Assembly (NCBI GenBank): GCA_021904315.1
Contig: CM038911.1
Location: 8,033,390 to 8,097,389, forward strand
Direction: 5' to 3'
Source: Sphagnum magellanicum
Taxonomy: Eukaryota; Streptophyta; Sphagnopsida; Sphagnales; Sphagnaceae
Length of the DNA stretch: 64,000 bases
Both the position numbers and the translations under genes were made by a program. Of this stretch, positions 1 to 64,000 are shown one piece after another. Each line of letters starts with the position of its first letter. The first letter of the stretch is position 1. Below the pieces are notes generated by a model that saw only the letters and a program-made list of their open reading frames with translations, made no database searches and was not told where the DNA came from.

Positions 1-129
1 ATCTATATGGGAAAAAAAAAATTGTTTCTTTAAAAGAAATATGGTGAATTTTTTTTAAGTTTTCAAAAAAAATCCTTTATAGAAGTTGCATTGGTTTTTT
101 TTTTTGTTGTTAGTTGGTGAAATTTCACC

Positions 130-3081
130 AATATTTTTTTTTGTCTTTGTACCTCTTATTCTTCCAACTCTTGATCTTCCCTATCACTAAGATTCCTCTT
201 ATACCCTCATTGTTTGTTGACTTTGGGTGATCCTAGGATGGACTACCATCTACTTGTTAATCATTTTCCTACCAAAATACTTTCCTTGCCCACTTTTTGC
301 AAGATGGGTAGTAAGTTGTTACCCTAATGGTGCCTCCTCCATCTACTCATCAGGTATGCCAAATAGGGTAGTACCTTCAACCTAATGCTCTACACCCTCT
401 CCTCCTCCTTGCATAATTGGTTGGGCCATCTCAAGTTCCTCCTTTTCCTTCCTCTCTTATGGGGCCACAATAGCCCCCTTTTCCATTACTTTCTAGGGGG
501 GTCATAATGGTTTCTTCCCACACTAATCACACATCCATCCTTTCATCCTTTAAAACATCCTTTAATTGAATCTCATTGGGGTCAATTTGTGTAGAACTTA
601 TTGACTTTGGTGGCTATTTAGTAGGATGAACCATTCCTCCCATTGTGGGTGAAAGTGATGGTACTATATATGTCTTACCATCCCGTGTCAAACTTTCAAG
701 AAGGCACCCTTCATCTAAATCATTCTCCACATCAAAAAATTTGTTTTAATTGGAATATGTGACCTAGTGGGTGGAGTTTGCACCTATCTACCATCTGTTG
801 GAAAAAATATTCCACCTATTAGTATTTGGGGGGGGGGGAGGGATTCCTATCCTTCTGGCTACACCCTCTTATCAGGTGTTGATGCTTGGGAGGGGATGGT
901 ACCCTAGTTGTTTACTATAGCCTGTAACAAAAAGTATTGTCCTAGAAATGGTTCGAGTTGTTTGATCTTACATTGTTTTCTTCTTTACCTCCCCCTCTAT
1001 GGTGGGTCTCTTACTACTAGAGGAAGTAGTAAGTTGATATTTTATTTCCCTCATATTAAGTAAAGGGATGTGTAGAAACCATAGGCTATCATTGACAAAC
1101 ATGGTAACCTTCGAGCACATGGTTTAAAAGTGATGGGGGGAGGGTTACCTACAGCTAGTTGAAATCATCCCCCTTCATCCTCTTCACAACCTACCTCCAC
1201 ATACCAACCTATGGGTTGGTGTCCTTCAATCAAAAACCATTTTTATAGCAACATTTCCACCATTTGGGCAACATATAAAATGGGTGGCATGTTACATCCT
1301 AGCAACCATTTTTCCATATCTAGCTTTAGGCTTCAAAATAACATTCCTACCCAATTCACCTCCTTGTCATTCTTTGCTTCCATGATGAACAAGGCTATTG
1401 TCTTACTATAATAGGTTTTATAGTTTTTCAATTGTGCCATCTAAAGTATCATCCCTACCTTCTAGACATACCTTCCATTCATCTTAATGACAAACCAACC
1501 CTCCTTCCTTAGTTATATTGTCTCATCCACCAATTTTTTACACATTTTTGCTACCCCTAACTATGTGGGACTTGGCCATTCTATGTCTAGACCTTTATTG
1601 GGCAACTAAAACATTTCAAATATCACTTCCCATGTGATCTTTATCTTATGCCCATGTACCATGGCCTTGATCTCTACCTTGTCTATACTTCAAATTCCCA
1701 AGAGAAAAAACATTTAAACGAGATCTACTCTAATGCAACCTCCACAAACCCCCTAGTACTACCATCATAGCCCACCTAAAATCATCCTCAATTTTGAACT
1801 ACACTCCAACAATTTAACAAACAAACCAATTTTGGATGTGTATACAATCCTAATAGTTAAATTTGAGCTTGGTGATAAAGAACCATGATATTCTCCACAA
1901 AGCACTTGGTGGTTTCAAAGTTTGACCAATGGTTCTCACTATAAGTGAAATCCCACCCATTTGTCATATAAATTACCCCTCTTTAATTGTGTGGTGAGAA
2001 TGTCCTATGTGTAATGCATGTAAAAATGACTTGCAATGATAGTAGTACTCTTGCAACAACTGAAGAAACTACCACATTCACCTATTGTTTATCCTTTATG
2101 CCAATAACATGAATATGTTTAGAACCTTTATTTTTCCATTCTCTAGATGTAGGTACCAAATGGATGCCAATTTGATCACTATTGATGACAAGTGAAAGGG
2201 CGATGTCATAGACCTTGGTTATGTAAACAACACAATAAGCCACAAACTTATCTTGTTATTACCAAGTTGATGGAAGTTTGCTAGTAGTTGTATTACTAAC
2301 CTTAAATGTCCAATTGATGCAATGTTTCATGAATTGACGAATCCACTTTTGAATAACTTTAAACCCACTAATTGTATTCTCACAAAGAACATAAGGGGTC
2401 AAAGACTTGATCATTCCATGAAACCTAGGTTGGACAATAGAAATTGCTAGGGGTTGTCATGCCTATTTCATCTTTTGTAGTATGGCTATAATAAAATCTC
2501 TTAATGCATGGTGATTCTCAAAGATTGGTAAATTTTATTTCTTAGTGTGAGCTTGTGTGCTTAATTCAACCCACTTGGCTTTAACTTTTCTTAATTTGTA
2601 AACCAATCATACATGTTGATTCTTCCAATTTTTTGTAAGGACTAAGACATCCTAGTTTTTTGTAAGCACTTTTCAAGAAATGGAGAGTATTAGTTCTATT
2701 ACCATGGTATTTGTTCATTTTTGCCATGACCGGTGGTCATAACTCTTGTTGAAACTAGTTGACATATGTCCTACACTTGTGCACATGTGTGATTTATTTC
2801 TTATTTGTTATTGATTTGGCTCTTGTTTGATCTTGTGATTTGCTTGCAAAGTTGCTTTGAATTTGTTGGGTCAACCATTTAGACACTTTTGCATTATACA
2901 TTAGGTGATTTTCTTTTGTAGTTTTTTTTAGTGACTCAATTTCATGCTCCAAAATACTTTGGTGTTCATCTTTTGTGACGGGCTTAAACAACCATATATA
3001 TATATATATTGGTTGGGTACTCGTTGATACCAAACTAACATCAAGTTCTCTTTGTTCAATCTTTTCATTATATCTTTCCAT
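130..3081 (-). pseudogene. Decayed DDE (pogo/Tigger-like) transposase gene
   Basis: On the minus strand, shifting frames give a recognisable plant DDE_1-type transposase. Around 2600-2490 are AKWVEL and NLPIFENHHALRDF. At 2200-2055 comes LVINSDQIGIHLVPTSRE then GSKHIHVIGIKDK, the region of the first catalytic Asp. At 1957-1860 are NHWSNFETTKCFVE and related residues, and near 1820 LVCLLNCWSV, where the family usually has DCWSVH, so the second catalytic Asp appears to be Asn. A further acidic coding-like stretch at 740-140 (for example YIVPSLSPTMGG) probably is the C-terminal tail. Many stops are present, mostly TAG/TAA/TGA one transition away from CAG, CAA, TGG or CGA. Bases 2794-3081 hold an open 95-codon stretch that may be its N-terminal part. 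The family call is by motif memory; the 740-1790 middle is poorly readable. Not functional. Confidence 0.6.
2993..3010. repeat. (TA)n microsatellite
   Basis: Short AT dinucleotide run inside the decayed transposase region. Confidence 0.7.
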
Positions 3082-5955
3082 TCACATGCTCTTCAATGCA
3101 AAATATTCTTTATACAAATTGTTCTTGATGCAAATTGTTCTACAAAAAAATATAGGTAGCTTTGTTCTATGAAGGTTTTTCCACTACCCTTCCTAGAACT
3201 TGTTGGAACAAACAAAATAGAAAGTTGTGGTAAAATATTTAATTACAATAACCTAGTGGAAAGACATCCAAGGTCATTTGAAATCCATGTGGAATGTTGG
3301 GGAGTTAAACCTTGAAAAACGTTAAGCAACCACATTTTTTCTTGTTATAACCCTTAAATGTTATCAACCTTCAAAAGGAAGTTCAACCTTTAATCTATTG
3401 GGTGAAAAGCCCAATCCTTCTCAATTAGCATATTGAAAATCTCCATGCATGAGCCCTAAAGGGTGAATTAGTCAAATCCCAAGGAGCCCATGTAATCTAG
3501 TAATAAATATTTATATCATGTTCAACTTGGGGGTGTTGGTAGAATTGACCTTCTATTGCAAAGCAAAAGCAAAGGGTATATTATCATTTCATGTATACAC
3601 ACATGATGTTTGTGACTAATGTTCAACATTAAATAACTTTCAAGAAGGATCCAAACACACTCCAAGAAACCAACAAGATTACTTTTTAAAATAAATGTGC
3701 ATCTTTTTGCTCCAAAACATTTTTTCATAAAAAAGGAATTTTTGAATGAGATTTTGTGCAACTTGTCACTAAATATGTTTATAGTAGCCCCACATAACAC
3801 ATGTTGAATGTTAATCATTGTTGTAAATATGAAAATTGAAAAGTATGTATATATTTACTTAATTATATATTTCATATTGAAAAACAATCACAATTTCAAA
3901 TCGAACCAAAATATGTTCACTACTTGAGGCTTCATTTTAAAAATAATTGATAAGGGTAGATGCAAGCTATGGTGGCTCACTTTTGTGATGAAATGATGGT
4001 TTTTCCTTGGGTACCCTTTATTCAAATGCATATGGTGATTAATATATCCATAGATCTATTAATTGAGACCTGGATTTAAATTAATAACTTCATTACGAAG
4101 AGAACATTTGGTTATTTATTGATAAAAAAATTCATTTGTTAGTAGTTATGGACTTTTGAAATCAAAAAATATGGATTGATCATCAAATTATAACATCACA
4201 AAATGGAAAATTTTATATCGATTCACATTTCAAATTTGTTATTGGGATTCAATATATAATGTAGTACAAAATGATAAATTCATATGAGGAACATTTTTTT
4301 TGAAAACCTTAACTGTTTAATAATTAAGGTCTTTTGAATGATTAAAATTTGACCATATTTTCATAAGTTCATATGAATTGCAATATGTGTTTGTTTTTCA
4401 ATTTTTTTAATACCAAAAGCATATTTTTTGAAAGTTTTACATGGAACATTATTCTTATGGACTTTGTGGGTTTTCCTTTTAGGACTTTCAAATTTAAAAA
4501 TGGCATCAACAAAATTAAATATAAGTTTTCACATAGATTTGGGAAGGTTGTAGGTGATTGAACATGTATTATTCAAAGATTATAATAATAACATTTTTTA
4601 AAGTGATAACCATGTCCATTTGAATAATTTTAAAAAATCTTGTATGGACTTGTAGGGAATGTGATTTCTACCGATATCAAGCCATTGTAGTTTGCATGTA
4701 CCCATAAACTATAACTTTGCTTCATACATCATATACACCCTATCCCCATTTACATGTGGTGAAGGACTTTTGGAATTTTGATATTCTAAAACACACATTT
4801 AAAAGATATCAAATTTCAAAATTTTAAAATTGTGTCATTTTTTGAATACGGGTAGTAAGTTTTATTAATGAATTGATTTTATTACAAATTAAAAAAAAAG
4901 ATATAATAAATAAAATAATCTTTTGCAAAATTATTGATTTGACACACCTATTGTTCATTTTTAAAGTTTTCAACCTTTTACCAAAACCTAAAGTTGAGTT
5001 AAATGGATTTAAAACTTGAATATCCTAACATTCATTGAAGTCATTTAACACAACTTGTCATGATTACCATGGTTTTCAGATGGAAAAAAAAAGTAAATCT
5101 ATGATTATTTTGGAGTTGTTAATATGAGGCAACATTTTTTTCATATTAAAAATGTGTTTTTGAATGGGGTCATGTGGAGAATAACAAAAGGGATTGACAC
5201 TACCAAATTTCCCTACAATTGAACATTGCATATGTTCAACATCTAAAGTTGTTCACTTCACTAGGTTACCACTAAATATTCTAAATAATGAGGTGACCCT
5301 ATATTCATATACTTGAATGTCAAATTTCCATAAAATTCAAAGTGGGGTTGTTGCACCATTTAAAATCAATAATATATTAAAAAATTGGGTAGAATTTGTT
5401 GATCAGTGGTGGGAGGTATTATAGCAAAAAAAGAGGATGTGTATACCTCAACGAATCTTCTTAAATCTTGAATATAATTCACTGAAAATCACATTTGAGC
5501 AACAAAAAGCCCTTGCAGTCCTTCTTACTCACATAATCACATCATTAACACAAGTCCTTGTGCAATACAACTTTGTTTCCCAACAACAACAATACTAAAG
5601 TTGCTTCCTAATTTGGATCAAAAGGTCTAATTGTTAAAGAAACATGTTAAAATCGTAGATCTTGTGAACCAAATCCCTCCAAACCACCTCTCTTTGGGTT
5701 ATCATTGTCTCACTTGGCATCAATTAACAACATTCTTTTTCATATCCCAACATGACCCAACAAATGCACTTGAGAAATTTTGACAATAAAGATTTAGCCA
5801 TTTCCACAACTAACATATATCCCTTTTTTTCCCTAGTCCCAAAATGGTGCAACACTAACCCTCTCAAAGTTCCCAACTTGTGAGTCTCACTTCTTGAATG
5901 CACATGTTTTGGATTTCTGCCCCACATTCCCAATATCCCACAAGTTACAACACTA
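3082..5955. other. AT-rich intergenic, no gene seen
   Basis: Very AT-rich sequence with stops in all frames. No domain, RNA gene or clear repeat recognised. Open stretches here are under 100 codons, biased to Phe/Leu/Asn/Lys, and look like chance. Confidence 0.6.
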
Positions 5956-6140
5956 ATACCTTATTCAAACAAGCCCATTAGTCCCTTAATGATCTTTATC
6001 ATTTCCACCATGTCCACTGTTTTATTCATGTTTTTACTCTCCACCTATCAAACCTCTAGACTCCAATACATAGTGAAAAAGAAATGAAATCAAAGAAACT
6101 TGAATTATAATTGTGGGCATCCTTCCTATATAGTCATAAT
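5956..6140 (+). repeat. Dispersed repeat, copy 1
   Basis: This stretch, ending near TTGTGGGCATCCTTCCTATA, is similar to 47470-47645, with the shared order CATTAG.CCC, ATTTTATTCATGTTT, GTGGGCATNNTTCCNATATAG. The two diverge by many substitutions and small indels. Probably an old transposon fragment of unknown class. Confidence 0.5.
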
Positions 6141-6837
6141 AGAAAACAAATCATCTAAACTCTACTGCATCAACATATCAAAACTCTCTAACTCCAAAGA
6201 AAAGATATTTAGCTCTTTGCACAATTGGTCTTTTCTTCTCCATTGTGCGCCCATTTTTTGGAATCATCCACCAAAGCACCATGCTAAGCCCACCATCACC
6301 AAAGGTCATCAAGAACTCCAAAACAAAAACCTAACTCATTTGCCACCTTGACATTACTCACACAAACGTAACACCACAAGTTTCCCATTGCGATAAACTT
6401 GCATGAAACAAACAATCCCACACATAGACACCAAAAAGAAGAAAACTCCATTAGAGCTCTACATCAATTACCCACTCTCTTGTCACTTTATGCTTTCGTC
6501 GACCTTTTTCACTTTTCATCCATTGCATGTTCATCCTGACAAAAACCTCACCCAACTCCATTTCATCCTATAGTGTGATATACATATACCATATATCTTA
6601 CCGCATAAGGGTATGGAATCAGCCCTATTGCCAATTGGAACGGAACTGCAGATAATATTGTAGTACATTGGCCTCTTCCACACATGTTTGCCAAATAAAT
6701 AAATAAATAAATAAATAATTTTGAGGATTCCATTTCGACAAATGATATATTCTCCAATATATTCCACCATGTTCTTTATTTTCCTTCAATTATTTTTTAA
6801 AAAAAAATTTTCTGGATTTCAAAAACTCATTGGAATA
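6141..6837. other. Intergenic, no gene seen
   Basis: AT-rich, with a slightly richer patch at 6560-6690. An (ATAA)n microsatellite lies at 6696-6720. No coding signal recognised. Confidence 0.5.
6696..6720. repeat. (ATAA)n microsatellite
   Basis: About six tandem AAAT-type tetranucleotides. Confidence 0.8.
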
Positions 6838-8350
6838 TCTGAAAATAATATAGTTAGTGTTGAATTGGCCCGGGTACTATGGTATTGGAGAGGAATCAGT
6901 GTGTAAATAGGCAAAAGAAGATAAGCCCTGCTTTTGGAGCATGTACATGTAAAGGCTGATCAGAGCAATTGAAGCATAATGCAGTTCATATATCAATCAC
7001 TTGAGCAGCTAATCAACTTTTAGTGGATGGGTATATACTTATGTAAATAAGTCAGCTTAGTTCTAATAAGCAAGTTTGTATGCGTCCCAGAACTTCAGCC
7101 CCAAGTCTTGAAAGTCTTGGGTTAGGCTTCTCAAGTCTTTGCTGGATTTGCTTCTCTAACTTGTTACTGGTGGTTGAATTAATGGTAATAGAGGTGTGAC
7201 TGTGTGCAGAGTTTTTGTCCTTCAATTTTCTGATTTAGCATCATTAGCCTAGCCAAAGCATCCCAAGAAAGATCTATGGTAAACCAGGCCATCACCGATC
7301 ACCTGCCTATGATTGGACACTTATTTATATCTTCATTATGTGTGCTTCATTTTGAGTGATTTAAAATATTATGGGAGCCCTACCTCAAGCTCTAGAAATC
7401 ATCTTTGAAGTACAAAGGAAAAGGATAATGGTAAAATAACAAGGAAAAAAAAAGGCTTTTCAACTTACAAAACACTTTTTTTTTTTTTTTTTTTTCCCTT
7501 CTCTTTTGAACCCCTCCTACTTTCAAACCTCATAACTTTCCTCAAAAAAATTTCCTCAAAAATTTGGAATTTTTTTTCCTAGTATAACAGAGAATTTGCA
7601 ACAAAATATTCCCTTTTTTGGGTCCCCCTGAGAATTCACCACCCCAAAAGAAAAAGAACTAAGTGTGGGTGGTGGTTCATCTTTAAATGGAAGAGGGGAG
7701 CCAAAATTCCTGAATTTTGCTTGTTCATCATGGAAGCATCCTTACCCTAAGCTTACTCCTTGGAGATGGCTCAACAACCATGACCAAAAATGTAGGTTAA
7801 TTAGTAGGTCAAATTAACTGGGTTATTGGTCCCACTGCCATTCTGACAACCATCTTATTGGCCTGCTACTTTCTGTCCAAACTGTGGCAATTTTTGGCCT
7901 CGCCTACCAAGGCAAGGATATTGTGTTTAGATTCATTATAGAGTATAGTAGCTTGAAGGATTTTGGCCACTAGGTAATAATAGGTCTAGTATTTTTATAT
8001 GAGGATTTTTGAAAGATGATATTTTGGCTTGTGTTGAAACTTGAGATTAGTTATAGAATTATAATACCTTGAAGGATTTTGGTATCTTTTAGAGGGTTTT
8101 GTGAGGATTATATTTTTGCATGGTAAAATATTTGAGTTTCCATAATTCTTCTTTTTGCCTTAAGATACTTTTTCATGTAAATGGCAAGGCAGCAGTGTAA
8201 TACACCACTTGTAATCTTTGTCAATGTTGGTGTTAGTTAGTCTATGGTGATCTGATCATGTTTGTCACAGTGCATTGTTTTTCTCTCTTGCTTTTTGGAT
8301 ACCCTAGTTAGTACCTGGGCCAGTTTGACACTAATTATATCATTTTCAGA
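6838..8350. repeat. Possible non-autonomous element bounded by inverted ~40-bp ends
   Basis: The segment 6838-6885 (GAAAATAATATAGTTAGTGT, then TGAATTGGCCCGGGTACTA) recurs inverted at 8308-8350 with about 80% identity. The interior (6890-8300) is richer in G+C than the surroundings and has no recognisable gene; it contains poly-A/poly-T and an AT microsatellite near 8363-8377. The inverted ends could be termini of a ~1.5-kb element or two separate insertions of one short repeat; a third copy at 59521-59565 favours a dispersed short repeat. Confidence 0.35.
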
Positions 8351-8578
8351 AACGTTGCACACATATATATATATATACATATATTTCAATATATCTGTCA
8401 AGTTCAGCTTTTGTAATATGGGCTGCTGGCTCAAATACCAACAATTGTTTGATTTGGCTACTGGATTTGCTGATGATTGTAGTTGAACACTCTGAACTTC
8501 AATCTTGTCCTCTAACTTGACAATTTGGATTCATTCCCCCAAGTTCAGCTTGCATTAATAAGTTGGCAACCTGCCAGC

Positions 8579-9045
8579 TAACAAACTCTTACACTAACAA
8601 AATGTTGATTCACTGTACAACCCATTACCGTCTTAAGAGTTATCATCGTGGAATAAATCCTAATCCTTAAGATGGTGATGCGTTGTGTGGTGAACCAACA
8701 TTTTGTTAGTGTAAGAGTTTGTTATTGACTTGATGAAGTTCATTGCACAACCCATTAATTACCATCTTAAGAGTTATTATCAAAAGATAGAATAAAGCTT
8801 TAAACACTAAACCTCAAGATGGTAATTCACAACACATTATCATCTTAAGAGTTAGTATCAAACTATGGAATAAAACTTAAACCCTGAACTTTCTTAAGCT
8901 GGTAATGCATAACCCATTACCATCTTAACAGTTATTATCAAAAGATGAAATAAAGCCTAAAGCCTAAACCTTAAGATGGTAATCGGTTGTGCGAAGAGTT
9001 TGTTAGAAGGCACACTACCCAACTTACAAAATGTTGATTCACTGC
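8579..9045. repeat. Cluster of foldback (MITE-like) repeats
   Basis: A palindromic unit at 8579-8724 has arms that begin AACAAACTCTTACACTAACA and continue through AAATGTTG and the CCCATTACC.TCTTAAG core; the right arm is the reverse complement. Degenerate copies of the inner core (CAACCCATTACCATCTTAAG ... CTTAAGATGGTAATGGGTTG) follow at about 8750-8830, 8830-8905 and 8905-8995. The block ends near a direct repeat of ACAAAATGTTGATTCACT (8597-8614 and 9027-9044). This fits a foldback MITE with nested partial copies. No coding capacity. Confidence 0.6.
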
Positions 9046-9656
9046 AATGACAAGCACTAAACATGCGCAACAAGTTAAATATGGCACCGGGCTCAACACA
9101 ATGCACTAGCACCTTACATGGAACTGATCTCGATGAGAGAGGCCACAGAACAAATGCAGCCCAGGCACCCAAAGGAGGAATCTGCAACATTGCCTTGAGC
9201 CTGTCTGTCATTTCTGTAGTAGTAAACAGCTTGTTACAAATCAACCAGTTTTTTATGGGATTTTTTTTTCCCTCAGAACCCAAAAATCTGATTCAACTTT
9301 GTCACAATATGGCTAAGTCCGCACATTAGCCATAAACAAATTCTCCCATCTCTTTAAGGACCTCAAAGCTCCAGCCAATTTTTTTTTCCCATATTTCCTG
9401 CGATACCCATCAGAGTATCACCCCCATCAAGTATCATGGGGGAAAAAAAAAGAAAAAAAAGCAAAAAAAGGAAGAAAAAAGAAGAGGAGATGGAGCATTA
9501 AAAAATAAAAATGAAACACTTGCTGCAATGGGCTTTTCATTTTTCAAAATGCCTGCCCGACAATTTGACAAATTCCAGTTGATAGTGTGCCATCCAGAGA
9601 CACTTGAAAATAACAATTTCTGCTGGTGCTTTCTGTGACTTAGTACTCGCCAGTGC
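9046..9656. other. Intergenic, no gene seen
   Basis: Moderate base composition with a purine-rich A tract at 9438-9490. Overlapping open stretches on both strands near 9000-9330 have no family resemblance. Confidence 0.5.
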
Positions 9657-9738
9657 ACCATCCATTGGGAACTTGTTATGACTCTGTTGTGAACCACACC
9701 ATCCATTGGGAACTTGTTAAGACTCAGTTGTGAACCAC
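9657..9738 (+). repeat. 41-bp tandem duplication
   Basis: Two adjacent copies starting ACCATCCATTGGGAACTTGT, differing at two or three bases, each ending TTGTGAACCAC. Confidence 0.85.
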
Positions 9739-9739
9739 T

Positions 9740-10160
9740 TTGGTAACCTATTGCATAAACCCTCCTATTCCCACCTTACACTACCTTAGTTAACTACCAA
9801 TGTAAGCTGATGTAAGTACCATAGGTAAGTAGTTCAGGAATGTAAGTGGTTACTTTGTAGTTAGGGAATGTAAGTGGTTACTATGTAGTTAGGGAAGTAG
9901 GTACTAGATACATGTGGATGGTTAGTGTATAGCTAACCACCATGGTCAGCTAAAGGACAGTAATACAACAGAAAAAATTGTTTTCTGTTCACACATCATT
10001 CATCCATCTGTCCGTCCATCCAGCATGGTGTGTTCATGCATGCTAGTGGTTCACTCTGGTGAGATGTTGGTTGCAAGTGATATTGGTGGGTTTTAGGGTT
10101 TAGGGTTTGCACCTGAAAAATGCCTAAAGCCATGACAAATACCTAAATTCATGGGGTTTA
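9740..10160 (+). repeat. Degenerate dispersed repeat with telomere-type motif, copy 1
   Basis: Contains short direct repeats (GTAAGTGGTTACT.TGTAGTTAG, twice at 9840-9895), a CATCCATC.GTCCATCCA.CATGGTG segment near 9998-10030, and TTTAGGG repeats at 10091-10108. The CATCCA..CATGGTG and GTAAGTAG parts resemble 17800-18060. The part from GTGGTTCA to ATGACAAATA resembles 10944-11055. Confidence 0.45.
10091..10108 (+). repeat. Short telomere-type repeat (TTTAGGG)
   Basis: About two and a half copies of the plant telomere heptamer; a degenerate TTTAAGGTTTAGGGTTAGG follows at 10157-10176. Confidence 0.7.
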
Positions 10161-10377
10161 AGGTTTAGGGTTAGGAAATTGTACCCTTTTTCTTTTGGAT
10201 CTGGTTAAGCTAATGTACCAGAGTACTGACCATCCACATGCATCTGCCTACCCTACCTACCTACATGCTGACCATCCACATTCATCTACCTACCTAGTAG
10301 TCACCAAGTGACTCAACTACTTGCATAGGTGATTTACCTGGGTAGTTTGAGGGGTAAGTAGGGGGGTTTTACTAAAT

Positions 10378-10938
10378 AGGTTACCAAGGTTGCAACCAGT
10401 GTTAACTGGCTACTGAGTTTTGAACCGGTTATCAATCAGGTTATAAATTCGGGTATTAATGACCTACCAGCTGGTTATTGATTTTTTGGATCATTGGTTA
10501 ATAAGCTAACCAACTTAATAACCAACCGAGTAGGCTATTAAAATTTGAAAATCTAATAACCTACCCAGACAACCTGGTTATCATCCAAGTAGGTTATCAA
10601 TCCTAGAACACTTCACATTTTTATGATCAAAATATAAAAACAGGAAAAAGATTTTTAATTAAAAAAATTTGTTTAAACCCCTATAACCAGCCTCTATACC
10701 CTGCTGGTTATCAACTGGTTATTTGATAACCTACCCTTGTGCACAACCACCAATTACTACCCCCAAAAATATTGAGAATGTAATCAACACCCAAATGCTT
10801 TTTTGATATTGATATTGATAACCTACCCAACACCAAATCTCCTTTCAGGAAAAAACAAAAAAAACCCTACCCTACCTCACGGTTATGAATTTTTTTTTTT
10901 TCAATAACCAGCTAACACCAGTTGCAACCTTGGTAACT
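10378..10938. mobile_element. Non-autonomous TIR element (MITE), ~560 bp
   Basis: Terminal inverted repeats of about 40 bp. The left end is AGGTTACCAAGGTTGCAACC at 10378 continuing into GTTAACTGG. The right end, 10901-10938, is its reverse complement with a few mismatches. The interior has many sub-terminal GGTTAT/ATAACC motifs, some inverted. No transposase is encoded. A clear target-site duplication is not visible, so superfamily is unassigned; hAT is possible. Confidence 0.65.
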
Positions 10939-10939
10939 C

Positions 10940-11060
10940 ATTTGTGGTTCATCCTCAAGCAAGTAATAAGGATGGTACACTGGTGGGTGATGGGGTTTAG
11001 GGTTTAGGGTTTAAACACCATAAATCCCTGGCATTTTGGGTTCATGACAAATATGAACAC
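10940..11060 (+). repeat. Degenerate dispersed repeat with telomere-type motif, copy 2
   Basis: GTGGTTCAT..., GGTGGGTGATGG, then GGGTTTAGGGTTTAGGGTTT at 10993-11012 and TTCATGACAAATATG. It parallels 10048-10140 on the other side of the TIR element. Confidence 0.5.
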
Positions 11061-11430
11061 CCACCCGCAGGCAGGCAGGCAAAAGGGTAGGCATCTCACA
11101 CCTGATTGATTGATGAATGGTGCGACAGGACACCCATGGTGCGATAATGTCAGGTGCATGTTCCAACCACTGGATAGATGGGCCCCCTGGATTGTTGCGT
11201 ACTACTGCAAAGACAGACAGAAAGAAAGAAAGAAAGAGACCACTCGTACATTTGTGTCAGTTGCATCATCAGTTATGGTTCAAATATCAAGGGTTTGCAG
11301 TGTAATTCTATAACTTATTTGTTTTTTTACTACTCCCTGTCCCCACCCCCCACTCGCTGCCACAAGCTAGCTGATCTCATTCACCAACTTTCACATGTAA
11401 GAAAGCAAAACTATCTGACAGCTCCAGCGA
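11061..11430. other. Intergenic, no gene seen
   Basis: Contains small GCAG and AAAG repeats (11070-11085, 11217-11235). No coding signal; it leads into the presumed 3' end of the kinase transcript. Confidence 0.5.
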
Positions 11431-11436
11431 TTTATT
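11431..11436 (-). terminator. Possible poly(A) signal of the kinase gene
   Basis: AATAAA on the minus strand about 380 bp downstream of the kinase stop codon. Position fits a 3' UTR; the actual cleavage site is unknown. Confidence 0.3.
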
Positions 11437-11815
11437 TGGGTGGAAAATATCACCACACATATCTACTGTTGAATGGTTGTTTCAGCCTTCTTCCTCCCCT
11501 GAGCAAGAAAAAAAGATCCAACTGAAAAAATCAGTTCCTTTTTTCCCCTCATTTCTGATAGTACAAGTACTCTGCTATCCTCCAGAAACTGTCTGATGCT
11601 GTCAAAACTGAAGACAAATAATTGCACTATGCAGGAACAGAAATCTGGATTACAGATTTCTTTTTGGTATATCAAATGTGAAATAGGATAGAGAACAGTG
11701 CAATGGGCAGGTATGGACTCATGTCCTTGTTACCTAATATGGAGTGCACCAAGCAGATGACATCAAGATAGCTTGAAGCTTGAACTCCACTTAATTGCAT
11801 TCACCTTTCATAACC

Positions 11816-15799
<3,984 letters not shown>

Positions 15800-15870
15800 C
15801 TCGCTCTCAAAAATTCCCGCTAAAACTGCTTTCTCACTCCACAGACCGCAGCAACCTCGTATACTACGTC

Positions 15871-15880
15871 TCTATTTATT
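15871..15880 (-). promoter_or_regulatory. TATA-like box upstream of the kinase
   Basis: AATAAATAGA on the minus strand about 72 bp before the chosen ATG. Pyrimidine-rich sequence further upstream (15948-15995, minus) could instead be 5' UTR of a longer leader, so this is tentative. Confidence 0.3.
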
Positions 15881-16269
15881 TCTCTGTCTATCTGTCGCCT
15901 TACAGCGATCAAGAGCTCATCGAGATAGCGCCAATCTCCTCATTCCGGTGAAGAAGAACAAGAACAAGAAGAGGAAGAGGAAGAGGAAGAATTTTTTTAA
16001 AAAAAAGAGAACGCATCTGGATCGTATCCATCAAAGACGCCAACTCCATTACCGCCAGCTTCTTTCCCCAACAACTTCTTCTCTTCTTCCGCGACTTCAC
16101 CAACAACAACAACACATGCTCCTTCCTTCAAACCAATTTCCATCTCCGCGAGAGCCAACAAACTCGCATGAACTTTCTCTTCTCAATGAACTCTCAATGC
16201 ATGGACTAGGCTGTTTATTTTATTTTATTATTTTATTTTTATTTTTTATTTTAATAATTTTTTTGGGGG

Positions 16270-17060
16270 GCGTGGTTTTAAATGAACTGTCTATGCATGA
16301 ACTATGTTTGCATTTTAAATGGTTTTTTTTGGGTAATTAAAATAATAATAATAATAATAATGGGGTTTTAAATGAATTGTCTATGCATGAACTATGTTTG
16401 CATTTTAAATGGTTTTTTTTGGTAATTAAACAAATAATAATAATAATAATAATGGGGTTTTAAATGAATTGTCTATGCATGAACTATGTTTGCATTTTGA
16501 GTGGTTTTTTTTTTTTTAAAAATTTTAAATAAAAATTTTATGAGAAAATTTCTTGGGGTTATTGTATATGAACTATGTATGCATATTCATTTTGGGTGTT
16601 TTTTTGTAAAATGACATAATTTTTAGACCTAAGTTGTGGGGAGATAGATATTCAGTTTTGATTTTATTTTAGATTTTAGAAAATTCTTTAAAGCTCTCTT
16701 GAGAATTAATTAGCATGAAACATTAGTTTGTATTTTCAATATTTATGCATGAATAATTATGTGTGTGTGTATTTTATTTTATTTTATTTTTTGGTTGTTG
16801 CTTGTAAACAAATTATCTATGCATGAAATATACTATGCATGTAAATGAATTATCTATGTATATATATATTTTTTTTTATTAATGACATAATTTTAAGACC
16901 TCAGTTGTACGAGATAATCAATTTTGAACAATTTTTTAATCTTATTATTATTTTTGGGTAAATGAATTATCTATGCATGAACTATGTGTGCACATTTTGG
17001 TGTTTTTTAAATGACATAATTTTTCGACCTAAGATGTGGGAGATAATGAATTTTTGAGTA
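16270..17060 (+). repeat. Decaying tandem repeat with (AAT)n
   Basis: Three good copies start at 16281, 16369 and 16461 (88 and 92 bp apart), each with TAAATGAATTGTCTATGCAT then GAACTATGTTTGCATTTT and a T run; (AAT)n lies between them at 16341-16360 and 16432-16452. Degenerate relatives continue at about 16555-16650, 16805-16920 and 16960-17060, with a shared AATGACATAATTTTTAGACC block. Probably an old satellite-like array. Confidence 0.65.
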
Positions 17061-17064
17061 ATTT

Positions 17065-17789
17065 TTGTCATTGAAAATTCAACTAAATTACGAGAATTGA
17101 TTTGGAAAGAGAAATTAATTGAGTATCCAATTCACACTTGGGCCAACAACACATGCCACATTTGTGAACTATGCATTTTGGTTCAACTTTATTTTTAAAA
17201 TTTCAATGTATAATAGGTACACAACAAATTAAATATTTGGAACATTTTTTTTACCAACATATATATTATTTAATATTTAAATTCTATGACGTTCTTGCAC
17301 ACTACCAATGATGATCAACTCTTTTTTTATATATGATTTTCAATCATTCATCATTATTTATGTCAATATCAAATTTTAATTTAAATTAATATACATTTCA
17401 TGGACATGAAAAGACACATGTTAATTGAAAGGTGTCTTTGTAAATGGTAGGAACTATACTAGTTGTGGGTATTGCTTCCATGAAGTTGTGGGTTCAAACT
17501 TGGCAAGGAACAACAATAAATTGAAAAGGAAATTTTCTATGGAGGACGAATTTGATCATAGAGGAACAAGAACTTCATAATGTGTAGAAACAAGCAATGT
17601 GCAAAAACCATGCAATAATCATCAATCAATAGGCTTTGGATAGAGCTTGTTAAGGGATCTTTCATGTCTTTCAACTTTATCATGTACATAGGCACACTTG
17701 GGTGAGTATTAAATTTGGTAGGTGGGGGAAGATTGTATTTAAAGATTTTATTGTTTTAATATTTTCATTTATCAATATGTGATGAATAT
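17065..17789. other. AT-rich intergenic
   Basis: No gene. A tRNA-like B-box context, GTGGGTTCAAACTTGGCAAG at 17488-17507 with an upstream TGGTAGGA, may be a SINE remnant. Confidence 0.4.
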
Positions 17790-18120
17790 GTAACTAGATG
17801 CAAGTAAGTTGTTTGAAGGTAAGTAGGTAGAAAGGTAGGTCAATATGTATGTTAGGGCAAATGGTTCATTAGTTGATAGGTAGGGCGAAAAAAAGGTTCA
17901 AAAATAGGTGTAATTTTTTATTTACAACATTCTCTACATGAATTATGCTAACAATGATACTTAGAAAATGAATAAGAACTCAATGAAAAACAAGTTTCTT
18001 GTCCAACCATCATCCATTCATCCAAAATGGTGCACCCATGGATGGGTGTTGGTTCACTATGGCTATAATGATCTAGTTTTCATTTGGTTCCACATTTTGA
18101 AGAATGTTCCTTATATTTTA
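17790..18120 (+). repeat. Degenerate dispersed repeat, copy 2
   Basis: GTAAGTTGTTTGAAGGTAAG, then GTCCAACCATCATCCATTCA ... ATGGTGCACCCATGGATGGG and GGTTCACTATGG resemble 9820-10060. The adjoining TTTTCATTTGGTTCCACATT at 18077-18096 resembles 45203-45235. Confidence 0.4.
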
Positions 18121-21100
18121 TTATGAAATTATACTCATGTTTACCATGGATGAAACAAAAATTGAACAATGGATTTGTTTTTCCAACTTGGGAAATACAT
18201 GTTAAAGCATTTCAACCCACACCTAGTATGTGGGCTTGTATTGATGTTTATCACATCCTTAATAATATGTTAATTATTCCCACATCCTTATTTATAAACA
18301 TTAAATATTAGACAATGTATAATGAAAGACCACTTAAATGTCACCACATGGGTCAATAATTGTGAATAGCCAATAAAATGGAATCATCTTCCTTTATTGA
18401 TCCTTTGGAAACTTTGTATCATATTCCAATTTACAAGTTTAGTTTTCAAATTTATAAATTCTTGTTCACATAATTTAAGGCATGTATTTCTTGAAATTAT
18501 TATGTATATGCGATATAAGGTCGTTAGTGGCATTGTGTGATTAGTGCATGAAAGTGAGGAAGCTTATGCATTATCACATGTTCATTAACACGATGAACAA
18601 TCCAGTTTTGTTTACACCAAAACAAACTTTTTCATTGGACATACAAATGGAATTAACTATATTCAATTTACATTCATGTTGATATATGCCTTTATCCTTG
18701 GAGGAAAAACTCCACTCAATTTAAGTTCAAGTTCATTTGGCCTTCACTTTTTAAAAACTATATAAATGGATGCCATGAACTAGGGAAATCATGTGTAGCA
18801 AATATAAGGCAACTTCACGGTGTTATCACTATGAATTGTTTCATGATTTTACATATATGTTAATATTGATGCATTATTATTGGTTGAACATGGATGACTT
18901 CTAGTACAAATGCCCATACCCAATATATTATTTGTGTGACTTCTTACTTATTTGTGAAAGTTTAATGGTTTCAAGTTAAATTATTGTTTGTTTGGCCATG
19001 TGAATGTCGATTTTTTTGTAATGAATGAATAATTTATTGCATCTTGAGTATTCTAGTATAACCTTGAAATTCACTTCTTCAAATCAAAAGTAATGGATTG
19101 ATGGTTTTTTCTTTTGGTAACAATCAACAATTGTTATTGGTTTTTCTTCTCAATAAAATTCTGATTTTAAGCTTTGAAAAATAAAATGTGAATAAGAACC
19201 TTTGTTTCTGAACAATTTAAAAATTTATTAAATCTCCTTTTCAAGAAACAATTCAAGGTGGGTTGCATTGTTTGGAATTTTGAAAATCATTCATTTATAA
19301 AACCCATTGTTTTAGGGGGTCATTCATATATTTAATTTAATTTTCTTAATTTGAAAGCCTAAATGGGATCGAATGTATCCACTCTATTTAAGTCAAGCTT
19401 GCAAGGTCTTTTTTTTAAAAATCATTCTTTTACAATTTTAAAAAATTGGCTTTGTGGGTGAAAGCACACTACAAATGAGCCACTTTTCACCACTTTTCAC
19501 CCAAAAAAGTGACGTATAACAAATATAATAGGTGTGTAGTAATTTAAAATCTTGATGGCATTTTTTGGAAACTCTAAACATAAGTAAAAAAATTTTTAAA
19601 TGTGCAGGACAACACTTTGGAACTCAAAACTCATTTTGAAACAAAGTTAAATTTGATTCAATAGTTAAAAGACGAAAATTAGATAAAATCAATGTGTATA
19701 AAATATATAACGTAAATATATTCAATGACCATAGGGCTTCATGTTTGTGGTTCATGACACATTACTAAACCAAAAAAATGAAAAAAAATACAATTGCCAC
19801 CTATAAAATCTTTTTTTTTCTTATAAAAGTTTATTATGCATTTATTATTCAAGAAGTGCAAAAAATCACACCTTTTTTTAATGGCTTTTCAACCAAAAAA
19901 TGTAAATTTTTCAATGGTCTTAAATTTAATTGATATAAATCAATATCATCACCACCAAAAAAATCATTACAAAATTTCACCCGTGACCTTAATTTTGAAG
20001 TATATTTGTAATTTTGCATACTTTGTGACATGTATTTTTTCGACACAAATATATTTTATATGTTCAAGTTTGTAAATGTTTGTTGGAGTTTATTTTTAAA
20101 TTAATTAGTTTAAGTTTAAACTTAATGCAATATACTTGAAATAAGCAAAAATAATCCAAGATGTGATGTCTATATGTACCCAAAAAAACCAAATGTAGAA
20201 TTTTTATTTTTGTGACTACAATTTTTAAGGGGCATAGTGTGTTTTCACCCTTTTTTCAACAAATAAGTTTCCATGGGCTTCAATTAGTGTATACACTTTC
20301 ATTCTCACCAAATAGCAAATATACCAAGAGAAAATTCAAATACATTTCATGAAGCACACAATAATAGTTATTAATTTTAAATCATTTCCTATCAATTAGT
20401 CAATTAGACTATATGGAATTGGAAAAAAATGATGTTGGTAATATAAAACCAAATGATGAAATTTACCTTTTGAAAAATAAAATGTGTATTTGAAAACAAT
20501 TGTGCCTTTACATTTTGAGGAGGCATTATTATTAGATATAAAATACCCTACTTTATAATTTAAGCCATGAAGAAACACTCAACTCGCAATCCAAATGTGC
20601 ATAAATAATAAAAGTCATTAATCTTTAAAATGAAGTTTGATGGATCAAAACATGTTTGAATCAAGTAATATTTCAATCATTATAAAGGTTTAAATGAAAT
20701 CTATAATATAATCCCAAAAAATTCCCCAAAAAATGAGGGTTTGAAAGGTTGGGACAAAATTTGTCAAAATGATCATCAATTATTCATAAGGCAATTTGGG
20801 GGATAAAATTGTGTTCATTCGATTCATGAATTTGATACAACATTGAAAAGTTTATGTTCAAGGGCTATAAGATTATGATGTATTCATATGCTGAAAAAAT
20901 GGATTGTTTGGGAGTTGTGAACTTCCAAATTTGTCAAAAAAATATTTGGGATTTTTTTTAATGTCATTCAAATGTAATCCCTACGATGAACTACATAATA
21001 TACTACAAGGAAAATAATGCCTCTTTGGATGGTCCCACTAGAAGAAAAACCTCATTTTTCAACTTGTTTTAGGCAACTAAAAATGTCTTTGCAACTATTC

Positions 21101-24100
21101 TTCAAAAAAATATTAATAATGACTGACATTTTAAAATGTCAAATGTCATAAGGTTTAGTCATACCCATCCTAACAAGAAGTGTTTCACAAGTCTTACCTT
21201 TCTAACCTAATAGTAAGTTCCAATATGAAGAATTAAATAACAAAACATGAACTACAATTATTCAAATCATATAAATAAGAAAAATAAATCTCACCAAAGA
21301 TAAATTATAAATCTCATAAAAAAAATTATAATTATAGTTCTTCATAAACAATAATATTTTCATGCCATAGAATTACCTTTTAATGATAAAGGGTGTTTTG
21401 TTCACAAGAAATAAAAGAGATATACAACAAAGAAATAAAGTCCAACAATGCTATCAATCGTAATTATTCCATGTATTAGAATTATCACCTTGGTCCCAAA
21501 TATATTATCACACACAAGGGAAGTATATAATCAAACAAATGAAAACCCAAAACAAATTAAAATGTTTTTCCAAGGAAGGTACCTCATGTTTTTTGTTATT
21601 ATTAGTTTTAAAGGTTTGCCCATAATGAAAGATTGACCTCTTACCTCCATTAATATTGCAAACCTTTCCAAATCCTACTCATGGAAAATAACACACACAT
21701 GTACACATTTTTGAAGAAACTCAAATATGGGTTTTACAAAAGAAATATTATGCATTATGCTTCCAAGGTTCAAAATATAACAAAAACAAATATTCTTTTC
21801 ATTATAATCAAGGGAAATAGAATGGAAAACACAAAATAAGATCAGAGACAAAAGGTAAAAAGGGATAACTAAAAGGGATCCTAATCACTTTCAAATTCCA
21901 AGTCTTTCCCTTAAAAGTTTGTTAAGCTCCTCCAAATATAGCCTTCTAAGTCCTACTTTAGTGGTCACTAGTTAGCCAATTTAACACTTTCAGAGTTAGT
22001 TAAAACTAATTAGTAACCTACTTTCCACCTTTCACCTTTTCAGAATTAGTTAAACTTGTTGGTGTCACTTCCCCAAAATTAGGGGAAGCTCAAGGGAAGT
22101 AGTAGGTAAACCTTTTAACCCCTGTAACCCAGCAAACCAACTAGATGAAAACAAAAATTATCTTGTTAATAATGGACACCAAGGATAAAATGTTTTCCCA
22201 AGATTAGGTTTAGCCAAATTTAAGACATTTCATTATGAAAGCTTTAGTTTTTTCCATTTAACTTTTGGCAACGTTATCCATTTGTATCTATCAATGAATT
22301 TGAAGTACATGAAATTGACTATGCATACAAAATGATTCTTCTCCACAAATAACAAATGAATACATTTTCAACAAAAAATACACATTCAAAAATTGCATTC
22401 TTGATTGAACTTTACCTTTTTTGGAAGAAGTTCATCCATAAAATCACCTTTTAAGTATAAAAATTGATCTTAGTTTGTGTATTTACTATTTTTCAAGACA
22501 TCATGATGGAAATCAATAAAAAACCCATTTAATTGACATAAATTTTATCCATGCATGTAATGAAAGGCAACATAAACTACCTAAAGCCTACTTAAGGACA
22601 ACAATATAAGCCTACTTAAAGGTTATGTAGGCTACCTAAAGACTACTTATTTATTTATTTACAACCTAATTACCTATCTACCTACCTCTCCCTAGTTAGT
22701 TACCTGCAACCTATTTAATACCATCAAAACAAACTTATTTATTGTAATAAAATACTTCAACTAATATTGAAACATGATGACAACATGGTGACATAATTTT
22801 AACCAATGTAAAATGATTAGGGTAAGATGAATTTATTTCATTTTCAATACCCCATAATGATTTAGGTTAGGCAACTACAACCCACATTTGTATTAATGAA
22901 ATTAATAGAGGAGTAAAATCATTAACAAATAAACACGATTGCACAAAAATAATATAATTTACATAAATGTAATACATGAACTTGTTTGTCAAAGTGAAGA
23001 TGGTGCAATGTAATGTTACATGGATGACTACTTTGGGTCCTTTTATTGTGACCACGCCCCACAAATTAGTAAATAGAAGAAATGGATATTTACTATATAT
23101 ATATAGCATAAAAATTATTACTTTTGTGATCAATTTATTTAGTATCACCCATAACAAATATAACATGTCATTGTTATTTTTGTGTTCACTATTAAACATG
23201 AAATTTTTTCCCTTCTTGATTTATTTCAAAGGGTATGTGATCGTAGAAGAAAGACCCCTTCTTTCCCAAAATTGAACTAAGGCAAGTTGAAGGATCAATT
23301 AGGAAATCTATTACCAAAACTATTATTTTAAACTATTGTTTTTTAAATATTTTAGAACACTTTTTAAACCTTCAAATATAGAGAAACCCACAACTCTTAC
23401 ACTAAATATAACCAACAATCACCTTAATAACATTTAGGTTACTAAAAGAGTTACACAAAATTTATTTTTTCATTCTATTGTTTTCTACTTGTGTGGATGT
23501 TTTTTAAAAAAATTAATTATGTATAATTTATCAACTAAAACCCCAATTAACAAAAAGAAAGAATAAAAAAATTGATTATTTTCAAGTTAAGGGTTTTCTT
23601 ATATGGTTTATTTTTGAACTTCTATGATTGCACAAGTTTTCCATGAACTTATGGTATAACCGTAACCAAAATCATTTGTTCAATTTCATAATTTCAATAG
23701 TAAGATAATCACACACTTCATTCAAATTTGCAAGCTCCAACATCATAGGAAAATAAAAATTCATTTTTCATCAACTATTTTAATTTATGGACTCCACATG
23801 CCCTTCAAATACTTTATTTTCTACCAACAAAATCAAGGTTACAAGGTTCAAAATGTTCAAAACACAACAATAGAAAAAGTTTAAATAGGCATATGCAAAA
23901 CTTTAAGGCCCCCCCTCCTAACCACACCCTTGCCTTCCTAACTTGAGTCCCTTTTGTAGAGTACCAGCTCATTCCTTCCCATGGACATCATTCTCTTCCA
24001 CATTGCTCCTCAACACTATCATCATACTTTGGACCTCCTCTTCTTTGTTGGCCTCCCCCCATTCTTAATGTGAAGCCTTTTGAAAAAACTTTCACATTTT

Positions 24101-25009
24101 GAAAACCTTCTACCATGTGTCCTTTTTAGGTTTGTAGCCTTGTGACTACTTGAATATATCTTATTTAAATTCCCTAATCACTACTTGGGTTCTATCAACA
24201 ACACTATTTATCAAAAGTTAATTAAGCACATTTGTGCTTTTGCTATACTTTATCAACATTTTTGACAATCCTAATCATGCAAATAGTGATTACAAGTCCT
24301 TAAGTCCCGATCTCAATCCTTGATGGTAAATCCTTGTTTCTCTCACCTACCCTTAACCAAAATTCCATGATTTATATTTAAATCCAATATAAATTTGTAC
24401 AAATATGTATATTGCTAAGATACACATCCCTAATTCCAAATACACATCCTTAACATTCCTTGATGTCATATCATTTTTTTTTCAAATTGAATTGTTAATG
24501 CTTGTTGTGTTTAGTTTATCACCTTAAGATATAAGTCTCAATGTTGGATTATGAGATTGAATTTGATTACCTATGTGCATACAAATTATTTAATTTGGGT
24601 ACACAATGTGAATTATTTGAACTACAATAGATTTCACATAAAAGTGTGAGTCAACTTCCATCAATATGATTAGTGATTGTAAATAGTTTTGATAGGTCAA
24701 GAGATCAAAAAATATTTTCTATGACAACACAACAAATGACATTATATTCAATTTTGAAATGAAAATGACCTAATAGGTTTAAGAATTGAGCTTCGCCATT
24801 TTTAATTATTCATCCAAGTTTTAACCATATTATATATTTCATCCAAAGAATTTCCATTCAATGTTGGAATCCACTTGCAATGTCATTCCAAGGTTTCTTA
24901 TCAATGATATGAAATTGTCATAAATAAAGAATTTGGAATTGATAGACAATGGTAACACCAAAATAGTAAACAACATTGGAAAAGTTTGCAAGACCATTGA
25001 GAATATAGC
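18121..25009. other. Long AT-rich intergenic stretch, no gene seen
   Basis: About 6.9 kb of AT-rich DNA with no recognisable domain, RNA gene or intact element. Minor features: a perfect 18-bp palindrome at 21124-21141, CCTAC-type short repeats at 22575-22700, a TA microsatellite near 23092-23103, and a C-rich patch at 23905-24060. The longest open stretch, minus 22867-23199, is hydrophobic and AT-driven, without family resemblance. Confidence 0.55.
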
Positions 25010-25020
25010 ATAATGTAACC

Positions 25021-25874
25021 AAAAAAGAGAAGGTCCGAAAACACACAGCACACTGATTGCCTTCAACGAACCCAGGCGTTCGTGTTCTCTTGATCTATTC
25101 CACACAGTTCAGACCTTCGGAAACACACAACACACTAACTACCTACTGCTTCTTTCAGACGAACATCACAAGATCAAAAACGTACAAGTGCCTTGCATTC
25201 CACACAACAACAGAACATATTTTACAGTATCCTACTCCCGCCTCGCCCATTCACACAGATGCTAGTAAGGGGAAACTCTTTCATTACATTACAGACCACG
25301 TACATTCCCCGAAAGCACAAGCTTGCTTTCCCATCAAATGTTCACAAAAACACCAGATTCCCAATGCAGTCTAGTCTCTCTCTCTCTAATTCATCTGCAG
25401 TAGCTCGACCGACTACCAGGCACAGCGGAAAATTTTTGTATTCAGCCAAGCTATTCTCACTAACAAAGCTTTTCATTGCTCTCTTCACAAGGATCACTTC
25501 TTCTGCCTCCTGACTCTCCTAAAATCCGCTAATTCTCCTCCAATTTTTCTTCTCCTCGTAATTAAGCTACCCCAAAAACTCATCAGACTTCCGTTAGCTT
25601 CTTCCTGAAGCTTCTCGAATCTCATGCCACTCCATTCCATCCAACTCCCGCTGTCGGCCACCATTGCTTGCTCTTCTCCATCAATTCGACTCCATCCCTC
25701 CTCATAATTTCCAGCCGCCAATCTTCCTGGACCATTCAACACACACCAAGCAAGCCATGCAACTCCATGCAATAGTTAATGGGGTGCCGCAATGAGATGA
25801 CGGTTGATCAGGCAATCTAAACCTTAAAATCAGCCGGTGTTTAGCTTTACGCGGCGACTTAATTTCGCACTACA
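25021..25874 (-). repeat. 3' LTR
   Basis: The copy at lower coordinates, matching 32103-32952 along its length. On the minus strand it begins TGTAGTGCGAAATTAAG and ends in a T run. It carries a (CT)n stretch near 25376-25388, two units longer than in the other LTR. Confidence 0.9.
25494..25772 (-). other. 92-codon open stretch in the 3' LTR
   Basis: An open frame starting MHGVAWLAWCVLNGPGRLAA, kept at the same length in the other LTR (32572-32850) with a few substitutions. No family recognised. It may be a chance open frame or part of the leader of element or read-through transcripts. Confidence 0.3.
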
Positions 25875-25878
25875 TATG

Positions 25879-25892
25879 TAACCCCTCCCTTC
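25879..25892 (-). other. Polypurine tract
   Basis: AAGAAGGGAGGGG on the minus strand, a few bases before the 3' LTR, where plus-strand synthesis is primed in LTR elements. Confidence 0.7.
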
Positions 25893-26341
25893 TTAGACAA
25901 CTGAGTCCCTCAGCTTCATCTAGTCTGGTGGAGCATAAAAGATTTGGAGGTCTCGATGAGATCTCTCCCACTGGTGTCCATTGGTATTTTGGATGATGCA
26001 TAATCGACAGCTTTCCTCAAAATCGAGGTTACCCTTTCTATCTGGATGTCCGATGAATTGGTAGGGGCCCTCCTAACTTGTAGTTAGAGCTCTTCTTTTC
26101 CCTAGCTTCTTCATCTTTACCATCAATTGGCCTACAATCAAGCCCTCAAACAAATGCTTACCTTTTCTGGCAGCATAGATTTTTTTTTGTTACTTTTGAA
26201 CTTGCTCCACATTGAGCAAAACGTTGTCATGGATGCTTGCAATGAACTCTACTTTCTGCAGAAACTGAGCTCAACAGCTTCCATATCAACACCATCGTTA
26301 GTCTCAGCAATCAGGGCATGCAAGTAGTTGTCTGCCCTCAA

Positions 26342-27063
26342 TCATGGTGTTCGACCAGTAAGAATCATGAATGGAGAGAATTTTGTACTCGTTTGGATCC
26401 CACATTGGTACCCAAACAGAACCTTAGCCAACTGCTGATCCCAACAATCCATGTTGGCAGGAGTAGCAGCAAGCACAGTTATGCCATGTTTGATGGTTTT
26501 AATCATGCGCTCAGCCATCCCATTGCACTGAGGCCATTGGGGTGCAGTGCGTTGGTGTTGAATAGCATAGTCCCTACACATCACGTCGAACTCTGTAGCC
26601 CACTCCCCCCCATTGTCAGTCAGTACAAATTTGGGAACTCCATATCTACAAATTATCTCATCCTCCAAAAACCTGGCTGCTGTCTTTGCTCCATGGTCAG
26701 CAATCGCTTCGAATAGTGGTCGATGGCCACCATAATATATTTGTTGCCCGACTTAGTCTCAGGCAATGGCCCTGCAGTGTCCAATGCAACTCAATGGAAG
26801 AAATCACAAACATGAATGTTTTTTAATTGTTCATCCCCAGATCAGATGCTACCTGAGCTCCTCACCAATTGGCACTGTTGGCACCCTCTGACCACCACCT
26901 TAACACCTGCAGTTCGATTGTGCCAAAAGTACCTTCATCGAATCTCTGCCAACGTCCGTTGTTCCCCAAAGTGCCCCAGATCTTCATGCATTCGTCTCAC
27001 CAGAGACATCCTCTCCTCAAGTTTGGGCACAAGTAACGTTTTGAAGAAAAAATTTTGCTCCTT
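26342..27063 (-). pseudogene. Retrotransposon integrase, broken
   Basis: The HHCC zinc-binding region reads at about 26995-26865 (HEDLGH ... CQQC), with a TGA at a probable former CGA. The catalytic core at 26668-26342 includes FVLTDNGGEW (second Asp) and CNGMAERMIKT (catalytic Glu). Between them and downstream to the polypurine tract the frame is interrupted by stops and shifts. Part of the Ty3/gypsy element. Confidence 0.85.
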
Positions 27064-28407
27064 CTAGCAATAGTTGTTTGCCCTCTTCCTGATCCTCTTG
27101 CTCTCTTCAAAGCCAACTGCATCAGGCAGTACACCTTCCTTCAGCAGCGTCATACAGTCTGTATCCTCCCATATGTCAACGCAACTCAACTTTACTCCAT
27201 GATCTCCCTCATCATCGGATTTTGTAGAACCCAATTCATGGCCCCCAAACTTAGACATTTCCTGAGCTACCAAAGCCAAGTCTAACTGTTGTCGCTTGTC
27301 AAAGTACTGAGGTCTCCTTCTCTTCAGTACCATTCGCGCTCCCTCGTGCTGCACAAGTTCATTGCCCGTTGACACCGCTTCTTCACCTGGAATAAATTCC
27401 TCAGATAGGTCTTCTGCTGCTGCGGCGTCAAGCATATACAGTTGATGGTTGCCGACCCACATCCACTCTGTTTTTTCTCCTGCCTTAACACAGAGAAGCT
27501 CTCCTTCTTTTCTAGGTACATCAGCTTGAGTATCTGTAATGTCTTGGATTTCTGCACCAAAATCATCGTCATCTGTAGCTGATCCAACTGGGTTCCTACT
27601 CAAGGCATCCACATTCGTGTGCCTGAGTCCTGGTCGGTGTACTATTTTGAAACTAAAGTCTTGCAACATGCCGACCCACCTGCCTCTCCTACCATGTGCA
27701 TCAGATACAATCGCTAACCACTTTAGTGGTTTGTGATCTATGCGTAGGATGAAATGCTTCATGTGCAAGTACTGTCTAAAATGCATCACACCCCAGATCA
27801 GAGCGTTGCATTCTCCTTCCATTGGATGGAATCTCCTCTGAGCCTCAGTCAGGTTCTTGCTGGCATACGCTATTACTCTTTTGAACTTCCCTTCTTTTTG
27901 TGACAGTATGGCCCCAACACCCTTGGGTGACCAATCCACGTCCAGCCAGAAGGTTTGTTTGAAATCTGGTCGTGTGAGCACAGGCGCATCCACCAGTGCT
28001 ACCTTCAACACCTGGTATGCCTGTTCACAGCCCATATCCCATACAAATGCAACGTCCCTCCTTGTCAATTCAAACAAAGGACCTGCCAAGCTCGAGTAGC
28101 CTCTAACATACTTTCGGTAGTAACCTGTCAGACCTAAGAATGATCTGACGCTTGTGACATTCTTCAGTGTTGGGAAATGCAACATCGCTTCTATTTTTCC
28201 AGGATTGGGTCGGATACCCTCCTTGCTCACCACATGACCCAGAAAGGTGATAATCTTAACAACAAAGCAACACTTGCTTGGGTTGAGTTTCAAATTCACT
28301 TCCCTGAGTTTGCAGAGCACCGCATCCAAATGTTGAAGGTGCTCCCCCCAGCTTTCACTATGCACATTGAGGTTGTCAACGAACACTTTCAGAAATCTGC
28401 TTCCCAA
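27064..28407 (-). pseudogene. Retrotransposon RT C-terminus and RNase H
   Basis: An open stretch of about 447 codons. It starts with the end of the RT palm, where the catalytic motif reads FVDN instead of the usual (Y/F)xDD. A connection segment follows (GLTGYYRKYVRGYSSLAGPL), then RNase H (FWLDVDWSPKGVGAILS, an EGECNALIWG segment, IDHKPLKW, NVDALSRNP). The tail is the spacer before integrase. The frame is offset from the upstream RT part, so a frameshift separates them near 28405. Confidence 0.88.
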
Positions 28408-28409
28408 AC

Positions 28410-29348
28410 CTTAAAAACCTTTGACATAGTTCAAGTGAATGTATTCATTGCATTCTTGAGTCCGAATGGCATAACTGTCCAATCGTAGAATCCGGTCTTG
28501 GTGATCAGAGCTGTCTTCTTCATATCTTCTGGAGCCATTCGAATTTGCCAAAAACCAGACTGCAGGTCTAAAGCCGTAAACCACGTCAATTTTCCCAGCT
28601 GATCAATCACATCCTCCACAAGTGGCATCGGAAACATATCTCGACGTGTTTGAGTGTTGAGAGGCCGATAGTCTCCACAGAAACGCCTGCTTCCATCTTT
28701 CTTCACTGGCAAAGTCACCCGACAAGCATATTCGGAATTACTGGGTCTCATTTTACCCAAGTCTACCAGTGCATCAATCTGTCTTTTCACTTCAGCTTCC
28801 TCCCAGTAGGACAATCGACTAAGAGATGATTTGCAAGGTGGAAACCCTTGCGTGTCAATATTATGCTCACCAATGGTGCAGCAGCCCAGTTCGCCCTTGT
28901 TCCAAGCAAAGACGTCTCGGTACCTCTCTAGGATTCCCCAGAGTTGCTGCTGCCCACATTCACCTAAATCGGTGTCAATCTTGATTCGTTCACAGATCTC
29001 CTTCCATCTGATCCCCGATTCATGATGACTGGACGATACAAACTTCTTAATGGGCTCGCAATTAGAGTCGCTATCTTTCACCTGGACAGTTTGGAGCAGC
29101 ATTGGAATTGCAAAGTCGTGTTTGGAACAGTGTTGCCGCAACGACAATGGAACAGGTACATCGTGTGTGGATTCATGCACGGTCTGCCTGCTCTTCTCCG
29201 CATCAGACACCCACCTGATCCAGTCGGCATAATCATCCCCATCTATGATCTCTTCAGTCCTGATCCCATCAACCTGCTCCTGCAACATCAGTCGTAGCAT
29301 TTCCTGCGGTCCTTCTGAGCTGACCAGTTCCTCAAACTCAGCATCCAC
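28410..29348 (-). pseudogene. Retrotransposon reverse transcriptase, N-terminal part
   Basis: Fingers and palm of a Ty3/gypsy RT: LPVKKDGSRRFCGDYRPLN, then FTALDLQSGFWQI with the first catalytic Asp, then TVMPFGLKNA. It stops at 28431 with TGA where the family has Arg (CGA), then shifts frame before the catalytic-motif region. The first 100 codons are an acidic linker after protease. Confidence 0.9.
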
Positions 29349-29374
29349 AAACTCATCTTCTGAGTCGATCTGTT

Positions 29375-29935
29375 CTATTCGATTAGATTTCGAATCATAG
29401 TATTCACTGGTATCACTGTCATCATCGGAATCTGAGTGGATGCGTCGCCCTCCTCATTGACAACCTCTCGATCCTGATCATGTACTGCGTCACCATCTTG
29501 GTCGGCATGTACGTCCTTCCAAGTGGTCGACGTTCCTCGCACCATCGCACATGTACTCATTCTCTGCAACAAATTTACCACCGTCAGTGGCAACACCTCT
29601 ACATTGGTCCCAGGCCCATGCCTTACCTGGATCAGACCTCGTTCCACATCAACCACCGCTCCAATCTTCATTAGAAAGTCTAGACCAAGTAGCACGTCAT
29701 ACCCATCCGTGTCTACTACCATAAAAGTCATGGCACATTGTATGCCTCCGATTTTGACTTGTATCTCATCAACTCTGCCCAATGCCCGAGTGATTATTCC
29801 CGATGCAGTCTTGTAACTCTCATTTCCTGTCACAAGATGCATTATACCCAACTCTCTTACTACAGCAGCAGCCAGTACAGACATAGATGCTCCTGTATCT
29901 ACTAAACCTTCAACAACGCAGTTGTTGATCTCCAC
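29375..29935 (-). pseudogene. Retrotransposon aspartic protease
   Basis: Retropepsin-type domain with the active-site motif VDTGASMSVL near residues 11-20 and the flap/second motif region DVLLGLDFLMKIGAVVD. A stop just upstream (29942-29944) separates it from the preceding open stretch at 30268-29942, which lacks recognised motifs. Confidence 0.88.
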
Positions 29936-29941
29936 AGGTAG

Positions 29942-30268
29942 TTATAGAGTTTTGCTCCAATGCGTCTTATTGACGCAAATTTTCCTTAGTGACGGGAGTG
30001 CAGAGACCACTGAAACTTGATTCTCGGTGGTCTCTAAGTCCCTTCTTCTCCTTGCCAGCTTCACCAAGCTCTCAAGGTGCTCCAGCTCTCCAGGAATCAT
30101 GAGAATGGTTTCCATGGGAGATAGGGGGATCTTTCCTTTTATGAAATGTGATAAAATTTTGGACCTCACAGAAGTGTCCCTGTTCGCATTAGCTCCCTCC
30201 CTTTCAGCTTCAGGGATTGGCGCAACTCCTCCTGGTGCTACATTGACAGGAGTCCTTCTCCTTGGCAC
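29942..30268 (-). pseudogene. Gag-Pol linker open stretch of the retrotransposon
   Basis: About 108 codons between gag and protease, rich in Arg, Lys and Glu, with no recognised domain. Bounded by a stop and shift on the gag side and a TAA before protease. Confidence 0.5.
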
Positions 30269-30399
30269 TCGGGTGTAGGAAACAAATTTTCATTTCCACA
30301 CAGCTTGTCAAGCTGCTGCTTGGTCGCCGCTCCATCATCGAGCAACACTTCTGAGAAATTCGTTGCTCCAGCTGTTGATTTCCCATCTTTGGGCTTCTT

Positions 30400-31209
30400 T
30401 TAGCATTTGTCTTCAGAGTGCCCTAGTCCTGTACAGAAGGTACATTTGATTCCACAGTTTTTTGTCCTATGCGGCATATTGCACTTTGCACATTTCGGCC
30501 GTGCTTCATTTAGCCTCGGACAGGCAGTGGCCATATGGTCCCCACCTTTACAAAGCTGACATGCTCCAAAGACAGTGGAAGAGGATGATGATGTTGGATC
30601 ATGCGAATTCCCCTTGAATAAATTGATGAGAGTGTTGTTCAACGCAGCAACCTGCTTCTCTACATTGCTTTCCAACGTCTCTTCTTCCTGTTCCTCTGGA
30701 AGATATTCATACGGTGTTTCCCCGAGTTCACCCAGAACTCTTTCAACCTCCATTGCAACTCCAACCAACTCTTTGATATTTGTGAACGTTCTCACCACGC
30801 AGAGCTTTCGGATCTCTGGCCTCAGTCTAGCCAGGAACCTCCTCTTCTGCTCTACGTCTTGTATCTTGCCCTTCCGAAACAATTTGTCCAAGCGTTCAAA
30901 ATAATTCTGAACCCTTTTTTTGGGTTCTTGTTTGATGGCATCCATTTTCATTCGGATGTCATCAGCATCTATGTTCCCATACTTCTACACCATCAGCGTC
31001 CGTAGCTCGGTCTAGTCAGTAGGCACCGGCAGCAGCCTCTTAAACCACTCCTTCGCTCAACCCCTCAAATTCAACTTGGCGATCTTGAACAGCTTATCAG
31101 CAGTGAGATCGCGCACTTCGGCAACCATGGTAAGTCGCTCTGCCCAATCATTTACATCCTCGTGATCTCGCCCCCAAAACAACTCATCCATTCCCTGAGG
31201 ACTCGTCAT
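30400..31209 (-). pseudogene. Retrotransposon gag, broken
   Basis: From the ATG at 31209-31207 the frame reads MTSPQGMDELFWGRDHEDV and typical gag helices (KLFKIAKLNLRG, AKEWF), but is cut by a TGA and two TAGs before 30990. An open part at 30951-30400 continues with NYFERLDKLFRKG and ends with CCHC zinc knuckles: CQLCKGGDHMATAC, an irregular CAKCNMPHRTKNC and CTFCTGLGHSEDKC. The stops fit CGA, CAG or TGG changed by one transition. Confidence 0.85.
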
Positions 31210-32086
31210 CTTCACAGAAGTTCAATAACACAGTAAAAAATTGCAGCACTCCTCTCCACACACAGTTCTTCAATTCAAAGAAAAAAAAAACAGATGCACA
31301 CAGAATTGATCAGAATCTTAACTCCTGCAACACAGTTCCGATTCTTTAAAAAAAAAATGTTGTCCGAATCACCCATCGAACTCGAACTGAGCACCCTCAG
31401 CGATCGGTTCCAAAGGCGCAATATTGGATGGAACAGTGGTGAAGTTCTACTCATTCGTAGATTCTTGCTGGAATCTCCATTTTCCTTCCTTGCTTCGCCA
31501 TACTTTCCAGCTAATGAGGGGGATTTCGATCCGCCGTGCTCCACCTGAAGCAAGCGATCTCCCTCCTGAAATAAATCCTCCACACCAAGGATGTATAGCC
31601 TCATAAAATGGTTAGGTGACACCGCCAACTTAGGAATCCAAATGTCCCTTAGCCTCGGTAGTGCACGCTATCTCTCAGCATATGCAGGAGCAATTCTACG
31701 CAAGATAAGAGGTGAAGTAAAAGTTGGTCTGTAAGTCTAAGGTCAATGCCCACCCCCTTGTTCCATCGATTACCCTTAACCACACTCGTGCACGATTGTA
31801 GAAACCAATATGAATTACTTCTACAGCAATGTCTCCTACTCAAGCTTCATCGAGATCTATCCCTACAAGTCTCACCACTCCAAAACCTAGAAAGCGCAAA
31901 ATCACTGCTCCTCTCTGTGGTCCGTTCTGAACAGTAAGGAAATCAAATCTACCAACAAGCTGTTGCTCACGAATCTCTTGAGTCATTTGCTCCACAGGAA
32001 CATCCTCGTCATTAGACGAAGACATGATTCTCAATTATCATTTTATCTAAGCATCTACAGGTTCTACCAAGGTTGGAAACACGGAA
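31210..32086 (-). other. Retrotransposon leader region
   Basis: Lies between the primer binding site and gag. A 64-codon open stretch (32034-31840) follows the primer site, then stops in all frames. No domain recognised. Confidence 0.5.
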
Positions 32087-32102
32087 CCATGTTCTGATAC
32101 CA
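32087..32102 (-). other. Primer binding site (initiator Met-tRNA)
   Basis: TGGTATCAGAACATGG on the minus strand, next to the 5' LTR. It is close to the complement of the 3' end of plant initiator Met-tRNA (TGGTATCAGAGC...). Confidence 0.9.
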
Positions 32103-32952
32103 AAAAAAGAGGGTCCGAAAACACACAACACACTGATTGCCTTCAACGAACCCAGGCGTTCGTGTTCTCCTGATCTATTCCACACAGTTCAGACCTTCGG
32201 AAACACACTGCACACTAACTGCCTACTACTTCTTTCAGACGAACATCACAAGATCAAAAACGTATAAGTGCCTTGCATTCCACACAACAACAGAACATAT
32301 TTTACAGTATCCTACTCCTGCCTCGCCCATTCACACAGATGTCAGTAAGGGGAAACTCTTTCATTACATTACAGACCACGTACATTCCCCGAAAGCACAA
32401 GCTCGCTTTCCCATCAAATGTTCACAAAAACACCAGATTCCCAGTGTAGTCTAGTCTCTCTCTCTAATTCATCTGCAGTAGCTCGACCAACTACCAGGCG
32501 CAGCGGAAAGTTGTAGTATTCAGCCAAGTTATTCTCACTAACAGAGCTTTTCATTGCTCTCTTCACAAGGATCACTTCTTCTGCCTCCTGACTCTCCTAA
32601 AATCCGCTGATTCTCCTCCAATTTTTCTTCTCCTCGTAATTAAGCTACCCCAAAAACTCATTAGACTTCCGTTAGCTTCCTCCTGAAGCTTCCCGAATCT
32701 CCTGCCACTCCGTTCCATCCAGCTCCCGCCGTCGGCCGCCATTGCTTGCTCCTCTCCATCAATTCGACTCCATCCCTCCTCATAATTTCCAGCCGCCAAT
32801 CTTCCTGGACCACTCAGCACACACCAAGCAAGCCATGCAACTCCATGCAATAGTTAATTGGGCGCTGCAATGAGATGACAGCTGATCAGGCAATCTAAAC
32901 CTTGAGATCAGCCGGCGTTTAACTTTGCGCGACGACTTAATTTCGCACTACA
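32103..32952 (-). repeat. 5' LTR
   Basis: Upstream LTR of the minus-strand element; begins TGTAGTGCGAAATTAAG on the minus strand. Contains the second copy of the 92-codon open frame (32850-32572). Confidence 0.9.
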
Positions 32953-32957
32953 ATAAT

Positions 32958-35900
32958 ACCTTGGTGGTCTCAATAGAACTTACATTATTTTTAGAAATGT
33001 TGATTTTTATATAAAAAAATTCAAAGAACAATATTTTGTGAAAAAATGATTTTTTAAATAATTATTTTATTTTTCAAAATTGAATATTGTAATTTAGTTA
33101 ATAATTCAAGAGACATGTGTTGAAGCTACCCTACACTATGGTAAATAAGAATGACATTCAGTGGGGCAACAAAATATGGATGGGAACACATGACAACATG
33201 TTAAATGAGCCAACATAAACTTAAATTTTTTGATGTTTGTTAATTGTAGGTTAAGTTTATGAATCCCATGATAAAAATACCTACTCATTGTAGCAAATGT
33301 TAAAGCAATGTTAGACTAGATAAGGTCATTTGGTTGGTATAAGGAACTTCAAGGGATTTGCCAACTAGTTATAAATGCTTGACATTCCTTAAACATGTGT
33401 GTGTGCCTAATGTGGCAAACAATGAGGATCTTTAGACACCCAAAAAGCCCTATTTCCAAAAAAAGGAGAATGTACTTGGGGACATTCCCCAAGAGCAGTT
33501 TGTTTAGACCTCCAAAAAATATATAACTAACTAAAAAGTAGTTAAGAAGCATGACACTTCTTTTTCTTTTTCTTTTTTCTTCTTCTTCTTACAAACATTT
33601 TTTTAAAACATAAAACAAATTCAAAGAGCCTAACAATATCATCACACTTTTTTTTTAGGTTGTCAAAAACCCCAAAAAAACTTCATGAATTTCTAACCTT
33701 AGAAATTGGTCATAAAACACAAAGCTTTGTTGGTCCTTTGTCTTCCTTCATTAAACATTTAAAAACTTCTCACCAATTTTACTAGGGTCAAATGCAATTT
33801 GTGTCATCTTTAGTGTTATGTCTTTTGGGTGCTAAAAGATTTGGTTCAACAAAGAAAGACACATAGGTATGATTTTGTCTATCAAAAGTAGTGACATTAA
33901 AATGAACTTTATTCTCTAAGTCCTATCAAATATAATGCAATGGTCCCCTTATCGATCCACTTGTCATGAAACTCTAAATTATTGGAAATTTGATTCCCTC
34001 ATTCGTGGCCATTACGATATGTATTTAGGGTTTTAGATTATCACTAAAATTGGGGATCTTATGCCTAACATCAATGTTGTTGATTGTGGAAACACCCAAT
34101 ATCAATTAAAGTAGTGTTTTTTTTCAAAAAATCGTACGCATTTTACCTAGGTCAATTCTTTCCTTGAATTTTGTGCAATTTTCATATGTGTTAGTGGTGG
34201 TAGATTGAATCTACAATAATACCCAAATGGCTCACTAGAGGTAAAAATTGTAAATAATAATAACCTATTATGGCCTAATGTCAAAAATTAGCAAATATGA
34301 GGAGAAAATTGATGAGTTTATGGGCTTATTAGTCTCACATGTTTGTGCCCCTACCATTAGCCTAGGCCAAAAATAATAAAGATATGCATAAGAATTCTTT
34401 GGCAACCAATTGATGAACCAACATGCACCCAAGGTGTCCAAAAATATATATTTTGGAAAGGTAAGGGGAAAGGGGGTGGTGTTGAATTTTAGGTCCTCAT
34501 GTGTTGTCCAACTTGTTTTGGATAACACCTCATTTTATCCCATATCCTTTGTCCTAAGTTTTACTCTTTTAACCTATATAAGCAACCCAAAAGGAGGAAA
34601 TTGCAATATATGTATGTATTTTGTTATGTCCATGACTTGATTCAATGTTTTAACTTGATGAGCCAATCAAAGGTGCCCATCACAAAAAACAAATAAAATT
34701 GAACTTTGAAGTCTTGACATCTAATTGATATGAGTCACAAAAGGATCTTTTAACTAGGGACCTTTGGGGTTCAATTATGGTTGAGTTAACTATTTTAGGT
34801 TAGGAATAAATAAAAATTATTTAATTTATATCAATTGGGACAAAATGTTAAATTCTTGGGAAGGAGATGCCAAATAATATAGAGACTCATTCGTAAAGAT
34901 TGTGTTCTAAAATATTAGTAAGCAACATAATATTATTGGCCAAACAAATTAATGATTGATAAAAAAAAATTAATTTTAGATGCAAAGGGGTGAATTGTTC
35001 ATCCAATCTCCATTCTTTTTTTTAATATTTAAGGATTTATGGGAGCTTTGAACTCATTCTCCCTTTTCATACTTTCATGTTATTAATTTAGAACATTGTA
35101 TAATAAGACTTTGTGTGCAATGAACCTACATTATGGTAAATCTATGCATTGTTGTGATTGTGAATGCATTCACAAGAAAAAGTTTATGTGAATTTAGTAC
35201 GTGATTCCTATATAAGATAAGATCTTTAAGCACATGTGATGAGTTATGTTCATTCTAGGAAATAATATTGGGTAAAGATAACATACTTTCAACCAATGTT
35301 TTGTTTGCAATAATTTTTTGTTATTTTTTGGACCAACTTTTTAGGGAAGCTTTTGGAAATTACTTTTTTGATCCATTTAAATTGGCATTTAAATAGTCTC
35401 AAATTTTATACTAGTGTATTTTTAAAGAAATTTTGTTGGAACCAAAGTGGCTTTGACCCATACAAAGATGTAAAAGAAGTGATGATTAGCCATAGAAGGA
35501 TTTAAACAAAATTGGATATAAATTGAATATGAAACACAAATCTTTAATCATCCTTCTATATGTTTCATTACACATTGAAAACCAAACATAAATATCTTTA
35601 AAAAATTATTCTTTTAAAAATTTTCTCACTTCTAGGCTCTAGCAATTGAAAAGATCCAAAATCACTTCAGTTTTTAATTTTTATTTCACTTTTAAGAGAA
35701 ATTTCATTAGTAAAAGAAAGGTTGCCTCATTTTGTCCACTTTGTCATGTTTATGGGTACTAGATAGGGATGGGGTAATTAATTAACATTGTACCTGTGTT
35801 GGATTAATAAATATTGATGAAGGCCTAAATAAGGGGGCATAACAAGTGGATGTGTTCTAAGCAAGGGCTTAAAGGAGCAATCACACCTAGTGTTAAGGTC

Positions 35901-36160
35901 TAGATTGTTAACACCTTTAACACCTACTTAACATCTACTTAACAAAAAATATCTTGTCATTAACCCCAATACTATCATCATTATATTCACATCTATGTTG
36001 TTTGTAGATTGTGTTAGGGTTTTCAAAAGTTATCAATGTACCTTCTTATGATGACAAATTCACATCTATCAACAATGATATGTTATGTGTGCTTCTTTTT
36101 GTTATTCCTTGTGTGTTGTTCCCTTTGTGCCATTCATTATATTTTTTATATAGTTTGATG
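32958..36160. other. AT-rich intergenic, no gene seen
   Basis: No coding signal. A CCTATATAAGC TATA-type motif lies at 34572-34582 and may belong to an unrecognised solo LTR. Confidence 0.45.
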
Positions 36161-36165
36161 TTCAC

Positions 36166-36365
36166 TATTGTTGCAACTTCCATCATGCTTCTGTTTTCTT
36201 TCAATGTCTTCCTTCGAGTTATTTTGTTGTTTGTCAACACTACAAGTTCCATTATGCTCTTTTTTTTTTTCGAGCATCTTCTTCATTTTGTTGTTCATAG
36301 TTGCTGTAAACTCCATTATGCTTGTGTTTTTTTTCAAGCATGTTCTCCATTTTGTTGCTTCAACA
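36166..36365 (+). repeat. Tandem repeat, ~65-70 bp, three copies
   Basis: Each copy contains CTCCATTATGCTTGTGTTTT-type sequence and ends CATTTTGTTG; copies start near 36166, 36237 and 36300. ATGCTTG and CAAGCAT can pair within the third copy. The apparent Phe/Leu-rich open frame across it is a by-product. Confidence 0.6.
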
Positions 36366-36369
36366 CTTT

Positions 36370-38080
36370 CTTACAAACTATGGTGCCCTTTGGAAGTGTT
36401 GATGCCCTCTTTCAACATGTACATCATTGAACTTTTTCAAGTTTTTAGTGTGTTGGATTATAAGGTTTTATTTCCTTTTCTTCCTTTCTTGTTTAGCTTA
36501 CAAGGTTCTTGCTTTATGTCTTTTCCTAAGTATTTTTTTTCTTTCTAGGTTCAAAGCTATGATTTTTTCTTGAAGACAAAAACAAGTCTTACAAAATGCA
36601 AGGTGGATACCTTTTGAACATTAAGGATTAGTGGCCAGTATTAAAACAAAACAAAGAGCATAATCAATCTCCATCATCTTCCCACATGACTTGTTTCCTA
36701 GGTTCTTTCAATGTACCTTGTTTTTTTTTAATAAAAATTCTTTTAAAATAAGAAAAAACTTCCATCTTTTGTTTGTTTTTCTATCACCAACATTCAACCC
36801 CCTTCAACACATTAAATGTGAATAACAACATTACGTCTATTAATGTGAAGAGGTTTTGGATGTTTATCACATGCAAATGTTAAACAATTGAAACATATTT
36901 GTGGGGGATTATAAAGGCATTTTCAAAACAACAAAATTTCCCCAAGTTGTGTTTGAATTTCACTTATATTCTTCTTATGTGCATTTGCAAACCATATTAT
37001 TATTATTTTCCTTTATCTTTTTGTCCATGGATGAAATGAAGGACAAGGTTGTGTTTTTCCTAGGGTGAACATTATTGTTTTAGATCATAGATAATGTTTT
37101 TAATTTGTTTTTTTCTAAGTTGTGTAGTGATTTAAACTCTTACAACTTAGATGGTCTAGTTACTAAAACCAACACATAACTTTTGCTCATTGTAACTACA
37201 ATCCATAATCTACAATTGTATAGTTTTTTTCAAGTTTTGTTGCAAGGCTAGGCTAATGGGTGAAGTTGAGGAGCACCACATGGTTTTCCCAATTTTTATT
37301 CATTAAATATGATGATGATAAATGGGTAGAAAATTCCAGAATGATAAAATATATTATTTTTAGAATTATTAACAAGTCATTAACTTAAGAAACCTAAATT
37401 AAGCTACTTAATTTAAGCCAAGTGGCCAGGTATCATAGGTTGTAAGAGTGAAGGTTTGAACCTTTCACCTTCACTTTAGGGTTCGAGTCTTCATCCATTG
37501 CACTACCACATTTTTTTTTATATTAATTATATTTAACAAAAAGTTATAAAGTTCAAAAATTTTAGCCTTGAATTAACCTTGGCCACTTTAGGTTGACCTA
37601 GGTCAACCTACCTACTACATATCAACTTAGCCTAGACCCAGACCTTTTTAGGTTGACTTAAGATGAACTAATTTATCAACTTATACTACTAACTAACCTA
37701 GCCTAGGCTAACTTAGGCATTTTTAGGCTAAAAAAAACACATAGGATAATTATGTCGCATCTAGTTGCATCATACTTGCATTGAGTTGTATCTAATCGCA
37801 TCATAATCGCATTTAGTTACACAAACTTGAGGTGGTTACAAATTTGTAACAAGGCTACCTAGGTTGACTTGGTAAAAAACCTAAAACTAGGAACTTAAGC
37901 AAACCTACCTAAGTTAACCTATTAGTAGGGTAACCTATTAAATAGGTATATTTAAACATACTAGATGTAACAAATTTATTATGTCTAATTAAGTAACTTA
38001 CAAGGAAGTTTATATTACAAAGTAGGTTTTTATTAAGTAAGCTTACATACATAGGTTAACTCAATAGGTATGTTAACCTA
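36370..38080. other. AT-rich intergenic with TAGGTT/AACCTA motifs
   Basis: No gene. A perfect 22-bp palindrome spans 37589-37610 (half-site TAGGTTGACCT). AACCTA, CCTAGG and TTAGGC motifs recur through 37580-38090. A tRNA-like B-box context (TAGGGTTCGAGTCTTC) is at 37479-37494. Confidence 0.45.
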
Positions 38081-38189
38081 AGCTAGCGTGTTAAATAGTT
38101 TAAAAGTAAAAGAGTTATGTGTCACCTTTTTCAAAGTGATTATTAATATTGTAGTCACAATTATAATTAACAATAGATTGTTTAATACA

Positions 38190-38740
38190 CATACACATGA
38201 ATGTGAATTCATGACTTCAAAAACTTCATGGCACACAAAAAAAATGGCATGCCATGATAAATATTGGTGCCATAAATTCAAGACACACAAAAACTTACAA
38301 TGTCACAAAAAATCATGGATTGCCATGAAAATTTGTGACACCTTGTTGCCAAATGGCATGGCATGCCATCATCACATGGAAGACTAAGTCGTTATTAACT
38401 GCAAAGGACAACAATATTTTTAACTAGTTAATAAATAAAATTAATTCATCAAATTAAAGACATGAATCATGATGTGAAGTTAATGTCACATGTCCTGAGG
38501 TGTTACGACCACTAATCAATTTTGTTGCCATGTGGCATGCCACATCAACATCACACGACCATAAATTGTTATTATTCACCAAAAGTTGCAAGGATGAATG
38601 GAATTTTGTTATTATTTAATTTTGGATGATTAAAAAATATTAAAAATACATTTTTGAGAAATTGATATTCGTGTAAAAACCATCAAGTCATGATATCAAC
38701 TACAATCATAAAACGATAATGCCATGTGGCACCACAATGT
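38190..38740. repeat. Cluster of GGCATGCC-type palindromes
   Basis: ATGTGGCATGCCACAT at 38533-38548, ATGGCATGCCAT at 38358-38369, GGCATGCC near 38246 and TGCCATGTGGCA near 38720 form a family of related short palindromes spread over about 500 bp. Origin unknown. Confidence 0.5.
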
Positions 38741-38830
38741 CTTTTATAACTACATATTCATTAATATCTAATTTTGTAGTTAGAATTGTAGTCAAAATAG
38801 ATAATAGTTGTTTTAGTAACTTGATGTGTT

Positions 38831-40240
38831 GTCATGCTGATGGCATCAAGATCCTTGGTGTCCCCTTTGGTTTTACCTCTTTCACCTCATTTTTTTACAA
38901 GAAGCCTTAGGTGAAGATGTTTGGCATGTAGACATGCTTTCGAAATTAGGGGACATTCAAATGGTTTTTGGTACCCTTTCTTGATGTTTTGCGCAAAGGC
39001 CTTCTTTTTTACTTTGTTGATCCCCCCCCCCTCCAAGTTTTTGGAGTTAGTTCATTGTTTTTTATTTGATTTTGATGGGAGTTTTTAATAGATTTTTAGG
39101 TTTGACTCATTGGAGTGCCCCAAGGCCCTTCTAGTTTGTCGACAAGTGGTTTTCCCCATTTTTGAGTGGGGGTGTATGGTTGATTTCTTTAAAGGTCATT
39201 GTTTCAACTGCCTATCTAAGGATTGGGCCTTAGTTGCTCCTATCATAACTTCCAAGTTTTGGTCAAATTTTTGTTATTGTTGGAGGTGATAGGTGTGAAT
39301 AGCTCAAGGCTACTCCCTTTCTAGGTGCATTTGAGATTAACACCATAGCTTCTTCCCCTCAAGGTTGTAACATGTGTGCCCCATTTTTGAACAGTTGGCA
39401 AAGAGAAGCACAAATCGCTTTCAAGAAAATATTTCAAAGAAATTACATGACCACTTTTTCATTAACATCCTTTTTTATTTTCCTTTTGATTCACATCAAA
39501 TGTGTTTGAGGTTGTGTGTGAGGTCATGTGCAAGTGCTTGGTTGTTAGCTTGCCCAATCATCCTTTTTTTTCGCTTAGTACTTTAGATGTTTTCTTCACC
39601 ACATTGCGCATTAGGTTGGGTCTTCCCATCCTTTAGTCCTTGGGGTGTCATATTGTATTTGTAGCTAGCCTTTGGATCCTATGGGGATCCACTTTCTTTG
39701 CTACGTTCATGGTGGGGAAAGGATGGCCTTGCATGATGTTGTGTGAGATGCTTTTGTGGCCATTACAAGTGATGCAAATTTCATGTTTTACAAATGCAGA
39801 CCCATGTCCTTCCACCTTTTGCCTTGTACTTTTCACATTGTCAAGTCAACATTGTGTCATTAATCAACAATGTTTACACATTGGCAAATGTCATTGTTAA
39901 CCCCATTCAAATTGATTTGGTTTTGTGGTCTATTTTTTCTCGTGGGGTTATTACAACAATTATGGTTCAGGTGAAGGACAATTTTTATCATGATTAGTTC
40001 CTGGCGGACATGTTTTTTCTTCTAGCTATAAAAGTTTTTAGATGTCTACACCAACATATGGAAGGGTTCTTTCATCAATGTGCCAACATGGCATGGGGAA
40101 TGAAGGGCATTAAAAGTTTTTTTTTTTCAATTTTACATGCATTCTATAAGTAGAGGGTGTTAATGACATTATAGCGTGCACATATGGTTTTTATTTCGAA
40201 ACGTGTTGTTGTTGTAGATGAGGGTTTGTCTAAGTTAAAC
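38831..40240 (+). pseudogene. Decayed LINE-like reverse-transcriptase ORF, C-terminal part
   Basis: Plus-strand frames give a coding-like text with many stops. It opens with HADGIKILGVPFG (38831-38875), the region just after the RT catalytic motif in plant non-LTR-type ORFs. Then come WALVAPIITSKFWSNF (near 39226), MCPIFEQLAKRSTNRFQ (39374), SHQMCLRL, DPMGIHFL and HGGERMALHDVV (near 39675-39755), and later traces to about 40240. The order matches long RT-derived ORFs I recall from fern and other seed-free plant genomes, but the exact family is not certain. Stops and changes are mostly C-to-T/G-to-A. The RT catalytic core is missing upstream, so the copy is 5'-truncated or disrupted. Confidence 0.5.
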
Positions 40241-40244
40241 ATCA

Positions 40245-43045
40245 TTTTAGGAAGTTTTCTCATTTTTTTATTTGATATGTTTTTTGCGACTAGAGGGGGT
40301 TTGGGAACTTGATGTTCCCCTTGTGGTTTGCTTTTATGGGTGGTTCATTTATCTTTTTGGATGTGGGTCTTTCCATTTTGTTCCTTGTTTTACCCTTTTT
40401 TGGGTGTTTTGGTTAATTTAATATGGTTGGCAAAGTTTCATCATCTCTAACCCCTATTTTTGTTCTTGTGTTTGAAGCTCTTTTTAGTGTTGGGTGGGTA
40501 TCAAAACTGTTTTTGAATATCACTTAGTTATTTTTATTTGAAACCATTAGGGTATCACTTTTAGTGATACTTTAATTAAAACCTTGATCATTAGTTTTCA
40601 CTTGTATGATAATCGGGTGATTAAAAACCAAATTCAAAAGAATATTTAAATACTAGGACCTAAGTGAGGTAAAACCCTTTACCTAGGTTAGGTTCCCAAG
40701 GTACAATGTACAAGGTTTAGTACACAACCATTAAACAAGGTTGTGCATTTAATGCACAAAGTTCAAAGATTAATGCACCATGTTCAAATTAATCATTGTA
40801 GTTGTACTACTAGGCACATTTATCGTTGGGTGATACCATTAGGAATGTCACACCCCAAATTTTTGTGACCCATCCAATTTCAAAACAATTTAGGATTCAC
40901 ATAAAAAAAAAAATTTCATTCCAAATATTAGGTTACCCAAGTCATGTAGAATTCAAAACTCTAATTAAATTTATAAAAAAATGTGTGTTGATATGAAAAA
41001 TGAATGCATAAGGAAAAAATTTTAAGAATGTCACATAAAGGTTTTTATTTATTAGGAACACAAAAACAATTTTTTTTTTGGAATTTTTCTTAGATGTTAT
41101 TTTGAAAATACTTCAAATGCCAACCTATTTGATGTCTTTTATAGACAATTGATTGAATCAATTTTGATTTATTTATGAATTTTTGAAATTAAGATTGTGA
41201 AGCCCCAAAGGGCTATTAATGTCAAGAACACAAATGATAACTATTTTCACCATTTGTTGTCTTAATGACTAATTTGGATCATTCCTATGTGCATGTACTA
41301 AATAAATAAGAAAAATAATTTAATGTGTAAGTGTAAGGACACTTAAAAAGAAAAAAAATCAAGAATTGGGCCAGGAATGAATCATGAATGGTTTAGGAAT
41401 CAAAATGTTAATGCATATTATACATTTTTGGGTGTTCATTATTTTTCTTGAATGTGTACATAGGTGGGGAACACATAGCCCACCTAATATAATCAAATAA
41501 ACCAACATATAAGTAGATGGAATTTTATTTCTTAAATTGGGTCCAATTTTCCTATGATTTTGGTAAGGTGGTTCCTAATGGTACCACCAAAGGAAAAGTT
41601 TGCCATACTAGGAGCAATGAAAAGGTATGTAGCAAGAGTGGAGGTGCTAAAAAAGAGATGAAATTTTGTCATGAGTTTCAACCCCCCTTTGATGTTAATG
41701 TATTTTTTGTGCAAGTTTGTTTTTGAATTTCACCCATGTATGACCAAACTTAAGGTTCAATTGCTAAGTTATCTTTATTTATTTCATTTAAAAAATTAGT
41801 TGGTGAAAACTGCCAAATGATAACCAATTGTTCTCAAATGTATGAAAACTCATTAATTTTTTCAAAATAAAAATATTGATACCCCAACCTAGTGTATAAG
41901 TTTTTAAAAAAATTAAAAAAGGAAACCCAAAACCTTTTGCAATCTATTTTGTGAAAATGGGATCTAACTAATGTAAAAAATATGATATCCCCCCAAGATT
42001 AGTTTTTCCTTAGACTAGTAAAAAAATTTTAACTTCACTTTTTGGGATCCTCCCTATTGGATCCCACATGAATGAACCTTTTATAAGTGCCTTGGTAGTT
42101 TTAACACATGTTTATCAAATAACTTATTAATTTGAAATTTTTCATTTCAAAAAATAAATTTCTGAATATTCAGATTTTCCTTCAAAGAAACTTTATTTGA
42201 AAATTTCAACATTTCTGAAAACAATAGAATTAGTGTCAAAGCTACCATAATAATAAGGTATCTAGCATTTGTTAGTTTTGTGCTTGATGTTTCATTTTAG
42301 TATAACTTGCAAATATTTTCAATTCATCACATACACATCCCTTTGCATGAAATAATTGTGATTATGGAAAGGTTTGATACAACCTTTCTTATGAGTTTTG
42401 TTTAGAAATGTTTTAAAATGAAAGACATGAAACAACCATAACCTTGGAGCAATGGACTTTTAATGGCATGGAATGGCAACAACACTCTTTCTAGAAGATG
42501 ACATATGTGTCATAGAGTGGTGAGTAGCCAAATACGAAGGCTGGTTAGACATTAATTGATTTTTTTGGGAATTGTCAAAATTTTTGAAAATTTGTCCGAT
42601 TGCCATGTCAAAAATCTAAATGACATTTTCAAGCACAATAACTTCATTATTTAATATAATGCCAAATTGTAATAATAATTATTATTAATCCTAAACATAA
42701 TTGACCAAATGTTTTTATTTATTAAGCACCTTATTACTTAACAACCCAACATAATACCCCACAAAGGGTAAACATTAAATAATATTTGTCTTTTAAATGT
42801 TGCATTGGGCTTGACACAATTATAAAACAATATAATATAGTGCCCAACAAGAAAAAAAATTCAGATTTTTTTAATTATACCCCCACAATGATTAATGGTT
42901 AATTTTTTTTCTTACATTATTTTCAAAGGAAAAAAACTAATGTAATGTTTAAAATCCCTTTTATAGCCTAAAGGTCTCGGGTTTGAAATTTTTCCTAATT
43001 TTGTTTCATCCATGAACAAAATGGATGAAAATAAATTCTTGAGAT
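40245..43045. other. AT-rich intergenic, no gene seen
   Basis: No coding signal. A stem-loop GTATCACTTTTAGTGATAC is at 40551-40569. TGTCACACCCCAAATTTTTG at 40847-40866 resembles the start of some plant LTRs, but no partner LTR was found. Confidence 0.5.
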
Positions 43046-43410
43046 AAAAAGGGTTTAAGTTGCACCCAAGGAATAATTACGTTCCCAAAAGAGCAATGTT
43101 TAAGTTGCCTCAAAAAGCAACCATATTGTTGAAGGAGAAATAACTCCTTCTTTTTAGGGACATGATTTTTTTTTCAGGGAAAAAAATGTTTAAGTTGTTC
43201 CTTGGGGCAACTTAAGCTCCTTCTCCTTGGGGACATGATTGTTCCTCAAGGAAAAAATGTTTAAGTTGTTCTTCAAAACAACTTAAGCTCCTCCTCAAAG
43301 ACATGATTATTCCCCAAGAAAAAAAGGTTTAAGTTGTTCCTTGGGGCAACTTAAATTCCTCCTCAAGGACATGATTGTTCCCCATGGAAAAAAAAAGGGG
43401 CTTAAGTCAT
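43046..43410 (+). repeat. Tandem repeat, ~70 bp, about five copies
   Basis: Units begin GTTTAAGTTGTTCCTTGGGG and run through CAACTTAAGCTCCT, GGACATGATT and GTTCCCCAAGGAAAAAA. Good starts are at 43188, 43259 and 43327, giving 71- and 68-bp spacings, with degenerate copies on both sides. TTAAGTTG ... CAACTTAA pairs within each unit. Confidence 0.75.
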
Positions 43411-43445
43411 TCCTCGAAAAATAATGAATTTTCCTAGAGCTTTAC

Positions 43446-44112
43446 CCAAGTTCTTCGGGAAAACATATGTCTTAAATATTTTTGCAATCACAGTCATCTC
43501 ATATTTATTTTTATATAGGGTTGCAACCTATCATTGGAAAGTTTTTTAAGAAAGCTACAAATTTGTAGTTGGAAGCACTTCAATCAGAATTCATATACAA
43601 AAGTTATGATCACACAAAGTTTCAGACACATTTGTTCTTCAGGGGAACATGGTTTAGGTTGTTCTTCAGGGGAATTGCTTTCGGGCACATGGTTGGCCCC
43701 TGGGGAGAAACGGGCTTAAATTGTCTTGGGGAAATAACCATGTTCCCCCAAGGAGCAAATGTGTTTGAAATTTTTGTGTGATCATAACTTTTACACATGA
43801 GTTTTGATTGAAATGTTTCCAACTACAAATTTGTAGCTTTCCTCAAAATCTTTCCAATGATAGGTTGCAAGCTTATATAAAAAAAATGAGATGATTGTGA
43901 TTGCAAAAATATTTGGAACATATGTTTCCTCAAAGAGCAAATGTGTCCAAAATGTTGTTTGATTGTAGCTTTTGCATATGAATTATGATTGAAGTGTTTC
44001 TAACTACAAAGTTGTAGCTCTCTTTGAAACATTTCCAATGATAGGTTGTAAGACCATACATAAAAATATGAGATGACTATGATTACAAAAAGATTCAAAA
44101 CATATGTTTCTT
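43446..44112. repeat. Large inverted repeat with a third tandem copy
   Basis: Arm A (43446-43652) is repeated inverted as arm B (43738-43936) at roughly 85% identity, and B is followed by a direct, more diverged copy B' (43925-44112). Shared landmarks are AACATATGT, GCAATCACA.TCATCTCAT, CAACCTATCATTGGAAAG, AGCTACAAATTTGTAG and TTATGATCACACAAA. The 85-bp loop is richer in G+C. A transcript would fold into a hairpin of about 200 bp. Confidence 0.7.
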
Positions 44113-44889
44113 TAGGGAACTTAGGCCTTTCCTTGGGGAAAGTACATTGTTCCCTGGGGAAGGTGCCTTTTTCCTTGCGGAACTTGGCCATTCCCCAAGG
44201 AAAATTCATTACTTTTTGAAAAAATTATATTTTTCATTTGGAAACTTTTTTTTATTGCATGGAGAACTTGCTTGGGACTGGCACTTAATTTTCTTTTCCC
44301 CGAGGAAATTACTTCCTAAGAATAACTAACTTAAAAAAATATTTAAATATTTTATGAATTTTTTCATCCATTTCGTTTGTTGAAATTTTTTTTGAATCGT
44401 AAACCGTTGGGTTAAAAAGAGGATTCTAACCACTACATCACATGTGTTTTTTTTGAAACTATTGTATAAAAAAGATACTTCCAACATTAAGCATTGTGTG
44501 AATACAATTTAAAAAAATCCAATTTTTTTTCCATGTTGGACATTGTACTACAAATGTTTCAAACCTAATGTCACATTTAACTCGTTGTTATTATTTAGTG
44601 TTTACCCTATTGTGGTCAGGTTTTGTACTTTTCACCTTGTACAGAATCAACCCAAATCATATGGTTGATTTGTTACCTGTTGTTGGGAATTGAATTAGCA
44701 TCTAGGTAGGTATCTACATGCTACATGTAGATGGTTAGTACATAGCAACATATGTTATATCCTGGATACCCCAGATCCACCATTCTATTATCATATCTAC
44801 AACTCTTGCCGAAATCTTGCCGAAACACCCTTTTTTTTTGAAAAAAATGTTTAAATAGCCCCAATCTGAATATTTCAGATTTTCAACAA
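44113..44889. other. AT-rich intergenic
   Basis: No gene. Further TTCCTTGGGGAA-type motifs at 44120-44200 are related to the 43.1-kb tandem array. A possible tRNA-like A-box (TAGTGGTTAGAATCC, minus) lies at 44425-44440. Confidence 0.45.
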
Positions 44890-46470
44890 TATCTCTAAGA
44901 GCATCTCCAGCGGTGCTCCGTACCTGATCGTGCAGAGTAAAATTGGATGAAGAAAAGTCAAAACATGCTGGTTTGGATCAGCAGAATTGCATACTTTGCG
45001 GTGGCTGGTAAAAGACGTATGATCTGACTGCTGCTAAGTGTTTCTGGGCCGTCCGTCCAGGTGATTTGCTATTAATAGTCCCCCACCTATTTGCTGTCCC
45101 AGATTCAGTTTTATCGGTGGGGTTGCACTTTCAAAGGAAGTTTGTAGCTAATAAGTTAGGCTCTGCCTGAAAGGAAGAGATTACAACAAAAGGATGCAAT
45201 TTTCATTTGGTCTCACATTTTGAGGAATGTTGTGTTCTTGAAACTGTGAGTCCATTTTTTAAGGAACTTCATGGAACAAATTTCCTATTCAAACTGTTGC
45301 TGTACTTCTCATTTGGTCTCGCATTTTGAGGAATATGTTCAGTGGGTGGTTCCTGTGAAGAAAGTGTGATTTCATTTTCTTGGAACTTCAGGGAAGTACA
45401 TTTCCTATTCTCATTGTTGCTGGGTCTTATGGCAAAAGTCATTACACCACTGAATCTGGGTGGGTTTCATGTCAGATTGTTGAGTTCTTCAAAGCCAGTA
45501 AGTAGGCATTGCAAAATGAGCTTGTTGTCCCCATGACACCCATGGCCCAACCTTGTATGCATATATACTAAGCCAGCAAATTCCTGCTTTATCCAAAAAA
45601 AAATGCCACTGGAGAGCAAAGGTTGAAGGGGCAATTGATATGCATTTGGGACAGATCCCTCAAAGGGGAGAGTGGAAATTAAAGAATGGAACTCGTTGCA
45701 GTGCAACATCAAAGCACATCCATATCAACTCTGGCATTTGTTTTTGATTGCATCATCTTTGACACCTCTTTCCATCACCTTCATCTGACCCTGCTCATCC
45801 TTCTCCCTTTTTCAGGCATGTTTACTTCCAACTGGGAAGCTACAAGAACCCTGGTCCGGACCAGCAGTCCAACTGATGCATTGCATCTTTGAGCGGCTCT
45901 TCAGAATCCACACACCTTGAAACCCTAGCTGGGTTCTTGATTGAAAGGATAGGCACCTGTTCCTGGGAATGCAGAGAAAAAAAGCCATCATTGCTGCACT
46001 TGCATGAGCTTTCAGAGCTGAATGGCATGGGTCCAGATACAGATTGATATGTTTGTTTTGTTGGCAATTCAAAGAAGTTATTTTTTCATCATATGAACCT
46101 GGTTATACCATGATGAAGGGGACTATATTCTCAGCCATTCCAGGGTGTTCTGAAGGCCAGGTCAGGAGGGATTCTAGACAAAGTTTGGTGGGAATTCTTT
46201 CCAGATCCTTTGCTGTGGGATCACAGGTCAGAAAAGGTGAATGAATATTTGCTATCACAACTCTCATGTGGATGATGAAGTAAAGTCACCATTGTTATGC
46301 CTGATGTGCACAGCTAGACTGAACAATGCACAGCTGATGTCATAGGTAAATGCCAGGTATCCAGATTTCAAGCATAAGAAGACCGGAGGGGAAGCACTCT
46401 GGCATGTTGAGAGGAATCCCACATGGGTGAAGGCAGAGGTGGCTCCTATGGCACCAGGGACTATACAATT
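44890..46470. other. More GC-balanced patch upstream of the PPR fragment, no gene recognised
   Basis: Base composition differs from the AT-rich surroundings, as in gene-derived DNA. A ~105-bp tandem duplication lies at 45203-45425. A splice-acceptor-like TTTTTCAG at 45810-45817 is followed by about 25 open codons, but no family is recognised and stops follow. Confidence 0.4.
45203..45425 (+). repeat. ~105-bp imperfect tandem duplication
   Basis: CATTTGGTCTCACATTTTGA (45206) and CATTTGGTCTCGCATTTTGA (45310) start two copies that both run through GGAACTTCA.GGAA and TTTCCTATTC to CATTGTTGCTG-type ends. A fragment similar to the start occurs at 18077-18115. Confidence 0.65.
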
Positions 46471-46474
46471 GCAC

Positions 46475-46845
46475 AATTTCTCATGGAATACAAAGCTTGC
46501 CAGATACTTCAAGATGGGTCAATATGATGAGAAGTCAATTGAGCTTTTCCAACAAATGCAACAAGAAAGGGCTCATGATTCCTGATACGCTCAATTTTAT
46601 TTGGGTGCTCAATGCCTTAGCGAGTTTACAAGCACTTGAAGAGGGCAGACATGTTCATATGCAGATCATGCAATCTGGCTGTCAATTAGATGCTTATGTG
46701 GGTAGTAGCCTCACAGAGTTTGTAGCTACTTTTGTGTATCTTCTGTCAGCTTGCAGTCATGCAGGCTTTCTGGATGAAGGACTGGTCTATTTTGATTCCA
46801 TGTGTTCAGTTTATGGTATTTCTGCAACAGTGAAGCACTTTATGC
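46475..46845 (+). pseudogene. PPR protein fragment (PLS class), deleted and frameshifted
   Basis: Translation gives NFSWNTKLARYFKMGQYDEK and SIELFQQMQQE. After a one-base frame change near 46562 it gives PDTLNFIWVLNALASLQALE, EGRHVHMQIMQSGCQLDAYV and GSS, then jumps to VATFVYLLSACSHAGFLDEG and YFDSMCSVYGISATVKHF. In intact PLS-class PPR proteins, which act in organelle RNA editing, further repeats lie between GSSL and TFV.LLSACSHAG, so roughly two or more repeats are missing. The upstream and downstream parts of the protein are absent. The expanded GRHVH style is common in ferns and other seed-free plants. A non-functional gene fragment. Confidence 0.85.
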
Positions 46846-46949
46846 CTATATGTTCTATCATTCTTTTTTGTTGGATTGTTGTTGTATGTTACATAGTAGC
46901 GTACATTAGACTGTGTAACAATATAATAAGGTATAAATGAAGCTAAATT

Positions 46950-47469
46950 CTAATTTTGTAGTTTTAAACCAGTCCTCACTCTATTCACAACATCAATTCT
47001 TCTAGTAGAAGACCATAGAATGAACTTCACCCACAACCTCATTTAGTTGTACTACTCATTGTTTCCATGAAACATAAAAATAATAAATAATTATACTATC
47101 CTAATTAAGGAATTTAGACCAACCATGAAACATGTTTATTTTACATATCTAAATGATCAAATCTCTCTTAACTACCTCTCTCAAACTACCCCTATCTTAC
47201 TTATACATCAACATGAATACATGGCACACCCCCCCCACCCCTTCCCCACACACACAAATGAAAAATTCCCCTCAAATTCCTTTCAAGAAGTTAACAAGAC
47301 ATTTTCCATTCATTTATATCCATTAAGGATTTCCTTATTTCCTGGCCACAAAGGTGAAATAGATATTTTTTTGGAGTTCTCAGATTCAGGTCTCACTTCC
47401 CCACCTATCTCCTTCAAAATTATCTCCTCATATCCCAATTTCAAAAGGTTGATGCCACTCACCCAGGTT
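46950..47469. other. AT-rich intergenic
   Basis: No gene recognised. Short C and CA runs at 47229-47257. Confidence 0.45.
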
Positions 47470-47645
47470 CATTAGCCCATTAAACATTTTCGTCATCTCC
47501 ACGATAGACATGTTATTTTATTCATGTTTCAAACTTCTCCCAAGGTATTTCCCCACATTCCAAAATGTGGCGAAAGAAGAATGGAGTAAAACAAATATCC
47601 AATCTTTAGAAAATTGATTGTGGGCATTTTTCCCATATAGTCTTG
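47470..47645 (+). repeat. Dispersed repeat, copy 2
   Basis: Related to 5956-6140, as described there. Confidence 0.5.
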
Positions 47646-47756
47646 TGCATGTAACTTGATGTAGTTAAGTTATTATTTATATAGTTATTTAACATTTAAG
47701 TTTGGTGATTTACTTGTTAGTAGGATTTCATAATTTAATTATGATTTGGTCATAGT

Positions 47757-47990
47757 GTTTGACTTTCACATGAAAATTTATGTGGAAAGTCATGTGATAA
47801 GTTTTTGGCACATTAAGGTGCATTTATTTTCACACGATAATTTATATGAAAGTCATGTGAAAAGTTTTTTACACATTAAGGTGCATTGATTTTCACATGA
47901 TAATTTATGTGAAAGTCATGTGAAAAGTTTTTGACATATTAAGGTGCATTAACTTTCACATGATAATTTATGTGAAAAGTTTTTGCCATT
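47757..47990 (+). repeat. 63-bp tandem repeat, about four copies
   Basis: Units of exactly 63 bp start at 47818 and 47881 (GTGCATTGATTTTCACATGA ...), with partial copies before and after. Each contains TTTCACAT ... ATGTGAAA, able to form a stem, and AAAGTCATGTGAAAAGTTTT. Confidence 0.85.
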
Positions 47991-47994
47991 TTAT

Positions 47995-50630
47995 TATGTG
48001 ATGTGTAAACTTTAAGAAACTTCTTGTTTGTTTTCCTTTTGGTTAGTATATAAGTGAGTGTTTGTGACCTTTGGAAACACCTTCATTTGATAGAAATAAG
48101 TCGTGGTATGAATGTAAAACTTCATGGACTAAAATTGTGAAGGGAATTGAGATTTTAATTTTGAAAGGTTTTGGTGTAGTTTATGTGAAATCCATGGTAG
48201 GAGAATGGTGTGGCATATTAATTATACATAAATAATAGAAAGGTGAAAAAATATTTATGTAAATAAAAACATAGATTTTCATAGTTATATAATAAACATA
48301 CATAGTTTCGATCTTAAACCCACTTGTGATTTACATGCACATTCCTAATTAATTGAAATCTACCATCTATTGAAATTTGAAATCCATACAAAAAAGGACA
48401 AAATCAACCAAAATGCTTACCTATGAAGCACTTGCTTCCCCTTCATATCATTGGTTTAACATCCTTCAACCATAAGTCTTTCTGCCATATTTTTCTGTTG
48501 TTGAGCCACCATCATCAAAAAATTTAAAGGGTTTCAAAACAAAAAACCTTTGAAGTCCATCGTTTGATCATAACGCTTTCAATTTGATACCACATACTAG
48601 CTATCACCTTTCACATATAGCAAGAATCACATAGACACTAAAACAAAGAAAACATAGGGTAATGATAAATCCAACCATTCTATTTCTTGTCATTTTCTCC
48701 TTTTGATAACTTCACCCTCTTTTCAAAGAGGTGTGATCATAATTAAACAAGCCAAAAAAGGTGTTAGATGATAGAAAAAAATAGTCAAAATTGAAAAAAT
48801 ATTTTTGTTTTATCATTTAAAATTATGAAAATCATAGCAAGTTGTTTTTTTTTCATCTATATGAATGCCAAGGAATAAATCAAAAATTCATTTGATAAAA
48901 TTTTAAATTTAAGTTTCAATTAAAAACCTTTGAAAGTGAACACTTATTATAACAAAAAGAATCAATTTTGCAAAGGACTATAAAAAAGACTCATAAAATA
49001 AAACAAAATTAACGAAAAAAAGAAGAAGATAAAAATTAATTAAACGCATTCAAAAAACATTCGTATCTTAAAACATGTGCAATTCTAAAACTTTAAAAAT
49101 TCAAAGAACTTCTCAAAATTGATCTAAAATTTAGAACTTCAAAAGTCTTTTACCACATATAAATTAGGTATGATGTACATGATGTGTTAAGAAAAATTGT
49201 AATTTACTATACAATTTTTTTTTTAAATTTTAAAATAAATTTTTTAGTATGATTTAAAATTATAATCATTTAAAAAATGAAATACTGAATTCACAAATCA
49301 GCACACTTTCTAATATTCATATTTATGTGAAAATTATTTAAAAAAAAGATATTATGTACTTGAACCAAGTATAAACATGTATCCTAACAATTTGTAAAAA
49401 AATTGTTCAAAAATTCATTTGTATAAAAAGAAAATTTGGGACAAAAAGATATGTAACATCCTTTTCTAAAATAATGCCATTGATTCATTCAATCCCATTT
49501 GCACCCTTAAATTTTCATTCACAAAAACTTATCATCTAACTCCATTTCCTTCCACAACTGAGTCTTCTTGTTGCTTCCACAAACATGCCAGAAAGAACCT
49601 CACAACACAAACTTTGTAAATACCTATAATAGTTTCTTTAAGTTTTGGGTGGAATTTTGTATCTTTAGGTTGAGTAGATTTTCAATGGAATTTTTAAAAA
49701 TAAATCCGTAAGTTTGGAATCCTTATGCATTGTGTCACAGTGTGATGATGTAGTGTAAATATATTTTATGGACTGACTTTTAAGGGATGCTTTTCTTCCC
49801 TTGCCTTTTGAGCTACCTTGATTTGCATTGACCCCAACATGTGTGGGTACTTAGTCATTGTGACTCAATTCTTGTGTGATTTTATGATAGTGGATATGAA
49901 TGTCTCACACAAATTTTGTGTGCAAACCTCATAAGACTATGATCTAACACACTCATTGTCATGGTCCATTTGAAACAATGTTGTATAGATTTTTTTGCAA
50001 GCACATAAGGTATGACTATTGTCTTGTATGTGCGAGACTACTGGAAGGAAGTTATTCTTTGCATATATCATAAAATAGGTGAGATAGAAAGATTATTTTT
50101 TGATATGCTACGAAATAATTAAATAAGAAATAAATATAAATATATATTAAAATTCAAAATATTTAATTATATTTTTTATAGATTCTTATAATCCAATTTT
50201 TGAGCACGATATTAAAATTCTATTAAATAATAAATTATATATGTAATATATTTAATAAGCTGCAACCTGTATTCCAACAACTTCACGTCATTTGAAAAAA
50301 AATGGAAATAACCTCCCCTGGGTGGGAGCTAGATAATTGTCTGCAACAGAGTTATCCTTAAAGTCAGGCGATCAGGTAGCGAGAACGGCCAGTCTCGGGA
50401 TAATAGGGCATCAAACGCGTGACTGGGACCCAAACTAGTTTTTTACACCAATTTTGGTTGGTAAACTGAGTTTCATCCTGTGTTTCCTTTTTCCTGAGCG
50501 CCTGCACTGCTGCTACACATATTTTCACTGCTCCTACATGTACAACTACAATAATTACACTCGACGAACATTGTGCGTTAAATGCATTTCATACCCAGCT
50601 TTAATAAAATTTCCTTACTTTGCGGATACC
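47995..50630. other. AT-rich intergenic, no gene seen
   Basis: No gene or element recognised to 50,280. Bases 50310-50460 form a small GC-richer island of unknown nature before the phytocyanin locus. Confidence 0.5.
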
Positions 50631-50633
50631 ACT

Positions 50634-50707
50634 GAAAGAGGGGATAGGGGGCGAAAGCAGAGGCGATAGGGGGCGAAAGCAGAGGCGATAGGGGGTGAAA
50701 CAGAGGG
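50634..50707 (+). repeat. 22-bp tandem repeat, three copies
   Basis: GAGGCGATAGGGGGCGAAAG units, the first and last with small changes. Confidence 0.85.
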
Positions 50708-51414
50708 TGACTTTTAGGAAAACTCTTGTGTCTTTATGTCTTTTCTCAATATATTTGAGCTTGCTCTGCATTCTTCAATCTTGTAGATAGATACAATTTA
50801 AGTCTCTCTGCAATCCTATATTTAGATACATTTGAATTTCCTCTGCATTCTTCTAGATCTACAATTTTGAGAGATTTTTCTGCAACTTTTTAGATACATG
50901 AAGACGACGCGCACGGCACTCTCAAAACTTCAGGCTGGTTAGATTTACATACTGCATTCAACTGATCAACGGGGGAGTGAGTTGGAAGTCTGTGCTCGAC
51001 TGCTTGAAGCGAACTCGAGAAAGATCATCTTTTGTGTCCGAGCGAGGATGACTACATGTATCCAAAGCATAGATGCATTGCAATGCAATGTGCAACACCA
51101 TGAAATCATGACACTCAGATTTCGATTCGAAACAAACATCAAAGTTCACAACAATTTGTGGACGCGAAGAGGAGGATCTGAAACAATATGTGGATTTGTT
51201 TGTTTGAATCACTTTGTTGAGCACTCCAAACCAAAGCGAATTTAATAACAATTGAAAATCCAGTTCAGGAATATGTTTGGTGGCGTTCAACATTAATAAA
51301 ACATGGGCAAACAAACAAGCAAGCAATCAAGCAACCATGCCTGCAGTAGCAGTGATTCATGAGCCTTCTATTTTCTCTCTTATTTCCTTATCCACTGCAT
51401 GGCGCATGAAGCTC

Positions 51415-52077
51415 TTAGACCACCAGCGCGTTGAGAACTTCAATGGTTATCTTCTCACCCGCAGCGCAGTGGCCTGGTGCTCCACTGATGAAGTAGAGGA
51501 TGGTATAACCTTGGAGCGGGTAAGCACCAGGCCCGTTAGTCCATGACTGGATTGGGTGCATCGTGTTACAAGTGTTGTAATCGTCTACAGTGACTTGCAT
51601 CACGCTGTCCTGCCCGCTTGCGTACACGAAGTCTGCAACAATCCAGCAAAATTTTAGGCCGGCCTCAGCAATTCATGACGCACTTGATCATTCATGATCG
51701 TCTCTCTTAGAGTTCTTGCAGAGCCTAGTGCATCCTAATATGGTGATGAACTCCTTACAAAAACTTCGTTTTACATAGCCTGTGCAGAAGTTATAACTCT
51801 AGATAATAGAAGAGCTGGTAGTGCTATGAGCATTCATGAATTGAAACATACTGGAGGTGGTAGGAGTAAGAATTGTGGTACCAAGAGAATCGCCAGTATG
51901 GAAACCGTTGGGGAGGGTGCTCATGGCCCAATCGTGGTAGAAAGTTGGAGTGCGCGGAATCCCCCAGCCAAGAATATCTCCCACCACGAAGTTGGTGGCC
52001 ATGGAAACTGGCAGGTGGTGCAGCATGAATGCTGCTGTCAACAAGAGTAGCACAGCGGATGTGGAACCAGCTGCCAT
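51415..52077 (-). CDS. Phytocyanin, ENODL-like (copy A)
   Basis: Small secreted cupredoxin-fold protein of 137 residues. Two exons, 52077-51882 and 51632-51415, join across a 249-bp GT-AG intron in phase 1, the position usual for phytocyanins. Residues 1-27 look like a signal peptide (LLLLTAAFML, cleavage near SMA-TN). The plastocyanin-like domain follows: NFVVGDILGWGIP, W50, GDSLDFVYASGQDSVMQV, YNTC87, YFISGAPGHC121. Disulphide cysteines 87 and 121 are kept. Of the copper ligands only His120 remains: the usual His is Asp74, the ligand Cys is Ser115 and the axial residue is Glu125. This is the pattern of early-nodulin-like, non-copper phytocyanins. There is no Pro-rich or GPI-anchor tail. It differs from copy B by HH instead of QQ at residues 20-21. 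Divergently transcribed from copy B. Confidence 0.9.
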
Positions 52078-52274
52078 TGCAAGTACGATCTCGTAATTTA
52101 CTAATCAAACTGGCCTCTCCCGACTACGTAGTCTAGAAAAACTTATAAAGAAAAGAAAGCTGGAAGTGAGGATGCAGGTCAAGAGAGGAGGAGGAGGAGG
52201 ATTACTACCAGAGCCTTATAATCCAGGAACTGAAGAAGAAGGAAGCCTTGAAGAGGAGGATGTGGAGGAGTGTG

Positions 52275-52282
52275 CTTTTATA
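52275..52282 (-). promoter_or_regulatory. TATA box of phytocyanin copy A
   Basis: TATAAAAG on the minus strand, about 200 bp before the ATG, at the position matching TACAAAAG in copy B. Confidence 0.65.
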
Positions 52283-52312
52283 GCCTGCCCAATTCTGAGC
52301 ACACGAGACTGA

Positions 52313-52408
52313 TATGATTGTTTCCTGTTGCATAATGCACGGCCTGTTTGGTTTCCACTCGACTAGTTCCTACAGGCCACATACAACTGGAACCAAGCAA
52401 TAACATGC
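52313..52408. promoter_or_regulatory. Shared divergent promoter core between the two phytocyanins
   Basis: About 100 bp of mostly unique sequence at the centre of the inverted duplication, between the two TATA regions. Upstream elements of both genes must lie here or in the partner's transcribed region. No known motif assigned. Confidence 0.5.
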
Positions 52409-52436
52409 AGTCTCGGGTGCTCAGATTTGGGGAGGC

Positions 52437-52444
52437 TACAAAAG
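52437..52444 (+). promoter_or_regulatory. TATA-like box of phytocyanin copy B
   Basis: TACAAAAG, about 230 bp before the ATG; it aligns with TATAAAAG of copy A and so carries a T-to-C change in the third base. Confidence 0.5.
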
Positions 52445-52674
52445 CAGACTTCCCATGTGCATTCTCCTACCATTGCAATCTACGCTGATCTCTTCTGCAC
52501 GTTTGCTTGCTTCTTCTCCTTGATCTACATTAAGCTCTGGTAGTAATCCTCCTCCTTCTCCTCCTCTCTTGACCTGCATCTCACTTCCAGCTTTCTTTTC
52601 TTTATAAGTTTTTCTAGACTACGTATAGTCGGGAGAGGCCAGTTTGATTAGTAAATTACGAGATCATACTTGCA

Positions 52675-53337
52675 ATGGCAGCCGGTTCCACATCCGCTGT
52701 GCTACTCTTGTTGACAGCAGCATTCATGCTGCAACAGCTACCAGTTTCCATGGCCACCAACTTCGTGGTGGGAGATATTCTTGGCTGGGGGATTCCGCGC
52801 ACTCCAACTTTCTACCACGATTGGGCCATGAGCACCCTCCCCAACGGTTTCCATACTGGCGATTCTCTTGGTACCACAATTCTTACTCCTACCACCTCCA
52901 GTATGTTTCAATTCATGAATGCTCATAGCACTACCAGCTCTTCTATTATCTAGAGTTATAACTTCTGCACAGGCTATGTAAAACGAAGTTTTTGTAAGGA
53001 GTTCATCACCATATTAGGATGCACTAGGCTCTGCAAGAACTCTAAGAGAGACGATCATGAATGATCAAGTGCGTCATGAATTGCTGAGGCCGGCCTAAAA
53101 TTTTGCTGGATTGTTGCAGACTTCGTGTACGCAAGCGGGCAGGACAGCGTGATGCAAGTCACTGTAGACGATTACAACACTTGTAACACGATGCACCCAA
53201 TCCAGTCATGGACTAACGGGCCTGGTGCTTACCCGCTCCAAGGTTATACCATCCTCTACTTCATCAGTGGAGCACCAGGCCACTGCGCTGCGGGTGAGAA
53301 GATAACCATTGAAGTTCTCAACGCGCTGGTGGTCTAA
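52675..53337 (+). CDS. Phytocyanin, ENODL-like (copy B)
   Basis: Predicted secreted cupredoxin-fold protein of 137 residues. Exons 52675-52870 and 53120-53337 join GACTCTCTT-type sequence through a phase-1 GT-AG intron, giving GDSLDFVYASGQDSVMQV at the junction. Same features as copy A: signal peptide, Cys87 and Cys121 kept for the disulphide, Asp74, Ser115 and Glu125 where copper-binding members have His, Cys and Gln/Met. Reading through the unspliced intron would end after 92 codons and lose the C-terminal half, so splicing is needed. By eye the 249-bp intron is identical to that of copy A, and the exons differ by only a handful of bases. Both copies are intact and likely both expressed. 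Confidence 0.9.
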
Positions 53338-53807
53338 GAGCTTCATGTGCCATGCAATCGATAAGGAAATAAGAGAGAAAATAGAAGGCTCGTGAATCAC
53401 TGCAGGCCTGTCTGTTTCCCCATGTCAAGTTAATGCCAAACACCAAACAGACATTGCTCTGAACTGGAATTTTAATTGTTCTTGCTTTGATTTTTAGTGA
53501 TCGCACCACAGAACAAACAAATCCTCATTTTCGCACCCACAAATAATTGTGTTTGTTGTTGGTTTCAAGTCAAAAGTGTCATGATTTCATGGTGTTGTGC
53601 ATTGGATTGCAATAAATTCTAATCAAAGATCATTTGAACATTATCTTCTTGTGGGGTTGCATATCAGATGCTTCCTCCTCTCATTTGTCTAGTTGGACCT
53701 CATTGCACCAAAGTCTACTGCAAACAATGGCAACATTAACTAGAAGAAGGTGAACAAACTTGAAACAAATGAAACCCCAAACAATCATGGGATGTGCATG
53801 TGCAAAT

Positions 53808-53955
53808 GTAAATGATTGCAGAGAAAACTCAAATGTATCCATAAGATTGCAGAGCAAACTCAAATGTCCGTATAACATTGTATAGCAAACTCAAATGTAT
53901 CTATATGATTACAGAGAGAACTCAAATGTATGTAGAAGGTTGCAGAGAAAACTTC
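53808..53955 (+). repeat. ~31-bp tandem repeat, about five copies
   Basis: Units of GATTGCAGAGNAAACTCAAA followed by TGTATCTATAT-like sequence. Inverted relatives lie at 50745-50900. Confidence 0.75.
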
Positions 53956-53960
53956 ACAAT

Positions 53961-54813
53961 TACAATTGAAGGTAGTTGATTTACATGGTACTTGTGTCAG
54001 TTCCAATCAAACCAACACAAACATGGTATACATGAGAAGTAGATCTACTCACAAAGTAGATACCATCACATTCATCATGAATGACAGCAACCAGAAGCTG
54101 TTTCCTCACCCACAGAGAGTACTGTAACTATCAGATTGCAGAGAAAACTCCAAAACAAGACTTGCTAACATGACAAGAATTAATGCAGTCATAGTCATAC
54201 ATAAAGTATCACACTGTCACATTCATCATGAATAGCAGTCATGAGCTCCCATAACTCCCCACTGATTTCATCAGCCTCTGTCAGTGGGTCTAAATAAGCA
54301 TATAATATAGCCACCCCAATTCAGGGCAAATCATTATACAAGCATCTGTGTCCAAATTTTATGTCTCATTTTTAGAAGCAACAGGAAGATTCAGCCATGA
54401 TATCCACCAGCATTCAAAAGAGGCACAGCTATTTGAAAGAGTAACAGCATTCTCATTCAAGCTGCAACAAGCTTGTACAGGGAAGTTTCATTTCACATTA
54501 GCTTGTCTCCCATGCAAGCAATCATATGAGGGAGTTCATTACAATTTGTACCATGTAAAATTCACGTACACCACTTTCCTCTTGAGGCTCCTGCGAACAG
54601 TGATATTGCACGAACCAGGGCCAAAATCAAAGAGAACAATATGGGCACATAATACACTGCTGCCTAAACATACAATACATTATTTCAAGGGAAGAATAGG
54701 AGATTGCAAAGCAGCTGAAAATCACAAAGGACTAAACTGAGAAGAATTAAATATGCAGCAAGATAGTGGTTGAGATCTAGCAGAGAAGCTCGGTGAAGAT
54801 CTCGGGCTTCATG
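53961..54813. other. Intergenic and probable 3' UTR of the TPR gene
   Basis: More balanced composition than distal spacers. A 130-codon plus-strand open stretch (54348-54740) has no family resemblance and lies antisense to the likely 3' UTR. No clear AATAAA was found on the minus strand. Confidence 0.4.
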
Positions 54814-57293
54814 TTAATCCAGCATTTTACGGAGTCGGTTAAGGGTGAGGGTTGCCATACGGTGGGTGGGCTCAAGTTTCAAGACTTTCTTCAAGTCTGC
54901 CACACTCAGCTTATACTTCTCCATACTCTCATATAAGTGTGCACGCTGCATGAGTTTCTCAACACTGCCTTCATCCATCTCACATGCCTGTACCCAATTG
55001 TCATGCACAACCACCACGACCATCACATGAGATGCATGAACTTAATAGAGTTACATGGCTGCCAACTAGTGATATATCACAAGAAATATGGCTTTCACAA
55101 CTGTCAAGATGGATAAAGAAACAAATGAACAAGAAGGCTGATCCTGAGAAAAGAGTCAGCTTCAATTAATTGTACGCAAACTCTAATGACTTTGTTCACA
55201 CTTTAAAATCAAAATCTTTAAACTCTGTGATTGTAAGTATATAGTGAAGTCCATCCTTACATTTGGAGGTAGATCACAAATAGAACTGATTATACCTGAC
55301 TCTGCATTCCACATACAACAAAGCTAAACAGAAAGGGGAAGACGATAAACAGAGAGGAAAAAGGAGAAAAGATTACAAGGAAAGAGTTAGTTTGTGATCA
55401 ATCGGAAGAGCAGATATGCAGTATGAACATAGTGACAGCTTCTGACTAATCCACACCCCATCAAAGAAACATGAATCATATTGACAACATCACATTGGTG
55501 TTGAACCATCAGCTCCCAATAGCAGGTACAGGTTGGCACACAACAGACAACCTGCAAAGTCAGCCATTGTGCTGGCTAGGACTTAAAACAGATAGGTTTT
55601 AAACAATTACAAACTTGGAAGGGGATACACACAAATGCACTGTATATAGATAAACAGGAGAGACAGAGAGATGTATGGAAAGAACAAAACAAAGAAAGAG
55701 GATGAAACATGTGAAAAGCTGGAGAAGACAAGACATAGTGAAGGCCTGATGTCCATGTGATATTTTCTGCATAGCAGTTTCTGCTGGTGAAATCTATAAA
55801 TAACTGAACAAGAAGTTACTATTGCAGACAACACAAGCATAGTGACAGAAAAGTGACAGAAGAATGGAAGTTTATACCGTGGTGCAGTCAGCAAGTGCCT
55901 TCTTGTATTCCCCAATCTCTTTATAGCATGAAACCCGGCAGGTGATGACGTCAGAAACAGTATCCTTGTTGCCCCCCTCTTTCTGCAGCAACTCCAGGGC
56001 CCAGGAAAGCCACTTTATGGCATTTGGAAACTGTCCTTCCTTGTAAAATGTGTTGCCTTTCTGATATGCTGCAATCCCAGTCACACCCATGGGAGGGGGC
56101 CCAAGCCCTTCCAGCTCTGTTGTCACACCTTCATCCTCAAAAGTGTTGCTGTTTGCACCACCACCACCACCACCAAATACATCACCCCATCCATCATAGA
56201 CTGGAGTACTGGCTTTTGCAGTACAGGGTGCCTGAGACCTTGATAGCATTGACTCAAGTGGGTCCTCACGGGCTCTTGAAACTGAGGATCTGCCAGAGCC
56301 AAACACTGGTGAAAACTGGTCAACTCCTCCAGAAGCATCTCTCCCAAAGGCTGCAGGCCTAGAACTTGCAGCCCTAGATGATTGCGGTACAGTTTTAGTT
56401 TGCATCTTACTGGCAAACACAAATGGATCCCCAGAAGAGGGAAGTGGATCAACCTTTGGACCAGAGGCACCAATAGGAGCAGAACTGGGCTTTGAGAATG
56501 AGAGATCTGCAAAGGGATCTACTTTTGATTGGGAACCCATAGAAAACGGTTCTGAAGATGGTTTTCCCACAGGAGTAGGGTTATTGAACATAGAAGTGTA
56601 TGCAAAAGATGATCTTCCTGAGGAAGCTGCATGTGCAGCTGGTGTCTGCCTAGCAGTCTCTGTGCGACGCTCTGGGAGGGACGATTTCAGTTTGCCCACT
56701 CCATGCAAGCCTGATGATGCTGAGGTCTGCTGATTCAGAGGCCCAGATGATCGCCCTAAAGCATCCCCAAGCAGATCTCCAAATGCATCCTCCTTACTTA
56801 AAGGTGCTCTGTGTGTGATTCCAGGTGCTGCTTTAGATGTTGGAATCTGTCCCCAACTCCTCCCTGTAAGATCCACTCCTTTAGATGGGGGTTGTGAGGG
56901 TCCTAAGAACCCACCCGCACCATGAAGACTACCTGCCTGTGATCTCAGACTACCAAAAAAATCCTCCCCAGCCCTGGTTGAGCTTGCACTACCAGTAGGC
57001 TTAGACTGACTTGGCATCCCACCCCCATATAGGTTAGGTTTAGGGGCGCCTGGCTGAGATTGACTGGAAAAATTGAAATTCTGGCCAGATTGTTGTGTTT
57101 GGCTTGCGCCCCAGTCACCTGTAGAGGCTGACCAACCTGCAGATGCATGTGATGAACTACTTGTGGGTTGCTTTTTTTGATCTCTTAAGCTCCCAGATGA
57201 TTGTGGTTTTGATAGACCTGGTCCAAGTTCAAAATCAAATTGGTAATTATTCAGTGGTGCGGCTGCCTGTTGCATATTCTGTCCTCGCCTCAT
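54814..57293 (-). CDS. TPR protein with long disordered, DPF-motif N-terminal region
   Basis: Two coding exons, 57293-55878 and 54987-54814, join in phase 0 across an 890-bp intron, giving 529 residues. Residues 1-380 are disordered, rich in Ser, Gly, Gln and Pro, with motifs such as EDFFGSL, EDAFGDLLGDAL, KVDPFADLSF and GDPFVF. DPF/DxF motifs bind clathrin-adaptor appendages in other proteins, so a link to clathrin-coated vesicles is possible but only inferred. From about 410 to the end are three TPR-like helical pairs (AAYQKGNTFYKEGQFPNAIK, SCYKEIGEYKKALADC, RAHLYESMEKYKLSVADLKK), a protein-interaction fold similar to plant TPR proteins related to auxilin-like or Swa2-type factors. No J domain is present. 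The start ATG follows a probable 5' UTR intron acceptor (57305), and the first Met reads MRRGQNMQQ. No defects seen. Confidence 0.88.
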
Positions 57294-57303
57294 GATTGCA
57301 CTA

Positions 57304-58500
57304 CCTGCACATGGCACCCTTCAATACAAGATTAGGAAATTGTCTATCTTTTTCATTTCACACAAAATCTCTGCAAATTTGAAAACAACTACAAAGCAGG
57401 CAGTTGTAGCCTTGAAAATCACATTCTTCCCAGCAAAAATCAACTAACACAAACAAGGCTCCATAACCTGAACTAACTAAATAGAGTTCAATTCAGCTCA
57501 AGGTGTGTGCAGTATCCAACCTGACCTGTCACTTTGTGCCTAGTCCTTGACTTTGATCTTTCTGAAACAGATACCAAAACATAGATATGATGACAATGTC
57601 AACATTGCCTGAAAATATCTCTGACACATTTTTGGCACATTGAAATCATGTCTGAATGTCATTGATGTTATCATGGACTCCGTTCATCTTGACCCTCAGA
57701 ACCAAAAGAAACCAAGGGAATTGTCTGTCCATATTGATGAAACAAATAAAGAACTAATGGAAAAAAGCCAGCTGAAAGGAAAGACTAAACAATGAGCTCA
57801 GATTCTTCCATAGCCAAGTTGCACAACCAGCCTCCTGCACCTTTCTCAAAATTTCAATTCCAGAAAACTCAAAGGAATAAAGCAAGCGAAGTGTAAAAAT
57901 CTGCAAAACAGGAAAAAAAAAAACCAAGCGCACCATTGGCTCTGGAAATTCTTCTTAGATGTCCATTCCTTGAGTCAATCTATACAGAAAAGATGCACCA
58001 AAAACCAAAACAAAAAAAAAAAAAACTCACCATCACGATTGACAGCACCGATCCTTGAACTTTACATAGAAATCCCCCAGACCCGCCCCACACACACACA
58101 CACACACACACACAAAGCTTCCTCCAAGTGCAAGAGACCATGAAGTATACCTCCACACAAACTTGGCCAACACAAATATGATCTCTTAACTCTTCAAATC
58201 TCTGTTTCTTTTTTCGCCGTCGATGTTCGAAAGACGGACAAAAGCATCGACCAAAGCAAATTCCGGAAACCACGATACAACAGAACCCAAATGTGACAGA
58301 CAGCGTCCGGGACAGAGAAACACAACAGCTATACAGATCGAAGGATTGCGAAGACGAAAAAAGGACTAGAAAAGCTGCAAAGTTTTACCTCAGTATCTCT
58401 ATCCTCTTGAGACCGATCGACCTACCGTTCTCCCCACTCCTCCACCGCCGGCAAGCTCAACCCGCAAGCTCGATCTCTCTCTCTCTTGTATCGTCTCTCA
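57304..58500 (-). other. 5' UTR exon and intron of the TPR gene (predicted)
   Basis: A strong donor (GTGATG|GTGAGT) at 58031/58030 and an acceptor (TGTGCAG|GTAGTG) at 57305/57304 suggest a 726-bp intron in the 5' UTR. The first exon would lie upstream of 58031, in the more GC-rich 58200-58560. Another donor-like GAG|GTAAAA near 58390 leaves room for a second leader exon. A (CA)n microsatellite lies at 58087-58113. Confidence 0.5.
58087..58113. repeat. (CA)n microsatellite
   Basis: About 13 CA units inside the predicted leader exon/intron region. Confidence 0.9.
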
Positions 58501-58555
58501 CGCTCTGTACAAGACGCGCAGGCGACGAACGCTGCGCAGTAGTGCGCACTGCAAT

Positions 58556-59368
58556 GAGGTCCGATTCCAGGCTCTCTGGACTCGCGCCAGAACCGGCGGT
58601 TATTTCCGGTTGCTTTGCCAGGTCAAATCTACCAAATCGTAGATTTCCAATCCCCGACAATACCTCCCACAATCTACCAAAATCATAGATTTGAAATCTC
58701 GAATAGTAGTCCATCTTTCCCATGGAACTTGGTCTGATTCCAGGCTCCTCTGGGACTCACGCCAGCACCGGTTACTGCCGGTTTGGTTTGCCCAGTCAAA
58801 TCTACCAAATCATAGATTCCCAATTTTGGTACACTACCTCCCACAATCTACCGAAATTGTAGATTTGAAATCTTCAATAGTCCATGTTTCCCCATACAAT
58901 GAGGTCTGATTCCAGACTCTTTGGACTTGCAACACCACCACTTACTTATTGCTAGCTGATTTGCCAGGTCAAATCTAACAAAATTGTAGATTCCAATCTA
59001 CCACAATACCTCCCACAATCTATCGAAACCATAGATTTCAAATCTACAATACTACATGTTTGTTTCAATGCAACATGGTCCCATCCTAAGCTCTCATTGT
59101 GCCACCATGGGTTATTGTCTGTCGGTTGGTTTATAGGTCACATCTATCAAATTGTAGATTCCAATTTTCCACAATACCCCCACAATCTACCAAAATCGTA
59201 GATTTGAAATCTACAATTAGTCAATAGCCTTGTGCCACCAAATTTGGTTATTTTTCGGCTATTGTAGGTCAGCTTGTAAGTCACATCTACCAATTTGTAG
59301 ACTCACAGTCTACCACAATAATACCTTGCAATCTACCGAGATCGTAGATTTTGAAATCTACAATAGTT
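58556..59368 (+). repeat. ~173-bp tandem repeat array upstream of the TPR gene
   Basis: Unit starts align at 58558, 58731, 58903 and 59077 (spacing 173, 172, 174), with a shortened fifth copy at about 59232-59368. Each unit has GGTCTGATTCCAGGCTC-like sequence, GG.TTNGCCAGGTCAAATCTA, then paired ATCTAC...GTAGAT blocks around CAATACCTCCCACAATCTAC. The copy nearest the gene is the most GC-rich and the far ones the most AT-rich. Each ATCTAC/GTAGAT pair can form a hairpin. Confidence 0.9.
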
Positions 59369-61719
59369 TCTGAATTTTATGTGAACAGAGAGTCAGTCCC
59401 CATGTCTCAATTGATTTTTTCAACTATGCCTGTACCCAAGGAGAAGAAGATATTGTCTTCTTAGCCACTATGGCAGATGGGTTGTTGAGAATCGAGTTTA
59501 TTGGGTGATGGGAGAGAGCAAGTACCTTGCTTGACAGTTTCAACACTAAGTAGATTATTTTCAAAAATGTTGAAAATTTCACACTTTTTTTTTTTTTTTT
59601 TGGGTCTCAAAGAACAAAATTTTGTAAAGGAAAATAATGGAATCTTGAAAATTATTTTTTTCAATGAAATTTTTCAAAATTAATTAACTAACTATTTCAC
59701 AAACACATATGTGTCAAAGTTGCCAAGCTTTTACAATATACCAGATCAAGCTATGCAAAAAAAAATTCCTCTCCCAACTTCTTACTCTTCCACTGTTTTC
59801 ATTTTTAGACTCATATTTGAGTCTCTTGAGGTGGTTGAGAGTGCATCACATGGTATCAAAGCTTTGGTAGAATTTGATTCACTTATTGGAGAGTTTTGAT
59901 GGTATTGAAGAGGAACTGTAAGACAGTACAAGAGACCATCTCCCTTCCCCTTACTAGGAAAGGAGAAGTAAACCCTAAACTTACAAATAATTTGAAAAAG
60001 TACTACCACGTCCATCCTTTTTTGTCTTTTAAATTTCTACCATAGCTTTTCAACTTAGTTTAGAATTGAGACATGGATCCATTCAAATATAAGGTCGATT
60101 ACCCCCTAAGAGATATATTGTAAGGATGATAATTAATTCTAACAAACAAAAATTTTGAATTTTTGAAAATTTATTAAAATGTATTGATAACTTGTTAATA
60201 AGTAAAATATATATTTTAGAATAAAAGGTACATGTTTTAATGATTGTTTCAAAATTTTAAAGAAATAATATATTAGATATTCAACATTAAAATGTTGAAC
60301 ATGTTACCTTGGTATGATACTAATCTTCCATCATTAGATGATGGAGTCTATGTTAAAAGTAATGTAGCATTTTTTTTATTGGCAAATTTTAGCCAATTCC
60401 CCACCTTAAAATATGAGCTCCTATTTATAAGTTTTAAAAAAATGGGAGTTTTTACTTACTTCACCCAATTATGAATTTAACAATTAGGGTTTTGCACAAG
60501 AGATTGTCAAAAGCTCACGCATGGATCCTAAATTCAAATTGGGTATGTTAGATTACTTCACCTTAAGGTTTGTTTCTTTGGCTAATTTTCATCATTGCTT
60601 TTCGTTGATCTTCAATAGTGATTAAAAGCAGGTCACCATTGATTTAGCTAATTTTTGTGCCCCCTTTGCTGCCTCTCTCTAAATACTTTAACAAAGCCAT
60701 CATTATCAAGTTTTGCCATTTGCATTCATGATGCCCTGGGGGGAATTATTGTGAATAAATTGAACTACAACAAACAACATTCCAAAAATGTTGCTTTGAC
60801 CCTCCAAATTCCTCAACTTCTCCGATCTAAGTCCTTGTAAGTTGTTGCATAATGAAAAAGTGATTAAGTTTATAGTTGAACATTGAAACATTATGTAGCT
60901 TACAAGCTATAACAACATTTTTAAATTGGTTGCTTTGATATTAGAGGCAATCCCACCTTTAACCAATCACAAGTTCATTAACAAAATTAGGAGTTTGTTT
61001 TGAAAAATTGAAATTTGATTATGATACTTTAAGTTGAAGTCTTAATTTGATACCCAATCTAGACCTTTGTACTTGTAATGTTTCTTCATTTTGGGTTTGT
61101 TATGTACAAAAATTTGCAACATCTTTGGATTCTAGAGGCTTGATGTGATGCTACCCACTTTGAAAAATGAGCTTTGGAGTCTAGAACATGGAATCAAAAC
61201 CTAGCTTCAACCCTTTAGGATGTTTAACTTTGGAGTTACAAGTATTAAATTTCGGGTTTTAATGGTCTATAACTACTGTGTAAGTAAACACACAAAACTT
61301 AAATGGGCCTCATACTTTAATATTGTGTGACTCATGTTGATTTCATGCATTTCATGATCACCATTGATTTTATTTTTTTAAGCATCTCAAGTTTATGGTA
61401 CAATAGGTTGTAATTTTCTTTCACAGCAGTGGTGAGATGTTAATGATTGTGACTACTATTAGTTCATGATCTTCTTTATTGATTGCATAATCTTTATTCT
61501 TGAATCTAGATGCATCATGTTTATCACATGTCCACACCATGCCACCATTAAATTTATCAAAAAAATTTAAGCACAAATAATTTTTTGTTTAATTGTATCC
61601 CAATTCATATTTTTACCCTTGGTGTTAACTCTAACCAAAGTCTTAAAATTGTTATTGATTGTGTCATTATTGATTTAATCTAAACAAAAGTTGAGTTAAA
61701 GAATAATTTAAAAGGGGAA
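59369..61719. other. AT-rich intergenic
   Basis: No gene. A T run lies at 59586-59600. A third copy of the ~40-bp motif seen at 6841 and 8310 lies inverted at 59521-59565. Confidence 0.5.
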
Positions 61720-63740
61720 AAAGTTGTATGAAATGAATCATTGCTTCGAAGATAGATGGGCTACAAAGTTACTTTGGATAGAATCAATGGTGGGTGTTTA
61801 TGGGAGGGTGCATAAGGTGAAATACAAAGTCTGGAACAAGATTGAAAGGCACAATAATATTTTGATACTAAAACTAGATTATTTGTGGAAACATGTTAAT
61901 CAAAGAAAAGTACGTATTGTAATTTTTTGTATGGCAACAATAGGGAAATATTATTTTTTCAAAACAACCAACGTGTGTTCAATGAATGTTTGTATGTGTC
62001 AAGGGGCATGGATTATGTTGTGCAACAAGTAACAAGAAATATTGGTAAAACGAAAAAAAAAACTTGTTTAGTTTGCACTCATTTTCATCTACTTTCTCAA
62101 TGTAGGCCCATAACAAAATATGAACAAATGCAATTTTTGTTTGTTTCCCTAAAAATTGTTAACCATCCATCCAAGCATTAAAATGACTTTACTAGTTGGG
62201 AAATTGTTGAAAGCTTGTATCATGTTATATTGATTGCCACCAAGGAAACAAGTATGGCTTTAAATTTTCTTTCATTTTTTGTAAATGAAGTAACTATAAT
62301 TGATAACCAAAGTTGAATTGCCATCCATTGCTATGTGGTGGCAACTTGGAAATATGTGCATATATTGCTCACATTTGAGTAATTGGTTGAAGGTGGGACT
62401 ACCATTAGTATCAGAGTTGTCATTTTTTATGTTTTAATGAAGTTTGGTGGTCTATTTGAAAATCAAATTTCACAATGTTTGATGTGTGGGTCCAACCATT
62501 TCAATAGAAACCACGCTTACCCCTCAAACATGTGTTTTTCACTATTTTTTCAAGAATATTTTTCAAATCTTTTCAATACGTCATTTTAAAAAATCTTCAA
62601 TTTTTTTTAATAGCGTTATTTAAAGATTTATAATAAAAATTTGCCAAAACTATGTCATTTAAAAAAAAAATCAAATTGCGTTTTGTGTGTTTTATTATGT
62701 AATTATCATTTAATTACACTAGTTACATAGCATTAAAAATGTCTTATGTATTCATTAAATTGATTTAAGTTTTTTGGATATGTATACCAATAAATTAAAA
62801 ATAAGATTTTATAAAAATAGTCAATTTGTTATTTTTTTCTTTTTTTACAATTTGAAATACACAAAATTAAATAGTGGCTACAACTATTAATGGTACATGT
62901 TAGTGCGATTACATGTGTTTGGGAGTTGATGGTGCTTCAACATTTAAAAGGGTTTGATTTGGAATTATAATTATAATGAAGACTAAGCAAGTGCCTTACC
63001 TCATTAGGATCCATTATATGGCAAATAAAATCAACTTTGCAATTTAAAGCTTGTCCACATTGCCTATGGGTTCCAATTAGAAGATTTTTTCAAACATTAT
63101 ACAAGTAATTTTTTAACTCCCCAAAACACCATATTGAATTCACCAAACTTGTTGAAATTGTAGAAACTAAAGGATTGAAGGTTTTTCAAAATTTGAAAAC
63201 AAGGTGGATCAGCATGGACCATGAGTTAAAAATTCTTTTAGGGTCATTTATTCACAATATCAGTTACAACCAAATTTTGAATCCAATTTTGTAGTTCATT
63301 TGAACTTGATCAAATGGCATTAATGTACATCGAAAAAACTTGGTACATCTAATTCATGGGTTTTTGAACCATTTTAAAAGAATATTTTGGATTTGTACAC
63401 ATTTATTTTCAAGCTAACCATGAATACTCAAGCTTCTAAAACCATTGAAAAGCCCAAAGATGAGGATTCAATCACTAATTAATTGTGGCATCAACTTGCC
63501 ATAAAAAATTTAATGTCAATTCACTTTTCTAAGTTTATGAAGTTTTGTTCAATTAGGCATTATCCAAGTCATTGGTAATGTTGAAGATGAGAAAACATTT
63601 TCCACATTGACCTTTATGAAGTCCAACCTTTGGAATCAAATGGTAGAACATCTAAACATTATATCCACATGTTTGTTCAATATTTTCTCACTAGGATTAA
63701 TTTCCCTTTCCAAATTGTTATTCAATATTAGAATGATGGG
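61720..63740 (+). pseudogene. Decayed hAT-like transposase-derived gene
   Basis: Plus-strand frames show, in family order: an N-terminal BED-like region (FEDRWATKLLWIESMVGVYG, KIERHNNILILKLDYLWKH) whose zinc Cys residues seem lost; VVQQVTRNIGKTKKKTC and HLLSQCRPITKYE (62010-62130); SLYHVILIATKE; LVEGGTTISIRVVIFYVLMK and FGGLFENQISQCL (62380-62480); EFTKLVEIVETKGLKVFQNL and KTRWISM (63138-63220); and the hAT dimerisation motif QVIGNVEDEKTFSTLTFMKS near 63560-63625, then NLWNQMVEHL. Frameshifts and stops are many, and 62580-63040 has no readable coding and may be an insertion. Family assignment (hAT, DUF4371/BED type) is by motif memory. Confidence 0.65.
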
Positions 63741-64000
63741 TTATAATTGAAATGAATGAATAATTGTTGAATGTTGGGTGCAAATATGCTCAAATGAGCA
63801 AAAACCCATGTCGAATAATGGTGAAAACTATAATTTTTTTTACATATGTTTTTGTTTTGACATTTTAAAATTATGTTAATCATTCCAAGTTGCATTAAAT
63901 GATTACTATGAACGTTGAAAAAATCAAATTAAAAATTCATTAAATGTAAATTTGAGTTTTGATTTAAGTAAAGACTTTTGAAAAAACATAAAAAATAGTT
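63741..64000. other. AT-rich intergenic
   Basis: Nothing recognised. Confidence 0.5.

Follow-up and report, generated by a model that had tools for sequence, protein, structure and literature searches.

Probable arm-to-arm gene conversion in the middle of a palindromic pair of phytocyanin-like genes in a moss genome

Introduction

Two outward-facing genes in a moss genome carry introns that are identical between the arms of a palindrome, and the promoters and 3' flanks on either side of these genes differ by around 30%. How can the middle of an inverted repeat remain uniform while its neighboring sequence drifts apart? An initial annotation of this DNA proposed gene conversion between the palindrome arms, limited to the transcribed unit, and held that a recent duplication alone would not suffice. 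We examined the locus in its window, the 64,000-nucleotide stretch of DNA that was analyzed (C5:8033390-8097389), and compared it with the genome as a whole (438,994,042 bases in 31 contigs).

Results

A divergent gene pair in inverted arms

The palindrome in the window (A) contains two two-exon genes that are divergently transcribed from within inverted arms, each arm being about 1.2 kb in length, on a 25-Mb contig. The principal features are as follows.

51415..52077, minus strand: left phytocyanin-like gene (AL), with exon 1 at 52077-51882, intron at 51881-51633 and exon 2 at 51632-51415
52078..52210, minus strand: left 5' leader
52211..52345, minus strand: left half of the promoter region, differing from the right half by about 32%
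52275-52282, minus strand: TATA element TATAAAAG in the left promoter
52397..52540, plus strand: right promoter half, with a TATA-like site, TACAAAAG, at 52437-52444
52675..53337, plus strand: right phytocyanin-like gene (AR), with exon 1 at 52675-52870, intron at 52871-53119 and exon 2 at 53120-53337; translated, 137 aa
51034..51360, minus strand: left 3' flank, 28% different from the right flank
53390..53636, plus strand: right 3' flank, in which similarity between palindromes A and B (below) stops at 53635

The splice model for AL was inferred from GT/AG boundaries and the AR reading frame, mirrored via the alignment. One ungapped block of the arms extends over 778 nt at 99% identity, and the inverted arrangement is therefore not a chance match. 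These gene models, together with an exact inverted match of 607 bp, agree with the earlier description of two outward-facing phytocyanin genes in inverted arms. The range originally given for the structure, 50740-53960, does contain the palindrome but is a generous outer limit, as arm homology spans 51077-53613. Repeats of a 31-bp unit beyond this homology contribute just a weak inverted match (36 nt, 78%). They comprise a minisatellite at 53803-53962, outside the right arm and past the point where A/B similarity has already ended, and similar units, inverted and identified by eye, at approximately 50740-50910, outside the left arm.

The AR product contains a plastocyanin-like domain (Pfam PF02298; E=1.5e-18, 67 bits against a cut-off of 20.8), and its best solved relative is mavicyanin (1ws7; E=7.4e-19). 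The type-1 copper ligands of phytocyanins are His, Cys, His and Gln/Met. Aligned to mavicyanin, AR is changed at three of these four positions (His to Asp, Cys to Ser and Gln to Glu) and retains one His. By this alignment, AR lacks the full set of type-1 ligands of a copper-binding phytocyanin; in this, its product resembles the non-copper early-nodulin-like proteins.

Identity between the arms is a mosaic

Left/right differences in palindrome A were counted over ungapped columns only. The introns, 249 bp each, are identical (0/249), as is exon 2 including the stop codon (0/218). Exon 1 differs at 4 of 196 positions, the 5' leader at 1 of 132 (with 6 gap columns) and the end of the 3'UTR at 3 of 54. 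The promoters differ at 36 of 114 positions (31.6%) with an additional 69 gap columns, and the 3' flanks at 70 of 247 (28.3%) with 82 gap columns. The longest exact inverted match covers 607 bp (51405-52011 / 52741-53347) and includes the introns. Alignment thus bears out three elements of the initial annotation, namely the identical 249-bp introns, the near-identical exons and leaders, and the diverged promoters and 3' flanks. Uniform divergence along the arms, which had been named as the outcome that would speak against conversion, was not seen, with zones ranging from 0% to 31.6%.

Related palindromes in the same genome

In place of a comparison between related species, we used other palindromes of the same genome, identified by a search with window positions 51340-53420 as the query. 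This search recovered a second palindrome, B, at C5:10088153-10090232 (10.089 Mb), which is 97% identical to the query and inverted, and a third, C, which matches in pieces over C5:10100502-10102758 (10.101 Mb) and is more diverged than B. A solitary, more distant gene, D, lies on C9; among the matches listed, no locus besides these four was found. B and C lie approximately 2 Mb from A, and A and B have a 6.8-kb segment in common:

46850..53635, no strand assigned: segment shared with palindrome B, located at C5:10087939-10094752, inverted, 93.9% identical

The three palindromes are not alike in the uniformity of their middles. Over the corresponding stretch, the arms of C differ at 27 of 602 positions, as compared with 1 of 616 in A and 1 of 613 in B. 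Palindromic design therefore does not guarantee homogenization, which is not a constant property of these structures. Between the right-hand leader and gene of C, about 320 bp (C5:10101695-10102015) have no match in A or B and replace about 100 bp.

Introns group by palindrome and flanking sequence groups by side

A four-arm alignment of A and B yielded 143 variable ungapped columns; columns with a gap, which include a 3-bp intron gap that groups the arms of each palindrome and longer gaps that group by side, were left out. These columns comprise 99 with a side pattern (left with left, right with right), 21 with an arm pattern (AL=AR, BL=BR), 17 private, 6 more complex and none crossed. The 120 informative columns are completely partitioned: all 21 arm-pattern sites fall within the intron, where they span 51653-51878 (226 bp), and all 99 side-pattern sites fall outside it. 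The resulting side-arm-side order forms 3 runs, and 3 or fewer runs occurred in 0 of 100000 order shuffles (minimum 22). A seven-sequence alignment gave a similar picture (21 arm-pattern, 103 side-pattern and 0 crossed sites).

Approximately unbiased (AU) tests agree. For the intron, the grouping ((AL,AR),(BL,BR)) is favored and each alternative is rejected (p=1.7e-4), whereas ((AL,BL),(AR,BR)) is favored for the 3' flank and for the promoter, with arm grouping rejected at p=1.6e-34 and p=1.3e-5, respectively. Within palindromes, the introns differ at 0 of 249 positions in A and 1 of 246 in B. Exon 2 is the same in all four arms and, being invariant, is uninformative on conversion.

Arm grouping in the intron combined with side grouping outside it indicates that a palindrome with already diverged arms was copied, and that its arms then exchanged sequence in at least one daughter. 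For one daughter, these site patterns make such an exchange certain. Arm-to-arm conversion, the mechanism originally put forward, is thus the best-fitting reading. A recent inverted duplication, by which the arms would be identical simply through youth, could account for the 607-bp exact match. We give it practically no credence, because the promoters and 3' flanks are homologous yet 28-32% different, and their differences are common to B (99 sites). The arms therefore split before the A/B copy and the introns became alike within palindromes after it, and the insufficiency of recent duplication alone, as first argued, is upheld by the 99 side-pattern and 21 arm-pattern sites.

The same comparison bears on two further explanations. 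Strong purifying selection, acting for example on a regulatory element or RNA within the intron, might hold the introns identical, and the exons are indeed near-invariant in all four copies. Between A and B, however, the intron varies more than any other of the seven zones compared (8.5-8.9%, against 0-3.7% elsewhere); it is therefore not tightly constrained, its high identity being found only within a pair, and we consider selection of this kind to have next to no chance of being correct. The second concerns the assembly, in which the inner arms could have been collapsed or cross-corrected, as short-read polishing struggles with near-identical arms. Against this, the assembly keeps the left and right flanks and promoters apart, and there are two intron versions, each present in both arms, so that 21 substitutions and a 3-bp gap would have to be altered consistently. 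In addition, if the assembly analyzed here is the published 439-Mb one of Sphagnum divinum, it draws on PacBio reads at about 70x (accessible portion of PMC9946827), which should span the 2.5-kb palindrome. An artefact is, in our estimation, highly improbable.

The latest tract is confined to the middle of the gene

The side-pattern sites nearest to the intron are at 52012 in exon 1 (as well as 52015 and 52018) and at 51395 in the 3'UTR. These side-specific sites confine the latest conversion to 51396-52011:

51396..52011, minus strand: maximum extent of the putative latest conversion tract, left arm; 616 bp, 1 difference relative to the right arm (at 51403-51404)
52741..53347, plus strand: right-arm partner stretch, identical over 607 bp

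The latest tract accordingly measures between 226 and 616 bp, and its start in exon 1 lies beyond codon 22. One element of the initial annotation has to be given up at this point: conversion does not extend over the entire transcribed unit, as the tract ends inside exon 1. The leader is near-identical between arms, yet carries only side-type or private differences. By this distribution, the near-identity of the leader and first codons would be either older than the A/B duplication or a product of constraint.

Polarity and the question of both daughters

When pair C is used as the outgroup, the 21 intron sites resolve into 7 derived in B, 4 derived in A, a block of 7 at which CL matches B and CR matches A, and 3 unresolved (1 differs in all three palindromes and 2 are hidden by a gap in CL). 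The 7 B-derived sites occur in both B arms, with D matching A at 6 and showing a gap at 1. The 4 A-derived sites likewise occur in both A arms; here, D matches A at 1, has a third base at 1 and a gap at 2. If the polarity provided by pair C is correct, we infer that conversion took place in both daughters; for A itself, this involves 4 sites polarized by C alone, without support from D. GC-biased conversion was considered and is not claimed: counted by eye, 4 of the 11 C-polarized sites changed from A/T to G/C, 6 in the opposite direction and 1 in neither.

The 7-site block bears on direction. The arms of C still differ at these intron sites; A matches one of these arms and B the other, a pattern suggestive of conversion in opposite directions in the two daughters. 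D matches B at 5 of the sites, has a third base at 1 and a gap at 1; the A/CR version thus looks derived, although the intron of D is too diverged for firm alignment. In the simplest reading, the ancestral palindrome would have had one intron version per arm, C would have kept both, and A and B would each have fixed one. An exchange between C and either A or B is also a possible source of the block.

Divergence of the introns between palindromes provides a related measure. A and B differ at 22 of 246 intron positions (8.9%) and at 49 of 1881 (2.6%) in the non-coding stretch 49451-51360 (Fisher p=6.5e-6), an excess that is expected if part of the intron difference predates the A/B copy. The excess shrinks once the 9 sites in the block region are removed (to 13 of about 219, p=0.011), and it disappears when 46850-49450 (194/2592, 7.5%) serves as the reference. 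We set this last stretch aside as a neutral yardstick, since it is AT-rich, CpG-depleted and transition-rich (28% GC, CpG observed/expected 0.24, 141 transitions and 53 transversions), and used the nearer 2.6% stretch; divergence closer to the palindrome is 2-3%. Faster decay of methylated DNA perhaps explains the high divergence of 46850-49450. The case for conversion itself is independent of the choice of yardstick, and the opposite-direction reading is partly dependent on it.

Rather than exchange between arms, a third locus, either C or a different paralog, could be envisaged as the donor of repeated conversions into both arms. The 7-site block is common to B and CL, and likewise to A and CR, as such a donor would predict. 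Moreover, A and B match without a mismatch over 371 bp at 52502-52874, across leader and exon 1 (the longest such run in 2000 shuffles was 280), and over 263 bp at 50720-50984, in non-coding 3' flanking sequence (95th percentile 189); these stretches may reflect exchange between palindromes or constraint. On the other side, the 7 B-derived and 4 A-derived intron sites are in neither C arm, so that no known donor carries them, and a third locus would need two same-content transfers into both arms, for each palindrome. We regard such a donor as quite unlikely, if a shade less so than an assembly artefact.

Site counts in the outer zones of C are mixed. At sites separating left from right in the 3' flanks, CR matches the left version at 31, the right at 20 and neither at 16, and the corresponding counts for CL are 18, 17 and 26. 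In the promoters, CL gives 18 left, 10 right and 3 neither, and CR 11, 16 and 3. An inversion of the spacer in C relative to A and B was entertained and is not claimed: the site counts are ambiguous and the spacer has the same orientation as in A.

Discussion

We conclude that a palindrome was very probably copied with its arms already diverged, and that interlocus gene conversion between arms followed in A and, separately, in B, sparing the promoters and 3' flanks. By this account, a phytocyanin-like gene would have undergone inverted duplication long ago, yielding a palindrome whose arms share a short promoter region, and the whole palindrome would then have been copied to give the three found on one contig. 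Separately in A and B, non-reciprocal homologous recombination would have copied the central part of one arm over that of its partner, making the introns and adjoining exon sequence identical inside each palindrome. Promoters and 3' flanks, at about 30% divergence poor substrates for pairing, would have been skipped and so would have retained their left or right identity. The individual steps follow general knowledge of recombination: a broken arm could pair with its inverted counterpart, either in cis or on the sister chromatid, and be repaired by synthesis that would end where homology drops, at the diverged promoter and 3' flank. Timing and direction are drawn from three palindromes in one assembly, with arm-pattern sites in only 226 bp of intron.

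A more specific history, in which the two arms had different intron haplotypes when the A/B copy arose, conversion in opposite directions fixed opposite versions, C retained both and the promoters went on diverging, strikes us as evenly balanced between right and wrong. The TATA element bears on the last part. It is TATAAAAG on the left and TACAAAAG on the right of A, the right-hand change is also present in B, and both promoters of C have TATA. On this sequence evidence, the products stay alike and regulation may have separated (TATA left, TACA right). If this is so, and if the moss is a fast-recombining Sphagnum, short palindromes could serve as modules that keep products identical and leave expression free to split.

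Comparable cases are known. The Drosophila Amylase proximal and distal genes, to which A can be likened, form a palindromic pair with conversion, and D. kikkawai has two separate palindromic Amylase clusters; in Drosophila Hsp70, two palindromic pairs show paralogs within species that are more alike than orthologs (excerpted text of PMC3924832 in each case). Unlike Amylase, the moss locus has its informative sites in an intron, replaces comparison between species with palindromes of the same genome, and is in a plant; unlike Hsp70, it concerns a different gene, again in a plant, and a recent tract of at most 616 bp. On mammalian sex chromosomes, arm-to-arm conversion holds palindrome arms near-identical, and these palindromes are large with arms at >99% identity (PMC8981503, in the part available), whereas the moss arms are about 1.2 kb and homogenized only in the middle. 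In the moss Physcomitrella, the high similarity of tandemly arrayed genes was read as a hint that gene conversion makes them evolve in concert (accessible sections of PMC3045890); that suggestion concerns tandem genes and derives from similarity, whereas A and B allow an inverted pair to be tested phylogenetically.

Among the matches listed in a literature search, judged by titles and the openings of abstracts, no earlier report of gene conversion in Sphagnum or in phytocyanins was found. The term "gene conversion" is absent from the main text of PMC9946827, and the available portion of PMC3729371 contains nothing on conversion between gene copies. The locus adds a new, well-controlled example to the palindromic gene pairs that evolve in concert through gene conversion. 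The kind of gene copying is known, and it is shown unusually cleanly here through a second palindrome 2 million bases away. The three related palindromes constitute a clean natural experiment within a single plant genome: the gene middles are identical or near-identical in two of them and not in the third, the tract is bounded at 226 to 616 bp, and its edge is sharp where it meets the diverged promoters. For duplicates at this locus, similarity within a pair is unusable for dating.

Other repeats in the window

The window also contains several repeats outside the palindrome. Next to it, in the right flank, 54136-54307 represents a short repeat family, with at least 43 other dispersed matches on many contigs at 72-83% identity (40 of 623 candidates scored). 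A foldback of about 485 bp at 43452-43936 is nearly self-complementary (77%) and is perhaps a mobile element. At 25018-32952, 857-bp direct repeats (94.5% identity) flank frames identified by eye as Ty3/Gypsy-like gag, protease and reverse transcriptase; this element is LTR retrotransposon-like, and its frames are interrupted.
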